Positions 1 through 64,000 of a stretch of DNA of 64,000 nucleotides are shown here, in pieces. Origin of the DNA: Selenobaculum gibii (GTDB taxonomy: Bacteria > Bacillota > Negativicutes > ICN-92133); assembly GCF_030273445.1 (NCBI RefSeq), contig NZ_CP120678.1:87501-151500 (forward strand). The letters are read 5' to 3'. Each line of letters begins with the position of its first letter. Position 1 is the first letter of the stretch. The notes below the pieces were generated by a model that searched no databases, was not told where the DNA came from, and saw only the letters and a program-made list of their open reading frames with translations. The translations under genes and the position numbers were made by a program.

Positions 1-1771
<1,771 letters not shown>

Positions 1772-1827
1772 AAAGCAGAGAGCCAATATACCATGAGCGA
1801 AAGCGAATGAAGTAGATTGAGCGAATC

Positions 1828-1892
1828 GCTTTACTCCGAGCGTAAAGAAATGGAGCGAGTGAGTTTCATATCTAAGCGAAGCGGAGTAAAGC
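1828..1892 (+). repeat. Inverted repeat in the 23S-5S spacer
   Basis: GCTTTACTCCG at 1828-1838 pairs perfectly with CGGAGTAAAGC at 1882-1892. The region between and around them is rich in GAGCGAA/GCGAATG-like words. The spacer (1772-1979) holds no tRNA gene that I can see. The stem probably folds in the rRNA precursor and may serve RNase processing; that role is inference. Confidence 0.6.
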
Positions 1893-1979
1893 AAGAATAA
1901 AATGTAGTTAAGATTAATTTCAATTCTTCTGTATAGTTTTGAAGGAACATATCTAAAAAGAAAGTTCACTTCAAAAGAA

Positions 1980-2095
1980 TCTGGTGTCGATAGCTATAGG
2001 GTACCACCTGTTCCCATACCGAACACAGTAGTTAAGCCTATACACGCCGAAAGTACTTGGATGGAAACGTCCTGGGAGGTTAGGTAGATGCCAGT
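1980..2095 (+). rRNA. 5S ribosomal RNA
   Basis: The length is about 116 nt. It has the 5S signature CCCATACCGAACACAG near 2015-2030 followed by GAAGTTAAG-like sequence (here GTAGTTAAGCC). The terminal helix TCTGGT/GCCAG closes start and end. It follows the 23S gene by about 210 bp and ends just before a strong terminator, so it is the last gene of the rRNA operon. The ends are set by the terminal helix, plus or minus two bases. Confidence 0.95.
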
Positions 2096-2102
2096 TTTGT
2101 TT

Positions 2103-2128
2103 AGCACTCACTTTGGTGAGTGCTTTTT
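2103..2128 (+). terminator. Rho-independent terminator of the rRNA operon
   Basis: AGCACTCAC at 2103-2111 pairs with GTGAGTGCT at 2116-2124 around a four-base loop and is followed by a T-run. It sits directly after 5S rRNA. Confidence 0.93.
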
Positions 2129-2178
2129 CGTTATTAAGATCGAAACGGCTGAAGTTTTTATTAAAAGGGTATGCAAGT

Positions 2179-2421
2179 TTATTTTTCAAGGTTAATATCA
2201 ATTACATCATCGTCTAAAGAATCATTATTATTTCTACCTAGGATGAATACTTCTTTGGTCGAGATTGAATTATCCTCCTCGTTCATTGTATTTGTGTTAA
2301 TGAAATCCTCTGTGTAATCTTCATCAGAAATATCATTAGAAAAGCTAATTGCAGCAGTAATTATAATTATTATTCCTCCGATAAGCAAACTTACTAAAAT
2401 AAATTTTAATAGATTTTTCAT
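2179..2421 (-). CDS. Small N-terminally anchored acidic protein, unknown function
   Basis: This is an 80-residue protein. Residues 5-28 form one hydrophobic segment rich in Ile and Leu, after MKN and a single Lys. The rest is strongly acidic and Asn-rich (NDISDEDYTEDF, LDDDVIDINLE). A strong ribosome site, AAGGAGG, lies about 9 bases before the ATG on the minus strand, so the gene is probably real despite its size. The most likely topology is a signal anchor or uncleaved signal with an acidic tail outside the cytoplasm. I recognise no family. It stands alone between the 5S terminator and mqnE and has no obvious partner. Confidence 0.62.
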   Translation of the reverse strand: MKNLLKFILVSLLIGGIIIIITAAISFSNDISDEDYTEDFINTNTMNEEDNSISTKEVFILGRNNNDSLDDDVIDINLEK

Positions 2422-2674
2422 TTGAATTTTCCTCCTTAAATTAAAATTCTATAATTGCATTATTTATAAAATTTTAGTATTAATTATTAATGTAGCCCCA
2501 AAGTATAGTAATTTTAATAAAAAATTATGCTTATTTTCGAAATTTTATTTCTAACTTTATCTTAATGTTAATAAAATTTTTATTCATTTCCGTAAAGGTT
2601 GTGTATAAATGTTAAATCATGTAGAATGATATAGTTGAGGAAGATTGTTCATTGTATACAAAGGAGTGCTTTAG

Positions 2675-3760
2675 GTGACTGAAACTTTACAAGAAATTGA
2701 GAAAAAAGTATTACAAGGAATTAGATTATCCCGTGAAGATGGAATTGCTTTATATAAATGTAATGATTTAGCTTGGTTGGGCTATTTGGCAGATATAGTG
2801 AGAAAACGCATAAGTGGAGATTATGTTTATTATAATGTGAATCGTCATGTGAATTTAACGAATATATGTGCTGCACGTTGTAAGTTTTGCGCATTTGGAC
2901 GCGATTCAGATAGCAGCGGGGCATATGCCTTAACGAAAAAAGAGGTTCTTGATATGATTGAAAAATCAGCAAAGGATCCCGACTTGCGAAATCTACATAT
3001 TGTAAGTGGACTCCATCCGGATTGGCCTTTTGAGTATTATGTAGATATTATTCGTTCTATTAAGGAACGGTTTCCTAAATTACATTTGAAAGGTTTTACA
3101 GGTGTTGAAATTACTCATTTTGCAAAAATATCTGGTAAATCAATTCGCCAAGTACTGAAGGAGTTAATTGATGCAGGAATTGAAGCAATGCCAGGCGGTG
3201 GTGCTGAAATCTTATCTGATAGGGTACGCGATGCATTATGTCCTAAAAAAGCGACGGCAGAGGAATGGATGGAAGTTGCACAGACTGCTCACGAATTAGG
3301 AATTAAAACGAATGCAAGTATGTTGTATGGTCATATAGAGACGATTGAAGAAAGAATTGATCATTTAATTAGATTGCGTGATTTGCAAGATAAAACGAAT
3401 GGGTTTCAAACGTTTATCTGTTTTCCTTTTCACCCAGAGAATACAGAACTAGAGTCAGAAATTTCTCGCACGAATGTTTGGGATGATTTAAAAACAATGG
3501 CAATTTCAAGGCTGATGCTTGATAATTTTAAAAATATTAAAGCGTATTGGGTCATGTTAACTTTGCCAATTGCGCAATTGGCACTTGGATTTGGAGCAAA
3601 TGATATTGATGGAACAATAAAAGAGGAGCGGATTATGCATGCGGCAGGTGCAAAATCTAGTAAAGCTCTTACACAAGAAAAACTTGTGGAAACAATTAAA
3701 CAAAGTGGGCGCATTGCAGCCGAGTGTGACTGTAATTTTAATATTATTCGCTTGCTATAA
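2675..3760 (+). CDS. mqnE: Aminofutalosine synthase MqnE-like (radical SAM)
   Basis: The family joins SAM-derived adenosyl radical to an enolpyruvyl-benzoate intermediate to give aminofutalosine in the futalosine route to menaquinone. The 361-residue length is usual for it. The radical-SAM cluster motif CX3CX2C is C65, C69 and C72 in CAARCKFC, followed by the HIVSGLHPDWPFEYY segment typical of the MqnE/MqnC/CofH group. LKGFTGVEITHFAK and MPGGGAEILSDRVR are also characteristic. The start is GTG at 2675, eight bases behind AAGGAG. MqnC is the closest alternative, but the N-terminal half and the LHPDWPF stretch favour MqnE. It is not in an operon here; the other mqn genes are not in the window. 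A menaquinol-fed cytochrome bd is encoded at 54944. Confidence 0.85.
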   Translation: MTETLQEIEKKVLQGIRLSREDGIALYKCNDLAWLGYLADIVRKRISGDYVYYNVNRHVNLTNICAARCKFCAFGRDSDSSGAYALTKKEVLDMIEKSAKDPDLRNLHIVSGLHPDWPFEYYVDIIRSIKERFPKLHLKGFTGVEITHFAKISGKSIRQVLKELIDAGIEAMPGGGAEILSDRVRDALCPKKATAEEWMEVAQTAHELGIKTNASMLYGHIETIEERIDHLIRLRDLQDKTNGFQTFICFPFHPENTELESEISRTNVWDDLKTMAISRLMLDNFKNIKAYWVMLTLPIAQLALGFGANDIDGTIKEERIMHAAGAKSSKALTQEKLVETIKQSGRIAAECDCNFNIIRLL

Positions 3761-3828
3761 AAGGCTATGGGTTAAGGCCTTTGATTTTGGTTGGATTGTT
3801 TTTTATTAGAAGAATAGGCTAGTCATCG

Positions 3829-3868
3829 AAAAAAAATGATTCTTGCATAAGCAAGAATCATTTTTTTT
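3829..3868. terminator. Bidirectional-looking terminator after mqnE
   Basis: An 18-bp perfect inverted repeat (arms 3829-3846 and 3851-3868) has eight As on the left end and eight Ts on the right, with loop ATAA. It separates mqnE from the metal ATPase promoter. Confidence 0.88.
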
Positions 3869-3902
3869 CATAAGATAAATTAAAAGAGTAATAATATTGA
3901 GG

Positions 3903-3966
3903 TTGACATTTATATATCAATATGATATTAATATATATGAATATATAATCATATGAATGATTATAT
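3903..3966 (+). promoter_or_regulatory. Promoter and ArsR/SmtB-type operator of the metal ATPase
   Basis: TTGACA at 3903-3908 and TATTAA at 3926-3931 are spaced 17 bp, a near-consensus sigma-A promoter. Just downstream lies an inverted repeat with 9-bp arms, ATATAATCA (3943-3951) and TGATTATAT (3958-3966), separated by 6 bp. This covers the expected transcription start and initial transcribed region. The layout matches repression by an ArsR/SmtB dimer. The candidate regulator is encoded at 6878-7210. That this regulator binds here is inference. Confidence 0.75.
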
Positions 3967-3987
3967 GAATAATATTGGAGGTGACTT

Positions 3988-6090
3988 ATGACAAGTATAT
4001 ATTTATTAAAAAATTTAGATTGTGCAAATTGCGCTGCTAAAATAGAGGCAAAACTAAATCGTATGCCCGAAATTAAACGTGCCATAATTACATTTGCGAC
4101 GAAGCAAATGGAGATTGAATTTACGAACGATATAGTAGAGTTAGAAAGAATTCAGAAGATTTGTCAATCGATAGAATCAGATATTCAAGTAACTGATAAA
4201 ATCACGGGTATAAAAGTAAAGCCAGAAGAAAAGTCGTGGATAAAGCAGCGCGCTTTATGGGAACTTATTTTTGGTGGAAGCATTTTTCTAGTAGCTTTTT
4301 TATGGGGAACATTAGAAGAATCTTATAAGATTACTTTATTTGTTTTAGCATATGTAATTTTAGGTGGTAAAATTGTTTTAACTGCGGGTAAAAATTTACT
4401 TCGTGGGCATGTGTTTGACGAAAATTTTTTAATGAGTATTGCGACTTTAGGTGCTTTTGCTATCCAAGAGTATCCAGAAGCAGTAGGCGTTATGCTATTT
4501 TATCGCATTGGTGAGTTTTTTGAAGAATGTGCAGTAGAGAAAAGCAGACGGCAGATTATGCAAGCGGTTGATTTAAGACCAGATGTAGTAACTAGGTTAT
4601 CCGGTGGAAAAGAGGAAATAATTGAAGCGAATGCAGCGCAGATAGATGATATTCTTTTAGTAAAAGCTGGTGAGCGCATCCCTTTGGATGGAGTTGTTCA
4701 GCAAGGCGAAAGTCGCGTAGATACGGCACCTGTTACAGGAGAGCCGATCCCAGTAAAAGTAGCTATTGGTGATGAAGTTATATCAGGATGTATTAATACG
4801 TCGGGATTACTTCAAATTAGAGTAAAAAATACGTTGGCAAATTCAATGGTTACACGTATTTTAGATTCTGTAGAGCATGCAGCTGCAAATAAGCCTAAAG
4901 TTGATCGTTTTATTACAAAATTTGCAAGAGTTTATACACCAATCGTGGTGATGATTGCAATTTTTACGGCAATCGTTCCTTCTCTTTTTACGGGAAATTG
5001 GGAGCATTGGATTTATACTGCGTTAACGTTTTTAGTTATTAGTTGTCCTTGTGCTTTAGTATTAAGTGTTCCATTGACTTTTTTTGCTGGTATTGGTGCG
5101 GGAGCCAAACGTGGGATTTTGTTTAAGGGTGGTTCGGTTTTGGAAAGCCTAAAGCGGTGTAAAGCAATTGTGATGGATAAAACGGGCACAATTACGGAAG
5201 GAAAGTTTGCTGTACGCGAGATTGCTGTGTTTGGGACTTTCAAGGAAAACGAGGTCTTAGCATTATGTGCATCTTTAGAAACAGCATCTACGCATCCAAT
5301 TGGAGTTAGTATTGTCGCTGAAGCAAAGGCAAGAAATTTAACTTTTGAAGAGATTCAAAATGTTGAAGAACTTTCGGGAAAGGGAATCAAAGGGGATACT
5401 GTAAAAGGGCAAGTCTTATGTGGAAGCAGAAGCTTTCTAGTGGGAATGCAGATTGATGTGCCTGAATATCAAGGCCAAGGTATTGGTACAGAGGTATTCA
5501 TTGCTTTAGATAAAAGGGTGATAGGTTGTTTGTTTATCGCAGATAAAATGAAATCGGATGCTATTTACACGATAAAGCAGTTAAAGAAAAAAATGTTACA
5601 CACCTTTATTTTGACGGGGGATCAGGAAAAGAGTGCCGAAAAGATTGCCAAAGCAGTAGGTGTAGATGGCTATTATGCCAAGTTATTGCCGGAAGAAAAA
5701 CTTAATCGTTTAATTGAATTAAGAGAAAAATATGATAGAGTGATGTTTGTTGGTGATGGAATCAACGATGCACCTGTACTTGCTGGAGCGGATGTAGGAG
5801 CCGCGATGGGAAGCGGTGCTGATGCTGCAATTGAGGCGGCGGATATTGTCTTTATGAATTCTAGATTAAGTGGAATCCATCATGCGATTGAAATTGCTCA
5901 TAAGACCGGAAAAATTGCAAAACAAAATGTTGTATTTGCTTTAGGTGTTAAAATTTTAATTATGATTTTAGGGTTAGCAGGTTTTGCGTCTATGTGGCTG
6001 GCAGTGTTTGCAGATAGTGGTGTAGCGATGCTTTGCGTAGTGAATGCCATTCGTATTTTATATGAAAAAGAAGAAAAGTCCGATTTTTAA
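3988..6090 (+). CDS. Zn/Cd/Pb-type P1B ATPase (heavy-metal exporter)
   Basis: This 700-residue inner-membrane pump is predicted to use ATP to export divalent soft metals. An N-terminal HMA domain carries the metal-binding CxxC (C12 and C15 in LDCANCA). The membrane metal site is CPC at 353-355, followed in the same segment by ALVLS, as in ZntA/CadA. The phosphorylated Asp is D397 in DKTGTIT. The STHPIG (HP) motif and the GDGINDAP hinge are present. The start is ATG at 3988 behind GGAGG. The operator upstream and an ArsR-type gene 0.8 kb downstream (opposite strand) form the usual regulator-pump pair. The regulator lacks the cysteines used by Cd/Pb sensors, which favours Zn as the signal. ZntA and CadA are the closest named relatives; substrate specificity cannot be settled from sequence alone. 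Confidence 0.93.
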   Translation: MTSIYLLKNLDCANCAAKIEAKLNRMPEIKRAIITFATKQMEIEFTNDIVELERIQKICQSIESDIQVTDKITGIKVKPEEKSWIKQRALWELIFGGSIFLVAFLWGTLEESYKITLFVLAYVILGGKIVLTAGKNLLRGHVFDENFLMSIATLGAFAIQEYPEAVGVMLFYRIGEFFEECAVEKSRRQIMQAVDLRPDVVTRLSGGKEEIIEANAAQIDDILLVKAGERIPLDGVVQQGESRVDTAPVTGEPIPVKVAIGDEVISGCINTSGLLQIRVKNTLANSMVTRILDSVEHAAANKPKVDRFITKFARVYTPIVVMIAIFTAIVPSLFTGNWEHWIYTALTFLVISCPCALVLSVPLTFFAGIGAGAKRGILFKGGSVLESLKRCKAIVMDKTGTITEGKFAVREIAVFGTFKENEVLALCASLETASTHPIGVSIVAEAKARNLTFEEIQNVEELSGKGIKGDTVKGQVLCGSRSFLVGMQIDVPEYQGQGIGTEVFIALDKRVIGCLFIADKMKSDAIYTIKQLKKKMLHTFILTGDQEKSAEKIAKAVGVDGYYAKLLPEEKLNRLIELREKYDRVMFVGDGINDAPVLAGADVGAAMGSGADAAIEAADIVFMNSRLSGIHHAIEIAHKTGKIAKQNVVFALGVKILIMILGLAGFASMWLAVFADSGVAMLCVVNAIRILYEKEEKSDF

Positions 6091-6104
6091 AATCGGACTT
6101 TTTT
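6074..6104. terminator. Terminator overlapping the ATPase stop codon, shared by convergent genes
   Basis: Arms at 6074-6086 and 6090-6102 (AAAAGTCCGATTT / AAATCGGACTTTT) form a 13-bp stem with T-runs on both strands. The stem contains the ATPase TAA and ends at the stop of the minus-strand gene 6103-6858, so one hairpin serves both. Confidence 0.88.
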
Positions 6105-6858
6105 ATTTTAAAATACATTTTGCACCAATGTAGCGTGGCTGCCAATAGGGATCATTTAGCTTATCAATGCGTACGCCTTTACTGGAAGAAGTATGAATAA
6201 ACTGTCCATTGCCTATATACAGTCCACAGTGTGAGACTCCAGATTCATAGGTCGTAAAGAAAACTAAATCACCCACTTGGAGACTTTTCTTATTGACTTG
6301 TTTGCCTATTTTATATTGATCATCTGCTGTTCTTGGTAGGTTTATTTTATGTTCGGCGAAAACATACTGAAGATAGCCAGAACAATCAAAGCCTTTTGGT
6401 GTTGTTCCACCAAATTTATAAGGAACGCCGATGTATTGTTTTGCTGTAGAAATTATTGCATTAGCGTTATTTCTTGATCCCTCAATTACTGGATTGGAAT
6501 CGGGGAGATTAGGTAATGGCGTGACAACGCTTGGAAGCTTATCTATTTTTCTAGTTTTCAACGCCCACTCAATCGCTTTCCAAGTGGAATCATCGACGAC
6601 TCCATTTGATTTTAGTTTATGATCGCGCTGAAAATTTTTAACAGCGTAATGTGTATCAGCTGCAAATTTTCCACGGGGGTCTTTAATCGAATAGCTAAGA
6701 GCAATTAATTTTTGTTGGAGTATTGTTACATCATTGCCTTTAGCGTTTACACGCAGTGTTGGAGCTGCATAAGCGGGGACTGTTGCTAATAGAAATAAAA
6801 AGGCGAGTAATAAGATGCAATATTGTTTTTTCCTAGCAATAAAATGCAATTTATGCAT
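6103..6858 (-). CDS. Secreted NlpC/P60 peptidoglycan endopeptidase with PG-binding domain
   Basis: This 251-residue protein is predicted to be exported and to cut peptide stems of peptidoglycan. A signal peptide spans residues 1-31 (cleavage near AYA-AP). A PG_binding_1-like repeat covers about 33-100 (VTILQQKLIAL, ADTHYAVKNFQRDHKL), followed by a Pro-rich linker. The NlpC/P60 catalytic domain is about 133-251, with catalytic C159 (GFDCSGY), H210 (VSHCGLYIG) and the third polar residue H222 (FIHTSSS). The gene lies 19 bp behind the arsR gene on the same strand, so the two may be cotranscribed. The ribosome site (AAGGATG) is only moderate. No outer-membrane lipobox is seen, so a periplasmic location is likely in a diderm host. 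Confidence 0.92.
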   Translation of the reverse strand: MHKLHFIARKKQYCILLLAFLFLLATVPAYAAPTLRVNAKGNDVTILQQKLIALSYSIKDPRGKFAADTHYAVKNFQRDHKLKSNGVVDDSTWKAIEWALKTRKIDKLPSVVTPLPNLPDSNPVIEGSRNNANAIISTAKQYIGVPYKFGGTTPKGFDCSGYLQYVFAEHKINLPRTADDQYKIGKQVNKKSLQVGDLVFFTTYESGVSHCGLYIGNGQFIHTSSSKGVRIDKLNDPYWQPRYIGAKCILK

Positions 6859-6877
6859 GCGATTTGTTCACATCCTT

Positions 6878-7210
6878 TTAACGGTGGGATATATGTTCTA
6901 ACCCTTCATTCATTAAACTAACAACATGATCATCATCGAGAGAGTACCAGGCCTCTTTACCCTCCTTGCGATATTTAACAAGTCTAGCACTTCGAAGAAC
7001 ACGCAATTGGTGAGAAATTGCAGATTGTCCCATTTCTAACGTTGTCGCGATATCACTTACGCGCATTTCTTGTTGGGTCAACAGATTTAGTAATTTGATT
7101 CTAGTTGAATCACCGAGAATTTTAAATGTATCAGCAAGTTGGTTACTAATTTCATCAGGTAGCAGATTTAATTTATCTGAACTCGGTTGTTTATTCATAT
7201 CAATAGTCAT
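6878..7210 (-). CDS. ArsR/SmtB-family metal-sensing repressor, CzrA-type alpha-5 zinc site
   Basis: This is a 110-residue winged-helix repressor. The recognition helix region is VSDIATTLEMGQSAISHQLRVL (51-72). The last helix contains D93-x-H95-x10-H106-x2-H109, the exact D-x-H-x10-H-x2-H spacing of the alpha-5 Zn/Co site in CzrA and SmtB. The alpha-3 ELCVCD motif that binds Cd and Pb in CadC is replaced by EMRVSD, so no thiolate site is present. The start ATG at 7210 follows AGGAGG. By position it should control the ATPase at 3988 and itself. It is followed by the NlpC/P60 gene. The Zn prediction follows from the family's structural biology; target genes are inference. Confidence 0.9.
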   Translation of the reverse strand: MTIDMNKQPSSDKLNLLPDEISNQLADTFKILGDSTRIKLLNLLTQQEMRVSDIATTLEMGQSAISHQLRVLRSARLVKYRKEGKEAWYSLDDDHVVSLMNEGLEHISHR

Positions 7211-7221
7211 GCAATTCCTCC

Positions 7222-7237
7222 TATAGATAAATCTATA
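7222..7237 (-). promoter_or_regulatory. Palindrome in front of arsR, possible autoregulatory operator
   Basis: TATAGAT (7222-7228) and ATCTATA (7231-7237) are perfect inverted arms around AA, immediately upstream of the arsR ribosome site. The position suits autorepression. The arm sequence differs from the operator at 3943-3966, so the assignment is tentative. Confidence 0.4.
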
Positions 7238-7509
7238 TTATAGTATAAAACAAAAAGATATATTTTGGAAACGATTTATAAAAAATTTGCAAAAAGATTA
7301 CTTTCTTCAAGAAAAGAATAAATTTTATGTCAAAAGGTATTTAAATTTTATTGTCGAAACATAGGAATGAATAGGTAAATTATAGGTGATTAAGATCTGT
7401 TTTCAAGGGGTCTAAGATAATTTTTAAAAAGCTCCGAATGATTTAGTCTGATTTTCATGAGATAAATCAGCAGAATTCCTTATTGTCAGTAGATATGGGT
7501 ATTTTTCTA

Positions 7510-7707
7510 TTGAAATTCAGATTTTTCAAGGGTATGATTATGATGGGATTGCTGTGTATAAGTTAGCAGTAAGTTTTTTGATATGGGAGATATTTTATTG
7601 CAAAAATTCCTGATAGGTAAAACTAAGAATATTAAGCGTAGTTGAAAGGTGTCATAGATTTGCAGGCCCAAGGATAAAATCAGCTGACAAGCGGAAAGGA
7701 GCTAAGA
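7510..7707 (+). promoter_or_regulatory. Promoter and about 160-nt leader of the GCS2-like gene
   Basis: This covers the gene-free stretch between arsR and 7708. TTGAAA (7510-7515) and TATGAT (7533-7538) are spaced 17 bp. The following leader is long. Near its end it can fold GTCA...GATTT (about 7652-7662) with AAATC...TGAC (about 7677-7688) around a GCAGGCCCAAGG loop, just before the ribosome site AAAGGAG. I match it to no known riboswitch class. The part from 7240 to 7500 is AT-rich and shows nothing else I can name. Confidence 0.45.
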
Positions 7708-8955
7708 ATGGATGTACGAGAATTGTTGTATCGGCGCTTTATCGCCCCGATGGAAAGTAAGAAGAATCTAATCAATCGGATTGGAATGGAATTTGCTTAT
7801 CCTTTGGTTTGCTTAGGGAATAAGAGCAATAAAATGATTGTGAAATATCTGTTTGAACAATTAATAAAACGGGGATTTATGCCACTTTATTGTGATAAAA
7901 AAGAGCTAATCGGTGTGGAAAAGAAATTTACTGCACGAATTTTTTTAGATGCTTCTTATAACTGTTTGTCTATAGCATTAGCGCCAATTGTTGCAATTCA
8001 TGAAGCGGATCGCACTTTGCAAGAGGTGTTTAAATTATTTCGCACGATTGTTGAAGAACAGGCGTTGTTAATTGACCAAAGTATTCATCCTTTGCATTAT
8101 TCTTTACCAGCAAATTTTATTGCGGATGATGAATGGATGGCAAAACGTAAATTTATAGAAAAATATTCGCCACAAGATTTTTCTGGCCGTGCAGATTTTT
8201 TCGCTTTTATTACCGCAATAAAAACGCATTTGAATTTCATGCCGCAAGAAATTCCTTATGCGTTTACGGTATTGTCCAAGCTGGATTTCGCTGAACTTTT
8301 TTTATTTGCAAATTCTCCAATACGAACGAAACAAGGTTGGTTTCGTTCGGCGAAATATTATTATTATACGCGAAGTGGACTTGCATTAGCCGGGCTTAGT
8401 GGTTCGATGGATCAATCCTTTCGCTCAATACAAGATGTACTTTTGGATTATGCACAGAGAGGCTTGTTTCTTCGTCGGCGCGAAAATTGTCAATTTTTCA
8501 TCCCCGTAAGATTGGGAGAATATTTTAAAAGGTCAGAGTATGGAGCGATAGAAGAAGACCTTGATTGTTTCTTCAGTTATAAAAATACAGAGCTTGAGCA
8601 GATAGGTACGGTTAAAAGGCAAGTCTCTTGCGTACAGCCGTTTAGTCAAACGTTTGTACCAGTTGCTTTTGTTCGTGGAATCGTTGCTAAACTGGGGCAG
8701 GCAGATGAATTGGTAAAACGATTTTTACGCGATAATCAAATTACATCAAGCAATAATCAACTCTGTGAAATGGCGGCAAGAGGGGTGTTAATTGGGAGTA
8801 GAAATTCTCTATATGAATTCTTGGGTGGCTTATGGCAACTGGCGATTGATAGCGCACGAATGCGTGGTGTAGGGGATGAAGCGTATCTTACTTGTTTTGA
8901 TGAAAAATTTTCCGCCTTGATGAACTGGTATGAAAATAAAATTATGGATAAGTGA
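7708..8955 (+). CDS. GCS2-like (glutamate-cysteine ligase superfamily) protein, tentative
   Basis: This 415-residue cytoplasmic protein has no signal or membrane segment. The N-terminus reads NRIGMEFAYPLV (24-35), resembling the IGxExE-type start of the carboxylate-amine ligase/GCS2 fold. HYSLPANF, and later GTVKRQVSCVQPF, resemble the ELRxxDxQP-type segment of that family. On that basis it may form an amide or gamma-glutamyl bond, but the key acidic residues are not all evident and the match is distant. The ribosome site AAAGGAG precedes ATG 7708. It is monocistronic behind a long leader. No glutathione synthetase gene is adjacent. Treat it as a conserved protein of uncertain substrate; a structural search would decide. 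Confidence 0.5.
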   Translation: MDVRELLYRRFIAPMESKKNLINRIGMEFAYPLVCLGNKSNKMIVKYLFEQLIKRGFMPLYCDKKELIGVEKKFTARIFLDASYNCLSIALAPIVAIHEADRTLQEVFKLFRTIVEEQALLIDQSIHPLHYSLPANFIADDEWMAKRKFIEKYSPQDFSGRADFFAFITAIKTHLNFMPQEIPYAFTVLSKLDFAELFLFANSPIRTKQGWFRSAKYYYYTRSGLALAGLSGSMDQSFRSIQDVLLDYAQRGLFLRRRENCQFFIPVRLGEYFKRSEYGAIEEDLDCFFSYKNTELEQIGTVKRQVSCVQPFSQTFVPVAFVRGIVAKLGQADELVKRFLRDNQITSSNNQLCEMAARGVLIGSRNSLYEFLGGLWQLAIDSARMRGVGDEAYLTCFDEKFSALMNWYENKIMDK

Positions 8956-8994
8956 TGAAAAGATAGACGCGGGATAGAGTATTTTCGGGAAATA

Positions 8995-9010
8995 TTTATC
9001 CGATGGCTAA
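8995..9010 (-). repeat. Copy of a dispersed intergenic motif
   Basis: The reverse complement reads TTAGCCATCGGATAAA, identical in 15 of 16 bases to TTAGTCATCGGATAAA at 54605-54620 and in 13 of 16 to 33135-33150. It lies in the 321-bp gap between 8955 and 9277. That gap otherwise holds an imperfect inverted pair (AACGGAG near 9010, CTCCGTT near 9087) and the two hairpins listed next. Confidence 0.5.
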
Positions 9011-9186
9011 CGGAGTTATTTTGTGAAATAAATGACTTACAAAAGTCAAAAATTTTCGGTCTCTGCTTATAATATCTCCGTTCTTTTCGTCGGAAGTAAA
9101 GATATCGTAAGTCTATGGATTACTTGCTTTTCTTCATAAAGACTTAAGAGCCCTCTTGAATCATCATCGTTTATTTTTATGCAAAA

Positions 9187-9212
9187 AGCATACAGAAGAA
9201 AGACTGTATGCT
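9187..9212. terminator. Hairpin in the gap between converging genes
   Basis: AGCATACAG (9187-9195) pairs with CTGTATGCT (9204-9212). On the minus strand it is followed by a short T-run. It may be a second terminator for the AIM24 gene. Confidence 0.5.
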
Positions 9213-9228
9213 ATCAAGTAAATTTTTG

Positions 9229-9268
9229 AAAATATCCTTTTGTCGATGTTTTGGCAAAAGGATATTTT
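9229..9268. terminator. Strong terminator downstream of the AIM24 gene
   Basis: 14-bp perfect arms (9229-9242 and 9255-9268) are A-rich on the left end and T-rich on the right, so the hairpin can stop transcription from both sides. It lies 9 bp from the minus-strand stop codon at 9277. Confidence 0.85.
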
Positions 9269-9276
9269 TATGTATG

Positions 9277-10122
9277 TTAATCATCGTCATTGTTATCAAA
9301 TAGAGAGCCGATTCCGCCTAAGATTGCGCCGCCGGTTACGACTTTTGCTGCATTACTGCCAAATGAGCCATCACCGGCATTTAAGGGTGTAGGTGGCATT
9401 GCTGCTTGAATTCTGCCGACTAAACGAGAAAATGGAAGAGATTGCAGCCATACTTTCCCTGGACCTTTTAGGTGGGCAAGAAAAAAACCTTCGCCGCCTA
9501 AGAAGGAGGTTTTGATATTTCCAGCACGGATGATATCAAAATTAACGGTAGGTTCAAAAGCAACTAGGCATCCTGTATCCACATGAAGTTCTTCATCTGT
9601 TCTTAGTTCTTTTTCGACAAGCGTACCGCCGGCATGGATGAATGCCATGCCATCCCCTTCGAGTTTTTGCATAATAAAGCCTTCTCCGCCAAATAATCCC
9701 GTCATAATTTTTCTTTGAAAATGTATGCCAATGGAGACCCCTTTAGCCGCACAAAGAAAGCTGTCTTTTTGACAAATAAGTGTGCCGCCTAGCTTTTCTA
9801 ATGATACTGGAATAATATTCCCAGGATAAGGTGCAGAGAAAGAAACTTTGGCTTTTCCCTTACCTCGATGAGTAAACACAGTGATAAACATACTTTCTCC
9901 AGTTAAGACTCTTTTTCCAGCACCGAGTAACCTACCCAAAAAGCTATCACTTTCTTTTGCTGAACCATCACCGAAAATCGTATCCATTTGGATACAACTG
10001 TCCTTGTACATCATTGCACCTGCTTCAGCGACGATGCTTTCGCCAGGATCAAGTTCTACTTCAACGAATTGCATTTCATGGCCGATAATTTTGTAATCTA
10101 CTTCATCTGCACGTTTCATCAT
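9277..10122 (-). CDS. AIM24/TIGR00266-family protein
   Basis: This 281-residue protein consists of the beta-rich AIM24 fold. The sequence shows the family's repeated turns: VELDPGESIVAEAGAMMYK, LTGESMFITVF, FLCAAKGVSIGIHFQRK and GGEGFIMQKLEGDGMAFIHAGG, then a second GGEGFFLAHLKGPGKVWLQSLPF block. The last 40 residues are Gly-rich and end in an acidic DNNDDD tail. No signal peptide is seen. The bacterial family has no settled biochemical role. Start choice: MM at 10122/10119, with AGG-type sequence a few bases before on the minus strand. It is monocistronic, with its own terminator. Confidence 0.88.
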   Translation of the reverse strand: MMKRADEVDYKIIGHEMQFVEVELDPGESIVAEAGAMMYKDSCIQMDTIFGDGSAKESDSFLGRLLGAGKRVLTGESMFITVFTHRGKGKAKVSFSAPYPGNIIPVSLEKLGGTLICQKDSFLCAAKGVSIGIHFQRKIMTGLFGGEGFIMQKLEGDGMAFIHAGGTLVEKELRTDEELHVDTGCLVAFEPTVNFDIIRAGNIKTSFLGGEGFFLAHLKGPGKVWLQSLPFSRLVGRIQAAMPPTPLNAGDGSFGSNAAKVVTGGAILGGIGSLFDNNDDD

Positions 10123-10241
10123 GAAGCCTCCATTCTTTATACATAGGAAATGAATTATTTGTTGTTATATGGTATTATAGCATCATAAAAATAGTTGTGT
10201 AAATTAATTGTGAGTTTTGTATTTGTATAGGAGGGAAGGCT

Positions 10242-11081
10242 ATGAAGATTGCATTTATTGGTGCAGGAAAAGTTGGTTCTGCAATGGCGATTCTTTTAAG
10301 TTTAAAGGGGTATAAAATTTCTTATATTATGAGTCGAAATGTTGAGTCAGCTGAAAAATTGGCGCAAAGGGTTAAAAGTACGGCGGCTACGGATTTGAAA
10401 AAATTAATACAAGATACCGATGTTATTTTTATTACTACTCCAGATAGAGTAATCAAAGAAATGGCAAAGAAAATTGCTGAAACGGGACTGAAAGCGAGTC
10501 AGCAATACGTATTTCATGTATGTGGATCCCAAAGTAGCGAATCATTGATGGTATTAAAGGAAAATGGATGGGTAACTGGTTCTATGCATCCGTTGCAAGC
10601 TTTTGCTGATATAGATATGGCGGTAAATATACTACCGCAAACCTACTTTGCGCTGGATGGAGATGAAAAAGCGGTTGCCCTTGCTGAACGAATTGTAGAA
10701 TCTATAGGTGGGAAATCTTTTTTTGTGCCAAGTCAATATCGCGCATTATATCATGCCGCAGCATGTATTGCCTCAAATTATACGGTGACGTTAATGCATG
10801 TTGCAACGCAATTGTTTGAAAAGTTCGGTATTAAAGAAGAGGCTGCAATTGCGGCACTTATGCCAATTATGAAAGGAACTTTAGCGAATATTGAATCGAA
10901 GGGGACGATCAATGCCTTAACAGGTCCGATTGTGCGGGGAGATTCGGTAACGATCGAAGCGCATCTTGCTAAGATGCGTCAATATGCACCAAAAGAAGAG
11001 CTAGTTTATAAAGTTCTAGGTAGATACACACAAGAATTTGTGCAAAAAAAAGAAATTTTTAGCAAGAAAGATAGAGAATAA
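10242..11081 (+). CDS. Rossmann-fold/DUF2520 NAD(P)-binding protein
   Basis: This 279-residue protein has an N-terminal Rossmann domain with the dinucleotide motif GAGKVGSA (7-14) and FITTPDRVI at the end of a central strand. The HVCGSQSSESL and TGSMHPLQAF segments are typical of the DUF2520 family. The C-terminal part, from about 155 (YRALYHAAACIASNY), is the all-helical DUF2520 domain that resembles 6-phosphogluconate-dehydrogenase-like C-domains. It is predicted to be an NADP-dependent reductase of unknown substrate. The ATG follows GGAGGGAAGGCT. In other Firmicutes the gene often sits by panB/panC, but those are not here. Confidence 0.87.
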   Translation: MKIAFIGAGKVGSAMAILLSLKGYKISYIMSRNVESAEKLAQRVKSTAATDLKKLIQDTDVIFITTPDRVIKEMAKKIAETGLKASQQYVFHVCGSQSSESLMVLKENGWVTGSMHPLQAFADIDMAVNILPQTYFALDGDEKAVALAERIVESIGGKSFFVPSQYRALYHAAACIASNYTVTLMHVATQLFEKFGIKEEAAIAALMPIMKGTLANIESKGTINALTGPIVRGDSVTIEAHLAKMRQYAPKEELVYKVLGRYTQEFVQKKEIFSKKDRE

Positions 11082-11239
11082 AATAGATAATACTCCTAAA
11101 TAAGAACAAAGGTGCGTTTATAGTGTACTGCATGCTACTTTAATTCCATTAATTAAAATAAATATGTTGTTTTGATGTAAAATATATACTAAAATACATA
11201 TATGAAGATATTTTAGAAGAGAGTTGGAGTGTGAGCAGT

Positions 11240-13213
11240 ATGAATTTACGTAACAGAATGTTAGTTTTTATTCTTTTACCAGTGATTGTGTTGACATCTT
11301 TTTTGAGTTATTACGCGTATCATACGGCAGAAAATTTATTGAGGTCTGAACTTTTGAGAGGAAATAAATTTACGGCGGAGTCTTATAGCAGGAAAATTAA
11401 TGAAGTTTTAGTAAAGCAGGAAGCTGTTGCTTCATCTCTAGCAGCGATTATTGCTGGTAAACAACCGAGTAAACAAGAGATAGCTATTTTAATTAATGAA
11501 GCAAAAAAATCAAATTCTGAAATTTCAAATATTTTAGTTGCATTTGATACAAATGAGTATGTAGATACGGATGGGTGGAATCCACCAGCAGATTATGATG
11601 TAAGGACTAGAGATTGGTATAAAAAGATATTCGCTTCTACAGGAATAACCTATACGGATGTTTATGAATCGGCGAGTAACCATAAACTGATGGCTGATGT
11701 AGGATGTCCGATTGTAGTAAATGGGAAAAAGATCGGTGTAATCGCAATAGATGTGCAAGTAGAGGGTATTTTAAATGTAACAAGCTCAATGAAAAATGGC
11801 GATATTGGTTATGTATTTGTTTTAGATAACAAAGGTAGTTTCATCAGCCATCCTGTTTATACGGCAAAGGAACGGCTACAGACGATAGAAAATGGATCTT
11901 TGGCGGGATTTTTTGAACAAATACAAAAAGAAAAAAATGTTGAAAGGATTATCCCTGTAGAAGGTAAGGATAGAATGTGTCAAGCTGTTTCCATTGGGCA
12001 AACAGGATGGACGTTGGTGACTTCGACTGATTATGATGCGTTGTTTGGTGGCATTAAAGAGATGGCGGTTATTTTAACGATTGCAAGTATTATTGTTATC
12101 ATACTTTTAGGCGGTCTAATTTTATATATTGTTCGCTATATTGTTGGTGCATTAGATAAAATGATTGCTGCATGTGAAGCCTTAGCGGATGGGGATTTTA
12201 GGGAAAAACCTCGCACAGTAATATTAAAAGATGAGATTGGAAGAGTTGCAGATGCCATTATTTTAACGCGGGATAAATTACGTGAGCTGATGAAAAAAGT
12301 AAGTGATTCGGCTGAGCAAGTGGCTGCTGCAAGTGAGGAACTGACTGCAAGTGCATCCCAATCTGCACAAGCATCTAATCAAGTGGCAATTTCAATAACT
12401 AACGTGGCACAAGGTGCAGATGAACAAACTAGAGCATTAGGAAGAACAAAAGAAGTTGTTATGGGTATGGGGAACCAGCTTCAATCATTAGGAAAAACTG
12501 CACAGCGGGTTGCGGAGACAGCAACATCAACGACACAAAAGGCAAGTCATGGTGCACAAGCTGTAAATGAGGCAATTGGGCAAATGAATAGCATTAATCG
12601 AAAAATGGAAGAATCCTCTAAGGTCGTGGCAACTCTTGGTGATAGGTCACAAGAGGTTGGACAGATCGTTGATACGATTTCAGGAATTGCAGGACAGACC
12701 AATTTGTTGGCTCTAAATGCAGCAATTGAGGCAGCACGTGCAGGTGAGCAAGGTCGTGGCTTTGCTGTAGTAGCTGAAGAAGTTCGGAAATTAGCCGAAC
12801 AATCACAAGAAGCAGCAAAACATATTGCCGATTTGATCTCGAATATTCAGGCAGATACGGAAGATGCTGTTCAAGCAATGCAGGAAGGCAATCAAGAAGT
12901 ACAACTCGGCAGTAGTGTAGTCAATAAGACTGGTGAAATTTTTGCTGAAATTGAAACGATGATTCAAGAAGTAAATACACAGGTTGGATTGGCGCATGCA
13001 GCGATGGTTGATATAGATGCAGCAAGCGCAAACATTACACATTCTATAGAAAGTGTAGATGAAATTAGTAAAAATACGAGTTCGGAAGCGCAGAATGTAT
13101 CTGCAGCAACAGAAGAGCAGGCTGCTTCGATGGAAGAAATGTCAACGGCAAGTATGTCTTTGGCAAATCTCGCACAGGATTTACAAAACGCTGTAAACAA
13201 ATTTAAGATATAA
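11240..13213 (+). CDS. Methyl-accepting chemotaxis protein with dCache-type sensor
   Basis: This 657-residue transmembrane receptor signals to CheA/CheW. TM1 is about residues 7-27. A periplasmic dCache_1-type double PAS region covers about 35-275 and contains [20 protein letters not shown] and [13 protein letters not shown], the usual amine/carboxylate-binding Cache strands. TM2 is about 276-300, then HAMP and a long coiled coil. The conserved signalling tip reads [20 protein letters not shown]...[18 protein letters not shown]. The chosen start is ATG 11240, ten bases behind GGAG. A GTG at 11231 is almost on top of that site and is less likely. No che gene is adjacent. The ligand cannot be told from sequence. 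Confidence 0.93.
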
Positions 13214-13230
13214 GATTATTTTGGATAAGA

Positions 13231-13267
13231 GAAGGCATCCATGCTTAATTTAAGCATGGATGCCTTC
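13231..13267. terminator. Shared terminator between chemoreceptor and ilvA
   Basis: 17-bp perfect arms (13231-13247 and 13251-13267) have a three-base loop and short T-runs. They lie between the convergent ends of both genes. Confidence 0.9.
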
Positions 13268-13279
13268 TTTATAAATACT

Positions 13280-14521
13280 TTAATATACTTTTTCTATAGT
13301 AAATCCGTTTTTTTCTAAGGCGGATACTACGCGATCGACGTGATCTTGTCCTTGTGTTTCGACGGTTACTTCAAGTTGTACTTTTTTAAAGCTATCAGTA
13401 ACTTTTGCTTGATTATGATCAAGCTTTATAACGTTGGCATTTGCTTGAGCAAGAATGTCGGCAACTTTTAATAATTGACCTGGTTTATCTGGTAAATTTA
13501 CAGTAAAGCAGAATACGCGTCCGCGCGCAATTAAGGCTTTATCAATTAAAGCAGAAATTGTTGAGATGTCAATGTTTCCTCCACTTACGATTGGAACGAC
13601 TTTCTTGTTTTTAAAACTAAGCTTATTCAAAGCAGCTAAAGAGAGGACCCCTGCGCCTTCTGCAATTAATTTATGCTTTTCAATTAAGGAAAGAAGTGCG
13701 GACATTATATCAAATTCTGATACGGTAATAACTTCATCTACGTACTTTTGAATGAAAGCAAAAGTCAAGTCGCCAGGAGTTTTAACAGCAGTTCCTTCAG
13801 CGACGGTATCTACTTCTTTTAATGAGGATACTTTGCCGCGTGAAAGTGAATATTTCATACAAGCTGCCCCTTCAGGTTCAACTCCGATGATTTTTACATG
13901 GGGATTGATTGCCTTACTGGCAAGTGCAACACCACTGGCAAAGCCACCACCGCCAATTGGGACAAGGATCGCATCTACATCTTTTAATTGATGATAAATT
14001 TCGATAGCAGTTGTTCCTTGCCCAAGCAATACTTCAACATCGTTGAATGGGTGGATAAAAACATAGCCGTGTTCTTTTTGCAATTCTAGTGATTTTGCAT
14101 AAGCATCATCATAGCTATCGCCAGATAGTACGACTTCAGCACCGTAGCTGCGTGTTGCTTCCACTTTAATAATTGGTGTTGTTGCAGGCATTGTAATAAC
14201 TGCCTTTACTCCAAGCTGCTGTGCCGCATAGGCTACGCCTTGCGCATGATTACCAGCGGATGCAGTAATTACTCCTTTTGCTTTTTCTATTTCGGATAAT
14301 TGACTGATTTTATTGTAAGCACCGCGCAATTTGAAAGAGCCGGTGTTTTGTAAATTCTCGGGTTTAATAAAAACTTCGTTTTTGCAGGCTTTGCTAAAAA
14401 AAGGACTATAAATTAGTTCAGTTTTTTTGATTACTCCGTCTAGTTGTTTTGCAGCTCGGTAGACATCGGAAATAGATGTATTGGCAACAATTGATTCAAT
14501 AGATGTTTGTTCGGTTGACAT
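13280..14521 (-). CDS. ilvA: Threonine ammonia-lyase with C-terminal ACT-like domain
   Basis: This 413-residue PLP enzyme turns threonine into 2-oxobutanoate and ammonia, the first step toward isoleucine. The catalytic Lys is K64 in GSFKLRGAYN. The phosphate-binding Gly run GGGGFASG and the late VVPIVSGGNID are typical of the fold. The C-terminal 80 residues (FTVNLPDKPGQLLKVADILAQ) are a single ACT-like domain, as in the medium-length form; the classical E. coli IlvA has two such modules and is longer. Catabolic TdcB lacks this tail. The ATG at 14521 follows GGGAGG. It has its own promoter (14611-14640). Acetolactate synthase, the next step of the pathway, is at 36888. Confidence 0.93.
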   Translation of the reverse strand: MSTEQTSIESIVANTSISDVYRAAKQLDGVIKKTELIYSPFFSKACKNEVFIKPENLQNTGSFKLRGAYNKISQLSEIEKAKGVITASAGNHAQGVAYAAQQLGVKAVITMPATTPIIKVEATRSYGAEVVLSGDSYDDAYAKSLELQKEHGYVFIHPFNDVEVLLGQGTTAIEIYHQLKDVDAILVPIGGGGFASGVALASKAINPHVKIIGVEPEGAACMKYSLSRGKVSSLKEVDTVAEGTAVKTPGDLTFAFIQKYVDEVITVSEFDIMSALLSLIEKHKLIAEGAGVLSLAALNKLSFKNKKVVPIVSGGNIDISTISALIDKALIARGRVFCFTVNLPDKPGQLLKVADILAQANANVIKLDHNQAKVTDSFKKVQLEVTVETQGQDHVDRVVSALEKNGFTIEKVY

Positions 14522-14547
14522 AATATAAACCTCCCGGATAAAAATAA

Positions 14548-14640
14548 CTCATTCTTGAATAGATTCAAGAACGAGCTTTTAAGCAATGTGCCCAATAAAT
14601 GTTTTCATCAATTCTAGCACTGATTTATTCTCAGTGTCAA
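14548..14640 (-). promoter_or_regulatory. ilvA promoter, internal inverted repeat and leader hairpin
   Basis: On the minus strand, TTGACA (14640-14635) is 18 bp from TAGAAT (14616-14611), with an extended TGC before the -10. The spacer itself contains inverted CACTGA/TCAGTG arms (about 14618-14637), a possible operator. The leader then folds a 13-bp stem (14563-14575 with 14548-14560, one G-U pair) followed by TTATTTTT and the ribosome site. I see no T-box motif. The remaining gap to 14890 (which includes the Usp promoter region) shows nothing else that I can name. Confidence 0.65.
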
Positions 14641-14889
14641 GATTTTTACTTTAATTTTTATTGCTATTCTACTTGTCTGAGGTTAACGATGTTTGATGCT
14701 TCGTCAGTCCTTAGAGGATGTGTCTTCTTTTAATGGAAGTTCAGATTCTGCTGAAAACAACCTTGTTTATAGGACCGTACTGATTTTTACAAAAAAAGAG
14801 GTTTTTTTTGAAGAAAACAGGAATAAATTAACGAATGACGAAATAGTATCTGTATAAAGGTAGATAAAATATGATATGCGGGGGGAGTA

Positions 14890-15351
14890 ATGATGAAAGA
14901 AATGAAACGCATCTTAGTACCAGTAGATGGTTCAAATAGCGCTTGTAAGGCAGTAGATTATGCTTTTTGTCTAGCTGCAAAAAGTGGAGCTGAGATTGAC
15001 TTTTTATATATTGCAAATGTGAATGCAGCGGTTGGCGGATATCGCTTGGCAAATAATACTTGTTTTCCACAAGAAGTGCTTGACTCCGTGTTTAAAGTAG
15101 GGGAAGCTGTACTTGATCGCATTTTTAGCCGTATGCCGGAAGGGATAAAAGCAAAACGTAAGGTTGTTGGTGGTATTCCTACGTCGGCAATTTTAGAGTA
15201 TGCTGAAGAAAATAAGGCTGATATGATTATCGTAGGTAGCCGTGGGCTTAGCATGGTAAAAGGGGCTTTGCTTGGTAGTGTTAGTCAACATTTAGTTGAA
15301 TATGCATCTTGTCCTGTAATGGTAGTAAAAGAAAACAATAAAATGGATTGA
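14890..15351 (+). CDS. Universal stress protein UspA family
   Basis: This 153-residue cytoplasmic protein has the Usp alpha/beta fold. It begins KRILVPVDGSNSACKAVDYA and ends with the ATP-binding G-2x-G-9x-G-S motif, GSRGLSMVKGALLGS, then CPVMVVK. ATP-binding Usp proteins usually dimerise and act in stress survival; the exact role is unknown. The ATG at 14890 (or the next codon, also ATG) follows GGGGGGAG. The second Usp gene begins 21 bp after its stop, so the two are one transcript and probably arose by duplication. Confidence 0.92.
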   Translation: MMKEMKRILVPVDGSNSACKAVDYAFCLAAKSGAEIDFLYIANVNAAVGGYRLANNTCFPQEVLDSVFKVGEAVLDRIFSRMPEGIKAKRKVVGGIPTSAILEYAEENKADMIIVGSRGLSMVKGALLGSVSQHLVEYASCPVMVVKENNKMD

Positions 15352-15372
15352 TTGATTAAAAAGGAGGAGCAT

Positions 15373-15798
15373 ATGATGGGATTTAAACGTATTTTAGTGC
15401 CGATTGATGGTTCGGAAATTTCGGAAAGAACCGTAGAACAGGCAATTTATTTGGCAGAAATTAATCAAGCAAAATTGGATTTTCTTTATGTAGCCAATAT
15501 CAATCAGTTAGCAATTAACGCCTGCTTATCGGAAGCTATTTTGGAAGCTGTGACGAAGGCTGGAAATGTAATTCTAGATAGAGCAATTGAAAAAGTCCCA
15601 AAAGATTTAATCCAAGTTGAAGGATATACGGAAACTGGTTCGCCAGCTGTGGCTATTTTAGAATTTGCAGAAAAAATGGATAGTGATCTTATTGTCATTG
15701 GGTCGCGTGGATTAGGCTTAGTCAAAGGTGTACTTTTAGGTAGTGTAAGTCAGCATGTTGTTGAGCGTGCTAAATGTCCAGTAATCGTAGTAAAGTAG
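15373..15798 (+). CDS. Universal stress protein UspA family, second copy
   Basis: This 141-residue Usp has the same layout as its neighbour: FKRILVPIDGSEISERTVEQA at the start, GSRGLGLVKGVLLGS near the end and CPVIVVK at the end. The start is taken as ATG 15373 (or ATG 15376), 5 to 8 bases behind AAGGAGG. An upstream in-frame TTG at 15352 would put that ribosome site inside the gene and is rejected. It likely forms homodimers, or heterodimers with the first copy; that is inference. Confidence 0.92.
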   Translation: MMGFKRILVPIDGSEISERTVEQAIYLAEINQAKLDFLYVANINQLAINACLSEAILEAVTKAGNVILDRAIEKVPKDLIQVEGYTETGSPAVAILEFAEKMDSDLIVIGSRGLGLVKGVLLGSVSQHVVERAKCPVIVVK

Positions 15799-15812
15799 AA
15801 TACATAAATAGT

Positions 15813-15844
15813 AAATAGGCAGAAATGTTTCTGCCTATTTTTTG
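15813..15844 (+). terminator. Terminator of the usp pair
   Basis: AAATAGGCAGAAA (15813-15825) pairs with TTTCTGCCTATTT (15828-15840) and is followed by Ts. The rest of the gap up to 16155 is very AT-rich and holds the operator-like word listed next. Confidence 0.88.
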
Positions 15845-15969
15845 TTCTAATAGAATCTTTAATTATTAATTTGAGGCTAATAGGATTAAAAGGAAATAAA
15901 TTTTTAAAATTTAAAAATAAAAAATTTTTAGGTTAAAGCAGGAGTTTAAAAAATTTTGTCTAATTATTA

Positions 15970-15986
15970 ATAATAATTATTAATTA
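15970..15986. promoter_or_regulatory. AT-rich operator-like word shared with the rubrerythrin promoter
   Basis: ATAATAATTATTAATTA here is identical over 17 bases to 39255-39271 just downstream of the rubrerythrin promoter. Its core, TAATAATTATTA, is palindromic and resembles Fur/PerR boxes. It lies about 170 bp before desulfoferrodoxin. A possible promoter lies between the two (TTAGAC near 16071, TATAAA near 16096). Chance similarity in AT-rich DNA is possible. Confidence 0.35.
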
Positions 15987-16155
15987 CTATTTAAAATTGA
16001 TTGATGATTATCTTTTTTGCTAAAGGCTAATTTTTAGTAAAATAAGCCTTCACCAAAGCAATGAAGGAAGTTAGACTGATAAATTTAGTGGGAATATAAA
16101 GCACTATATAAATCAGCCAATAAAAATTTAAGTTAAATAATTAGGAGGAAAAGTG

Positions 16156-16602
16156 ATGACAAAAGAATTAAAATTCTATAGATGCTTAGATTGTGGGTAT
16201 GTATTAGAAGTATTGGATTTTGGTACAAGACAGGTAATTACAAAGGGGGAATCTTTTGCAAAATCAACAACGATTGCTGATGCAAAATTGATTTGCTGCA
16301 ATAAGGAAATGGAACTTTTAGTACCGAATACAGTGGATGCATCTGCTGAAAAACATTTGCCGGTGGTAGAATTTTTAGAAGGCGGAAAGATTTCCGTAAA
16401 AGTTGGTTCCGTTACGCATCCAATGATTGAAAGTCACTATATTAAATGGATTACTATTGCAAGTGGGGATAAAGTACAGCGCGTAATTTTAGATCCAGGT
16501 CAAGCGCCAGAAGCGATTTTTGATATTGGTGGAGAAATTGATGTAAATGTATATGCGTATTGTAATTTGCATGGTCTATGGAAAACAAGCGCTAAAAAAT
16601 AA
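16156..16602 (+). CDS. dfx: Desulfoferrodoxin (superoxide reductase, two-iron type)
   Basis: This 148-residue cytoplasmic enzyme reduces superoxide to peroxide without releasing oxygen. The N-terminal desulforedoxin-like centre has C10, C13, C47 and C48. The active Fe(His)4Cys site is complete: E65-K66-H67 (EKHLPV), H88 (THPM), H94, C136 and H139 (CNLHG). Residues between the two cysteine pairs number 33, roughly twice the usual spacing, so centre I carries an insertion. The start is ATG 16156, seven bases behind AGGAGG; a GTG one codon earlier is too close to it. Electrons probably come from rubredoxin-type donors. It fits with the rubrerythrins at 39314 and 52348. Confidence 0.93.
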   Translation: MTKELKFYRCLDCGYVLEVLDFGTRQVITKGESFAKSTTIADAKLICCNKEMELLVPNTVDASAEKHLPVVEFLEGGKISVKVGSVTHPMIESHYIKWITIASGDKVQRVILDPGQAPEAIFDIGGEIDVNVYAYCNLHGLWKTSAKK

Positions 16603-16632
16603 TGGAAGATAAATGAGAGACAAAATACTAAT

Positions 16633-16665
16633 AAAAATAGGCGGGAACTTCCCGCCTATTTTTTA
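16633..16665 (+). terminator. Terminator of desulfoferrodoxin
   Basis: AAAAATAGGCGGG (16633-16645) pairs with CCCGCCTATTTTT (16651-16663), then T. Confidence 0.9.
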
Positions 16666-16695
16666 TTAGCATTTTGTTGGACGAAAATAAAAAAC

Positions 16696-16723
16696 ACGGC
16701 TGTTTTATTTTTAAAACAGCCGT
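16696..16723. terminator. Hairpin between desulfoferrodoxin and mscS
   Basis: ACGGCTGTTTTA (16696-16707) pairs with TAAAACAGCCGT (16712-16723). On the minus strand it is flanked by T-rich sequence (TTTTTTATTTTCG), so it can end the mscS transcript. Confidence 0.8.
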
Positions 16724-16745
16724 ATTATATCAGAAAATATGGGGT

Positions 16746-17801
16746 TTATTCTTTACTTTCCATTTGAATCGTTCGAATTGGGAATGGAATATTTATTCCA
16801 TCTTGACGATATCTGGCGGTCAGGGCTTTAATGAATTCATGTTTTAGTACATGTTGATTTACAAAGCTTCCAGAATGCAAAATTACATTAAAATTGATGC
16901 TGGAATCAGCAAAGGTATGAAATCGAACCAGTGGATGATAGTTCTCAAGTGTTGGCTCAAACTTTTCCATTGTCTTTTTGGCTACATCTAAAGTGATTCT
17001 TTCTACTTCATCTAAATTGCTATCATAGCTGACTCCCACAGGAACAACGATGGCAATATCTTGTGCAGGCATACTATAGTTTGTTAAAATTGCGGAGGCA
17101 ATCTGCTGATTTGGAATGACAATTACATTCTTTGTCGAGGCTTCAATTGTAGTAAACCGCCAAGAGATATCTTGAACTCGACCTTCTTGTCCGTTGCTAA
17201 GGCGGATGTAGTCTCCGAGGCGAATTTGTTTTGATAAAATAAGGTGAATCCCAGCAAAGATATTTGCGAGCATATCTTGTAGACCAAGAGCTAATGCCAT
17301 ACCCCCAATACCTAATGCAGTGATAATCGGCGTAATAGAGATTCCATAAGATTGAAGCAGAATCAGTGCACCCATTACGTAAATAGAAATTTCAACGATG
17401 TTGGTTAATAATGTTGTTTTGGGCATATTACTATCATTGGCTTGCGTATGCATATCGATAACTCCAACCGCGATTCTTGCCAGTACACGTGTTATCGTAA
17501 AGAAAATAATGCCTAATAAAATATTGGAAAGAAAATCTTGTAGCTTTGGTGTCATATTGTCAAGTGAAGTCAAGGTCCAGTACAAGCCTATACCCGAGCA
17601 TAAGGAAATAGGAACTCCTTTTAATGCATGGGAGAGGACAAGATGTAAATTTTGTGGACTATCATTCAAACGACTATGGATTTTCATATTGACAAAACGA
17701 TTGATTGCCAGACCGATAATAAGGGCAATAATCTGAATGCAGACGGGAAGCCAAAGGACTTCAATAATATGCTCCCAATTTATATGTAGAAACTCGTTCA
17801 T
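16746..17801 (-). CDS. Small-conductance mechanosensitive channel, MscS family
   Basis: This 351-residue inner-membrane channel opens under tension on osmotic downshock. Hydrophobic segments lie near residues 10-30, 55-75, 85-110 and 130-155. The pore-lining TM3 follows (ITALGIGGMALALGLQDMLANIFAG), with the Gly/Ala pattern of MscS. Next come the beta domain GDYIRLSNGQEGRVQDISWRFTTI and a cytosolic alpha/beta tail. The start is ATG 17801 behind AGGAGGTTTTAT; an upstream in-frame start at 17858 would place that ribosome site inside the gene. It has an extra N-terminal helix compared with E. coli MscS. It is monocistronic. Confidence 0.92.
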   Translation of the reverse strand: MNEFLHINWEHIIEVLWLPVCIQIIALIIGLAINRFVNMKIHSRLNDSPQNLHLVLSHALKGVPISLCSGIGLYWTLTSLDNMTPKLQDFLSNILLGIIFFTITRVLARIAVGVIDMHTQANDSNMPKTTLLTNIVEISIYVMGALILLQSYGISITPIITALGIGGMALALGLQDMLANIFAGIHLILSKQIRLGDYIRLSNGQEGRVQDISWRFTTIEASTKNVIVIPNQQIASAILTNYSMPAQDIAIVVPVGVSYDSNLDEVERITLDVAKKTMEKFEPTLENYHPLVRFHTFADSSINFNVILHSGSFVNQHVLKHEFIKALTARYRQDGINIPFPIRTIQMESKE

Positions 17802-17932
17802 ATAAAACCTCCTAAAACTATTATCTGCTATTATACTACATATTAATATAAAATCCATGTTAAGTTTTTCAAAATATACATTTGGTATTTACTTCTTAAT
17901 TGTTATAATATAGAGAAAAGAAAGGATAGTTG

Positions 17933-18237
17933 ATGATGGAACTTTCAGTAGGAAATAGAAAAATAACATTTCGATTATGGTGGAGAGTATAAATTGGGGT
18001 GGACATTGGCGAGTAATTATTGGATATGATACGATGAATACAGAGCAGACACATGATGATATATTGATTATGATGGATAGTTACGATGTTGCGGATCATA
18101 AGCAGGATGGTTATGTTGTGTAATCAATGGAAAAATTTTATTATACTTGGGTTAATATCAATATGTTACCAACAGAGCAAAAAGTTCAGCAATGGTTAAC
18201 AGTTAACCCTATTAAAATGATGGAGGATATTTTATGA
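17933..18237 (+). pseudogene. Decayed C39-like papain-fold peptidase gene
   Basis: A promoter-like TTGGTA (17882) and TATAAT (17904) and the site AAAGGAT precede ATG 17933, whose frame stops after 19 codons. From 17977 another frame reads GGHWRVIIGYDTMNTEQ, DDILIMMDSYDVADHKQDGY, stops at TAA (18120-18122) and continues in the same frame as SMEKFYYTWVNINMLP to 18237. The GHWRVIIGYD...DPYD-like...DGY pattern is that of C39-like domains, with the catalytic His in GGHW. One frameshift, probable loss of the catalytic Cys region and one internal stop make it a remnant. Its end overlaps the start of the GNAT gene by four bases. Confidence 0.72.
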
Positions 18238-18743
18238 ATAAGATAATAAAACAATCAGAAAAATTAAGATTTCGCCAAGCGGAAGAAGCGGATTTAGATT
18301 ATATTATGGAAACAGAAAATGATGTAGAGAATGTGACCTATATTATTCCGTATTCACGTGAGGTCCACGCTGCTTCTCTTCATACAAAGGATGAGATTCA
18401 TATCATCGTTGAAACTGCTGATGGAAGCGAAAAAGTTGGCTTTTTGATGATTGCAGGCCTGGATAATCCATTCAAAGAAATTGAATTTAGGCGAATTATC
18501 ATGGCGGTGAAGGGAAAAGGTTATGGTAGAGAAACGATGAAATTGTTAAAAGCGTGGGCTTTTGAGGATTTAAGATACCATCGTGCATGGTTAGATTGTA
18601 AAGATTACAATGAAAGAGCGTTACATTTATATGAATCTGAGGGGTTTGTTCGTGAAGGGTTGATTCGTGAAACGATTATTTGGAATGGTAAGTATGAATC
18701 TTTAGTGATTTTGGGGATTTTAGAAAATGAGTATAAAAAATAG
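18234..18743 (+). CDS. GNAT-family N-acetyltransferase
   Basis: This 169-residue cytoplasmic protein has an acetyl-CoA fold of the RimJ/SpeG type. LRFRQAEEADLDYIM forms the first strand and helix. The pyrophosphate-binding loop region is VKGKGYGRETMKLLKAWAF, with G-x-G-x-G and a helix after it. The last strands read HRAWLDCKDYNERALHLYESEGFVREG, with the N-x-R-A-x-x-L-Y-x-x-x-G-F signature. The substrate is unknown. ATG 18234 follows GGAGG. It overlaps the CYTH gene by 17 bp, which implies cotranscription and perhaps translational coupling. Confidence 0.88.
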   Translation: MNKIIKQSEKLRFRQAEEADLDYIMETENDVENVTYIIPYSREVHAASLHTKDEIHIIVETADGSEKVGFLMIAGLDNPFKEIEFRRIIMAVKGKGYGRETMKLLKAWAFEDLRYHRAWLDCKDYNERALHLYESEGFVREGLIRETIIWNGKYESLVILGILENEYKK

Positions 18744-19356
18744 TGAAATTGAGCTAAAGTTAAAAGTTGCGGACCCAAACGAGTGGAATGCAATTGCAAA
18801 CTATGTAAAACAACTAAAAAATTGTATAAGTATTGAACAACTTGATTTATCAGCGATATATTATGATACTGTTGATAAGTTACTAAGCAAAAATAGGGTG
18901 GCCTATCGGGTGCGAAGAGAAAATAATCAATGGATATCTACAATAAAGGGTGGAGGTTCAGTAACGAATGGTATACATAAACGGATAGAATATAATATGC
19001 CAGTAGAAAGTGGGCGTCCGGATTTGAATGTTTTTCCTCGACTTCCAGTGGATGAAGTGACCGAGGCAATACTAAGACAGAGTAATTTGTATGCTGTTTT
19101 ACAGACTGATTTTACTCGTCAGGCGATAACGGTAACATTTAATGAAAGTAAAATTGAAATTGCATTAGATAAAGGGAAAATTTATGCAGATGGCAAAGAG
19201 TGCCCTATCTTAGAGGTTGAGATTGAATTGATATCTGGAAGAGAAGAGAGCCTTTTGCAATTGGGTGATATGTTAATCAACAGATTTTCCCTTGAACGAG
19301 AAGAATATAGTAAATTTGCTCGTGGACTTATGTTGTCTGGAAAATTAAAGACATAA
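18727..19356 (+). CDS. CYTH-domain triphosphate tunnel protein (inorganic triphosphatase-like)
   Basis: This 209-residue protein is made of a single CYTH beta-barrel. The N-terminal ExExK signature is E7, E9 and K11 (EIELKLK). Further tunnel-facing residues are in YYDT, YRVRRE, STIKG, IEIALDKGKIY and EVEIELISG. Bacterial relatives hydrolyse inorganic triphosphate with Mg or Mn. It lacks the C-terminal CHAD domain of longer forms such as YgiF. ATG 18727 lies inside the end of the GNAT gene. It is followed by a long terminator hairpin. Confidence 0.88.
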   Translation: MSIKNSEIELKLKVADPNEWNAIANYVKQLKNCISIEQLDLSAIYYDTVDKLLSKNRVAYRVRRENNQWISTIKGGGSVTNGIHKRIEYNMPVESGRPDLNVFPRLPVDEVTEAILRQSNLYAVLQTDFTRQAITVTFNESKIEIALDKGKIYADGKECPILEVEIELISGREESLLQLGDMLINRFSLEREEYSKFARGLMLSGKLKT

Positions 19357-19362
19357 TACATT

Positions 19363-19427
19363 ATATTCCCTGACGGATTTTGAAAATTTTGTTATTTTTA
19401 AAAATCCGGCAGGGAATATCTTTTTTA
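19363..19427 (+). terminator. Terminator after the CYTH gene
   Basis: ATATTCCCTG...GGATTTT (from 19363) pairs with AAAATCC...CAGGGAATAT (to 19419), interrupted by a small internal loop, and is followed by TTTTTT. Confidence 0.82.
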
Positions 19428-19506
19428 TACAGAATTATTATGTATATTACAGCAAGAAAATATATATTTAAATATGTATGGTTAGCAATGCGAGAGGATG
19501 AGTAAT

Positions 19507-20538
19507 TTGTTGAATGCCAAGCGTATTTTCAGCGCTTTTGTCAACTTGTTTGTTATACAGTTATTTATTTTGTCACAAGCTAGCGCTGGACTTATTGGAA
19601 CGCAGCAGGAAATCGAAATGGGTAAAGAGGTTGCTAGGCAGATTGAGGAAAAATACCCATTGCTAGATGATGCTGAGGTGCAAGCACGTATTGACCGCAT
19701 AGGAAAAAATATAGTCGCTGTCTGTGACAGACCAGATTTACCATATACTTTTAAGGTGCTTGATGTTGATGAAGTCAATGCGATGGCAGCGCCAGGCGGT
19801 TTTATTTACGTATATAGTGGGCTAATAAAACTAATGCCGACAGATGATGAACTTGCAGGCATTATTGGGCATGAGATAGGACATGTCGTCAAACGACATT
19901 CGATGGGGCAACTGGAGAAAAATTTAGGCATTTCGCTTATCTTTGGCGGTATTTTTGGCGATAAAGGTAAGCCATTGCAGTCTATTGCGCTGTCGGCTAT
20001 CTCTGCTGGCTACAGCCGGAGTGATGAGCGTCAAGCTGATTTACTTGGTTATCAGCAATCGGTAAAAGCTGGTTATAATCAATATGGAATGTTGATGGGG
20101 CTCACGAAATTATATGAGTTAAATCCAAAACAACGAAATGATTTATTTTCTGACCATCCGGAAGCTTCCGCGCGGATTGAATTAATGAAGCAGTATTTAG
20201 CCGAGGCGCATGTAACGCCAACAGTAAAACAAATTGATGCAAATGCGGCGCAAGTTGTGGATGGAGATTGGTCGCTACCGGCGATTCATACAGGCGTTGG
20301 TGCTACAGGTCCATTGTATAGGGCTTATTTAGTTGCGGGGCGATTATACGATATAAAAAATTTAGAAAACTATTCAAAAGATAAATATGAAATTCGCGAA
20401 ATGGGAAGAGATCTCGCGATTTATTATGATGATCGGAATGTTGTAACGGTTACATCAGAAGATGCCGCCTTTTATGAGGTATCGGTACGGACATTGGCAG
20501 ATCGTTATATGGAATCACTAAGAAATTGGAGTATTTAA
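19507..20538 (+). CDS. Exported M48-family zinc metalloprotease
   Basis: This protein of about 343 residues is predicted to be exported. It has an N-terminal signal (hydrophobic stretch ending near SQASA-GL) and an M48 catalytic domain. Zinc ligands are H122 and H126 in HEIGH (general base E123), plus E174 in SRSDERQAD, the usual third-ligand motif. A C-terminal beta-rich extension of about 100 residues follows. It belongs to the BepA/YfgC-like group without clear TPR repeats and may act in periplasmic or outer-membrane protein quality control. I take TTG 19507, nine bases behind GAGAGG. ATG 19498 directly abuts that site. No residues of the mature protein change. Confidence 0.87.
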   Translation: MLNAKRIFSAFVNLFVIQLFILSQASAGLIGTQQEIEMGKEVARQIEEKYPLLDDAEVQARIDRIGKNIVAVCDRPDLPYTFKVLDVDEVNAMAAPGGFIYVYSGLIKLMPTDDELAGIIGHEIGHVVKRHSMGQLEKNLGISLIFGGIFGDKGKPLQSIALSAISAGYSRSDERQADLLGYQQSVKAGYNQYGMLMGLTKLYELNPKQRNDLFSDHPEASARIELMKQYLAEAHVTPTVKQIDANAAQVVDGDWSLPAIHTGVGATGPLYRAYLVAGRLYDIKNLENYSKDKYEIREMGRDLAIYYDDRNVVTVTSEDAAFYEVSVRTLADRYMESLRNWSI

Positions 20539-20570
20539 AACAAGGCGGCATAGGGTCGCCTTGTTTTTTT
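20537..20570 (+). terminator. Terminator of the M48 gene
   Basis: AAAACAAGGCG (20537-20547) pairs with CGCCTTGTTTT (from 20557) and ends in seven Ts. Confidence 0.9.
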
Positions 20571-20607
20571 ATCTATTCATCCGAATGGAAAAAATTTTGG
20601 AAAATGC

Positions 20608-20636
20608 TAGGTAAAAAGTCAGAGATATGCTATAAT
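20608..20636 (+). promoter_or_regulatory. Probable promoter of the glycogen operon
   Basis: TATAAT (20631-20636) is preceded by TGC, making an extended -10, and by TAGGTA (20608-20613) at 17 bp. Transcription would begin near 20643, giving a leader of about 280 nt before glgC. Confidence 0.55.
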
Positions 20637-20835
20637 TAAAATATAAAAATCTCTTAGCTATGGGCGATATTAACAGTAAGTTTTATCATTTTATTGTTTT
20701 TCTGTTTTCAATATAAACTTTTTGCTTATTCAGGGCTTTTTTGATAAAAAATAAATCTATGGCCTTGAGAATTTGTAGTAATGTTTTTGGAATTTGTGCA
20801 TATATATTTGACTATGTGGATTTAACGAATTTTGG

Positions 20836-20870
20836 CCACAGGATTGTTTGTGGTTTTTTAATTACAAACA
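20836..20870 (+). promoter_or_regulatory. Attenuator-like switch in the glgC leader
   Basis: CCACA (20836-20840) can pair with TGTGG (20849-20853), followed by six Ts, which is a weak terminator. The same TGTTTGT (20845-20851) can instead pair with ACAAACA (20864-20870), which would break the terminator. The two folds exclude each other. The upstream leader (20643-20835) matches no riboswitch I know. Conditional termination is inference. Confidence 0.4.
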
Positions 20871-20921
20871 GCTTTTGATAAATTATTTAGTAGAATTTCA
20901 TTAGCCGGGGGGAGTAGGTTT

Positions 20922-22076
20922 ATGCAAAAGACAGAATGTTTAGCGATGATATTGGCAGGCGGACAAGGCAGTAGATTAGGGTCTTTAACAAAAAAGATAG
21001 CAAAACCAGCAGTACCATTTGGTGGGAAATATCGTATTATTGATTTCCCGTTAAGCAATTGTCGTAACTCAGATATTAATACGGTAGGGATTTTGACGCA
21101 GTATCAACCGCTAGCTTTACATAGTTATTTAGGGACGGGTGAAGCATGGGATTTAGATAGAAAAAATGGTGGTGTATACATATTGCCTCCGTATGCGCGT
21201 GAAAAAGGAGCGGAATGGTATAAAGGAACTGCTGATGCGATTTATCAAAACCTTAACTTCATCGAAATGATCGATCCAGAATATGTGCTGATACTATCTG
21301 GAGATCATATTTATAAGATGGATTATTCTTGGATGCTTGAATATCATAAACTGAAAAAGGCAGAAGCTACGATTGGTGTTATTGAAGTACCTTGGGAAGA
21401 AGCTTCAAGGTTTGGCATTATGAATACGGATGAAGAAAATAAAATTATTGAATTCCAGGAAAAACCAGAAAAACCAGAGAGTAATCTTGCGTCAATGGGA
21501 ATTTACATATTTAATTGGAAGTTTCTGAAACGTTATTTAGAAGAAGATGCAAGGGATAATGTTTCTAGTCATGATTTTGGTAAAAATATTATTCCGAAGA
21601 TGTTGTCTGCTGGAGCGAGAATGTATTCTTATGCGTTTAATGGATATTGGAAGGACGTCGGAACGATTTCTAGTCTATGGGAAGCAAATATGGATTTATT
21701 AGAGGACGAACCAGAATTAAACTTACATGATTCCTCTTGGAAGGTTTATTCCGTAAATCCAGCAATGCCTCCACATTATGTTTCTCCAGAAGCGAAGGTG
21801 AAAAAATCGCTGATTAGTGAGGGTGCAGTTGTCTATGGCGAGGTAGAAAACTCTGTTATTTTCTCTGGGGTGAAAATTGCAAAGGGAGCTAAAGTAATCA
21901 ATTCGGTAGTTTTACCATTTACTCATATTAAAGAGGGTGCTTGTGTAGATAAAGCTGTTGTCGGTCAAAATTGTGAAATTGGCAAGGGTGCTGTAGTGAA
22001 AGCTACAGATGGTTCTATTACCGTTGTACCAGAGGGGGAAGTCGTGCAAAGTGATGCAGCAAAACAAGTCGGCTAA
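20922..22076 (+). CDS. glgC: Glucose-1-phosphate adenylyltransferase catalytic subunit
   Basis: This 384-residue enzyme makes ADP-glucose from glucose 1-phosphate and ATP, the committed step of glycogen synthesis. The nucleotide-binding loop is [13 protein letters not shown], followed by [20 protein letters not shown]. The catalytic Asp region is [12 protein letters not shown], and the sugar-phosphate site includes EFQEKPEKP. The C-terminal part is a left-handed beta-helix (VEGS/IxxGxxV repeats). It pairs with GlgD encoded just downstream, as in other Firmicutes, where GlgC alone is less active. ATG 20922 follows GGGGGGAG. It is first in the order glgC-glgD-glgP-glgB-glgA. Confidence 0.95.
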
Positions 22077-22112
22077 TTCATATTTTGTAATGCGATTAAG
22101 GAGGCAAATACT

Positions 22113-23222
22113 TTGAAAACGGTAATGGGAATTATAAATTTACAAGAAAATGAAAATTCAATTCAAGAAATAACCAATAATCGTCCTTTAGCTGCTGTTC
22201 CATTTGCGGGAAGATATCGGTTAATTGATTTTACTTTATCTAATATGGTAAATTCAAAAATCAATAATGTTGGAATATTGCTTCCGAGTAAATCTCGTTC
22301 GGTAATGGATCATTTACGTTCGGGGAAGAATTGGGATTTAGCGCGTAAGCAAGAGGGTTTATATTATTTACCTCCAGTAGAAAATTCAAATGGGTTTAGA
22401 TGTGGGGATATTCAATGTTTGCACGCGCATTTGGATTATATTATAAATAGTTCACAGAAGTATGTACTAATTGCCGGTACAGAAGTAGTTTGCAATATGG
22501 ATTACTCCAAAACATTGCAATTTCATCAAAATACAAATGCTGATATTACAATGGTATATAATCTTCGCAAAGAAGATAGTCAAGTTACTGCGACCGTAAT
22601 TGAAACCGCAGAAAATGGTGCGGTTGTGGATATGGCCGTGTTTCCAATGACAAAAAGCGGTGCTAAAGTGGCTATGGGCGTTTTTTTAATGGAAAAGAAA
22701 ATTTTTATTGATATTATCACGAATGTTTATGCGCGTGGTGGTACAAATTTTATTGTTGATGGAATTATGAAGAATCTTGAAAAATATAATGTATTTGCCT
22801 ATGAACATAAAGGATATGCGACAAGGGTAAATTCCATTGCAAGTTATTATGCAGCTAGTATGGAGTTATTAAAATATGAAAATTGGGAAGCGTTGTTTTT
22901 AAAAGAGGGATTCTTAGTTCATACAAAAGTAAAAGATGAAGCTCCAGCAAAATATAAGGAAGATGCAGTAGTAACAAATTCTATGGTTGCAAATGGGTGT
23001 GTGATTGAAGGAACGGTAGAAAATAGCATTTTATTTCGCGGCGTAAAAGTGGGCAAAGGCGTACATATCAAAAATAGTATTGTTATGCAAAAATGTCAGC
23101 TTGAAGACAATGCTTTAATTGAAAATGTGATTTGTGATAAAAATGTTGTAATTACAGAAGGAAAATGGCTTAAAGGTGCGCCGAATTACCCTTTAATTGT
23201 TGAAAAGGGTGTAGTGATTTAA
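22113..23222 (+). CDS. glgD: GlgD, regulatory subunit of ADP-glucose pyrophosphorylase
   Basis: This 369-residue paralogue of GlgC keeps the fold (PLAAVPFAGRYRLIDFTLSNM, C-terminal beta-helix) but lacks the intact GGxGxRL nucleotide loop: the N-terminus reads MGIINLQENENS. Such GlgD proteins are non-catalytic partners that stimulate GlgC. The start is TTG 22113, seven bases behind AAGGAGG. It lies 36 bp behind glgC. A weak hairpin (AGCCG near 23227 with CGGCT near 23248) follows, so part of the transcript may end here. Confidence 0.92.
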   Translation: MKTVMGIINLQENENSIQEITNNRPLAAVPFAGRYRLIDFTLSNMVNSKINNVGILLPSKSRSVMDHLRSGKNWDLARKQEGLYYLPPVENSNGFRCGDIQCLHAHLDYIINSSQKYVLIAGTEVVCNMDYSKTLQFHQNTNADITMVYNLRKEDSQVTATVIETAENGAVVDMAVFPMTKSGAKVAMGVFLMEKKIFIDIITNVYARGGTNFIVDGIMKNLEKYNVFAYEHKGYATRVNSIASYYAASMELLKYENWEALFLKEGFLVHTKVKDEAPAKYKEDAVVTNSMVANGCVIEGTVENSILFRGVKVGKGVHIKNSIVMQKCQLEDNALIENVICDKNVVITEGKWLKGAPNYPLIVEKGVVI

Positions 23223-23386
23223 AATGCAGCCGTCTCAATACTATGGGGCGGCTTTCAGTTTCTTATTTTGATTAGGTAGAGATTTCTAAAAATAAACACT
23301 GTTTAATAGGATTTTGTGTATAATAGAGTTGTGCTAAGGATTGCTTTAAAAGGTAAAAACACCCATGATTGAAGAGGAGGTTTTTT

Positions 23387-25810
23387 ATGTTTAGAAATAA
23401 ACAGACAATTAAAACTCGTTTTATCCATAAAGCCCATGCGATGTGGGGCAAGCCCGTAGAAGAGTTAACAAAAAATGAAGTCTATCAGACTTTTGCTGGT
23501 GTAGTAAGAGAAGTTATTAGTGAAAACTGGATAAAGACTAACAAAGCATACTTAGACCGTCAAGAAAAGCAAGTATATTATTTTTCGATTGAATTTTTAC
23601 TTGGAAAATTACTAGATTGTAATCTCATTAATGCTGATATAAAGAAGGTCTGTGCTGAAGCTATGCAAGAGCTTGGCCTTGACTTAGAGGGAATTTTACA
23701 CGAAGAGCCCGATGCAGGACTTGGAAATGGTGGGCTTGGTAGGCTTGCCGCATGTTTTATTGATTCGATTGCATCCTTGGGACTCCCAGGGCATGGTTGT
23801 GGGATTCGTTATAAAAATGGCTTGTTTACGCAAAAAATTGTGGAAAATAACCAAGTTGAATTGCCAGATGGATGGCTTCAAAATGGCTTTGTTTGGGAGT
23901 TTAGAAAAGCGGATAAAGCTGTTGAGGTACGGTTCAAAGGCAATGCCTATATGAAGGACGTAGACGGGAAATTAGAATGTGTGCATGAGAACTATTATAA
24001 AGTCAGTGCAGTTCCGTATGATGTTCCAATTGTCGGGTATAAAAATAATACGGTAAATACACTTCGATTATGGAATGCCGAAGTTGTGCTAAATAGTGAT
24101 TTTGAAGAAATAAGTTATGATGCGTATAAAGAAAAATTGCGATATAAGCATATGGTGCAGAGAATTACAAAAATTCTTTATCCGGATGATAGCTCCTATG
24201 AGGGTAAAGAACTTCGTCTTGTACAAGAATATTTCTTCGTTTCAGCAGGGATACAAAGTATCGTTCGCCATTATAAGCGAAGTGGGGCGGATTTAAATGA
24301 TTTTCACAAGAAAATCGTTATTCATATTAATGATACACATCCAGCTTTGGCGATTCCTGAACTTATGAGGATATTGATGGATGAAGAAGGGATGACGTGG
24401 GAAAAGGCGTGGTATATCACGCGAAGAACTGTTGCTTATACAAACCATACGATTTTACCGGAGGCCCTAGAAAAATGGTCAATTGATATGTTTAAAAGCC
24501 TATTGCCGCGCATTTATATGATTGTAGAGGAAATTAACCGCCGCTTCACGAAGGAAGCATGGGAAAGATATCATAGTGATGATAAGATGCGCGAGCTTTC
24601 AATTTTGTGGGATGCCCAAGTACATATGGCACGTCTTGCTGTTGTGGGCAGCTTTAGTGTAAATGGGGTAGCTCAAATTCATTCAGATATATTAAAAAGC
24701 CATACAATGCGCGATTTCCATGATTATTACCCTGGAAAATTCAATAATAAGACGAACGGAATTACGCATAGACGTTGGTTAATTAAAGCAAATCCAAAAC
24801 TTGCCGAGCTGATTAATCAGTCCATAGGCCCTGAATGGGAAAAAGATCCGGGACGGCTCATTAATTTGTTAAGGTTCAAAGACGATAAAGGGTTTAAAGC
24901 AGAAATCGATAAAATTAAACGAGGTCGTAAAGAAGTTCTTGCAAAATATATAAAAAACAGATACAAAGTCGCTGTAGATACAAGTTCGATTTTTGATGTG
25001 CAAATTAAGAGAATTCACTCATATAAACGTCAAATTATGAATATATTGAACGTGATGGCGGTTTATAACAGAATGCTTGAAGATCCAAATACGCTGACGA
25101 TTCCACGTACAGTTATTTTCGCGGGTAAAGCAGCGCCTAGCTATCATATTGCTAAACTAACGATAAAGTTAATTAGCAAACTTAGTGATATGATTAACAA
25201 TGATAAGCGTGTGAATGATAAGTTAAAGGTACTTTTTCTTGAAAATTATAGCGTGTCTCTTGGAGAATTGCTATTTCCAGCAACCGATATAAGCGAGCAA
25301 ATTTCAACGGCAAGCAAGGAAGCATCAGGCACAGGCAATATGAAATTTATGATGAATGGTGCGATTACTTTAGGTACACTCGATGGTGCGAACGTAGAGA
25401 TTCGCAATGCGGTTGGCGATGATCACTGCATAATTTTTGGCTTAAAAGCAGAAGAAGTCTTGGCTTATTATGAAAATGGACAGTATTCAGCTTGGGATAT
25501 TTACAATAGTAATATTCAGGTAAAGACAGTCTTAGAACAATTAATTAATGGATTTTTCCCGAATTCCGGTGAATCTTTTAGAGCTTTATATGACTTCTTG
25601 CTATATAATAATGATGAATTTTTTGTATTAAAGGATTTTGATGCGTATAGTAAAGCGCGTCGCTATAGTGGAGAAAAATATCGTGATAGAGAGGCCTGGC
25701 TAACTTCTAGTATTGTTAATATTGCCCATTCAGGAATTTTCTCTAGCGATCGAACAATAAAAGAATATGCAGAGGAAATATGGGACATTAAGCCGGTTAA
25801 AATAAAATAA
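23387..25810 (+). CDS. glgP: Glycogen/maltodextrin phosphorylase
   Basis: This 807-residue enzyme of family GT35 releases glucose 1-phosphate from alpha-1,4 chains using PLP. The PLP lysine is K653 in GTGNMKF, followed by GAITLGTLDGANVEI. YYFSIEFLLGKLL, EEPDAGLGNGGLGRLAACF, and HINDTHPALAIPELMR with KTNGITHRRW are all family signatures. The start is ATG 23387, nine bases behind GAGGAGG; an upstream in-frame start at 23369 would overlap that site. A TATAAT-type -10 near 23320 suggests an extra promoter. A 16-bp hairpin follows the gene. Its presence between synthetic genes gives one cluster for both building and mobilising glycogen. Confidence 0.95.
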   Translation: MFRNKQTIKTRFIHKAHAMWGKPVEELTKNEVYQTFAGVVREVISENWIKTNKAYLDRQEKQVYYFSIEFLLGKLLDCNLINADIKKVCAEAMQELGLDLEGILHEEPDAGLGNGGLGRLAACFIDSIASLGLPGHGCGIRYKNGLFTQKIVENNQVELPDGWLQNGFVWEFRKADKAVEVRFKGNAYMKDVDGKLECVHENYYKVSAVPYDVPIVGYKNNTVNTLRLWNAEVVLNSDFEEISYDAYKEKLRYKHMVQRITKILYPDDSSYEGKELRLVQEYFFVSAGIQSIVRHYKRSGADLNDFHKKIVIHINDTHPALAIPELMRILMDEEGMTWEKAWYITRRTVAYTNHTILPEALEKWSIDMFKSLLPRIYMIVEEINRRFTKEAWERYHSDDKMRELSILWDAQVHMARLAVVGSFSVNGVAQIHSDILKSHTMRDFHDYYPGKFNNKTNGITHRRWLIKANPKLAELINQSIGPEWEKDPGRLINLLRFKDDKGFKAEIDKIKRGRKEVLAKYIKNRYKVAVDTSSIFDVQIKRIHSYKRQIMNILNVMAVYNRMLEDPNTLTIPRTVIFAGKAAPSYHIAKLTIKLISKLSDMINNDKRVNDKLKVLFLENYSVSLGELLFPATDISEQISTASKEASGTGNMKFMMNGAITLGTLDGANVEIRNAVGDDHCIIFGLKAEEVLAYYENGQYSAWDIYNSNIQVKTVLEQLINGFFPNSGESFRALYDFLLYNNDEFFVLKDFDAYSKARRYSGEKYRDREAWLTSSIVNIAHSGIFSSDRTIKEYAEEIWDIKPVKIK

Positions 25811-25816
25811 TCGTAA

Positions 25817-25860
25817 TTTAGTAGAATAAAGGAGCGTTACAGCGCCTTTATTCTACTAAA
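25817..25860 (+). other. Perfect 16-bp stem-loop between glgP and glgB
   Basis: Arms 25817-25832 and 25845-25860 pair fully around a 12-base loop (AGCGTTACAGCG). There is no clean T-run on the plus strand, so it may stabilise or partly end the glgP message rather than act as a full terminator. Confidence 0.65.
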
Positions 25861-26007
25861 ATTATTTAATATTTTATATAAAAGGAATTTTATAGCTCAA
25901 AATAAAATAGCCTTATTTGTAGATTGTGAAAAATGGTTCATAATCATAAATTTGTTGAGCAACATGATTGAGAGCCGACGGGCATATATTTTGCAGGGAG
26001 GTTTATT

Positions 26008-27918
26008 ATGGAAATATCAACATTTAGCGAATATGATTTATATTTATATCATCAAGGCACGAATTATCATAGTTATCAAATTTTTGGCGCACATTTTACG
26101 GAGATTCTAGGCAAAAAAGGAGTTAAGTTTACTGTATGGGCGCCTCACGCGCAATTCGTAAGTGTTGTTGGTAATTTTAATGATTGGCAGTGTAATCAGC
26201 ATCCTATGCATAGGCAAGAGGATGGAAGTGTATGGTCGATCTTTATTGAAGGTTTTCCTGCGAATGGAACTTATAAATATGCAATTCAGACATCAAGTGG
26301 AGAGCTTTTACTAAAAGCCGATCCCTATGGATATTTTTGCGAAGTACGCCCCAATACAGCATCAGTCGTTTATGATATCAATAAATATCAATGGAATGAT
26401 GCGAAGTGGATGGAGGAAAAGAAAAAAGGTTCTGTTTATGAAAAACCGATACTTATTTATGAAGTGCATCTTGGTTCATGGAAGCGTGATGCAGAAGGAA
26501 AATTCCTTAATTACCGTGAAATTGCTAAATGCTTAGTAGAATATGTAAAGGAAATGAATTATACACATATTGAAATTATGCCGTTGAATGAGTATCCTTT
26601 TGATGGGTCATGGGGATATCAGGCAACGGGATATTATGCTGTTACTAGTCGTTACGGTGAACCTTGTGATTTTATGTATCTTGTAGATTTATGTCATCAA
26701 AATAATATCGGTGTTATTTTAGATTGGGTGCCAGGTCATTTTTGTCGAGATGCGCACGGTCTTAGGCATTTTGATGGGGAGACACTCTATGAGTCCGGAA
26801 ATGAGCAATTAGCAGAAAATCATGAATGGGGAACGACGAATTTTGATTATGGGCGTACGGAAGTTCAAAGTTTTCTGATTTCTAATGCGATGTTTTGGTT
26901 TGATTTATACCATATTGATGGTCTTAGAATTGATGCTGTGGCCAATATGCTCTATTTAAATTATGGGCGAAAGTATGGTGAATGGCAGCCTAATAAATAT
27001 GGTGGAACGGGAAATATTGAAGCAATGGAATTTTTGCGCAAGTTGAATCAAGCAATCTTCGAATTTCATCCAGAAGCACTGATGATTGCTGAGGAATCAA
27101 CCTCATGGCCATTGATTTCAAAACCAGTATATATGGGCGGTATGGGATTTAATTTTAAATGGAACATGGGCTGGATGAATGATATGCTAAAGTATATGGA
27201 GATGGATCCTATACATAGAAAATGGCATCATAGTTTAGTAACCTTTTCGTTTATGTATGCGTTTTCAGAAAATTTTGTTTTACCATTATCGCATGATGAA
27301 GTTGTGCATGGAAAAAAATCATTGCTTGATAAAATGCCGGGAGACTATTGGCAAAAGTTTGCGAACTTACGTGCGTTTTATGGATACTGGATGGCGCATC
27401 CAGGGAAAAAACTTTTATTTATGGGCTGTGATTTTGGACAATTTATTGAATGGAAGTATGATGATAGTTTAGATTGGCATTTACTTGATTATCCAATGCA
27501 CAATAAAGTACATGGCTATATGAAAGAGTTAAACAGATTCTATCAAGACAATCCTGAATTTTGGCAAATTGATTGTGATTGGCAAGGCTTTGAATGGATT
27601 GATTGTAATGATTATACGCAAAGTATTATTTCCTTTATACGTAAAGGAAAGGATAACGACGATTTTACCATTGTTGTTTGTAATTTTACTCCAGTAGTAC
27701 ACGAAGGATACCGATTAGGAGTTCCTAAAGAGGCTGTGTATGTCGAAGTATTTAATAGCGATTGTGAAGCCTATGGTGGATCTAATGTAATCAATGAGGG
27801 GGATTTTGCAAGCCAGTCAATTGCTTGGCATGGAAAAGACCATTCCATATTGTTGACGATTCCACCTTTGGCAACGATATATCTAAAGGTGAAACAAAAT
27901 AATAAAGAGGTAGGGTGA
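26008..27918 (+). CDS. glgB: 1,4-alpha-glucan branching enzyme
   Basis: This 636-residue GH13 enzyme makes alpha-1,6 branches in glycogen. An N-terminal CBM48 domain (about 15-125: GVKFTVWAPHAQFVSVVGNFNDW) precedes the (beta/alpha)8 barrel. Catalytic residues are D309 (GLRIDAVA), E362 (IAEEST) and D430 (LSHDEVVHGK). LGSWKRD and DGSWGYQATGYYA are branching-enzyme hallmarks. ATG 26008 follows GGGAGG. The stop is 6 bp before glgA, so the pair is cotranscribed. Confidence 0.95.
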   Translation: MEISTFSEYDLYLYHQGTNYHSYQIFGAHFTEILGKKGVKFTVWAPHAQFVSVVGNFNDWQCNQHPMHRQEDGSVWSIFIEGFPANGTYKYAIQTSSGELLLKADPYGYFCEVRPNTASVVYDINKYQWNDAKWMEEKKKGSVYEKPILIYEVHLGSWKRDAEGKFLNYREIAKCLVEYVKEMNYTHIEIMPLNEYPFDGSWGYQATGYYAVTSRYGEPCDFMYLVDLCHQNNIGVILDWVPGHFCRDAHGLRHFDGETLYESGNEQLAENHEWGTTNFDYGRTEVQSFLISNAMFWFDLYHIDGLRIDAVANMLYLNYGRKYGEWQPNKYGGTGNIEAMEFLRKLNQAIFEFHPEALMIAEESTSWPLISKPVYMGGMGFNFKWNMGWMNDMLKYMEMDPIHRKWHHSLVTFSFMYAFSENFVLPLSHDEVVHGKKSLLDKMPGDYWQKFANLRAFYGYWMAHPGKKLLFMGCDFGQFIEWKYDDSLDWHLLDYPMHNKVHGYMKELNRFYQDNPEFWQIDCDWQGFEWIDCNDYTQSIISFIRKGKDNDDFTIVVCNFTPVVHEGYRLGVPKEAVYVEVFNSDCEAYGGSNVINEGDFASQSIAWHGKDHSILLTIPPLATIYLKVKQNNKEVG

Positions 27919-27924
27919 TAGGAT

Positions 27925-29364
27925 ATGGTGAAAGTTCTTTTTGTGGCTTCAGAGGCAGTTCCTTTTGTAAAAACAGGTGGGTTAGCTGATGTTGCGGGGT
28001 CTTTACCAAAAGAATTACGAGCACAAGGTGTTGATGTAAGAGTTGTAATTCCGAAATATCAATCCATTCCGCAAAAATATAAGGATAAAATGAGGCTCTT
28101 AAAGACAGGTACAGTATTTATCGGTTGGCGAGAACAGTATTGCGGAGTTGAATATTTAGAATATGAAGGCGTTCCTACATACTTTATTGATAATGAGAAG
28201 TATTTTAAACGCGATGGATTATACGGTTATGAGGATGATGCGGAAAGGTTTGCATTTTTTTGCAGAGGAATTTTAGATATGTTACCGCAGCTTGATTTTG
28301 TTCCAGATATCATTCATTGTAATGATTGGCATACTGGTATGCTCAATGTCATACTCAAAACACAGCATGCACAAAATGATATATTTAAAGATATTCGCAC
28401 CGTTTATACGATTCATAATTTACGCTACCAAGGTGTATTTGGAAAAGATATTATTAGTGAGGTATTGAACCTAAATTGGGATGTATATAATAATGGCAGT
28501 ATAGAATTTTATGAAGCAGTCAATTTTATGAAAGGTGGTATCGTATATGCTGATTATGTTACTACTGTAAGTAATACATATGCCAAAGAAATTCAATATG
28601 AATACTATGGAGAAAATTTAGATGGACTATTACGCAGTCGAGCTGAATGTTTATCGGGAATTGTAAACGGTATTGACTACGACATATACAATCCAGCTAC
28701 AGATGACAAGATTTTTATTCCGTATAATATAGATAATGCAGTGACGGGAAAAATTGAAAACAAATTAAAATTGCAAGAAGAATTAGGGCTCCCAGTACGT
28801 CGCGATGTACCGATGCTCGCAATTATCAGTCGATTGGTAGGCCCTAAGGGCATTGATTTAGTAAATCATATTATGGAAGAGGTGTTGATGCAGGAAGATA
28901 TTCAACTTGTTGTCTTAGGTACAGGGGAAAAGCAGTATGAAGACTTTTTTAAGGCAATGGCTTGGAAGTATCCTAAAAAAGTATCTGCTAATATTACCTT
29001 TAGTGATGAGCTTGCACACAAGATTTATGCAGGTGCAGATATCTTTATCATGCCATCGCAATATGAACCTTGTGGAATTGGGCAGTTGATTGCATTGCAT
29101 TATGGCACTATCCCTGTTGTGCGTGAAACTGGTGGACTGAAAGATACAGTAGAACCATATAATAAATATACAGGGACAGGAAATGGATTTAGTTTTACGA
29201 ATTATAATGCGCATGAGTTGTTATTTACGATTAAACGTGCATTAGGATCTTATGAAGCAGCGAATATTTGGGAAGGTATTGTAAAAAATGCAATGGAAAC
29301 CGATTTCAGCTGGAGACAATCAGCAAAACAATATAAAGATCTTTATGATCGTTTAAAAAAATAA
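27925..29364 (+). CDS. glgA: Glycogen synthase (ADP-glucose dependent)
   Basis: This 479-residue GT5 enzyme adds glucose from ADP-glucose to alpha-1,4 chains. The N-terminal KTGGLADV motif binds the nucleotide sugar. HCNDWHTGML, and in the C-domain EPCGIGQLIALHYGTIPVVRETGGLKDTV with its catalytic Glu, are conserved. Usual length is 470-480, so it is full length. ATG 27925 lies 6 bp behind glgB. It is the last gene of the core glycogen operon; a terminator lies at 29501. Confidence 0.95.
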   Translation: MVKVLFVASEAVPFVKTGGLADVAGSLPKELRAQGVDVRVVIPKYQSIPQKYKDKMRLLKTGTVFIGWREQYCGVEYLEYEGVPTYFIDNEKYFKRDGLYGYEDDAERFAFFCRGILDMLPQLDFVPDIIHCNDWHTGMLNVILKTQHAQNDIFKDIRTVYTIHNLRYQGVFGKDIISEVLNLNWDVYNNGSIEFYEAVNFMKGGIVYADYVTTVSNTYAKEIQYEYYGENLDGLLRSRAECLSGIVNGIDYDIYNPATDDKIFIPYNIDNAVTGKIENKLKLQEELGLPVRRDVPMLAIISRLVGPKGIDLVNHIMEEVLMQEDIQLVVLGTGEKQYEDFFKAMAWKYPKKVSANITFSDELAHKIYAGADIFIMPSQYEPCGIGQLIALHYGTIPVVRETGGLKDTVEPYNKYTGTGNGFSFTNYNAHELLFTIKRALGSYEAANIWEGIVKNAMETDFSWRQSAKQYKDLYDRLKK

Positions 29365-29415
29365 TCATACAAATTTTTATTGTTTTAGTAATTAACCCAA
29401 TGGTTAATAAGGAAG

Positions 29416-29484
29416 CAAGGATAGTGTAATTCAGTGAATTACGAGCTGTTCAGTAGATGAAATTATCCCACTGAGATAGCCTTG
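29416..29484 (+). other. Structured intergenic segment, class unknown
   Basis: CAAGG (29416-29420) pairs with CCTTG (29480-29484), enclosing a perfect 7-bp hairpin GTAATTC/GAATTAC (29426-29442) and a CAGT/ACTG stem. It ends within a TATAAT-containing stretch (29487-29492). It could be a leader fold of the next gene or the end of the glgA message. No known riboswitch consensus was recognised. Confidence 0.4.
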
Positions 29485-29500
29485 TTTATAATGCTTTTAG

Positions 29501-29546
29501 AAGCTTAGCATGTTATGCTTAGAGTAATATGCTAAGCTTTTCTTTT
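29501..29546 (+). terminator. Terminator between glgA and the GH13-GH77 gene
   Basis: AAGCTTAGCAT (29501-29511) pairs with ATGCTAAGCTT (29529-29539) and is followed by TTCTTTT. It lies only 33 bp before the next gene. Confidence 0.75.
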
Positions 29547-29578
29547 AAAAGTTTAATTTAAATCGTGAAGGTGATTGT

Positions 29579-32500
29579 ATGCAGGAACATGCTAAGATTA
29601 TTCATAATTCCCAGATGTCTGGTTTTCGTAATATTTTTGGTGCGGTTAAGGCCAATAGTGAATTAAAGATAAGCATTCATATCCCTGAAATTTACAAACC
29701 GACCAACGTCATTTTGCGGTTATGGCAAGATAATATCGGAGAAACTTTAGTTAAGATGCAGAAGGTCGATATTCTTGGCGATGATTTAAAATTCCAATGT
29801 ACGATTGCTATGCCATCAAAAGGATGCTTACTTTGGTATTATTTCGTCATTGTAAACGCAGAGAAAACAATTTTCTATGGAAATAATGCACAAAATTTAG
29901 GTGGTGAAGGTGCTGTTTATGAGCAGCAACCACCGTCTTTCCAAATTACGGTATATAATGAGGACGCAAAAACCCCAGATTGGCTTAAATCTTCTGTGAT
30001 GTATCAAATTTTCCCAGATAGATTTTATAATGGACATAAAGATGGATTCGTACATACGCATAAGAAAACCGCGGTTGTTCATGCAAGTTGGGAGAATTCA
30101 CCGTGTTATTTTAAAGATCCAGATACGAAGGAAATTCTTGCTTATGATTTTTTTGGTGGAAATATTGCAGGAATTAAAGCAAAGTTACCATATTTAAAAA
30201 ATTTGGGTATTAATGTAATTTATTTAAACCCAATTTTTAAGGCTGAGAGTAACCATCGCTATGATACGGGGGATTATCATCAAATAGATCCAATGCTTGG
30301 GACGAATGAAGAATTTGAGGATTTTTGTAGTTATGCGCGCAGTGAAGGGTTTCGTATTATCTTAGACGGTGTGTTTAGTCATACGGGAAGCAATAGTAAA
30401 TATTTCAATCGCTATGGAGAATATGACAGTTTAGGTGCATATCAATCTTTGGATTCTCCTTATTATGGGTGGTACAATTTTCATAAGCATCCGAATGAAT
30501 ATGAAAGCTGGTGGGGCTTTGAAACGTTACCAAATGTAAAGGAAACAACGCCATCATATATGGATTTTATTATTAGTAATAAAGAGAGTGTATTGCATTT
30601 TTGGCTGAATAAAGGGATAAGTGGGTGGCGGCTTGATGTCGTAGATGAACTGCCACCGGATTTTGTTCAAACGTTTTATCGTGAGTTAAAGAAAAGCGAT
30701 GCAGAGGCGGTTTTGATTGGTGAGGTATGGGAAGATGCTTCGAATAAAGTAAGCTATAGTGTAAGTCGCGAATATCTTTGCGGACAAGAAATTGATTCGG
30801 CGATGAATTATCCATTTCGTAAAATTTTATTGGACTTTTTCCTAGGATATGTAGATGCTGAGCAAACAAATCGATTGCTCATGAGCTTATATGAAAATTA
30901 TCCAAAACATAATTTTTATGCCATGATGAATTTGGTTGGTAGTCATGATGTACAGCGTGTACTGACGCTTTTAGGGGAAGCGCCGTATTATGATGGAATG
31001 CCCGCTGTTAAACAGGCCAGATATCGTTTAGATAAATCGCAATATCAATTAGCTGTAAAGCGGTTAAAAATGATATCGTTGTGGCAGATGACATTCCCAG
31101 GCGTTCCGACGATCTATTATGGAGATGAAGTGGGGATGCAAGGCTTTAAAGATCCCCATAATCGAGCACCTTATCCTTGGGGAAGAGAGGATAAAGATAT
31201 TCAGAGTTGGTATAAAAAAATTATTTCTGTAAGAAATAAAAATCAAGTGTTAAAGACAGGGGAATGGATTCCGGTAATCAGTCAAGAACATGTTTATGGT
31301 TACGTACGCCGCGTGCTTGGAGGGAAAGATGTTTTCGGGACTCCATGCGAGGATGCTACGTTTGTTGTTTTATTTAACAGAAGTGAAGAAAAGCAAATCG
31401 TAAAGGTGAATGTAAGAGGTCTTTGCCAAGGAAAGTTAGCGGATGTTTTAGAAAACAAAGATATAGCTCGTGTTCGGGATGGAAAGATTGAAGTAGAACT
31501 TGCCCCGCTTTCTGGCGCTATCTATAAGCAAATATCCGAACCTAAATTAGGTCGGGGCTGTGGTGTTTTGATGCATCCGACATCTTTACCATCTAAATAT
31601 GGAATTGGCGATTTAGGAAAGGGAGCCTATGAATTCATCAATTTTCTTGTAAAGGCTAAACAACATTTGTGGCAGATACTGCCGCTCAATCCAGTTGGGT
31701 ATGGTGCTTCGCCATATCAATCTTCATCGGCCTTTGCCGGAAATCCGATGCTTATCTCGCTGGGAAAATTAGTTGGGGAGGGGCTTTTAATGGTAAATGA
31801 AGTAAAGCCGCCAACCTATTTAAACAAAGATAAAGTTGATTTTGAAGCAGTTTGGGAATTTAAAGAAAGTCGCTTAAAAATTGCTTTTAATAGAGTAAAA
31901 AGCGACATTGACTTTGAAAATTTTTGCAAAAAACATGTGTGTTGGTTAGAGGATTATGCTTTATTTAGTGCCTTAAAGGAACATTTTTCAGGAGAAGAAT
32001 GGAATGCCTGGCCTCTGCCTGTAAGAAAAAGATTGCCTAAGGAATTAGAGAAATATAAAAAATTATTAGGGCGGGAAATAAGTTATCATAAATTTTTGCA
32101 ATTTGTATTTTTTAAGCAATGGGCATCAATAAAGTTTTATGCGAAACAACATGGTGTACAAATTATTGGTGATATGCCGATTTTTATTGCGCATGATAGT
32201 GCGGACGTATGGGCAAATCAACATTTATTTGCATTAGATGAAGAGGGAAAGCCAGAGAAAGTTGCTGGTGTTCCTCCGGATTATTTTAGTGAAACGGGTC
32301 AGCTTTGGGGTAATCCACATTATCGCTGGGAGGAAATGGCGAAAGATGATTATACATGGTGGCGCAATCGATTTAAAATAATTTTAGAATTAGTAGACAT
32401 TATTCGTGTTGATCATTTTCGCGGATTTGAAGCGTATTGGCAGGTAGATGGTAATGCTAAGACTGCGATTAATGGGGAATGGGTAAAAGGACCCGGAAGA

Positions 32501-33019
32501 AAGTTTTTTATTACTTTGGAAAAATATTTTGGAAAATTGCCGATTATCGCTGAGGATTTAGGAATCATCACGGATGACGTCATTGATTTAAAAGATGAAT
32601 TTGCTTTGCCAGGAATGAAGGTTTTACATTTTGAGCTACTGCCAGATGAAGAGGGAAAAATAGGGTTTACTTGTGAGCAAAACTGTATAGTTTATACGGG
32701 AACACATGATAATAATACAACGGTAGGCTGGTACAAAGAAAATTTAGCAAAAAAAGTACAAATTGCAATTGGGGAATATCTTAATACGGATACAAATGAT
32801 CCAATTGAATTATGTTGGGCCTTGATACGATATGCATATGGGACAAATGCCTGCGTAGCGATGATTCCAATGCAAGATTTATTAAGTCTTGACAGTGATG
32901 CGCGAATGAATATGCCAGGAACTTGCGGTCAAAACTGGCAATGGCGAGCAAAGAAAAAGGATTTTAGCGATGCGTTAGCAGCTACAGTAGCAGAATTAGT
33001 AGAAAAATATCATAGATAA
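29579..33019 (+). CDS. GH13 amylase / GH77 4-alpha-glucanotransferase fusion
   Basis: This is a 1146-residue cytoplasmic fusion with no signal peptide. Residues 1-135 resemble a CBM34-type module. About 140-645 is a GH13 neopullulanase/alpha-amylase barrel with catalytic D353 (GWRLDVVDE), E382 (IGEVWED) and D457 (GSHDVQR). From 660 (GCGVLMHPTSLPSKYG) to the end is a complete MalQ-type GH77 domain with D945 (RVDHFRG), E992 (IAEDLG) and D1044 (GTHDNNT). One part should cut or debranch alpha-glucans while the other recombines maltodextrin ends. It is placed just after the glycogen operon, so it probably processes limit dextrins left by GlgP, replacing separate GlgX/MalQ. Both active sites look intact. 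The start ATG 29579 follows GAAGGTG. The fusion is continuous, with no frameshift seen. Confidence 0.92.
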   Translation: MQEHAKIIHNSQMSGFRNIFGAVKANSELKISIHIPEIYKPTNVILRLWQDNIGETLVKMQKVDILGDDLKFQCTIAMPSKGCLLWYYFVIVNAEKTIFYGNNAQNLGGEGAVYEQQPPSFQITVYNEDAKTPDWLKSSVMYQIFPDRFYNGHKDGFVHTHKKTAVVHASWENSPCYFKDPDTKEILAYDFFGGNIAGIKAKLPYLKNLGINVIYLNPIFKAESNHRYDTGDYHQIDPMLGTNEEFEDFCSYARSEGFRIILDGVFSHTGSNSKYFNRYGEYDSLGAYQSLDSPYYGWYNFHKHPNEYESWWGFETLPNVKETTPSYMDFIISNKESVLHFWLNKGISGWRLDVVDELPPDFVQTFYRELKKSDAEAVLIGEVWEDASNKVSYSVSREYLCGQEIDSAMNYPFRKILLDFFLGYVDAEQTNRLLMSLYENYPKHNFYAMMNLVGSHDVQRVLTLLGEAPYYDGMPAVKQARYRLDKSQYQLAVKRLKMISLWQMTFPGVPTIYYGDEVGMQGFKDPHNRAPYPWGREDKDIQSWYKKIISVRNKNQVLKTGEWIPVISQEHVYGYVRRVLGGKDVFGTPCEDATFVVLFNRSEEKQIVKVNVRGLCQGKLADVLENKDIARVRDGKIEVELAPLSGAIYKQISEPKLGRGCGVLMHPTSLPSKYGIGDLGKGAYEFINFLVKAKQHLWQILPLNPVGYGASPYQSSSAFAGNPMLISLGKLVGEGLLMVNEVKPPTYLNKDKVDFEAVWEFKESRLKIAFNRVKSDIDFENFCKKHVCWLEDYALFSALKEHFSGEEWNAWPLPVRKRLPKELEKYKKLLGREISYHKFLQFVFFKQWASIKFYAKQHGVQIIGDMPIFIAHDSADVWANQHLFALDEEGKPEKVAGVPPDYFSETGQLWGNPHYRWEEMAKDDYTWWRNRFKIILELVDIIRVDHFRGFEAYWQVDGNAKTAINGEWVKGPGRKFFITLEKYFGKLPIIAEDLGIITDDVIDLKDEFALPGMKVLHFELLPDEEGKIGFTCEQNCIVYTGTHDNNTTVGWYKENLAKKVQIAIGEYLNTDTNDPIELCWALIRYAYGTNACVAMIPMQDLLSLDSDARMNMPGTCGQNWQWRAKKKDFSDALAATVAELVEKYHR

Positions 33020-33122
33020 AGTAAGCTTTGATGCTGGTAGAACTTCGGCTTTCAATGATTAAGGATAAGGGCTTGAAAGCTATGTGCTAAAATTTTGTTT
33101 TTTTATGAAGGGATTATTTTCT

Positions 33123-33150
33123 TAGATGAACGAATTATTCATTGGATAAA
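33123..33150 (+). repeat. Copy of a dispersed intergenic motif
   Basis: This segment, TAGATGAACGAATTATTCAT followed by TGGATAAA, matches 54593-54620 in 23 of 28 bases. It lies between the GH13-GH77 gene and its terminator. See also 8995-9010. Confidence 0.5.
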
Positions 33151-33199
33151 CAAATAACCTTAGTAAAGTGAAATGTTTTTACTAAGGTTATTTGTGTTT
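33150..33199 (+). terminator. Terminator of the GH13-GH77 gene
   Basis: 18-bp perfect arms (33150-33167 and 33178-33195) are followed by GTTTT. An additional GCTTTCAA/TTGAAAGC pair lies upstream (about 33051-33083), followed by seven Ts near 33103, and may be the primary stop. Confidence 0.8.
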
Positions 33200-33236
33200 T
33201 AATGTAAGCATATAGTAGCGAAGATGCTATTAAATA

Positions 33237-33320
33237 AAAATAATTTTGTTTGAATACAGTGTACAGTTATTGAAAAAAGTGTACACTTTGTATTATAATA
33301 AAATGAAATATCCTTATAGT
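33237..33320 (+). repeat. 84-bp direct repeat, left copy
   Basis: 82 of 84 bases are identical to 36787-36870, 3550 bp away. It holds two AGTGTACA words, one of them the palindrome GTGTACAC (33279-33286), and a promoter-like TTGAAA (33270) - 18 bp - TATAAT (33294). It also encodes the first residues of the ACP-like reading frame, so it is both possible promoter and possible coding DNA. Confidence 0.92.
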
Positions 33321-33527
33321 ATAAATGGAAAAATCTTAAATGAGGAAAAATTTGGAACGAATTTTTTTTCTAAGGACATCAATTTTTCAGCTATGGATTT
33401 AGTTTATTTGTTCAAATTTTTAGAAACTGATTACCATATAAAATTCCGGGAAGAGGAGATTATGGAGGGGAATTTTGTTACCGTTGATTCAATTGCTAAA
33501 ATGGTATTGACAGAAATAGGTGGTTGA
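33246..33527 (+). CDS. Acyl-carrier-like protein lacking the phosphopantetheine Ser
   Basis: This is a frame of up to 93 residues. The C-terminal two thirds follow the helices of acyl carrier proteins, resembling the ACP-related proteins of clostridial peptide-maturation clusters: EKFGTNFF, AMDLVYLFKFLETDYHIKF, then GNFVTVDSIAKMV. At the place of the prosthetic-group DSL/DSM motif it reads SAMD, so the serine is Ala and 4'-phosphopantetheine cannot attach. Residues 1-25 are encoded by the 84-bp repeat. No good ribosome site precedes TTG 33246, TTG 33270, GTG 33279 or ATG 33303, so the true start is unclear and the gene may be truncated. The stop overlaps the region where the ABC exporter starts (TGA 33525), suggesting coupling. 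Confidence 0.62.
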   Translation: MFEYSVQLLKKVYTLYYNKMKYPYSINGKILNEEKFGTNFFSKDINFSAMDLVYLFKFLETDYHIKFREEEIMEGNFVTVDSIAKMVLTEIGG

Positions 33528-33529
33528 TC

Positions 33530-35164
33530 TTGTTTGAAATAATAAATAAAAAAGCTATATGGGAAAGAGTTCGCTCGGTTCTAAAAACGTATAGGTTAAA
33601 ATTTATTTGTATTTTTCTTTTGATTGTATTATCTAGTGTATTCTCTTTTATTCTTCCGCAGTTAACAAAAAGAATAATGGATGATGGATTTATCGCACGT
33701 AATTTTGACGCAATTCTTGTTTTATCTTTTAGCTTATTTTGTGTCTTAGTTATGAGACAAGCGGTAGAATATATGAAAGAATCTTTTCGAATCGATTTTA
33801 AAAAAAAGTTGATTTATAATTTATATAAAATTGCATTTCTTCATATTTGCAAAAGTGAAATAAAAAGCTTGGATAAAAATAGGGCAGAAATTATAAATAA
33901 ATTACAGATGGATATAAATTCCATATCTACACTTATAGATAATACTACATTGTTTACAATCGGACAAATATTTAACGTCATTGGTGGCGTTATAGGGCTT
34001 TTTATGATTCATACGAAGCTTGCACTTGTTGTTCTTTTTATGATACCTGTTAAATATATTTTGATTGTCTACTTGTCTAAGAAGAGGGAATCATTGACCA
34101 GTGAATATATAAATGCCAATACTAGTTTTTTTAAATGGTTTGAAAATACACTTGCAGGCATACAGGAAATAAAATTATTTGATCTTCATAATTACAAAAT
34201 AGAGGAATTTTCTCCCCTGATGAATAAAAATGTAAATGTGGATAAAAAAATAATGCTTTTATCTGTTTATAATAGTATTTTAGATAATTTTATAATAGAA
34301 ATTTTAACAATTATAATTTATCTAGTGAGCGCGGTCCATTTGTTGAAAGATGAATTAACCGTGGGAAGTATTTTTGCATTTATTACTTATTTGATATATG
34401 TTTCTGCGCCAATCTCAACGATTATCAATTTTCGTTATATGTTAGCGGGAGTTATTCCGTCTCTTTATAGATATGTAGATTTCTTAAATAAGGAAGAAGA
34501 GCCGATGGGTGGAGAAAAAATCCAACGTATGGATGGGTATCCTATTATCGAATTTAAGAATGTTGGGTTTCAATACACAGATAACAAAGTTGTGCTAGAT
34601 AAATTAAGTTTTAAAGTTTATCTGGGTGAAAAGGTAGCTATTATAGGAAAAAATGGAACGGGAAAAAGTACATTAATTCAACTGCTCTTGCGCTTTTATC
34701 TCCCCGCTTGCGGCGCGATAGAGATGTATGGGAAAAATATTAATATTTATGATCTGGAGGAATTAAGGGGAGGTTTTTCAGTTGTTAGCCAAAATGTATA
34801 CCTGTTTGAAGGAAGTATAAAAAGTAACATTATCTTAAATAAAGAATTTGTTCCCGCGCTATTTACAGAAGTACTACAACAGGCAAATTTATTTGATTTA
34901 GTAGAAGAATATACGGTAGACTATAACGTGGGATATGGTGGTGCGAACCTATCGGGGGGACAAAAGCAGAAAATAGCGATTGCTAGAGCCTTATATAGCG
35001 ATCATGAAATATACATATTTGATGAGATAACATCAAATGCAGATATTCAAACGAGAAGTATTTATAAGAAAACAATAATTAAATATCTAAGGGATAAAAC
35101 AGTTTTAATAATTACGCATGATGATGATTTACTTCCCTTTGTAGATAAAATTATTAAGCTGTAA
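33530..35164 (+). CDS. ABC exporter, fused membrane and ATPase domains
   Basis: This 544-residue half-transporter should dimerise. Residues 1-300 hold about six hydrophobic segments of the type I exporter fold. The ATPase domain runs from about 325: Walker A GKNGTGKST, Q-loop VVSQNVYLF, signature LSGGQKQKIAIARAL, Walker B IYIFDEITSNAD and H-loop ITHDDD. No C39 peptidase domain precedes the membrane part, so leader cleavage, if any, needs another enzyme. The start is TTG 33530, six bases behind AGGTGG. It is translationally linked to the ACP-like gene. Relatives accompany peptide-maturation genes, but no precursor peptide or modifying enzyme is visible here, so the cargo is unknown. Confidence 0.85.
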   Translation: MFEIINKKAIWERVRSVLKTYRLKFICIFLLIVLSSVFSFILPQLTKRIMDDGFIARNFDAILVLSFSLFCVLVMRQAVEYMKESFRIDFKKKLIYNLYKIAFLHICKSEIKSLDKNRAEIINKLQMDINSISTLIDNTTLFTIGQIFNVIGGVIGLFMIHTKLALVVLFMIPVKYILIVYLSKKRESLTSEYINANTSFFKWFENTLAGIQEIKLFDLHNYKIEEFSPLMNKNVNVDKKIMLLSVYNSILDNFIIEILTIIIYLVSAVHLLKDELTVGSIFAFITYLIYVSAPISTIINFRYMLAGVIPSLYRYVDFLNKEEEPMGGEKIQRMDGYPIIEFKNVGFQYTDNKVVLDKLSFKVYLGEKVAIIGKNGTGKSTLIQLLLRFYLPACGAIEMYGKNINIYDLEELRGGFSVVSQNVYLFEGSIKSNIILNKEFVPALFTEVLQQANLFDLVEEYTVDYNVGYGGANLSGGQKQKIAIARALYSDHEIYIFDEITSNADIQTRSIYKKTIIKYLRDKTVLIITHDDDLLPFVDKIIKL

Positions 35165-35201
35165 TTATTAGTAGTTTCCTTAAAAATTTTCATTATTTTA
35201 C

Positions 35202-35214
35202 GATAATTATTATA
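35202..35214. promoter_or_regulatory. Fur/PerR-like box, weak
   Basis: GATAATTATTATA resembles the 6-1-6 Fur core GATAAT-N-ATTATC with one mismatch. It lies about 115 bp before the FlxA-like gene. It could be chance in AT-rich DNA. Confidence 0.3.
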
Positions 35215-35326
35215 TAGAGCGTTTGAGTGCATTGTTTTTTGTGAGAACGATTATAAGAAGGTGATATTTAGATTTATATAAGTTGTAGATTTGTATATCG
35301 AAAAATTATCATGGAGGATGATGAAA

Positions 35327-36034
35327 ATGATGATCACAGGTGTAAATGCAGGGAATGCGATGCAAGTAGCCCACCATACGGTAAGAAAAGGAGCTCAGTC
35401 CGTTCAAACTGATTCAAAAGCAGCAATATTTCAACATCAAGGAATTTCTGACTATAAGGACAAGCAACTAAACTCGTTGCAAGTGGGGATCGTTAAGTTA
35501 CAAGATCAGATTGCAAAGTTGCAAGATAATGAAAAATTAGATAAAGAGACAAAAGATGAAATGTTGAAAAATTTGAATAAGCAGCTAGATGATATGATGA
35601 AGTTGCTAAGCGATCCTCAACAGGAAGAGGAGGAAAGCCCATTATCTGTTGAGAATAATAAGAAAAATGATCAAAATGCTTCATCAGGCGGAATAGCTTC
35701 TATGTATGGTATGGGCGCGCAATTAGATCAAGTGAAATCAATGGGAAATATGAAAGTCAAAATGGAAAATCAGGTACAGCTAGAAAAAAATGAATTAGAT
35801 CATGCGATGAATCATCCATCAGAAGCATTGCGATTAAAAGATGAAAGTATAATTGAAAGACGGAGGGGAAAAATTGAAAATATGGAAAATGCCTCTCAGG
35901 CTTTGGAGGGTATGATGGAGCAACAGGTTAATAAAGTTTCACAGCCTGCTGTAGCGAAATCTTCTGAAAATGAAGAATTAAAAGGAAAGGAATCTGCACA
36001 GAAGGATGAAAAAGCAGAAAAAACATTAGAATAA
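35327..36034 (+). CDS. FlxA-like coiled-coil protein, function unknown
   Basis: This protein of about 235 residues is rich in Gln, Lys, Glu and Met, with no signal peptide or membrane span. The centre (KDKQLNSLQVGIVKLQDQIA, KETKDEMLKNLNKQLDDMM) repeats the Q-x-x-I-x-x-L heptads of FlxA-like proteins. The rest is polar and low complexity, with a Lys/Glu tail. The start is ATG 35327 (or the next ATG), nine bases behind GGAGG. Earlier in-frame starts would cover that site. FlxA-like proteins have no firm role. It lies inside the segment bounded by the 84-bp repeats and is followed by a 20-bp stem terminator. Confidence 0.7.
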   Translation: MMITGVNAGNAMQVAHHTVRKGAQSVQTDSKAAIFQHQGISDYKDKQLNSLQVGIVKLQDQIAKLQDNEKLDKETKDEMLKNLNKQLDDMMKLLSDPQQEEEESPLSVENNKKNDQNASSGGIASMYGMGAQLDQVKSMGNMKVKMENQVQLEKNELDHAMNHPSEALRLKDESIIERRRGKIENMENASQALEGMMEQQVNKVSQPAVAKSSENEELKGKESAQKDEKAEKTLE

Positions 36035-36101
36035 AAATATATTTGGAATTTTCAAGGTAAGCGCCGAAGGAGGTTCTTGCGCAAGTTAGTGTATAGCATG
36101 A

Positions 36102-36151
36102 AAAGGGGATGTGACAAAATGATTTCTCATTTTGTCACATCCCCTTTCTTT
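36102..36151. terminator. Strong bidirectional terminator
   Basis: 20-bp perfect arms (36102-36121 and 36128-36147) have loop ATTTCT. It ends beside the stop codon of the convergent prepilin gene. Confidence 0.92.
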
Positions 36152-36656
36152 ATTTGATATCGTAAGTTTCGTCGGGTTTTTGTTTCCCTTCGCCAGTTAA
36201 ATATTGTTGTGCTGTATTTTGCAGGAAGGTAACTTGTTGATCCATGGGAGCTTTTTGGCTATTCCATGCATAGTAATTACGTTTTCCGGAATTATTTAAC
36301 TTTTCGACGTTATATACACGAACTTTTCCATCGGGACATTTAAATCGAAGATTGCCAATCGGAGCTTCTGACCATTGCACAATGTAATTTGGAACTAAGT
36401 CGTTTTTGTCTAAATTGGGAGAAAAACCGTCTGTAGTCATTCCAACGATTGTTTTGGGAATATTTCCATTGTCTAGATAATAAAGAGCTACTGCATTTTC
36501 AATTATTTTCATATCAGCAACAATTTTTGCACCTCGGGCATATTCTACTTGTTCGTTTGTTTTGATGATTACGATTCCACTTAGTATGCTAACAATAGCA
36601 ATGACAATCATAATCTCAATAAGTGTAAAACCGTAGTTGTCTTTAAAATACTTCAT
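36150..36656 (-). CDS. Type IV prepilin-like protein, orphan
   Basis: This 168-residue protein has a class III signal: MKYFKDNYG followed by FTLIEIMIVIAIVSILSGI, with Phe+1 and Glu+5 after the Gly where prepilin peptidase cuts. The mature part has the expected N-terminal helix then a soluble domain with VADMKIIENAVALYYLDNGNIP, typical of GspG/PilA pseudopilins. AAAGGAG precedes the ATG on the minus strand. No pilus assembly genes (pilB, pilC, pilD) are in the window, so it must rely on machinery elsewhere. It lies inside the repeat-bounded segment. Confidence 0.87.
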   Translation of the reverse strand: MKYFKDNYGFTLIEIMIVIAIVSILSGIVIIKTNEQVEYARGAKIVADMKIIENAVALYYLDNGNIPKTIVGMTTDGFSPNLDKNDLVPNYIVQWSEAPIGNLRFKCPDGKVRVYNVEKLNNSGKRNYYAWNSQKAPMDQQVTFLQNTAQQYLTGEGKQKPDETYDIK

Positions 36657-36786
36657 ATAGGAAGGCTCCTTTGTATGTAATTAAAAATGTTAATGAAAAT
36701 AAAACTAAATATTTATTTTATACATTAATAAAATTTTAGCATGTTTTTCTAAATCTCTCTATATAAATAATAAAATGAATTATTTT

Positions 36787-36870
36787 AAAATAATTTTGTA
36801 TGAATACAGTGTACAGTTATTGATAAAAGTGTACACTTTGTATTATAATAAAATGAAATATCCTTATAGT
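36787..36870 (+). repeat. 84-bp direct repeat, right copy, serves as ilvB upstream region
   Basis: This is the partner of 33237-33320 (two mismatches). It holds TTGATA (36820) - 18 bp - TATAAT (36844) and the same GTGTACAC palindrome. Read in the frame of the left copy it encodes an N-terminal fragment ending in YPYSVKGFVICE and a stop, so it looks like a truncated remnant of the ACP-like gene. It ends 18 bp before the ilvB start and probably supplies its promoter. Confidence 0.88.
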
Positions 36871-36887
36871 GTAAAGGGGTTTGTCAT

Positions 36888-38585
36888 ATGCGAATGAATG
36901 GTGCTGAAGCTGTAATCACAAGCTTAAAGAATGAGAATATAGAAGTAGTATTTGGATATCCCGGAGGAGCTGTACTGACGTTATATGATGCGTTGTATAA
37001 AATGCAGTTTCCTCATGTATTGACAAAGCATGAACAGGGGGCAGTTCATGCTGCCGATGGATATGCGAGAGCTACAGGAAAAGTTGGAGTATGTTTTGCT
37101 ACGTCCGGCCCAGGGGGAACAAATTTAATCACGGGGATTGCTACTGCTTATATGGATTCAATTCCGTTAGTGTGTATTACCGGACAGGTAAATGTTTCTT
37201 TAATCGGAAAAGATTCTTTTCAAGAAGCAGATATTTGCGGAATTACTACGCCGATTACAAAACATAATTATCTGATAAAAAAGGTGGAAGATTTACCGCG
37301 AGTGTTAAAGGAAGCTTTTTATATTGCGCGGACTGGAAGGCCGGGCCCAGTAGTCATTGATATTGCAAAAGATGTTTTTGCAAAGGAATTAGATTATATA
37401 TATCCAGTTTCTGTTCAATTAAAAGGTTATACAGGAAATTTTATTGGAACTGAAAATGAAATTGATGAAGTAGTAGAAGTTTTGAAAACAGCGGAGAGAC
37501 CTGTGGTATTCTTAGGCGGTGGAGTGACTTTATCCGATACATCTCCATTATTAAATGAATTTATAGAAAAAACACAAATTCCAGTTGTGTCTAGCCTAAT
37601 GGGGCTTGGCTGTGTACCAGATAGCTATGATGGAAACTTAGGTATGCTTGGCATGCACGGTACATATGCTGCAAATATGGCAACGATGGAATCGGACGTA
37701 TTAATCGGAATTGGTGTTAGGTTTGATGATCGGGTTACTGGCGTTGTAAAAGAATTTGCGCCTGAAGCAAAGATTATACATTTTGATATTGATGCCGCTG
37801 AAATTAATAAAAACGTATTAGTAGATTATCGTGTAGTTGGTGATTTGCGTTGGTCAATACTTTTATTTAAAGAAAAGGTGATGGCGCTTGAAAATGATTG
37901 GCAAGTGCAATTTTCGCTTTGGCGGGATAAAGTTTTAACTTGGAAGAAAGAGCAACCGCTTGATTATGATCGTACGGCAAAATGTATTATGCCCCAGCAA
38001 GTGATTGAGACAGTAAGTCAGATTGCTAATGAAGATACGATTATTGTTACTGATGTTGGTCAACATCAGATGTGGGCAGCACAATTTTACGATTTTTTAA
38101 AACCGAGAAGATTCCTAACTTCTGGAGGCCTTGGAACGATGGGGTATGGACTTCCGGCTGCAATTGGAGCAAAGATAGGCAAGCCGAAAAAAAAGGTAGT
38201 ATTAATTACTGGTGATGGAAGCATTATGATGAACTGCCAAGAGTTTGCAACGGCTGCCGATTATGGAATTGATGTAAAAGTTGTCGTTATGGATAATCAT
38301 GTGCTTGGAATGGTAACGCAATGGCAAAGGATGTTTTATGGCGAACGTTATTCGCAGTCAAAGCTTAATGGGAAAACTGATTTTGTAAAGCTGGCAGAAG
38401 CAATGGGTGTGGCTGGTTATAGGGTAACAGAAGCAAAAGCGTTGAAAACAACTTTGCAAATGGCCTTTGATGCAGAAGGACCAGCCTTAATTGATGTTTT
38501 GCTGCCAGAGGTGGAAGATGTATTACCGATGGTTCCAGCTGGGGGCAGATTGGATCAAATGGTATTGGGGGCGCAGATAAAATGA
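36888..38585 (+). CDS. ilvB: Acetolactate synthase, large catalytic subunit
   Basis: This 565-residue thiamine diphosphate enzyme condenses pyruvate (or pyruvate and 2-oxobutanoate) for valine, leucine and isoleucine. The N-domain has VFGYPGGAVLTLYDAL, the catalytic Glu in TKHEQGAVHAADGYAR, and CFATSGPGGTNLITG. The ThDP/Mg motif is GDGSIMMNCQEFATA...N in the C-domain. It is full length. AAAGGGG precedes ATG 36888. It overlaps ilvN by four bases (ATGA). The upstream region is the right copy of the 84-bp repeat. IlvC, ilvD and leu genes do not follow. Confidence 0.95.
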   Translation: MRMNGAEAVITSLKNENIEVVFGYPGGAVLTLYDALYKMQFPHVLTKHEQGAVHAADGYARATGKVGVCFATSGPGGTNLITGIATAYMDSIPLVCITGQVNVSLIGKDSFQEADICGITTPITKHNYLIKKVEDLPRVLKEAFYIARTGRPGPVVIDIAKDVFAKELDYIYPVSVQLKGYTGNFIGTENEIDEVVEVLKTAERPVVFLGGGVTLSDTSPLLNEFIEKTQIPVVSSLMGLGCVPDSYDGNLGMLGMHGTYAANMATMESDVLIGIGVRFDDRVTGVVKEFAPEAKIIHFDIDAAEINKNVLVDYRVVGDLRWSILLFKEKVMALENDWQVQFSLWRDKVLTWKKEQPLDYDRTAKCIMPQQVIETVSQIANEDTIIVTDVGQHQMWAAQFYDFLKPRRFLTSGGLGTMGYGLPAAIGAKIGKPKKKVVLITGDGSIMMNCQEFATAADYGIDVKVVVMDNHVLGMVTQWQRMFYGERYSQSKLNGKTDFVKLAEAMGVAGYRVTEAKALKTTLQMAFDAEGPALIDVLLPEVEDVLPMVPAGGRLDQMVLGAQIK

Positions 38586-39079
38586 AATATACATTAGCAG
38601 TTTTAGTTGAAGACCGTCCGGGGGTGTTGACGCATGTATCAGGATTAATTAGCCGTAGGGCGTTTAATATAGAAAGTATTGCTGCCGGTTATACGGAAGA
38701 GGAAGGTATAACGAGAATTAACTTAGTTGTGGAAGCTGACAATGAAATAGAATTAGAACAAGTTGTTAATCAGCTAAATAAATTAATTGATGTAATCAAA
38801 ATTGTTAATTTGACTACGGTCGATTCTATTCACCGTGAATTAGTAATGATTAAGGTTAAAGCCAATCCGGTAACTCGTGCCGATATTATTAACATTGTTG
38901 ATATTTTTCGAGCAAAAATTGTTGATGTAAATCGTGAAACAATGGTAATTGAACTTACGGGAGAACAAAGCAAAATTGATGCACTTTGTGAAGTGCTTAG
39001 TGATTATGAAATCATTGAAATTGCTCGTACAGGGAAAATTGCCTTATCTCGTGGTCCTTTGTCGGCAAAAGAAATTTAA
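38582..39079 (+). CDS. ilvN: Acetolactate synthase, small regulatory subunit
   Basis: This 165-residue protein has an N-terminal ACT domain (YTLAVLVEDRPGVLTHVSGLISRRAFNIESI) that binds valine in homologues, and a C-terminal ALS_ss_C domain (LVMIKVKANPVTRADIINIVDIF). It activates the large subunit and confers feedback inhibition. ATG 38582 overlaps the ilvB stop, so translation is coupled. The symbol ilvH is used for the same family. Confidence 0.94.
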   Translation: MKYTLAVLVEDRPGVLTHVSGLISRRAFNIESIAAGYTEEEGITRINLVVEADNEIELEQVVNQLNKLIDVIKIVNLTTVDSIHRELVMIKVKANPVTRADIINIVDIFRAKIVDVNRETMVIELTGEQSKIDALCEVLSDYEIIEIARTGKIALSRGPLSAKEI

Positions 39080-39213
39080 AATTGTCTTTATATAAGAAGG
39101 GTTTGGAAACATTCTGTAGAAATCTGTTTATAAGTGATGATTGAGGACTCTTATACATAATTCTCCAAAGAACCAAAACCCTAAAATTTTTCTATGCTTT
39201 CCTAAAATATTCC

Positions 39214-39271
39214 TTGACGGATGAAGAAGAAATCGCTATAATAAATATCAACGGATAATAATTATTAATTA
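39214..39271 (+). promoter_or_regulatory. Rubrerythrin promoter with downstream operator-like word
   Basis: TTGACG (39214-39219) and TATAAT (39237-39242) are 17 bp apart. Just past the expected start lies ATAATAATTATTAATTA (39255-39271), the 17-base word also found before desulfoferrodoxin. The position fits a repressor such as PerR or Fur. The promoter is well supported; the operator role is inference. Confidence 0.65.
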
Positions 39272-39313
39272 GCTTATTTGAAAATAATTTATATATGAGG
39301 AGAGGGTATAATT

Positions 39314-39850
39314 ATGGATTTAAAAGGATCAAAAACTGAAGCAAACTTATGGGCAGCATTTGCCGGAGAATCACAAGCAAGAAACAAATATACTTACTTT
39401 GCATCGAAAGCTAAAAAAGAAGGCTTTGTTCAGATTGCAAATCTTTTTGAAGAAACTGCAGGAAATGAAAAAGAACATGCAAAAATTTGGTTTAAATTAG
39501 CTACAGGTGGCATTGGATCCACACTGGAAAATTTAAAGATTGCTGCAGAAGGCGAAAACGAGGAATGGACAGATATGTATCCTGAGTTTGCTAAAGTTGC
39601 AAAAGAAGAAGGCTTTACAAAAATTGCTTATCTTTTTGAAGCTGTAGCAAAAATTGAAAAAGAACATGAAGAAAGATATCGTGCATTACTTGCTAATGTT
39701 GAAGGTGAAACAGTATTCACAAAAGAAGGCGAAGTAGTATGGCAATGTGCAAACTGTGGACATATTCATGTAGGAAAAGAAGCTCCTAGCATGTGCCCAG
39801 TATGTGATCACCCACAGGCATATTTCCAATTGCTGGCTAAAAACTATTAA
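39314..39850 (+). CDS. rbr: Rubrerythrin
   Basis: This 178-residue cytoplasmic peroxidase has an N-terminal ferritin-like diiron four-helix bundle ([38 protein letters not shown]) and a C-terminal rubredoxin domain ([11 protein letters not shown]...CPVCDHP) with two CxxC pairs. It reduces hydrogen peroxide in anaerobes. GGAGAG precedes ATG 39314. It has its own promoter and terminator. Domain order is the classical one, unlike the reverse form at 52348. Confidence 0.95.
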
Positions 39851-39865
39851 TTTAAAATTAATATG

Positions 39866-39899
39866 GGTATAGTTACAATAGCGTAACTATACCTTTTTT
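39866..39899 (+). terminator. Terminator of rubrerythrin
   Basis: GGTATAGTTAC (39866-39876) pairs with GTAACTATACC (39883-39893), then six Ts. Confidence 0.93.
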
Positions 39900-39992
39900 G
39901 TCTAATTAAGGTTATTTGATGACGAGAATTTTGATACAAGTAAAACTTCACTTGAGGCGATTCTTACTTTATTGAGTATTGGAGAAGAAGCG

Positions 39993-40613
39993 ATGAATTT
40001 TAATCAATTGGCTAATGAATGGGATGATGCGCGTCGAATTAAGCGGGCAGCTACATTATCCGGGGTAATTATGGACGAATTACCAGAAAAAAAGTTTCAA
40101 TGCGGATTGGAATTTGGTTGTGGAACTGGGCTGATTTCATGTAATCTCCAGCATCGGTTTGAAAAATTACATTGTATTGACAATGCAGATGCAATGATTG
40201 ATATTGTTAAGCAAAAGATTGAGCAACTATGCTTATCTCATTGTTTTGCTCATTGTGCGGACTTATCGCAAGAAAATATATTTTTTGATAAAAAAATAAA
40301 ATTTGATTGCATTTTTACGTCTATGGCACTACATCATGTTGTAGATACAGACGGGATTATCTCGCGTTTTTATTCCTTGTTAGATGACGATGGATTGCTT
40401 GTAATTATTGATTTAGATAGTGAAGATGGAACTTTTCATCAAAGTGAAGTTGGTTTTGAAGGACATAATGGATTTGATCGCTTGGCACTAGAACAAATTC
40501 TGTATAAAAATAATTTTAAACAAATTTGCTTCAAAACTGCATACACAGGAGGAAAGATGATAGAGGGACGAGAAGTATCGTATTCTTTATTTATTTGTAT
40601 TGCGAAAAAATAA
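39993..40613 (+). CDS. Class I SAM-dependent methyltransferase, substrate unknown
   Basis: This 206-residue protein has motif I LEFGCGTGLISCNL for SAM binding, the acidic post-I residue in LHCIDNADAMID and IFTSMALHHV for motif II. It belongs to the broad Methyltransf_11/25-like group; small-molecule or menaquinone-type substrates are all possible. The start is ATG 39993, behind GGAGAAGAAGC. A TTG seven codons earlier overlaps that site. It follows the rubrerythrin terminator and stands alone. Confidence 0.82.
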   Translation: MNFNQLANEWDDARRIKRAATLSGVIMDELPEKKFQCGLEFGCGTGLISCNLQHRFEKLHCIDNADAMIDIVKQKIEQLCLSHCFAHCADLSQENIFFDKKIKFDCIFTSMALHHVVDTDGIISRFYSLLDDDGLLVIIDLDSEDGTFHQSEVGFEGHNGFDRLALEQILYKNNFKQICFKTAYTGGKMIEGREVSYSLFICIAKK

Positions 40614-40806
40614 ATAAGAACGAGAAAATCTAAAAATATGCATATGTGCGTCAGAGGAAAAGAAGCTGATATAATGTTATTTTACGAGAAATTCCTACTA
40701 CAAAATGCGTCTTTTTTCGCGTTGTTTTTTATAAATAATATGTTATAATTTATTTCGACATAAGCGGGGAATTGGTATAAATAGAATGCCTGTTCCTCGT
40801 TCTTTT

Positions 40807-40857
40807 TTACTATATATAGTGCTTTGTATTGACCTTGGTTACGATATATAGTAAAAT
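40807..40857 (+). promoter_or_regulatory. nrdDG promoter bracketed by two NrdR-type boxes
   Basis: Two 16-bp boxes centred on ACTATATATAGT (40809-40820) and ACGATATATAGT (40841-40852) are separated by 16 bp, which gives 32 bp centre to centre, or three helical turns. This is the classical NrdR arrangement. TTGACC (40829-40834) lies between them, and TAAAAT (40852-40857), 17 bp further, overlaps the end of box 2. Transcription would begin near 40864. NrdR would repress when dATP is abundant; nrdR itself is not in the window. Confidence 0.85.
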
Positions 40858-40906
40858 CTTATTAACGCTCTATACGGGTGAATCTAAAGAGAAGAGAAGA
40901 TGTGCT

Positions 40907-43249
40907 GTGATTGAGAAGATAAAAAAACGTAATGGTGATATTGTATTTTTTAATGCAGAAAAGATTTCTGATGCAATTCGTAAGGCGAATATGGAATCTA
41001 CCGATGAAACGATGACACCAGAGGTATTGGCGGGATTAACGAATAAAGTTATTCAATCTTTAGATAAAGCGGAAATTCCTTGTGTTGAACAAATCCAAGA
41101 CGTTGTAGAACGTACGTTAATTATGGATAAATTTGCGAGTACGGCAAAAGCTTACATACTATATAGAGCAGAGCATGCGAAAATTCGTCAATCGGAAGCT
41201 GATTTGATGGATATATATAACGAATTGACGTTTAAAACCTCTAAGGACGCGGACATTAAACGCGAAAATGCAAATATTGATGCAGATACAGCGATGGGAA
41301 CGATGCTAAAATATGGGTCGGAAGGATCAAAATATTTTATTGATCATTATATTCTTCCCAAAGATATTGCGGCTGCTCATATTAATGGAGATATTCATAT
41401 TCACGATAAAGATTTCTATATGTTGACGGAAACTTGCTGTCAGATCGATTTAATTAAGCTATTTAAAGGCGGTTTTTCGACTGGGCATGGATACTTAAGA
41501 GAACCAAACAGCATACAAAGTTATTCTGCCTTGGCTTGTATTGCGATTCAGGCCAATCAAAATGAGATGCATGGCGGACAAGCGGTTCCTAACTTTGATT
41601 ACTCAATGGCGCCGGGAGTTGCTAAGACTTTTCGTAAAGAATACTTTAAAGCCATGGTACATTATTTGACGATTAAATTTGATATGGAGAAAGCGGAGGC
41701 AATCGCGCTTACTAAAGTGATTAGTAAATCAATTGAGTTGCCAATCACGATGGGACAAGCAGAGCTATATAAAGCTGCATTAGTTGAGTTTTTACCGGCT
41801 TATCAGCCAAAAGATGGTGGAATAGTGATTTCTGCACAACAAGCAGCAAAGATGCATGACTATGTATTAAGTGCAGGTCTTTGTACAACAGATCGTGCTA
41901 CATTCCAAGCCATGGAAGCTTTTATTCACAATTTGAATACGATGAATTCACGTGCAGGTGCGCAGGTTCCTTTTAGCTCAATTAATTATGGAACAGATAC
42001 GTCTCCGGAAGCTCGTATGGTGATAAGAAATCTTTTACTTGCAACTGAAGCAGGATTAGGCGGAGGAGAAACTCCGATTTTCCCAGTGCAGATCTTTAAA
42101 GTAAAAGAAGGCGTAAATTACAACGAAGGTGATCCAAACTACGATTTATTTAAGTTGGCAATGCGGACCTCGGCAAAACGGTTATTCCCGAACTTTAGTT
42201 TTATTGATGCACCATTTAATTTTCAATATTATAAAGAAGGCGATTATAATACAGAGATTGCTTATATGGGATGCAGAACTCGTGTAATGGGAAATGTGCA
42301 TGATAAATCCCGTGAAGTAACTTGTGGACGTGGAAACTTAAGCTTTACAACAATTAATTTACCTCGCTTGGCAATTGAAGCAAAAGGAAATATTAAAGAT
42401 TTTTATACAGGGCTCGATAATTGTATTGAGTTAGTAATTCGTCAATTATTGCATCGTTTTAGAATTCAGTGTAGTAAAAAAGGAAGAAACTATCCATTCT
42501 TAATGGGACAGGGGATTTGGATTGATTCGGATTCTATAGGCCCAGATGACAGTATTGCCGAAGTGCTAAAACATGGTACGTTGAGTGTTGGTTTTATCGG
42601 CTTGGCTGAAACGTTAAAAGCTTTAGTCGGAAAACATCACGGCGAAAGCGCCGAAAGCCAAAAACTAGGGCTTGAGATTGTTTCTTATATGAGAAAACGT
42701 ATGGACGATATATCAAATGAAACAGGACTAAACTTTACTTTACTTGCAACGCCGGCGGAAGGTCTTAGCGGGCGCTTCGTAAAAATTGATCGACAGATTT
42801 ATGGCGAAATTTCAGGTGTAACTGATCGTGAATATTATACAAATTCTTTCCATGTGCCAGTATATTACCAATTAAGGGCTTATGAAAAAATTGAAATTGA
42901 GGCACCGTATCATGCTTATACGAATGCGGGGCATATCAGTTATGTGGAATTAGATGGAGATACTTGTAAAAATATTGATGCTTTTGAGACAGTAATTCGT
43001 TGCATGAAGGAACATGGAATTGGGTATGGATCGGTTAATCACCCTGTTGATCGCGATCCAGTCTGCGGATATAATGGAATTATTGATGATGAATGTCCGA
43101 AATGCGGTCGGAGAGAAGATGTAGGAACTGAAAAGTTTGAACGGATTCGTCGTATTACAGGATATTTAGTAGGTACGATTGACCGTTGGAATAATGCAAA
43201 ACGGGCAGAAGAAAAGGATAGAGTAAAGCATGGATTTAAACGAGCTTAA
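40907..43249 (+). CDS. nrdD: Anaerobic ribonucleoside-triphosphate reductase
   Basis: This class III enzyme of about 780 residues makes deoxynucleotides without oxygen, using a glycyl radical. An N-terminal ATP-cone (IEKIKKRNGDIVFFNAEKISDAIRKA) gives allosteric control. The catalytic barrel follows. The C-terminal zinc site contains VCGYNG...CPKCG, and the glycyl radical is in RITGYLVGTIDRWNNAK. The start is taken as GTG 40907, because the frame's earlier start at 40829 lies inside the promoter. The usual family N-terminus begins at this point. It overlaps nrdG by 20 bp. Confidence 0.94.
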   Translation: MIEKIKKRNGDIVFFNAEKISDAIRKANMESTDETMTPEVLAGLTNKVIQSLDKAEIPCVEQIQDVVERTLIMDKFASTAKAYILYRAEHAKIRQSEADLMDIYNELTFKTSKDADIKRENANIDADTAMGTMLKYGSEGSKYFIDHYILPKDIAAAHINGDIHIHDKDFYMLTETCCQIDLIKLFKGGFSTGHGYLREPNSIQSYSALACIAIQANQNEMHGGQAVPNFDYSMAPGVAKTFRKEYFKAMVHYLTIKFDMEKAEAIALTKVISKSIELPITMGQAELYKAALVEFLPAYQPKDGGIVISAQQAAKMHDYVLSAGLCTTDRATFQAMEAFIHNLNTMNSRAGAQVPFSSINYGTDTSPEARMVIRNLLLATEAGLGGGETPIFPVQIFKVKEGVNYNEGDPNYDLFKLAMRTSAKRLFPNFSFIDAPFNFQYYKEGDYNTEIAYMGCRTRVMGNVHDKSREVTCGRGNLSFTTINLPRLAIEAKGNIKDFYTGLDNCIELVIRQLLHRFRIQCSKKGRNYPFLMGQGIWIDSDSIGPDDSIAEVLKHGTLSVGFIGLAETLKALVGKHHGESAESQKLGLEIVSYMRKRMDDISNETGLNFTLLATPAEGLSGRFVKIDRQIYGEISGVTDREYYTNSFHVPVYYQLRAYEKIEIEAPYHAYTNAGHISYVELDGDTCKNIDAFETVIRCMKEHGIGYGSVNHPVDRDPVCGYNGIIDDECPKCGRREDVGTEKFERIRRITGYLVGTIDRWNNAKRAEEKDRVKHGFKRA

Positions 43250-43736
43250 AATAGCGGGAGTTGTTGAAGAGTCTATTGTTGATGGAAAAGGTTTACGGTT
43301 TACAATATTTACCCAAGGTTGTCCACATCGGTGTGAGGGATGTCATAACCCACATACACACGATTTTTCTGGTGGTGAAACTGTAGCTATCCACAGCTTA
43401 TTAACAAAAATTGTGGATAACCCGTTGCTTAGGGGAGTAACATTCAGTGGTGGTGAACCATTTTGCCAAGCAAAACCATTGGCTTTATTAGCTAAATTGG
43501 TTCATGCGCGAAAATTGGATGTTACGGTATATACTGGATATACATTAGAGGAATTAGATTCAATGCATGATGAAGCGGTGGATGAACTCTTAGCGGCTAC
43601 TGATGTGTTGATTGATGGAAAATTTATTCTAGCAGAGCGTGATTTGAGATTACCCTTTCGCGGTAGTCGCAATCAGCGGATGATTGATATGCAAAAGACA
43701 CGGGAAGCGGGAAAAGTGATATTAATGAAAGAGTAA
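43230..43736 (+). CDS. nrdG: Anaerobic RNR activating enzyme (radical SAM)
   Basis: This 168-residue radical-SAM activase installs the glycyl radical on NrdD. The CX3CX2C cluster motif is CPHRCEGC, followed by NPHTHDF, and TFSGGEPF is the conserved GGE SAM-binding loop. The length is typical. It begins inside nrdD, so the two are translated from one message. Confidence 0.94.
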   Translation: MDLNELKIAGVVEESIVDGKGLRFTIFTQGCPHRCEGCHNPHTHDFSGGETVAIHSLLTKIVDNPLLRGVTFSGGEPFCQAKPLALLAKLVHARKLDVTVYTGYTLEELDSMHDEAVDELLAATDVLIDGKFILAERDLRLPFRGSRNQRMIDMQKTREAGKVILMKE

Positions 43737-43764
43737 ACAAAAAAATCTTTCTAAATGCAAAAAC

Positions 43765-44121
43765 TTGTATTATAATAAGTCTACATTATCAGATTTTAAG
43801 AAAAGAGGGATTATCATCGAGGAATTAAAAGAGCTTAAGCAAATTATGCTTGAAGGATTTAAGCAATTAAATGGTGAGATTTCAGGAATAAAATCAGATA
43901 TAGCAGATTTAAAAGAAGATGTCACAGGATTAAAGGAAGACGCATTACGGATTGAAGATACGATGCACAATAAATTCGGTACTTTGTTTGACGCTCGGCA
44001 AGCTCAACTAGAATGTAATTTTAGAGTGGAAAACACGTTGACACGTATCGAAAATAAACTTGATAAGGCAGAATTAAAAGCGCTTGGGGCGTTTGATTTG
44101 GCAAGCCGTCGGGTTAGATAA
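43765..44121 (+). CDS. Small coiled-coil protein, start uncertain
   Basis: This is a frame of up to 118 residues whose main body is a heptad coiled coil (EELKELKQIMLEGFKQLNGE, IKSDIADLKEDVTGLKEDAL), with a second amphipathic helix near the end. The annotated TTG 43765 overlaps a TATAAT (43771-43776), the likely -10, so translation must begin later. AGAGGG (43804-43809) fits a non-standard ATC at 43816; the first in-frame ATG is 43846 without a ribosome site. No signal peptide or enzyme motif is seen. It is followed by two terminators, so it forms its own unit. Function unknown. Confidence 0.55.
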   Translation: MYYNKSTLSDFKKRGIIIEELKELKQIMLEGFKQLNGEISGIKSDIADLKEDVTGLKEDALRIEDTMHNKFGTLFDARQAQLECNFRVENTLTRIENKLDKAELKALGAFDLASRRVR

Positions 44122-44139
44122 AATAAGAATTAAATTTTG

Positions 44140-44186
44140 GCTATCAAATTTAGAAATGAGAATTTTCTGGTTTGATAGCTTTTTTT
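44140..44186 (+). terminator. Terminator after the coiled-coil gene
   Basis: GCTATCAAA (44140-44148) pairs with TTTGATAGC (44171-44179), followed by seven Ts. Confidence 0.85.
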
Positions 44187-44219
44187 AAAACAATCAAAGA
44201 TGAATCTTTGATTGTTTTT
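44187..44219. terminator. Second, adjacent terminator hairpin
   Basis: 14-bp perfect arms (44187-44200 and 44205-44218), AAAACAATCAAAGA/TCTTTGATTGTTTT, with loop TGAA. It shields the hydrogenase operon from read-through. Confidence 0.85.
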
Positions 44220-44310
44220 GAAATATGAAGAAAAAGCGAGCATGGGGATAATAGTTTAATCCAATGCAATGTTTTAATGCTTTTCATTGATTTAATCAAA
44301 AATATGCTCT

Positions 44311-44358
44311 TTGTGTATTTTTATCTTATCTAGTATATTTGAATAATCAGATATTCAA
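44311..44358 (+). promoter_or_regulatory. Hydrogenase operon promoter with ArsR-like operator
   Basis: TTGTGT (44311-44316) is 17 bp from TATATT (44334-44339). Directly downstream, TTGAATA (44339-44345) and TATTCAA (44352-44358) form inverted arms with a 6-bp gap, overlapping the start site. The arm-6-arm layout matches the operator at 3943-3966. An ArsR-family gene closes the operon (51932), so self-regulation is likely; binding is inference. Confidence 0.7.
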
Positions 44359-44381
44359 TAGTATTAATATTCGGAGGATGT

Positions 44382-46412
44382 ATGGCGTTGCAGGATTTTT
44401 ATTTGACAATTTTTCAAATGAGTGTAGTTTGTTTTGTGATGGGCGGGATTTTTCCTTTTGTATTTAATCGTTATCAACAATTAGCGAATACGATTGCGAA
44501 TGCCTGCACTTTTTTTGGCGGTGTTTTAACCACTGCGTTATCAATGAAGGTTTTGCGTAGCGGAGTGCCGATTGATATTGATGGATGGCGTATTGTTGGT
44601 TCCATAGGGATGAATTTTCATTTTGATGCGTTATCAGCCTTTTTTTTATTGGTCATTGGTGTTATGTCGACGATTGTACCATTTTACGCATTTGGCTATG
44701 CCCAAAAGTATTTTAAAAGCAAGCGCGCTGGCTGGCTTGGCGGTTTGGTGAATATTTTTATTTTATCGTTAGTTGGTGTAGTCGGTGTAGATAATTCATT
44801 GACTTTCATGATTTTTTGGGAATTCATGGCACTGACTTCTTTTCTTTTAGTAATGTTTGATCATGAACAAGCAAAGGTTCGATCAGGTGGCTATATGTAT
44901 GTCGTGATGACGCATATTGGCAGTGTTTTCTTAACGTTTTCATTTTTAACTTTATATTATTATACGGGCAGTGTAAATTTTGCTGATTATCATCAAATTG
45001 GAGAAAGTTTACCTTCCTTTACGAAAAATGCAATTTTTGTGATGTGTTTATTGGGCTTTGGTACAAAAATGGGCGTATTTCCATTGCAGGTGTGGTTGCC
45101 AAGGGCATATCCGGTAACGCCGAGCAGTGCAGTTGCACTGATGTCTTCGGCAATGATCAAAACAGCGGTATATGCATTAATTAGAGTAACTTTTGATTTT
45201 TTAGGTACTGGTCCGTCTTGGTGGGGAATACTCATGATGATGATTGGTGCAATCACAGCTATTTTTTGTATTTTATTAGCGGTTATCCAAAATGATATGA
45301 AGCGTTTTTTGGCTTATAGTAGTGCCGAAAATTTAGGGATTATTTTTGTTGGTGTTGGTGCGACATTGTTTTTTCAAAGTCAAGAACAAATGCTTCTTGC
45401 GGCACTTGCGATGCTTGCATCACTTTACCATGTGTTAAATCATTCGGTATTTAAAGCCCTGATGTTTATGGGAGCAGGTGCAGTAGCAGAAAAGGCTGGA
45501 ACTTGCAATGTAAATCAATTGGGCGGGTTAATTCATCGTATGCCTTGGACAAGTGCTTTTGTTTTGATTGGTGGCATGTCACTTGCGTCGTTACCTCCAT
45601 TTTGCGGATTTATTAGCGAGTGGGGATTGCTACAATCGCTCTTGCATATGGTTTTTGACAGCACAGGTGCTTGGGTAAAATTATTTGCTTCTATAGTTAT
45701 TGCAATTTTAGGTCTAAGTGGTGCATTTTGCGTAGTGGCTGTAGTAAAAAACTTTGGTATGGGATTCTTGGCGAAACCTCGGAGTAAAAGTGCAGCTGAG
45801 GCAAAAGAAGTAGGGGTAGGAATGCGAGTTGGTATGGGGGTATTAGCAGGGATTTCATTATTCTTGGGCATGTTCCCTGGCACTGTTTTGCCAATAATCA
45901 ATGCTGTAGTACATACGTATTTTAATGAGCTTGTATTAGGTTGGGAAATGGTGTTATTTATTCCATTTAAGGATAATCATTTTCAAGCATTATCTATAGG
46001 GCTCCTTGGAATAGCTGTTATCACAATTATTGCACTGATTATGTTGGCTCTAGTAATAAAATATGGAAAAAGCGAATATGAAATCGAAGATACATGGAAC
46101 TGTGGAACGATTCATCAAGTGCAAATGCAATATACGGGGACTTCATTTTCTCATCCGATTTTATTGATTTATAAAAGAATCATGGGGCTTACACGGCAGG
46201 TGGAAATTGATCAAGTGTATGAATATTATCCAAAAAAAATCGGACATCAATTGGATATTAGTGCAAGATTGGCAGATAATGTTTACAAACCAAGTGTAGG
46301 GATTTTAGTCAAGGTATTTAAGAAAATTAAGATGATTCAAAACGGCAATTTACAAGCTTATTTATCTTATATGGTAGCCGCTTTAATCATCACGTTGCTG
46401 TGGATTGGGTAG
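44382..46412 (+). CDS. hyfB: Hydrogenase-4 component B-like membrane subunit
   Basis: This 676-residue inner-membrane protein is of the NuoL/MrpA antiporter type with about 16 hydrophobic segments. Typical stretches are VDNSLTFMIFWEFMALTSFLLV, GFGTKMGVFPLQVWLPRAYPVTPSSAVALMSSAMIKTAVY with its conserved Lys, and AMLASLYHVLNHSVFKALMFMGAGAV. It is thought to move ions as the hydrogenase turns over. GGAGG precedes ATG 44382. It is first in the order B-C-E-F-G-H-I. A separate HyfD-like subunit is absent. Confidence 0.9.
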   Translation: MALQDFYLTIFQMSVVCFVMGGIFPFVFNRYQQLANTIANACTFFGGVLTTALSMKVLRSGVPIDIDGWRIVGSIGMNFHFDALSAFFLLVIGVMSTIVPFYAFGYAQKYFKSKRAGWLGGLVNIFILSLVGVVGVDNSLTFMIFWEFMALTSFLLVMFDHEQAKVRSGGYMYVVMTHIGSVFLTFSFLTLYYYTGSVNFADYHQIGESLPSFTKNAIFVMCLLGFGTKMGVFPLQVWLPRAYPVTPSSAVALMSSAMIKTAVYALIRVTFDFLGTGPSWWGILMMMIGAITAIFCILLAVIQNDMKRFLAYSSAENLGIIFVGVGATLFFQSQEQMLLAALAMLASLYHVLNHSVFKALMFMGAGAVAEKAGTCNVNQLGGLIHRMPWTSAFVLIGGMSLASLPPFCGFISEWGLLQSLLHMVFDSTGAWVKLFASIVIAILGLSGAFCVVAVVKNFGMGFLAKPRSKSAAEAKEVGVGMRVGMGVLAGISLFLGMFPGTVLPIINAVVHTYFNELVLGWEMVLFIPFKDNHFQALSIGLLGIAVITIIALIMLALVIKYGKSEYEIEDTWNCGTIHQVQMQYTGTSFSHPILLIYKRIMGLTRQVEIDQVYEYYPKKIGHQLDISARLADNVYKPSVGILVKVFKKIKMIQNGNLQAYLSYMVAALIITLLWIG

Positions 46413-46419
46413 GTGTAAT

Positions 46420-47361
46420 ATGATAGAAAAGATTTGTGTGATAATTTTACAGATGCTTTTAGTATTGTTTTTAGCTCCGTTAGTGCAGGGGATTATTAAG
46501 AAGACAAAAGCTAGGCTGCAAAATCGAGTAGGTGCAGATATTGTGCAGCCGTATCGCGATATTTTTAAATACCTTCGTAAAGATGCTGTGATTGCAAAAG
46601 ATTCTTCTTGGCTTACGCGTGGCACGCCATATATTTGTTTAGGTGTATTACTTATTGTGAGCTTAATCATTCCAACTGTGTTTATCAAAGCACCGTTAGG
46701 TATGATTGGAGACGTTATTGTCATTGTGTATTTATTTGCCGTTGTTCGGTTTTTTATTGCCCTTACAGGGCTTGATTCTGGGAGTGCGTTTGGCGGCATG
46801 GGGGCAAGCCGTGAAATGGTAATGTCTGCGATTACCGAACCGGCATTATTGTTGTCTGTAATTGCAGTATTGATCAATGTTGGGACAACGAATGTTAGTG
46901 AAATTGTTGCTTGCTTAAATGATCAATCTTTAGATTTTTTTGATTATGGTCATTGGCTATCTTGTGTTGCTTTTTTGATTGTTGTGATAGCGGAAACGGG
47001 ACGAATTCCTTATGACAATCCAGATACGCATTTGGAGCTTACGATGCTACATGAAGCGATGATGCTTGAATATTCAGGCCGTTATCTGGGCTTAATGCAT
47101 TGGGCGGTTATGGTCAAACAGACGTTATTGTTTACTATGTTTATTAATTTGTTTGTTCCATGGGGGATTTCTATTGAATATACTCTGTCAAGTATTTTGA
47201 TAGGATTGTTTTTTTATATTGTAAAAGTAATTGTTGTTGGCATTTTGCTGGCAGCGATTGAGACGGCTTATGCGAAAGTACGGCTGTTTATGATACCTAA
47301 GTTATTGGTATCATCGATGGCTTTATCTATTTTGGCAATTGTCGTACAAATTGCGAGATAG
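46420..47361 (+). CDS. hyfC: Hydrogenase-4 component C-like membrane subunit (NuoH family)
   Basis: This 313-residue NuoH/HycD-type subunit anchors the soluble arm. QNRVGADIVQPYRDIFKYLRKD near residue 33 and AETGRIPYDNPDTHLELTMLHEAMMLEYSGRYLGLMHWA near 190 are the cytosolic loops that contact the catalytic module. About eight membrane spans are present. The start is ATG 46420, which reads directly on from the hyfB stop region. Confidence 0.92.
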   Translation: MIEKICVIILQMLLVLFLAPLVQGIIKKTKARLQNRVGADIVQPYRDIFKYLRKDAVIAKDSSWLTRGTPYICLGVLLIVSLIIPTVFIKAPLGMIGDVIVIVYLFAVVRFFIALTGLDSGSAFGGMGASREMVMSAITEPALLLSVIAVLINVGTTNVSEIVACLNDQSLDFFDYGHWLSCVAFLIVVIAETGRIPYDNPDTHLELTMLHEAMMLEYSGRYLGLMHWAVMVKQTLLFTMFINLFVPWGISIEYTLSSILIGLFFYIVKVIVVGILLAAIETAYAKVRLFMIPKLLVSSMALSILAIVVQIAR

Positions 47362-47373
47362 GGGGATAGAGAG

Positions 47374-48024
47374 ATGGGGAATCTCGTTTTAGATAGTATT
47401 GTGAATTCAGTGTTATTACTGAGTACGTTATTTTTATTTCGGACAAAAAAGTCGATGGGAGCTGTTGTAATTATTGCGATTCAATCGGCTGGACTAGCAG
47501 CAATTGCTCTTTTAATGTGGCATAAGACGGGTATGGTGCATTTATTGATTGCGGCATTACTCACTCTAATCGTTAAGACTTTAATTATTCCATATATTTT
47601 GTACTATACTGTCCAAAAGACGAAAGCACAGCGAAATGTTGAGCGAACGATGAATAAATTAACATCTATTTTTATTGCGCTTGTCTTAATTGTAACGGGT
47701 GAATATATTGCATCACAGTTAAGTCTCCCTGGCGCAGAACATGGTGTTCATTTTTTAGGAACTGCAATTATTCTTGTATTTTTAGGAACTTTTACGATTA
47801 TTAATAACAAACAGGTTTTAATGCAGGGAATAGGTGTTATCGTTATTGAAAATGGACTGTTTTTACTTACACAGGCAATTAGTTACGGGATGCCGCTCGC
47901 AGTAGAATTAGGAATTTTCTTTGACTTATTTGTTGCTGTGGTGATTATTGCAAGTTTATCATTTAGAATTCATTCTGTATTCCACAGTTTAAATACAGAA
48001 AAAATGCAGGATTTAAGGGGATAA
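47374..48024 (+). CDS. hyfE: Hydrogenase-4 component E-like membrane subunit
   Basis: This 216-residue polytopic protein has about six spans. The C-terminal half resembles NuoK (LMQGIGVIVIENGLFLLTQAISYGMPLAVELGIFFDLFVAVVI), with a membrane Glu as expected. GGGGGATAGAGAG precedes ATG 47374. It is spaced 12 bp from hyfC and 3 bp from hyfF. In the complex it should lie between the antiporter-like subunits and HyfC. Confidence 0.87.
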   Translation: MGNLVLDSIVNSVLLLSTLFLFRTKKSMGAVVIIAIQSAGLAAIALLMWHKTGMVHLLIAALLTLIVKTLIIPYILYYTVQKTKAQRNVERTMNKLTSIFIALVLIVTGEYIASQLSLPGAEHGVHFLGTAIILVFLGTFTIINNKQVLMQGIGVIVIENGLFLLTQAISYGMPLAVELGIFFDLFVAVVIIASLSFRIHSVFHSLNTEKMQDLRG

Positions 48025-48027
48025 TAT

Positions 48028-49500
48028 ATGTTAGCAATCGCTTTATTTATCGTGCCATTTATTACTGGAATTATATCGGGATTGGTCAGAAGTACGAAAG
48101 TTGCTGATATATTTCAGGTGATTGGGTCTATTGCTACACTCGTGATTGCATTATGCATTGGCAATCATGTTTTTAATGGTGAAGTTATTAGCATTTATGC
48201 AAGTCTTATTTATATTGATGCTTTGGGTGCATTCAATATCATTTTGATTTCTTTAGTCGGCTGCGCGGCAGCCATATATTCCGTGGGATATATGCGTTAT
48301 GAGTTAAAGGAAAAAGTGATTACAGAAAGCCAATTAGGGAAATATTATTTTTTCTTTCACTTCTTTATTTTAACAATGCTAATTGTCAGCGCAGTTGATA
48401 ATTTAGGGTTGCTTTGGGTAGGAATTGAGCTTACAACACTTGTCTCAGCAATGCTTGTTGCTTTTTATGGCACGCAGCATTCATTAGAGGCGGCTTGGAA
48501 ATATTTGATTATGGGTGTTGTTGGTATCGGTTTTGCTTTGCTTGGCATTGTATTTATTTATTTGTCAGGGCTTCACAGTATTGGTGAGGAGCAATCTGCG
48601 GCTTTGCAATGGACAGAGTTGATGAGAGTTGCTCATACGTTAAATCCTAAATGGGTGGAAATTGGTTTTATTTTTATTCTCATTGGTTTTGGAACGAAAG
48701 CGGGGCTGGCGCCAATGCATTTTTGGCTTCCAGATGCGCATAGTCAGGCGCCTGCGCCAGTCAGCGCTGTTTTATCGGGCGTTTTATTAAATACGGCGTT
48801 ATATGGATTATTTCGTGTTTTTTCAATTGCTAATATTGCGCTTCAAGGGAATGCAGGGGAGTATTTAATCGTTTTTGGGTTGTTGTCGATTAGTGTTACC
48901 GTGCCGTTTATTATGGTACAGCATGATTTAAAGCGTATGTTGGCTTTTTCTAGCGTAGAACATATGGGGATTATTACCTTAGCGGTAGGAATTGGTGGTT
49001 CACTTGGTTTGTACGGTGCATTCTTACACATGTTTAATCATTCAATGGGGAAATCACTACTTTTTATGTCAGCCGGAAATATTGCGCAAAAATATCACTC
49101 TAAATATATTGAACGGATTTCTGGTGTCATTCGAGCAATGCCTTGGACAGGTGGAATTTTCTTATTCGCAGCATTGGCAGTAGCAGGCGCACCGCCGTTT
49201 AGTATTTTTATTAGTGAATTTACGATTATGATGGCAGGTGTTGAAGCAGAAAAGCTTTGGGCATCTTGTGCTTTGGCGGGATTGGTAGTGCTTATTTTTG
49301 CAGGAATGACATATTATGTAGTTCGTATGGCTTTTGGTGAAATTCCAACGCGAATAGGAAGTAAGACAACCGATGTATGGATGAAATGTGCGATGTTAAT
49401 TCCATTTATTTTTATTGTATTATGTGGAATTTATGTACCTGAATTTATTCAAGATTCTATCTGTATCGCAGCAAGTGTACTTGAAGGAGGGGGAAAATAA
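48028..49500 (+). CDS. hyfF: Hydrogenase-4 component F-like membrane subunit (NuoN/NuoL family)
   Basis: This 490-residue antiporter-like subunit has about 14 spans. Family marks are NLGLLWVGIELTTLVSAMLVAFYG with the key Glu, GFGTKAGLAPMHFWLPDAHSQAPAPVSAVLSGVLLNTALYG with the key Lys, and AFLHMFNHSMGKSLLFMSAGNIAQKY. It provides a second ion path next to HyfB. The stop overlaps the hyfG start (TAATG). Confidence 0.9.
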   Translation: MLAIALFIVPFITGIISGLVRSTKVADIFQVIGSIATLVIALCIGNHVFNGEVISIYASLIYIDALGAFNIILISLVGCAAAIYSVGYMRYELKEKVITESQLGKYYFFFHFFILTMLIVSAVDNLGLLWVGIELTTLVSAMLVAFYGTQHSLEAAWKYLIMGVVGIGFALLGIVFIYLSGLHSIGEEQSAALQWTELMRVAHTLNPKWVEIGFIFILIGFGTKAGLAPMHFWLPDAHSQAPAPVSAVLSGVLLNTALYGLFRVFSIANIALQGNAGEYLIVFGLLSISVTVPFIMVQHDLKRMLAFSSVEHMGIITLAVGIGGSLGLYGAFLHMFNHSMGKSLLFMSAGNIAQKYHSKYIERISGVIRAMPWTGGIFLFAALAVAGAPPFSIFISEFTIMMAGVEAEKLWASCALAGLVVLIFAGMTYYVVRMAFGEIPTRIGSKTTDVWMKCAMLIPFIFIVLCGIYVPEFIQDSICIAASVLEGGGK

Positions 49501-51089
49501 TGCTTGCAGATTATAAAAGAAGATTTGTTAAAAAGTTAATGCAGCAGCTACAGTCTCAGCTTATTTCTACCCAAGAAAATGAGCTGGATACGATTTTAAA
49601 TATTAAAAAACAGGATTTAGTAGAAGTTTGCCGGTTTATATATGAAGAAAAAAATGCGCGTCTATTTACGATGGTAGGAAATGATGAGCGTGGAATCAAT
49701 GGCGTTTTTGCTCTATACTATGTATTTGCTATTGATGAAATTAAGCATTTTATTACAATAAAAATTTTTATTGATGAAAGTGATCCAACATTTCCTTCCA
49801 TGGCATCACATATGCCGGCACTTAACTGGTATGAACGTGAAGTGAATGATTTATTAGGGCTTAGAGCGCTAGGACATCCTGATCGTAGTCCGTTAATTTT
49901 GCATGGGGATTGGCCAGAAGACTTTTATCCATTGCGCAAAGATTATAAATATGATTTGATGGTGCCTAGAACACAGGATCGCAATACCTTTGTCGAATAT
50001 ACGAGTGAAGATATTACCGAAATTCCTGTGGGTCCGATTCACGCGGGCATTATTGAACCGGGACATTTTCGTTTTGGAGCCGTTGGCGATACGATTCTTC
50101 ATTTGGATGCAAGATTGTTTTATACACATCGCGGGATAGAAAAAACTTTAGAGGGTAAGACGATTGATCAGGCGATGTTTCTAGTAGAACGAATTTGTTG
50201 CGTTTGTAATGTTTCGCATTGTGTAGCATTTGCTCAGGCGATAGAAAAAGCAGCTAAGGTAAAAATACCTAAACGCGCTGCATATTTGAGAACTTTGTTT
50301 CTAGAATTAGAGAGGTTGTACAATCATGTGGGGGATGTCGGTAATATTTGTGCAGGTTATGGTTTCGCTGTTGGAAATAGCCAAGGCGCTAGAATGCGCG
50401 AGCAACTATTACAATTAAATGAACGATTGTCCGGGCATCGCTATTTACGTGGTACGATTGCGTTGGGTGGGATGAAGCAAGACATTACAGCAGATGAAAT
50501 TGCAATGATAACGAAAGAGCTTATGGAATTAAAAGAAGATTTTCATGAACTTGTGAATATCTTGCTTAGTCATGAAATTGCAGTAAATCGTATGGAAAAA
50601 ACTGGGTGCTTGAATTTAAAACAAGTTACAGATTTGGAAGTAGTGGGGGTTGCAGCGAGAGCTTCGGGCAGAGATATTGACTGCCGCCGTGATTTGCCAT
50701 ATGCGGCATATAGCAAAGTTCAGTTTGACGTTCCGGTGAAGACAAAAGGTGATGTACTAAGAAGAATAAAAATTAGAATTAGAGAAGTTGATGCATCGCT
50801 ATCTATTATCCATCAAGTGCTTACCGATTTACCGACAGGTGATATTTGTACAGGTATTCCGACAATAAAACCCTATACAACAACGTTTGGTTGGACAGAA
50901 TCGTCACGTGGTGAGAATTGCCACTGGATTATGCTCGGATCAGAAAATGAAATTTATCGTTATCGAATTCGTTCGGCTTCGTATAGTAACTGGCCTGCAG
51001 TTGCTTTGTCTGTTCAAAATAACATCATACCGGATTTTCCATTGATTAATAAGAGCTTTGAACTTTGTTATTCCTGTTGCGACAGATAG
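49500..51089 (+). CDS. hyfG: [NiFe] hydrogenase large subunit, NuoC-NuoD fusion (HyfG/HycE type)
   Basis: This 529-residue protein has an N-terminal NuoC-like domain (FPSMASHMPALNWYEREVNDLLG, then GDWPEDFYPLRKDY) and a NuoD-like catalytic domain. The nickel ligands are all present. R231-x-C233-x2-C236-x3-H240 form the L1 motif, here with Cys234 where Gly is usual. C523 and C526 form the L2 motif (ELCYSCCDR). The protein stops right after L2, so there is no C-terminal peptide to be removed by a maturation protease, unlike HycE. It should therefore be a working group 4 enzyme rather than an Ehr-type relative lacking Ni. Hyp maturation genes are not in the window. Confidence 0.9.
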   Translation: MLADYKRRFVKKLMQQLQSQLISTQENELDTILNIKKQDLVEVCRFIYEEKNARLFTMVGNDERGINGVFALYYVFAIDEIKHFITIKIFIDESDPTFPSMASHMPALNWYEREVNDLLGLRALGHPDRSPLILHGDWPEDFYPLRKDYKYDLMVPRTQDRNTFVEYTSEDITEIPVGPIHAGIIEPGHFRFGAVGDTILHLDARLFYTHRGIEKTLEGKTIDQAMFLVERICCVCNVSHCVAFAQAIEKAAKVKIPKRAAYLRTLFLELERLYNHVGDVGNICAGYGFAVGNSQGARMREQLLQLNERLSGHRYLRGTIALGGMKQDITADEIAMITKELMELKEDFHELVNILLSHEIAVNRMEKTGCLNLKQVTDLEVVGVAARASGRDIDCRRDLPYAAYSKVQFDVPVKTKGDVLRRIKIRIREVDASLSIIHQVLTDLPTGDICTGIPTIKPYTTTFGWTESSRGENCHWIMLGSENEIYRYRIRSASYSNWPAVALSVQNNIIPDFPLINKSFELCYSCCDR

Positions 51090-51116
51090 TAAGGTGAGAG
51101 AGAAGGGGAAAAGTTT

Positions 51117-51434
51117 ATGATAGATATAATAATGAAAATATGGAAGACCGGAACAGTAACGAAAAAACAACCATTAGATACACCGCCGAAAAAGTATCGT
51201 GGCCGTATAAAAATTAATGATTCATCAAGCCCCGTATTAAAATCCTGCGTTGAATTTTGCCCATCTGGTGCATTATCAATTCAAGCAGATGGGAAAGTTC
51301 AACTCTTTCATGGAAAATGTGTTTTTTGTGGAAACTGTGTAAGGCATTGTTCAGATGGATCAATTGAGCAGACGACAGATTGTTATCTCGCAGTAAGAAA
51401 TAAAGAAGATTTATATGATTTGGCAATAAAGTAA
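51117..51434 (+). CDS. hyfH: Ferredoxin-like hydrogenase subunit (HyfH/NuoI type, one cluster lost)
   Basis: This 105-residue iron-sulfur protein has the second cysteine set complete: C68-x2-C71-x2-C74-x3-C78. Of the first set only C44 and C48 remain; the expected first two Cys are Ser38 and Leu41. It therefore can hold one complete [4Fe-4S] cluster rather than two. It is shorter than HycF/HyfH (about 180). In the complex it passes electrons between the ferredoxin donor and HyfI. ATG 51117 lies 27 bp behind hyfG. Confidence 0.85.
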   Translation: MIDIIMKIWKTGTVTKKQPLDTPPKKYRGRIKINDSSSPVLKSCVEFCPSGALSIQADGKVQLFHGKCVFCGNCVRHCSDGSIEQTTDCYLAVRNKEDLYDLAIK

Positions 51435-51462
51435 GACTTCATAAAGGAGGGATATTGCTTAA

Positions 51463-51930
51463 ATGAATGAAGAAGAATTGGGATTTAAATTAAAAAAGCG
51501 GATTAGACAGGTATTGGGAGGTTCGCTTCATATTCGTCACGTAGATACAGGGTCATGCAATGGATGTGATTTTGAAATGTCGACACTTAGTAATCCGATT
51601 TACGATATTGCACGGTTCGGTGTGAGTTTTGTACCGTCACCGCGTCATGCGGATATGCTGATGGTAACGGGTGGTGTCACTCGTAATCTTGAAGATGCAT
51701 TGAAGATTACCTATGATGCAACACCGAAGCCGAAGGTTGTTTTAGCAATTGGTGCTTGTGCATGTGGTGGTGGTGTTTTTGGAGAAACATACGCGAATGG
51801 AGCAGGCGTAGATAAATTTGTTCCTGTCTATGTATATGTTCCAGGTTGCCCGCCACGCCCGCAAGCTTTAATACAAGGAATTTTATTGGCATTAGATAAA
51901 TATGAACAAGTTTTGAATCGGGGGGAATAA
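51463..51930 (+). CDS. hyfI: Hydrogenase small subunit (HyfI/HycG/NuoB type)
   Basis: This 155-residue protein carries the proximal [4Fe-4S] cluster. Ligands are C32 and C35 (SCNGCDFE), C99 (with C101 in GACACGGG) and C129 (PGCPPRP). GGVTRNLEDAL is conserved. AAAGGAGG precedes the ATG. It is the last structural gene; an ArsR-family gene begins one base later. Confidence 0.92.
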   Translation: MNEEELGFKLKKRIRQVLGGSLHIRHVDTGSCNGCDFEMSTLSNPIYDIARFGVSFVPSPRHADMLMVTGGVTRNLEDALKITYDATPKPKVVLAIGACACGGGVFGETYANGAGVDKFVPVYVYVPGCPPRPQALIQGILLALDKYEQVLNRGE

Positions 51931-51931
51931 T

Positions 51932-52261
51932 TTGAATTTAGAAGTGCAGCGATTTAAAGCTGATTTTTTTAAAGCATTGGCACATCCGCTGAGAATTCGT
52001 ATTCTTGAACTTTTAGCAGAAGGGGATAAGAATGTTAATGAATTGCAAACACTTATCGGTTCAGAGGGTTCAGCGGTTTCACAACAACTAGCGATTCTCA
52101 GAAATAAATCCATTGTTCATGGGACAAAAGAGGGAAATAAGGTTACATATACTTTAAGGGATCCGATGATTTTGGAACTATTAAAAGTAGCAAAACAAAT
52201 TTTTAATAATCATTTAATTGATACAATCTCCATGTTTGATCGAATCAAAGACGAGGAATAA
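51932..52261 (+). CDS. ArsR-family repressor at the end of the hydrogenase operon
   Basis: This 109-residue winged-helix protein reads FFKALAHPLRIRILELLAEG at the start and VNELQTLIGSEGSAVSQQLAILRNKSIVHGTKEG across the recognition helix and wing. It contains no cysteine and no alpha-5 His set, so it is unlikely to sense metals or thiols by known sites. The start is TTG 51932 behind GGGGGAAT. It lies one base after hyfI. By location it should bind the operator at 44339-44358 and control the operon; the signal is unknown. Confidence 0.85.
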   Translation: MNLEVQRFKADFFKALAHPLRIRILELLAEGDKNVNELQTLIGSEGSAVSQQLAILRNKSIVHGTKEGNKVTYTLRDPMILELLKVAKQIFNNHLIDTISMFDRIKDEE

Positions 52262-52303
52262 AAATGGCATCATTACATTCGTAATGATGCCATTTTTTAT
52301 CAC
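52261..52303 (+). terminator. Terminator of the hydrogenase operon
   Basis: AAAATGGCATCATTAC (52261-52276) pairs with GTAATGATGCCATTTT (52281-52296), followed by Ts. It starts at the last base of the arsR stop codon. Confidence 0.93.
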
Positions 52304-52347
52304 ATTCTTAAAAGTATATCTGGAATTAGATAATATATATGTAATTT

Positions 52348-52893
52348 TTATTTATTAAAATAGCGGCTTAATAATCCAGCGAATCCACAGCCATGACGCG
52401 CTTCGTCTTTTGCCATTTCATGAACTGTATCATGGATTGCATCAAGATTTTGTGCTTTTGCCATTTTAGCGATATCCATTTTACCAGCGCAGGCACCATG
52501 CTCTGCTGCAACGCGTAATTCAAGGTTTTTCTTTGTGCTGGAAGTTACTACTTCGCCTAAAAGTTCAGCAAATTTTGCCGCATGTTCAGCCTCTTCAAAA
52601 GCATAGCGTTTGAAAGCTTCTGCGATTTCAGGATATCCTTCACGATCCGCAACGCGGCTCATCGCTAAGTACATTCCAACTTCGGCACATTCGCCATTAA
52701 AGTTTTGGCGTAGCCCTTCAAGAATTTTTTCATCAACGCCTTGTGCAACACCGATGCGATGTTCATCAGCAAATACTAATTCACCAGATTGTTCAACGAA
52801 TTTAGAAGCAGGAGCTTTGCATAAAGGACATTGTGCTGGTGGTTCAGTTCCTTCATGAACATATCCGCAGATTGAGCATACAAATTTTTTCAT
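52348..52893 (-). CDS. Reverse rubrerythrin (rubredoxin domain first)
   Basis: This 181-residue protein has a rubredoxin domain at the N-terminus (C6, C9, C22 and C25 in [10 protein letters not shown]...CPLCKAP), followed by a ferritin-like diiron domain ([63 protein letters not shown]). This order defines reverse rubrerythrins, which act as NADH-linked peroxide or oxygen reductases in clostridia. GGAGGA precedes the ATG on the minus strand. It is monocistronic, with no close terminator on the left other than the shared hydrogenase hairpin. Confidence 0.93.
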
Positions 52894-53027
52894 AATATAA
52901 ATCCTCCGTTTGTATTAAGTATTTTAATTTCATTAATTTTTAGTAATATTCAAGTTTTGCTTGCTTGACGTGCTTCATTATAACAAATTAACTGAAAGTT
53001 TAAAATTCTATTAAAGGAGGATATAAG

Positions 53028-53075
53028 ATGATTTTTAACATATTTACTCTCATTTACTTTAATTTTCATAAATAA
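53028..53075 (+). CDS. Possible 15-residue hydrophobic peptide
   Basis: ATG 53028 follows a perfect ribosome site, AAAGGAGG (53015-53022), and opens a frame of 15 codons, MIFNIFTLIYFNFHK. A 9-bp stem (53078-53086 with 53090-53098) follows the stop. A possible TATAAC lies upstream near 52979. It may be a regulatory or toxin-like peptide, or debris of a larger gene. Nothing but the strong start signal supports it. The rest of 52894-53201 shows only the Fur-like box and a terminator. Confidence 0.35.
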   Translation: MIFNIFTLIYFNFHK

Positions 53076-53102
53076 CCATAGTTTTTCATAAAAACTATTA
53101 AC

Positions 53103-53117
53103 TGATAATTATTATCG
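53103..53117. promoter_or_regulatory. Fur-like box
   Basis: TGATAATTATTATCG matches the 7-1-7 Fur box TGATAAT-N-ATTATCA in all but the last base. It lies 210 bp upstream of the reverse rubrerythrin start and 28 bp after the small peptide frame. Which transcript it controls is unclear. Confidence 0.5.
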
Positions 53118-53155
53118 TTTTTAAACGTGAGTTTATTATAGTGAAAACATTAAAA

Positions 53156-53192
53156 TAAACGTCGTCCACAAAATTATTATAGACGACGTTTA
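53156..53192 (-). terminator. Terminator of ppnP
   Basis: 11-bp arms TAAACGTCGTC (53156-53166) and GACGACGTTTA (53182-53192). On the minus strand the stem is followed by T-rich sequence. It lies just beyond the ppnP stop. Confidence 0.8.
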
Positions 53193-53201
53193 CTAATTGA
53201 A

Positions 53202-53483
53202 TTACTTATAAAAGCATAAATAGGCTGTTTGCTCAGCGATTTTTACTTGGAATTTTTTGTTTGATTCAACGATGAAAGTTTGGTTAGGCAGATATTCTTT
53301 AAATTCTGTTTCTCCAGGAAGTTTTGCCAAGATGCTACCGCTGATTACAGTCATATATTCTGTGGAAGAAGTGCCGAATTCATATTCGCCGATTTCCATA
53401 ACGCCTACAGTTGCAGACCCTTCCTGATTTTTAAATGCAATAGAGACTACATTCCCATCGAAATATTCATTTGTTTTAAACAT
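53202..53483 (-). CDS. ppnP: Pyrimidine/purine nucleoside phosphorylase PpnP
   Basis: This 93-residue single-domain cupin is the usual length of the YaiE/DUF1255 family, which cleaves nucleosides with phosphate in E. coli. Family marks are EYFDGNVVSIAF, GVMEIGEYEFGTSSTEYMTVISGS, and FIVESNKKFQVK followed by AYLCFY. The start is ATG 53483, behind TAGGAGTGG on the minus strand; an in-frame ATG ten codons earlier overlaps that site. It is monocistronic. Confidence 0.92.
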   Translation of the reverse strand: MFKTNEYFDGNVVSIAFKNQEGSATVGVMEIGEYEFGTSSTEYMTVISGSILAKLPGETEFKEYLPNQTFIVESNKKFQVKIAEQTAYLCFYK

Positions 53484-53533
53484 AATATAACCACTCCTAT
53501 TTTTATTCATCATTAAATAAATTCATTATTTTC

Positions 53534-54301
53534 TTAATAAGTGGGGCAGTGTTTGCGAACCATATCAGCAATAATACTTTCCATTGAATATAATCCTGGC
53601 ATTTTGCCGATTAGGTGCTTTGCTGCAAAGATGGCTCCTTGTCCAAAAGCGGCACGACTTATACTTGAGTGTGATAATCGAATTGTTTGATTTGGCATGC
53701 CGAAAATAACTTCGTGCCGGCCGACGATACCACCAACTCGAATCGAGTTTATATGTTTAGATTCATCTAATTCTAAAGTTTGGGCAATTTTTTTTGCAGT
53801 TCCGGAGACTTCAGTCTTTCCTTTAAAATGTTCTTCAATAATTTCAATATCTGCATTAGGAATAATTTTTTTTAGCACATGTGAAGCTACCATTAAAAAG
53901 GTAACGCCAAGTGTAATATTGGGAGAATAAAGTACGGGTGTAATTTCTGAAAGTGATTTTAATAAGGATAACTCTTCTGGCTGATAATTAGAGACACCAG
54001 AAATTATAGCTATTCCTGATTTTGCAGCATTTTTGTAAGAATGGACGCCGTAATTGTGAGAAAAATCAACCAAGATGTCTACAGGGTTTTTTAAGAAAAA
54101 ATTATCGGATACATCTGAAATAGGGATTATTTTTCCTATATTAGTTTCATAACCTAAATCGCTGCTGGCAAATTTTGAGTGTTTTATTTTGTTTTTTCTC
54201 ACTACCCATGAGAGTACAAAACGTGAATCTTTTAAAAATTCATCTGCTATTAATTTACCTGTTTTCCCAAAGCCCCAAATACCTACCTTGATTTTTTTCA
54301 A
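53534..54301 (-). CDS. DapB-like dihydrodipicolinate reductase, atypical
   Basis: This 255-residue protein has an N-terminal NAD(P) fold (GIWGFGKTGKLIA) and a DapB C-terminal domain (NITLGVTFLMVASHV, IEIIEEHFKGKTEVSGTAKKIA, VGGIVGRHEVIFG). In true DapB the active-site loop is EAHHRHKxDAPSGTA. Here it is E157-H158-F159 and the loop is one residue shorter, with SGTA kept, so the second His is Phe and Pro is lost. It may act on a different substrate than dihydrodipicolinate. The start is TTG 54301 behind AAGGAGG; a longer frame to 54388 would run into the riboswitch. No other lysine gene is near. Confidence 0.78.
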   Translation of the reverse strand: MKKIKVGIWGFGKTGKLIADEFLKDSRFVLSWVVRKNKIKHSKFASSDLGYETNIGKIIPISDVSDNFFLKNPVDILVDFSHNYGVHSYKNAAKSGIAIISGVSNYQPEELSLLKSLSEITPVLYSPNITLGVTFLMVASHVLKKIIPNADIEIIEEHFKGKTEVSGTAKKIAQTLELDESKHINSIRVGGIVGRHEVIFGMPNQTIRLSHSSISRAAFGQGAIFAAKHLIGKMPGLYSMESIIADMVRKHCPTY

Positions 54302-54321
54302 TAGAACTCCTCCTTTTTTTG

Positions 54322-54445
54322 CGCCGACGAGGTTAGCTGACGGATTCGGAAAGAAAGATAACTTCCCTAGCTGTATTATTACAGACATTCACCCCAATAG
54401 TGGTTCCCCCGCTTTTTAATAAAGTAGACTTGATTCAGATGAAGT
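54322..54445 (-). promoter_or_regulatory. ydaO-type c-di-AMP riboswitch, 5' strand of P1 not found
   Basis: On the minus strand the sequence shows the ydaO hallmarks in order: GCGGGGGAACC, GGGGTGAAT, a hairpin, TAGGG, and CCGAATCCGTCAGCTAACCT with CGT at the 3' end. This 3' block agrees with the known consensus as I remember it. It ends 10 bases before the DapB-like ribosome site, so control is likely at translation or through the P1 helix. The expected partner of the 3' strand GTCGGCGC is not seen next to the core. The 5' boundary (about 54445) is a guess. Confidence 0.85.
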
Positions 54446-54472
54446 TTTACTCCCTCTGAAGCCTAGCCGACC

Positions 54473-54619
54473 TTATCCAGAGACTAATCTGCTCGCTTGT
54501 GTTCTGTGGGGTATAACTCCAACATATAGAAGTTGGGAGTCTGTAAAGGTGCGAACCAAAAGCTTTGATTTTGTGTGAATCACTGATTTCGCTAGATGAG
54601 CAGATTAGTCATCGGATAA
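54473..54619. repeat. 147-bp element with 22-bp inverted ends, MITE-like
   Basis: The ends are TTATCC-aga-GACTAATCTGCTC (54473-54494) and its reverse complement with three differing bases (54598-54619): 19 of 22 match, with a 13-bp perfect core. Inside is a hairpin, ACTCCAAC (54516) with GTTGG(G)AGT (54532), one bulge. The right end matches the dispersed motif at 8995 and 33123. No coding capacity and no clear target duplication were seen. It lies between the riboswitch core and cydA. Confidence 0.6.
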
Positions 54620-54845
54620 AATTAGGCGATATGATTTACTTTCACAGATTACAAGAATAATTATTTTGCCCTTTAGAAGAATATCCTTATAAAATATGAA
54701 AATAAAATAAATAGGAGAAATTATTTATAATTTCTCCTAAATTTATTGAAAGAATAAGAATCAAAATGTAAGTATATAAAATATAACAAAAGGCTATAAT
54801 ATAATATTTTAAGTATATAATAAAAATATCTTTTATGTCAAATAA

Positions 54846-54911
54846 TTCAAATATTTGAAAGTGTATTAAATAATAACCTTTATTGACTAACTTAAATGGA
54901 AAGATTATACT
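54846..54911 (+). promoter_or_regulatory. cydA promoter with upstream 14-bp palindrome
   Basis: TTGACT (54883-54888) and TATACT (54906-54911) are 17 bp apart, so the message starts near 54918, before ATG 54944. TTCAAATATTTGAA (54846-54859) is a perfect palindrome just upstream of the -35, in the position of an activator site or a redox repressor such as Rex, but it is not the Rex consensus. The AT-rich stretch 54620-54845 shows nothing else. Confidence 0.65.
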
Positions 54912-54943
54912 TAAATAAATATAAGGAATTTGAGGTGAGAGAT

Positions 54944-56317
54944 ATGGAGGCAATTTTGCTATCCAGATGGCAGTTTGCAATTACGACAGTATATCATTTT
55001 TTGTTTGTACCGCTTACATTGGGGCTATCGCTTTTTATCGCTTTGTTAGAAACTTTTTATGTAGCGACAGGTAAAGATGTATATCGGCGCATGACGAAGT
55101 TTTGGGGCAAGTTATTTTTGGTTAATTTCGCGATGGGCGTTGTGACAGGGATTGTACAAGAGTTTCACTTTGGTATGAATTGGGCAGAGTATTCAAGGTT
55201 TATGGGGGATATTTTTGGTGCGCCGCTGGCACTAGAAGCATTGACTGCATTTTTTCTTGAATCTACATTTTTAGGCTTGTGGATCTTTGGTTGGGACAGA
55301 CTATCTAAGAAAGTGCATCTAGCTTGTATTTGGCTCGTTGCAATCGGCAGTAATTTATCTTCATTTTGGATTTTAGTTGCAAATTCATTCATGCAAAATC
55401 CTGTAGGATATGCATTGCAAAACGGACGGGCAGAAATGACGGATTTCGTAGCACTTTTGACAAATCCGTATTTAGCAGGACAGTTTTTACATACCGTATT
55501 ATCAGGGATTGCAACGGCAGGTGTTTTTGTTGCATCCATTAGTGCATATCATTTATTAAGAAGAACATATTTAGATGTATTTAAGACTTCTTTTAAATTC
55601 AGCGTAGTATGGTCAATTGTTGGTTTATTAGCTGTGATGGGCAGTGGACATTTGCAGGCACAATATTTAGGGCATTATCATCCAATGAAATTGGCATCGG
55701 TGGAAGCACTTTGGGAGACGGAAAATCCGGCACCATTTACGATATATACAACAATAGATGAAGTGAATCAGGAGAACAGGCAGCAACTTGCCATTCCAGG
55801 GATGCTGACTTTCATGGTTTATAATTCTTTTGATGGAGAGGTGCAGGGGTTAAAAGCGTTGCAGGCCAAAGCTGAACAAACTTATGGTGCTGGGAACTAT
55901 ATTCCTGATGTAGCCGGAATGTTTTGGAGTTTTAGAATCATGATTGCAGCGGGAATGATTTTGTTGGGAATTCTCTTTTTAAGTGGGTTCTTGTTTTTCT
56001 CTGGAAGATTAGAGCGGTATCCGATTGTATTAAGAACGCTGTTATGTATGCTTCCATTGCCGTATATTGCAAACTCGACAGGTTGGTATATTACGGAGGG
56101 CGGCAGGCAGCCATGGATGGTTGTCGGCTTACAGAAAGTAGATCAAGCAATTTCGCAAAATATTACAGGAACTGAAGTTGCTATTTCCTTAATTGGGTTT
56201 ACGTTAATTTATTCCGTTTTATTTGTTGCGGCAGCGTATTTAACGATGAAATTTATAAAAAAAGGACCTGAAAAAATTTCTGAAAATCAGAAAGGGGGCG
56301 GCTCCTTATGGATTTAA
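54944..56317 (+). CDS. cydA: Cytochrome bd quinol oxidase subunit I
   Basis: This 457-residue inner-membrane subunit holds the hemes and oxidises menaquinol, reducing oxygen to water. RWQFAITTVYHFLFVPLTLGLSL carries the first heme His (H18). GRQPW (in EGGRQPWMVVGLQ) and SNLSSFWILVANSFMQNPVG are conserved. The short Q-loop places it in the short form. The start is ATG 54944 behind GAGGTGAG; an upstream ATG at 54896 precedes the promoter -10. It gives oxygen scavenging or microaerobic respiration in an otherwise anaerobic gene set. It overlaps cydB by 10 bp. Confidence 0.95.
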   Translation: MEAILLSRWQFAITTVYHFLFVPLTLGLSLFIALLETFYVATGKDVYRRMTKFWGKLFLVNFAMGVVTGIVQEFHFGMNWAEYSRFMGDIFGAPLALEALTAFFLESTFLGLWIFGWDRLSKKVHLACIWLVAIGSNLSSFWILVANSFMQNPVGYALQNGRAEMTDFVALLTNPYLAGQFLHTVLSGIATAGVFVASISAYHLLRRTYLDVFKTSFKFSVVWSIVGLLAVMGSGHLQAQYLGHYHPMKLASVEALWETENPAPFTIYTTIDEVNQENRQQLAIPGMLTFMVYNSFDGEVQGLKALQAKAEQTYGAGNYIPDVAGMFWSFRIMIAAGMILLGILFLSGFLFFSGRLERYPIVLRTLLCMLPLPYIANSTGWYITEGGRQPWMVVGLQKVDQAISQNITGTEVAISLIGFTLIYSVLFVAAAYLTMKFIKKGPEKISENQKGGGSLWI

Positions 56318-57312
56318 CCGTTGTATGGTTTATTTTAATTACGGTTTTATTTGCTGGATTTTTTCTCCTTGAAGGGTTTGATTATGGTGTGGGGATGTTG
56401 TTGCCGTTCCTAGGGAAAGATGATATTGAGCGTCGGATGATTATCAATACGATTGGTCCGGTTTGGGATGGAAATGAAGTTTGGATGATTACGGCTGGTG
56501 GTGCATTGTTTGCGGCATTCCCCCATGTATATGCAACGATGTTTAGCAGCTTTTACTTGGCATTGTTCCTAATGCTATTGGCATTGATTGGTCGTGGTGT
56601 AGCATTTGAATTCCGCAGTAAAGATGAAAGCCCTGTATGGCGCAACACTTGGGATTGGTTGATTTTTTTCGGCAGTGTAGTTCCGGCATTTTTATGGGGT
56701 GTGGCAGTAACAAATCTTTTGCAAGGCATTATGATAAACGAAAAGATGATTTATGTAGGTAGTTTTTTTGATTTATTATCGCCTTATACAATTTTAGGCG
56801 GACTTACCTTTGTCTTCGTTTTCTTATTCCACGGGGCGATGTTCCTTACGCTTAAGACGGAAGAATATCTTGTTTTACGCTCGCGTAATGTTGCTTTAAA
56901 GTGTGGTGCATTGGCAATTCTTTTATTTGTAGCGTGTATGATGATGACGTATACAAATACAGATTTATTTTCCAGTATAGCAGCAGGAAGCATCTTGACG
57001 ATTGCGGCAGTAGTCTTTGTGATTGGCTACGGCTTGGCGTGGATGAAAAAGTACGGACTTGGATTTACTTGTGGTGCGTTGGCGATTATTTGTACGACGG
57101 TAGCTTTTTTCGTAGGGTTATTCCCACGCTTAATGGTGTCTAGTTTAAATCCTGATTGGAGTCTAACGATTTACAATGCAGCATCTACGCAGTATACTCT
57201 ATCTATTATGACGATTGCTGCGATAGTTTTCGTACCAATTGTTCTTGTATATCAGGCTTGGACATATTGGGTATTTCGGAAACGTGTGACGGCGAAAAAT
57301 TTGGAGTATTGA
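56308..57312 (+). CDS. cydB: Cytochrome bd quinol oxidase subunit II
   Basis: This 334-residue polytopic partner of CydA has about eight to nine spans. The start FFLLEGFDYGVGMLLPFLG, GPVWDGNEVWMITAGGALFAAFPHVYA and RGVAFEFR are family signatures. AAAGGGGGCGG precedes ATG 56308, inside the end of cydA. cydD begins 2 bp later. Confidence 0.95.
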   Translation: MDLTVVWFILITVLFAGFFLLEGFDYGVGMLLPFLGKDDIERRMIINTIGPVWDGNEVWMITAGGALFAAFPHVYATMFSSFYLALFLMLLALIGRGVAFEFRSKDESPVWRNTWDWLIFFGSVVPAFLWGVAVTNLLQGIMINEKMIYVGSFFDLLSPYTILGGLTFVFVFLFHGAMFLTLKTEEYLVLRSRNVALKCGALAILLFVACMMMTYTNTDLFSSIAAGSILTIAAVVFVIGYGLAWMKKYGLGFTCGALAIICTTVAFFVGLFPRLMVSSLNPDWSLTIYNAASTQYTLSIMTIAAIVFVPIVLVYQAWTYWVFRKRVTAKNLEY

Positions 57313-57313
57313 T

Positions 57314-59038
57314 ATGTTAGATGTACGATTGACAAAAGAAGTGAGAGATCAATACCAAAGAGGATTTTTTCTTGCTTTACTACAATTTTTACAGTCTATC
57401 TGTATTGTTGGCGGAGCGTATTTTACCGCGTGGATTGTAGATGGGGTGTTTTTGAAGAGTCGGTCGGTAGAAGAAGCAGTGCCGCAGTTTATGGTGCTGC
57501 TTCTCTTTCTATGTTTAAGGCCACTATGTATTTGGGGTATTGATGTGCTGGCAAAAAAAATTGCAGTGAGGGTAAAAAGTCGCTTGCGTAAAGAACTTTC
57601 GCAAAGAATTTTTATGGCGGGTACAGTTACCTTAAATGGTGAAGAAAATGGTGCATTACTTCATCTACTGACAGAAAGTGTTGAATCAGTTGATGAATAC
57701 TTTAGCAAATTTTTACCACAGTTGATTACAGTGGCGATTGTACCTATTGTCATTATCGGCGTTGTTTTGCCACTTGATTTGTCTACATTATTTTTATTTT
57801 GTATAACTGCACCGCTTATTCCGATTTTTATGATTCTTATCGGTAAAAGGGCAGAAAAAGCGAATCAGCGTCAGTGGAAAACGTTGTCACATCTTAGTCA
57901 GCATTTCTTTGAGGTAATGAAGGGTCTCACTGTTCTAAAATTGTTCGGACGGAGCAAAGATCAAGAAGTGTTGGTACGGCGAAGTTCGGAAAACTTTCGT
58001 ACGGCAACGATGTCTGTACTTAGGGTGGCTTTTTTATCCGCGCTTGTTTTAGAAATGGTTGCAACTTTGAGCGTTGCACTTGTTGCGGTAACAGTTGGTC
58101 TAAGACTTCTTTCCGGAGAAATAGATTTTTTACTGGCGTTTTTTCTACTACTTATTGCGCCAGAGTTTTACCAGCCATTTCGCCAATTGGGGAGTGCTTT
58201 TCATAGTGCGATTACGGCGGTTACAGCAGCCCAGCACATTTATCAAAGACTTGGCGAGGGTTTTGCAATGCGCGGAGAGTTTGGACAAGGTTTTTGTACG
58301 CAAAATGTTGCGATAGAGTTTCAGCAAGTAAATTTTGCTTATGAAAATAAGTCCACATTTGCGCTAGATGACGTTTCACTTGATATTCCCGCGAATCAGC
58401 GAATTGCGATTGTGGGTACAAGTGGAGCAGGCAAGACGACGCTGATTCGGGCAATCTTAGGGTTTATTACGCCGCAAACGGGAGAAGTCCTTATCAATGG
58501 GCGAAATCTACAGAATTTAACGAAGCGAAGCTGGTTTAGCCATATCGCTTACGTTGGACAAAATCCACATATCTTTCAAGCAACAATTGCTGAAAATATC
58601 GCCCTGGCAAAGCGCGCATCGCTAGAAGAGATTAAGCAAGCTGCGAAATTAGCAAAAGCACATGACTTTATTATGCAGTTAGCAGAAGGGTATGAAACGA
58701 AAATTGGTGATGGTGGACAGAGCTTAAGTGGTGGACAAAAGCGGCGACTCGCCTTAGCTAGAGTATTTTTGCAGGATGTACCACTCGTTATTCTTGATGA
58801 ACCGACAGCGGGAATTGATGTGAAGACAGAAAGGGAACTTGAGGAGTCACTTGATGCCCTGGGAACGAATCGGACGCTGATTTTTATCGCCCATAAATTA
58901 AAGCTTGCACAAAAAGCGGATAAAATCGTGGTTATGGAGCAGGGAAGAATTTGTGAAATGGGGAGTCATGAGGAACTTATTGCGCGCAATGGTACATATG
59001 CGGCTTTATATCAAGCCTATAAGGGGGCTTTATCATGA
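57314..59038 (+). CDS. cydD: ABC exporter CydD, cytochrome bd assembly
   Basis: This 574-residue half-transporter has six spans in the first 310 residues and an ATPase domain with GTSGAGKTT, LSGGQKRRLALARVFL and VILDEPTAGID. With CydC it exports thiols (glutathione or cysteine in E. coli) and is needed for heme insertion into cytochrome bd. It overlaps cydC by four bases (ATGA). The physiological cargo in this host is unknown. Confidence 0.93.
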   Translation: MLDVRLTKEVRDQYQRGFFLALLQFLQSICIVGGAYFTAWIVDGVFLKSRSVEEAVPQFMVLLLFLCLRPLCIWGIDVLAKKIAVRVKSRLRKELSQRIFMAGTVTLNGEENGALLHLLTESVESVDEYFSKFLPQLITVAIVPIVIIGVVLPLDLSTLFLFCITAPLIPIFMILIGKRAEKANQRQWKTLSHLSQHFFEVMKGLTVLKLFGRSKDQEVLVRRSSENFRTATMSVLRVAFLSALVLEMVATLSVALVAVTVGLRLLSGEIDFLLAFFLLLIAPEFYQPFRQLGSAFHSAITAVTAAQHIYQRLGEGFAMRGEFGQGFCTQNVAIEFQQVNFAYENKSTFALDDVSLDIPANQRIAIVGTSGAGKTTLIRAILGFITPQTGEVLINGRNLQNLTKRSWFSHIAYVGQNPHIFQATIAENIALAKRASLEEIKQAAKLAKAHDFIMQLAEGYETKIGDGGQSLSGGQKRRLALARVFLQDVPLVILDEPTAGIDVKTERELEESLDALGTNRTLIFIAHKLKLAQKADKIVVMEQGRICEMGSHEELIARNGTYAALYQAYKGALS

Positions 59039-60753
59039 AGACATTTCTTCGATTATTGCGCCTGATTTATCCTGTACGATGGCATATTGCTTTATCACTA
59101 TTTTTTGCTTGGGCTACGGTGATGAGCTCAGCGATGCTTATGGCATGTGCGGGCTATTTGATTGCAACAGCAGCCTTGCACCCATTTATCTATGAATTGT
59201 CTTTAGCGATTGTTGGCGTGCGTTTTTTTGGAATTTTACGAGCAGTGCTTCGGTATGCAGAACGGTGTTTTGCACACGATGCAACTTTTCGCATCATTAC
59301 ACAGCTTCGGGTTTGGTGTTATCAAAGATTAGAAGTACAGGCACCGGCAAAACTGCAGATATGGCAAACTGGTGCATTGTTTCATTTGCTTACTACCTCT
59401 ATTGAGCGGTTACAGGACTTTTATTTAAGAGTTATTTCCCCACTAATTACAGCATTTTTAGTTTTGATTGCAGTAGGTGGAATCCTACTTTACTTTGCAC
59501 CGCCAGCATTTTTTATTTTTGCTTTTGCCTTTTTGCTGATTGGCTTGGTAGTGCCGATGTGTGTTCGACAGTATAAGCGTTTGCATATGCAATCGTTATC
59601 TCCTGTGGAAGCTCGACAAAAAAGTCTACTTTTAGATGGAATTGAAGGAATTGCAGAACTTACGATTGCGAACAAAGTAGAGTCTTATTTGATGAATCTT
59701 GAAGAAATGCAAAATCACTTGGCAAAGTTACAGGTCAAGGAAATAAAAATTACGGCTTTAAATCATGCGATTGCTACGACAGTCGTAAATCTCGCATACT
59801 TCTTCGTACTTTTAGTGTTTTGTTATAGCGTTGCTGAGGGTGAGTTAAGTGGTGTTTGGCTCGTTGTCCTTTTACTCACGGTGCAAAGTAGTTTTGAAGC
59901 GGCAGTTCCGTTGCCGGCTGTTTGGCAATACGGAGCGTCTACATTGGCGGCGGCAAAATCAATTTTTTCTGTTGCGGATGCAGCGCATGAACAAAAATCG
60001 CCGATAGAAAAACAGTTACCTGCAAAACTGCTTGATTTAGTGGTAAAAGGGGTATCCTTTCAGTATCAGCAGGAAGTACCGGTGCTAAAAAATCTATCTG
60101 TCATGATTCCAGCAGGGAAAAAGATTGCGATTGTTGGCGAAAGTGGTTCGGGAAAAAGTACCTTGGTAAATTTACTCTTAAAGTTTTGGGAGTATGAACA
60201 AGGCGAAATTACGTTGGGGGCAGTTTCGTATCAGGAAATGGAAGCGGAAGATGTGCGTAAATATTTTTGTGCAGTTACGCAGGAATCACATATTTTTCAT
60301 ACGACTTTGCGCGAGAATTTTCTCATCGTCAAACCTGAGGCAACGGAACTAGAGATGTTTGAAGTTCTGGGAAAGGTTGGATTACTTAGCTTTGTAAACT
60401 CCCTGGCAGAGGGACTGGATTTTGTCGTGGGACAAAATGGACAGAAGTTATCGGGGGGCGAAAGACAACGCTTAATTTTGGCAAGAGCGTTATTAAAGCC
60501 AGCGCCAATTCTTCTATTAGACGAGCCTACGGTGAATCTGGATGCCAAAAACGCAGAGGTTTTTATGGACACGGTACTAAGCAACGCCAAAGAACAATCT
60601 TTAATTTTAATTACGCATCAATTTGCAGGATTAGAAAAAATGGACGAAATCTTTGTCTTGGCAGATGGACGAATTGTTGAACATGGTAGTTTTGCAGACT
60701 TGCTTACGCGCAAACAACTTTTTTATCAGTTATGGCAATATCGGAATTATTAA
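59035..60753 (+). CDS. cydC: ABC exporter CydC, cytochrome bd assembly
   Basis: This 572-residue partner of CydD has membrane spans in the first 300 residues. The ATPase domain has GESGSGKST, LSGGERQRLILARAL and ILLLDEPTVNLD. ALLMACAGYLIATAALHP-like and RYAERCFAHDATFR segments near the start mark CydC. It is the last gene of cydABDC and is followed by a strong terminator. Confidence 0.93.
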   Translation: MKTFLRLLRLIYPVRWHIALSLFFAWATVMSSAMLMACAGYLIATAALHPFIYELSLAIVGVRFFGILRAVLRYAERCFAHDATFRIITQLRVWCYQRLEVQAPAKLQIWQTGALFHLLTTSIERLQDFYLRVISPLITAFLVLIAVGGILLYFAPPAFFIFAFAFLLIGLVVPMCVRQYKRLHMQSLSPVEARQKSLLLDGIEGIAELTIANKVESYLMNLEEMQNHLAKLQVKEIKITALNHAIATTVVNLAYFFVLLVFCYSVAEGELSGVWLVVLLLTVQSSFEAAVPLPAVWQYGASTLAAAKSIFSVADAAHEQKSPIEKQLPAKLLDLVVKGVSFQYQQEVPVLKNLSVMIPAGKKIAIVGESGSGKSTLVNLLLKFWEYEQGEITLGAVSYQEMEAEDVRKYFCAVTQESHIFHTTLRENFLIVKPEATELEMFEVLGKVGLLSFVNSLAEGLDFVVGQNGQKLSGGERQRLILARALLKPAPILLLDEPTVNLDAKNAEVFMDTVLSNAKEQSLILITHQFAGLEKMDEIFVLADGRIVEHGSFADLLTRKQLFYQLWQYRNY

Positions 60754-60767
60754 TAGAGGATTAAAGA

Positions 60768-60811
60768 AAAACTGCGCACAGAATGAAAAATTTCATTCTG
60801 TGCGCAGTTTT
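60768..60811. terminator. Shared terminator of cydABDC and the TonB-cluster operon
   Basis: 21-bp perfect arms (60768-60788 and 60791-60811) with A and T runs at the ends, placed between convergent operons. The right end overlaps the minus-strand stop codon at 60810. Confidence 0.93.
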
Positions 60812-61304
60812 ATAAGTTTACAAGTTCAAACTTGTGTATATGAAGACGGTTTTGTTGATTCAATTCCTCTATCGTTAAATCAATATTGCCGATGAATGGC
60901 AGGAAAGAATTCTTTCGTGAAAGATTTGTTTCGATCCCGAGCAGAATTCTTTGGTTAGGTTCAATGATGATTTCTAAAGGGGAATCAAAGCATTGCCAAC
61001 CTTCGCTCTTGGTATAGATTTTTAAATCGGCGGGTAACCCTGTCATGGTAATTTTTAAATGTAATGGGGCAGCGCTATTATTTTGAAAGGATTGTCTATC
61101 GCTGATTATACGGATTTGCCCGCCTTGCAATACCTTTTTAGGAAATCCTAATGTTGCCAGATTTATTGTTTCTGTTTGTGAATGTTTAGGCATGATTACT
61201 TTGAAGTGAAACGTTTCAGCACGCTGACTTGTTGCATAGTAACCAGAACAAATTGCAATAAGTATGCTGCAAATAAAAATAAGGGATTGCTTTTTGTAGC
61301 TCAT
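60810..61304 (-). CDS. Signal-anchored extracytoplasmic protein, unknown
   Basis: This 164-residue protein has one N-terminal hydrophobic span (SLIFICSILIAICSGYYA) and the rest is predicted outside the cytoplasm, mostly beta strands (FHFKVIMPKHSQTETINL, PLHLKITMTGLPADLKIYTK). It has one late Cys (WQCFDS) and no motif I recognise. The start overlaps the stop of the Cys-rich gene by four bases, so it is the last gene of the TonB/ferredoxin operon and likely shares its task. A soluble periplasmic binding or chaperone role is a guess. Confidence 0.75.
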   Translation of the reverse strand: MSYKKQSLIFICSILIAICSGYYATSQRAETFHFKVIMPKHSQTETINLATLGFPKKVLQGGQIRIISDRQSFQNNSAAPLHLKITMTGLPADLKIYTKSEGWQCFDSPLEIIIEPNQRILLGIETNLSRKNSFLPFIGNIDLTIEELNQQNRLHIHKFELVNL

Positions 61305-61510
61305 TTCAAACGCTCTCCAAATGTATTAGAATTCTTATTCGAATGTTTATTGCGCTCCAAGCAATAGTTTCCACAGATTGTGCCTGCCAGTACAATCCCA
61401 CTGACACAGGCACCAGTGCAATTCCCGCAAGTTCCGGTGCAACTCCCTGAAAAAATAGTGAGACTCGCAAAGATTGGTGTGAGGGCATACTTACTTATTT
61501 TTTGTTGCAT
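61301..61510 (-). CDS. Cys-rich small membrane protein
   Basis: This 69-residue protein has one hydrophobic helix region (about 8-45) dotted with cysteines: C24-x3-C28-x2-C31-x3-C35, then C46-x3-C50. It ends in a charged, polar tail (ERNKHSNKN). The pattern SCTGTCGNCTGAC could bind a metal or an iron-sulfur cluster; no known family was recognised, and a standard lipobox is absent. It overlaps its upstream neighbour by 16 bp and the downstream gene by 4 bp, so it is translated with both. Confidence 0.75.
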   Translation of the reverse strand: MQQKISKYALTPIFASLTIFSGSCTGTCGNCTGACVSGIVLAGTICGNYCLERNKHSNKNSNTFGERLK

Positions 61511-62349
61511 AAATTCACTTCCTGATGCTTAAGACTCTTTTTTTCCGTAGTATAGGAGATTGCCTTTACAGGGCAACTTTCTATACATTGTTTGCAAGTA
61601 ATACAATGGTGCGCATGGTGATGGAGCATATTTTTTTGTATCTGGAGTGCGCCCATTGGACATCGATCTACGCATTTACCGCATTGAATGCAATGTGAAT
61701 GGTTAATTTTAAGACGCAATACAAAAGAAAATTTAGAGCCAAGCCAATGAATGAGATTTTGTGCTGCGCCGACAGGACAAATAAAATTACAGAAGCCACG
61801 TCCTCCTCTGGTAAATAAGCCAAACAAACCGAGCCAGAGAATAGCAGTGAAAAGAACAGAAGAGGATAAAACGGTTCTTTCCCCCATAAAGATGTAAAAA
61901 ATACCCGCTTCGATTAAGCGATAATTACAAAATGCACAAGCTAAATACCCACCAATCAATGGGGATAATAGAAACCCGATAAGTATTCCATAGCGAACGG
62001 GTGCGGGATCAATATAACGCGTCCAATTGATTTGAATTTTATGAGGGATTAGCTGGCTTAAATATTCACCTAGCGCACCTGCAATACATAGACGACCACA
62101 AAAAAATGGACCAAGGAAAAATGCGGAAGAGATAAATAAAAACATTGTAATTGTTTCTATTGTAAACTGTTCAAAAATTCGGCCGCGCCAAATATGTTCA
62201 AGGGGAATACGCAAACAAAAATCATGAATATCCGCATAATTTGTTTTACCCAATAGATAAAATAAAAATTTTTGATAAAGTGCAAACGGAGCATAAAAAA
62301 GAACGAGTCCAATTAGATAGCCGATAAACCTTTTCATTTCAAATATCAC
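61495..62349 (-). CDS. Polytopic 4Fe-4S protein (NapH/NosR/CcoG-like)
   Basis: This 284-residue inner-membrane protein has about five spans. GPFFCGRLCIAGALGEY and GRGFCNFICPVGAAQNL are the twin Cx3C(P) loops typical of NapH/YccM proteins. At the C-terminus two ferredoxin sets follow, CIQCGKCVDRCP and CITCKQCIESCP, enough for two [4Fe-4S] clusters. It should move electrons across or into the membrane from a quinol or ferredoxin. GTG 62349 (close to AAAGGA) or ATG 62337 may be the start. It lies 12 bp behind the TonB receptor gene. Confidence 0.88.
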   Translation of the reverse strand: MIFEMKRFIGYLIGLVLFYAPFALYQKFLFYLLGKTNYADIHDFCLRIPLEHIWRGRIFEQFTIETITMFLFISSAFFLGPFFCGRLCIAGALGEYLSQLIPHKIQINWTRYIDPAPVRYGILIGFLLSPLIGGYLACAFCNYRLIEAGIFYIFMGERTVLSSSVLFTAILWLGLFGLFTRGGRGFCNFICPVGAAQNLIHWLGSKFSFVLRLKINHSHCIQCGKCVDRCPMGALQIQKNMLHHHAHHCITCKQCIESCPVKAISYTTEKKSLKHQEVNLCNKK

Positions 62350-62361
62350 TATCCTTTTATA

Positions 62362-64000
62362 TTAGAAGGAATAGTTGACGCTCAACGTATAGGTTCTTCC
62401 GCTTGTTGCTTCGCTTGCATAGAATTTACGGTCTAATAAATTTTGAATTCCAAACTGTAAATCGATTTGATCTGTTGCTTTGTAGTTTAGATAAGTATTC
62501 ATTAGGAAGAAGGCATCTTCTGAACCATATTCCCCTGTATCAGCATCGGGGCTTTGTCTTTCACTGACATATTGTGCATCGAGTCCCCAATTTGCTTTCC
62601 CATAAGTATAATCTATTCCTGTATGCAATAAATGTCTTGGGATATCCCAATTGCGGGTCGTTTGGTCGTTAGATTCGTTTTCGCCGCGTTCGTAAGTGTA
62701 ATTAAAATAAGAAGACCAATTGTCATTTAGTTTATGTTTTAATTCAAGTTCAACACCTTTGGCTGTGGCGTTATCAAGATTATAATAAGCTTTGACACCA
62801 TTTTTTGTAGCTAAGGCAATTTTATCTTTAGTTTTTACATGGAAGAGTGTAATTCCCAAGGAAGTATTATCGTCTAAGTCTCGTTTCATGCCAAGTTCAA
62901 AGGTATTTGAAGTTTCTGGCTCTAAATCTGGGTTTGCTTGTACGCTTGACATTGAAGTGCCGGCGCGGCGATATAGTTTGTAAATGCTTGGTGGGTTGAA
63001 GGAATGTCCATAGCTTGTGAAATAAGTGGTTCTATCGTCAGCCGTGTATTCAAAAGCAATTTTCGGACTTACTTCACTAAATGATTTACTAGGGAAATCC
63101 TGCCTACTATTGCCTGAAGCAAGATAAGAGTAGCCCCCTTCTTTTTTATATTGATCAAAACGCACGCCCGTATATACTTTCCACTGCTCAGACAAAGTGT
63201 ATTGATCTTGGGCGAAAAGAGCAAGGGTATGGGTCGAGCCACTATTGATGCTGTTAAGCGAAGAAATAGAATTCCAATCGTTCCAATTGGTCAAGCCGTA
63301 AGAGGTATAAGTCATTTTTTCTTTCATCCAAGCGAAGCCGGCAATCACATTATGTTTATCAAATTCCCATGTTTTTTGGAAATCAAAATTATAATTTTTG
63401 CTTGGATAACTTGCCAAACTACCTTTCCCATCCCAATCAGTAGAGGTGGCGGATGAATCGGCAGAGCTATAGCCTTCTTTCTTCAAATCAGTCATACCAA
63501 TGCCAATTTTAATTTGATTTTCATCATCACGGTAGTTTATTTTATGTATATCTTGTTCGCGTTCACCAATATAACCAAGGTAGTCGGAAGGCTTAATGGT
63601 TACATAGTTGCCATCTTGTGTAAGGATCGTTCCTTTGAATATCTGATTCCCAGCGCTATCGTAAATATAGCTAAAAGGATTGTTATAAGCGTAATTATAA
63701 TTATTGTGTGTATAAGAGTATTTTACTGAACGATTATCGTCAATATCGTAGGTGAAGTCGACAAAATAATCTTCACTGATTTTCGATTTTTCACCGCGAC
63801 CGCCAATCACATATTGTCCGCTTCCTAACGTTGGAAGGTCAGCGGTTGAAGAGGAAGAACCAGTAGTCTTTCCAGAGGCCGTTTTATAATAGCCGCGATA
63901 TCCTTGCGTAGAGCGTTTTTGATAACCGATGTTAAAAGAAAGATCGTCATTGACTGCACCATCTATGTTTATGCCGCGCTTCCATGTATTGTTACTGCCA
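62362..64000 (-). CDS. TonB-dependent outer-membrane receptor (5' end outside window)
   Basis: This is the C-terminal part (about 545 residues) of a beta-barrel receptor. The frame stays open to the right edge, so the plug and signal peptide are missing. Long amphipathic strands alternate with turns. FNPPSIYKLYRRAG, PDLEPETSNTFELGMKRDL, VELELKHKLNDNWSSYFNYTY and the last residues YTLSVNYSF end in Phe, the barrel-assembly signal. NLLDRKFYAS is the usual last-strand TonB receptor motif. It imports a siderophore, heme, cobalamin or metal complex; which one is unknown. It shows that the host has an outer membrane. Confidence 0.93.
   Translation of the reverse strand, partial: GSNNTWKRGINIDGAVNDDLSFNIGYQKRSTQGYRGYYKTASGKTTGSSSSTADLPTLGSGQYVIGGRGEKSKISEDYFVDFTYDIDDNRSVKYSYTHNNYNYAYNNPFSYIYDSAGNQIFKGTILTQDGNYVTIKPSDYLGYIGEREQDIHKINYRDDENQIKIGIGMTDLKKEGYSSADSSATSTDWDGKGSLASYPSKNYNFDFQKTWEFDKHNVIAGFAWMKEKMTYTSYGLTNWNDWNSISSLNSINSGSTHTLALFAQDQYTLSEQWKVYTGVRFDQYKKEGGYSYLASGNSRQDFPSKSFSEVSPKIAFEYTADDRTTYFTSYGHSFNPPSIYKLYRRAGTSMSSVQANPDLEPETSNTFELGMKRDLDDNTSLGITLFHVKTKDKIALATKNGVKAYYNLDNATAKGVELELKHKLNDNWSSYFNYTYERGENESNDQTTRNWDIPRHLLHTGIDYTYGKANWGLDAQYVSERQSPDADTGEYGSEDAFFLMNTYLNYKATDQIDLQFGIQNLLDRKFYASEATSGRTYTLSVNYSF

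Follow-up and report, generated by a model that had tools for sequence, protein, structure and literature searches.

Probable duplication of the ilvB promoter in front of an orphan ACP-related/exporter gene pair in Selenobaculum

Introduction

Selenobaculum gbiensis is a gut bacterium. In the 64,000-nt stretch of its genome analysed here (NZ_CP120678.1, positions 87501 to 151500; referred to as the window), a sequence of 84 bp occurs twice in the same orientation between malQ and ilvB, with several genes enclosed between the copies, and the locus thus poses the question of where this sequence originally belonged and how it came to be present twice. An earlier note, made from the nucleotide letters, had described the two copies as bounding an accessory segment, and took the repeat to be the N-terminal coding sequence of an acyl carrier protein (ACP)-like gene, of which either a copy had been placed before ilvB or the segment had inserted as a cassette and duplicated its target. 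We compared the locus with those of other Negativicutes; the nearest named relatives of strain ICN-92133T are Massilibacillus massiliensis (93.91% 16S) and Propionispira (PMC10491768).

Results

The repeat pair

The repeats (33237-33320 and 36787-36870) are identical at 82 of 84 positions, the only mismatches being 33250 T/A and 33274 A/T, and they match without interruption over at most 46 nt. Their similarity widens to 93 of 100 positions when 33229-33328 is compared with 36779-36878, and the distance between copies is 3.55 kb. The runner-up among direct repeats of more than 22 nt in the region is a 25-nt repeat at 80%. A search of the whole genome (one contig, 2,679,003 bases) found the two copies and no others, with E=2e-35 for the second, which is far beyond chance; the 84-bp direct repeats that the earlier note placed around the segment are therefore real, and unique to this site in the 2.68-Mb genome. 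The principal features of the two ends are as follows.

33150-33195, forward strand: hairpin terminator after malQ (inverted-repeat and terminator scan); the left repeat lies about 40 nt further on.
33237-33320, forward strand: left repeat, interpreted as a derived copy of the ilvB promoter/leader.
33270-33299, forward strand: predicted left-copy promoter, TTGAAA - 18 nt - TATAAT.
33277-33288, forward strand: palindrome AAGTGTACACTT in the spacer of the left promoter, operator-like by sequence.
36787-36870, forward strand: right repeat, interpreted as the ancestral ilvB promoter/leader (conserved before ilvB in genomes G001 and G013, and partly in Propionispira).
36820-36849, forward strand: predicted ilvB promoter, TTGATA - 18 nt - TATAAT.
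36827-36838, forward strand: palindrome AAGTGTACACTT in the ilvB promoter, operator-like by sequence.
36873-36879, forward strand: ilvB ribosome-binding site AAAGGGG, kept in relatives and altered to AAATGGA at the left copy.
36888-38585, forward strand: ilvB, acetolactate synthase large subunit, with ilvN next at 38582-39079.

A palindrome, AATTATTTTAAAATAATT (36779-36798), spans the left end of the right repeat, and its outer arm has no counterpart at the left copy; this is possibly a chance AT-rich match, or possibly a remnant of the copying event.

Origin and direction of the copy

The two best promoter matches of the region, each agreeing with the consensus at 11 of 12 positions, are those of the two repeat copies. 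The sequence AGTGTACACTT is present at the left and right copies and nowhere else in the genome. An imperfect second palindrome, CAGTGTACAGTT, is found in both repeats 20 nt upstream of the perfect one (33257-33268 and 36807-36818), and the two together suggest a two-site operator.

The same element immediately precedes ilvB in two other, distant families of Negativicutes, represented by G001 (85% over 46 bp, E=1.4e-7, with the palindrome intact) and G013 (87% over 31 bp, E=8.6e-4). The match in Propionispira is weaker, consisting of TATAAT-ATAATGAAAATAC and GTGTAAAGG before ilvB, and the palindrome is not kept. Because the element precedes ilvB in all three, we take it to belong to ilvB by descent, and the earlier assignment of the ilvB promoter to the right repeat is confirmed. 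Its exact promoter pattern was found, across 381 genomes of the class, in this genome and G001 alone, and the element therefore seems to have diverged quickly; a search of viral contigs for it gave no match. In the ilvB leader (36820-36890), the pattern TATAAT(A/T)(A/T)(A/T)ATGAAA is kept in Selenobaculum, G001, G013 and Propionispira, with ATGAAA opening a mini-ORF of four codons (MKTL, MKKR, MKIL) in the relatives, while the leader ORF in the window has 14 codons and its end overlaps the ilvB start.

The outgroups allow two of the differences to be polarised (33321 and 33326), and at both of them the right copy has the outgroup base. For this reason, and because the left copy has lost AAAGGGG, the left copy is judged to be the derived one. 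The comparison thus indicates that the repeat represents the promoter/operator and leader of ilvB, with the copy beside ilvB being the original and the copy beside the ACP-related gene being extra, which is the reverse of the direction given in the earlier note.

The ACP-related gene and the joint

The left repeat runs into the first of two adjacent genes:

33303-33527, forward strand: ACP-related ORF, TIGR04069-like, without the attachment Ser and lacking about the first 15 family positions; start uncertain.
33530-35164, forward strand: ABC exporter without a peptidase domain, with a TTG start after AGGTGG.

The ORF scores 48.6 bits against TIGR04069 (peptide maturation system acyl carrier-related protein), for which the curated cut-off is 70 and four relatives score 33-77 bits. 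It matches the family from position 15-16 onward, even when the upstream frame, which is open through the repeat, is added (47.5 bits). Four homologues in other genomes match from position 2-6, and a fifth (G702:C20, from a six-frame search) matches from position 25 only, so that weak N-terminal matching is by itself no proof of truncation. Family homology begins at residue 7 (33321), which is also where the repeats cease to be identical (33320-33328). The joint therefore probably lies inside the ACP gene, which would have lost about 15 family positions and have its 5' end provided by leader DNA of ilvB. Translation from the ATG at 33303 is doubtful, since three bases separate it from the -10 box, nearer than a normal transcript start.

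TIGR04069 is found in 2 of the 381 genomes of the class, including this one, and a search of plasmids for the ACP gene gave no match. The joint coincides with the start of TIGR04069 homology, and the outgroup loci have no ACP gene; both observations indicate that the promoter copy has come to stand before a gene that it did not formerly serve.

The exporter and its relation to CcpM clusters

The exporter, which can start independently at TTG 33530, has full-length identities of 37-38% to the exporters of complete CcpM clusters in G402 and G391 (E values of 1e-123 and 5e-113), as against 25-26% to its nearest full-length paralogues in its own genome. In G402 the cluster has the order exporter, Cys-rich precursor, radical SAM, TIGR04066 and ACP-related gene. 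A search of the Selenobaculum genome for TIGR04066 at E<=0.1 gave no match, and a CcpM maturase (TIGR04068) above cut-off is absent from the genome, the best score being 159.8 bits where 500 are needed. This best match is the SCIFF maturase, and the remaining radical SAM matches fall far short of the CcpM threshold. In 33020-36887 there is no small Cys-rich ORF that could credibly encode the precursor. All five of the other TIGR04069 places seen adjoin maturase or TIGR04066-type genes, as judged by a scan of family names in G109 and by the similarity of translated neighbours in the rest. By these comparisons the ACP-related/exporter pair is an orphan, similar to two members of a five-gene CcpM-type Cys-rich-peptide (RiPP) cluster.

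The SCIFF thioether peptide maturase itself lies elsewhere (G000:C1:2206500-2207810, locus L130; TIGR03974, 629.6 bits). Two paralogous CcpM-like peptide clusters occur in one genome of the phylum (G702, loci L127 and L128), and each is followed by a protein of about 1,050-1,120 aa that is probably a permease, and not of the exporter type found here.

The GC content of the ACP-related and exporter genes is 29-30% (29.6% for the exporter), compared with 36.8% for the window, but their GC3 is ordinary for the region. Composition consequently does not show a foreign origin, and we set it aside as proof of transfer.

The malQ-ilvB interval in relatives

In G013 the order glgA-malQ-ilvB-ilvN-rubrerythrin is contiguous, with one copy of the promoter, no segment, and a malQ-ilvB gap of about 235 bp. 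The single-repeat state envisaged in the earlier note thus exists, and its description of the segment as accessory holds. In two Propionispira species (loci L022 and L084, 3314-5756) this gap is occupied by minus-strand genes for a LysR regulator and a transporter, and a non-exhaustive search of the gap showed no second promoter copy. Among the 61 genomes searched, malQ was found in 47; at the malQ loci L132-L160 no ilvB was present within up to 1.5 kb downstream, and in G004 there was none within the roughly 30 kb read downstream of malQ. It follows from these comparisons that the malQ-ilvB order is common to few lineages and that the gap is variable.

An alignment of the upstream flanks of the left copy with the flanks of the relatives gave nothing significant. 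The upstream flanks of both copies cannot be aligned to the distant G001, G013 and Propionispira, and any exact placement of the left copy in the ancestor is accordingly tentative. No comparison genome is closer than about 94% 16S identity (PMC10491768).

The rest of the segment

Between the exporter and the right repeat are the following features:

35324-36034, forward strand: FlxA-like protein, a weak match (17.9 bits; cut-off 26.3) and not in the exporter unit.
36102-36147, no strand assigned: 21-bp perfect inverted repeat, a probable bidirectional terminator between the convergent flxA-like and pilin genes.
36150-36656, reverse strand: prepilin-like protein (PF07963, N_methyl, 34.5 bits, cut-off 21.2; TIGR01710, 50.4 bits, below cut-off).

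Of the four genes named in the earlier note, the ACP-like ORF, the ABC exporter and the minus-strand prepilin were upheld, and the FlxA-like assignment is weak, its score being below cut-off. A homologue of the FlxA-like protein is encoded elsewhere in G001, and the flxA-like and pilin genes have ordinary composition. The four genes do not look like one unit: the ACP-related gene and the exporter form one predicted transcription unit, and the flxA-like and pilin genes appear to be separate and convergent. The segment was scanned for a transposase or integrase, and none was found among its four genes. Nor are there terminal inverted repeats beside the duplicated target, the inverted repeats in the segment being the operator palindrome, the terminators and AT-rich matches.

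Discussion

The explanation that we favor, and with reasonable confidence, is duplication of the ilvB promoter over the orphan ACP-related/exporter pair, a form of “promoter capture.” A copy of the ilvB promoter/leader of about 90-100 bp would have been placed 3.55 kb upstream and joined within the ACP-related coding sequence, so as to head a unit consisting of the 5'-truncated ACP-related ORF and the ABC exporter. The exporter is accordingly predicted to be transcribed from an ilvB-type promoter that has the same operator-like palindrome, and we infer that it would respond to the signals that act on ilvBN. Recombination across the 46 bp of exact identity is possible at this spacing, and if RecA-dependent it would delete the segment and leave a malQ-promoter-ilvB order like that of G013. 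Three routes to the extra copy can be envisaged: (i) a tandem duplication, in which the promoter from downstream would become joined to the ACP gene and the outer copy would afterwards be lost; (ii) an insertion that duplicated its target; or (iii) templated copying of a short stretch.

The second of these routes amounts to an explanation of its own, in which mobile or incoming DNA entered at the ilvB promoter and 84-100 bp became duplicated, either through staggered repair or because a circle with the same promoter was integrated by a single crossover. The left copy would still be derived from ilvB, and only the route would differ. The placement of the copies is compatible with such an insertion, since the left copy, given its distance from the malQ terminator, is in roughly the position of the promoter in G013 and the right copy is in the normal place before ilvB, so that each may keep its ancestral outer neighbor; the different genes in the Propionispira gap are also in its favor. 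However, the left junction cuts a coding sequence, and the segment comprises three transcription units and not a single cassette. The target duplications of known transposons are, moreover, far shorter than 84-100 bp, and we know of no transposon that would fit one of this length without a transposase, integrase or terminal inverted repeats, so that the transposon form of the idea is weakened in particular. Overall we regard insertion as distinctly the less likely course, although one to be taken seriously.

Duplication of the ilvB promoter also has to be weighed against the proposal, made in the earlier note, that the repeat was originally ACP-like coding sequence, copied before ilvB to act there as a promoter. 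An open frame does span the entire left repeat (33237-33527), with the right repeat reading as a truncated version of it, and MAFFT can align the upstream part with helix I of the homologues. The TIGR04069 profile, however, gives this upstream frame no score, the promoter precedes ilvB in other families where the ACP gene is absent from the locus, and the right copy is ancestral at both informative differences. The outgroup promoters and the profile score lead us to reject an ACP-coding origin, which we consider very improbable. Least credible is that two promoters of one regulon (same regulator, sigma factor) merely look alike with no duplication having occurred, since, despite the operator-like palindrome inside both, identity spans 84-100 bp including the leader and positions beyond the hexamers and palindrome, AGTGTACACTT occurs at no third site, and no diverged sites were found before other genes, leaving two sites genome-wide.

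If the ilvB promoter was indeed duplicated, the locus is a natural and polarised case of promoter capture, with a single-copy site in an outgroup, a conserved source promoter and a visible fusion joint. The event is of a known kind, and it is the target, an orphan exporter, that is unusual. To judge from the exporter, some parts of a peptide-antibiotic cluster may persist when the cluster itself is gone. The malQ-ilvB gap takes different inserts in different lineages, and the repeats draw attention to an operator-like palindrome, so far unstudied, that is partly conserved upstream of ilvB in some Negativicutes. As a speculation, which we think rather unlikely, an orphan RiPP exporter may have been kept after loss of its cluster and put under a branched-chain amino-acid promoter by the short copy, so that it would now be a nutrient-regulated efflux or immunity pump that recombination between the copies could remove at once.

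Comparison with known systems

The exporter and the ACP-related gene resemble those of the complete CcpM (TIGR04068) clusters in G402 and G391. The pair differs from such clusters in being without a maturase, a TIGR04066 protein and a Cys-rich precursor, in having the ACP-related gene before the exporter instead of at the opposite end of the cluster, and in the missing N-terminal positions of the ACP-related protein.

Matus-Garcia et al. (2012) have reportedly described putative mobile promoters and promoter propagation in prokaryotes. The likeness is that a promoter-sized stretch is found at more than one place in a genome before unrelated genes; the difference is that here there are two copies only, separated by 3.5 kb, and nothing suggests that the sequence has spread further.

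Horizontal acquisition of the captured gene is usual in promoter capture, but not obligatory. Capture by deletion or tandem duplication is established experimentally in bacteria, and the cases that have been reviewed include those of Li and Bock 2019 and Blount et al. 2012 (PMC11111574). The Selenobaculum locus differs from the experimental cases in that it belongs to a natural genome, in that a promoter-sized copy alone is left and not a full tandem repeat, and in that the captured gene seems to have lost its 5' end at the joint. What the locus appears to share with them is the essential feature, that a native promoter is copied or moved and comes to drive a gene formerly without it, and, with capture by tandem duplication in particular, that the promoter begins downstream of the gene and ends upstream of it (PMC11111574).
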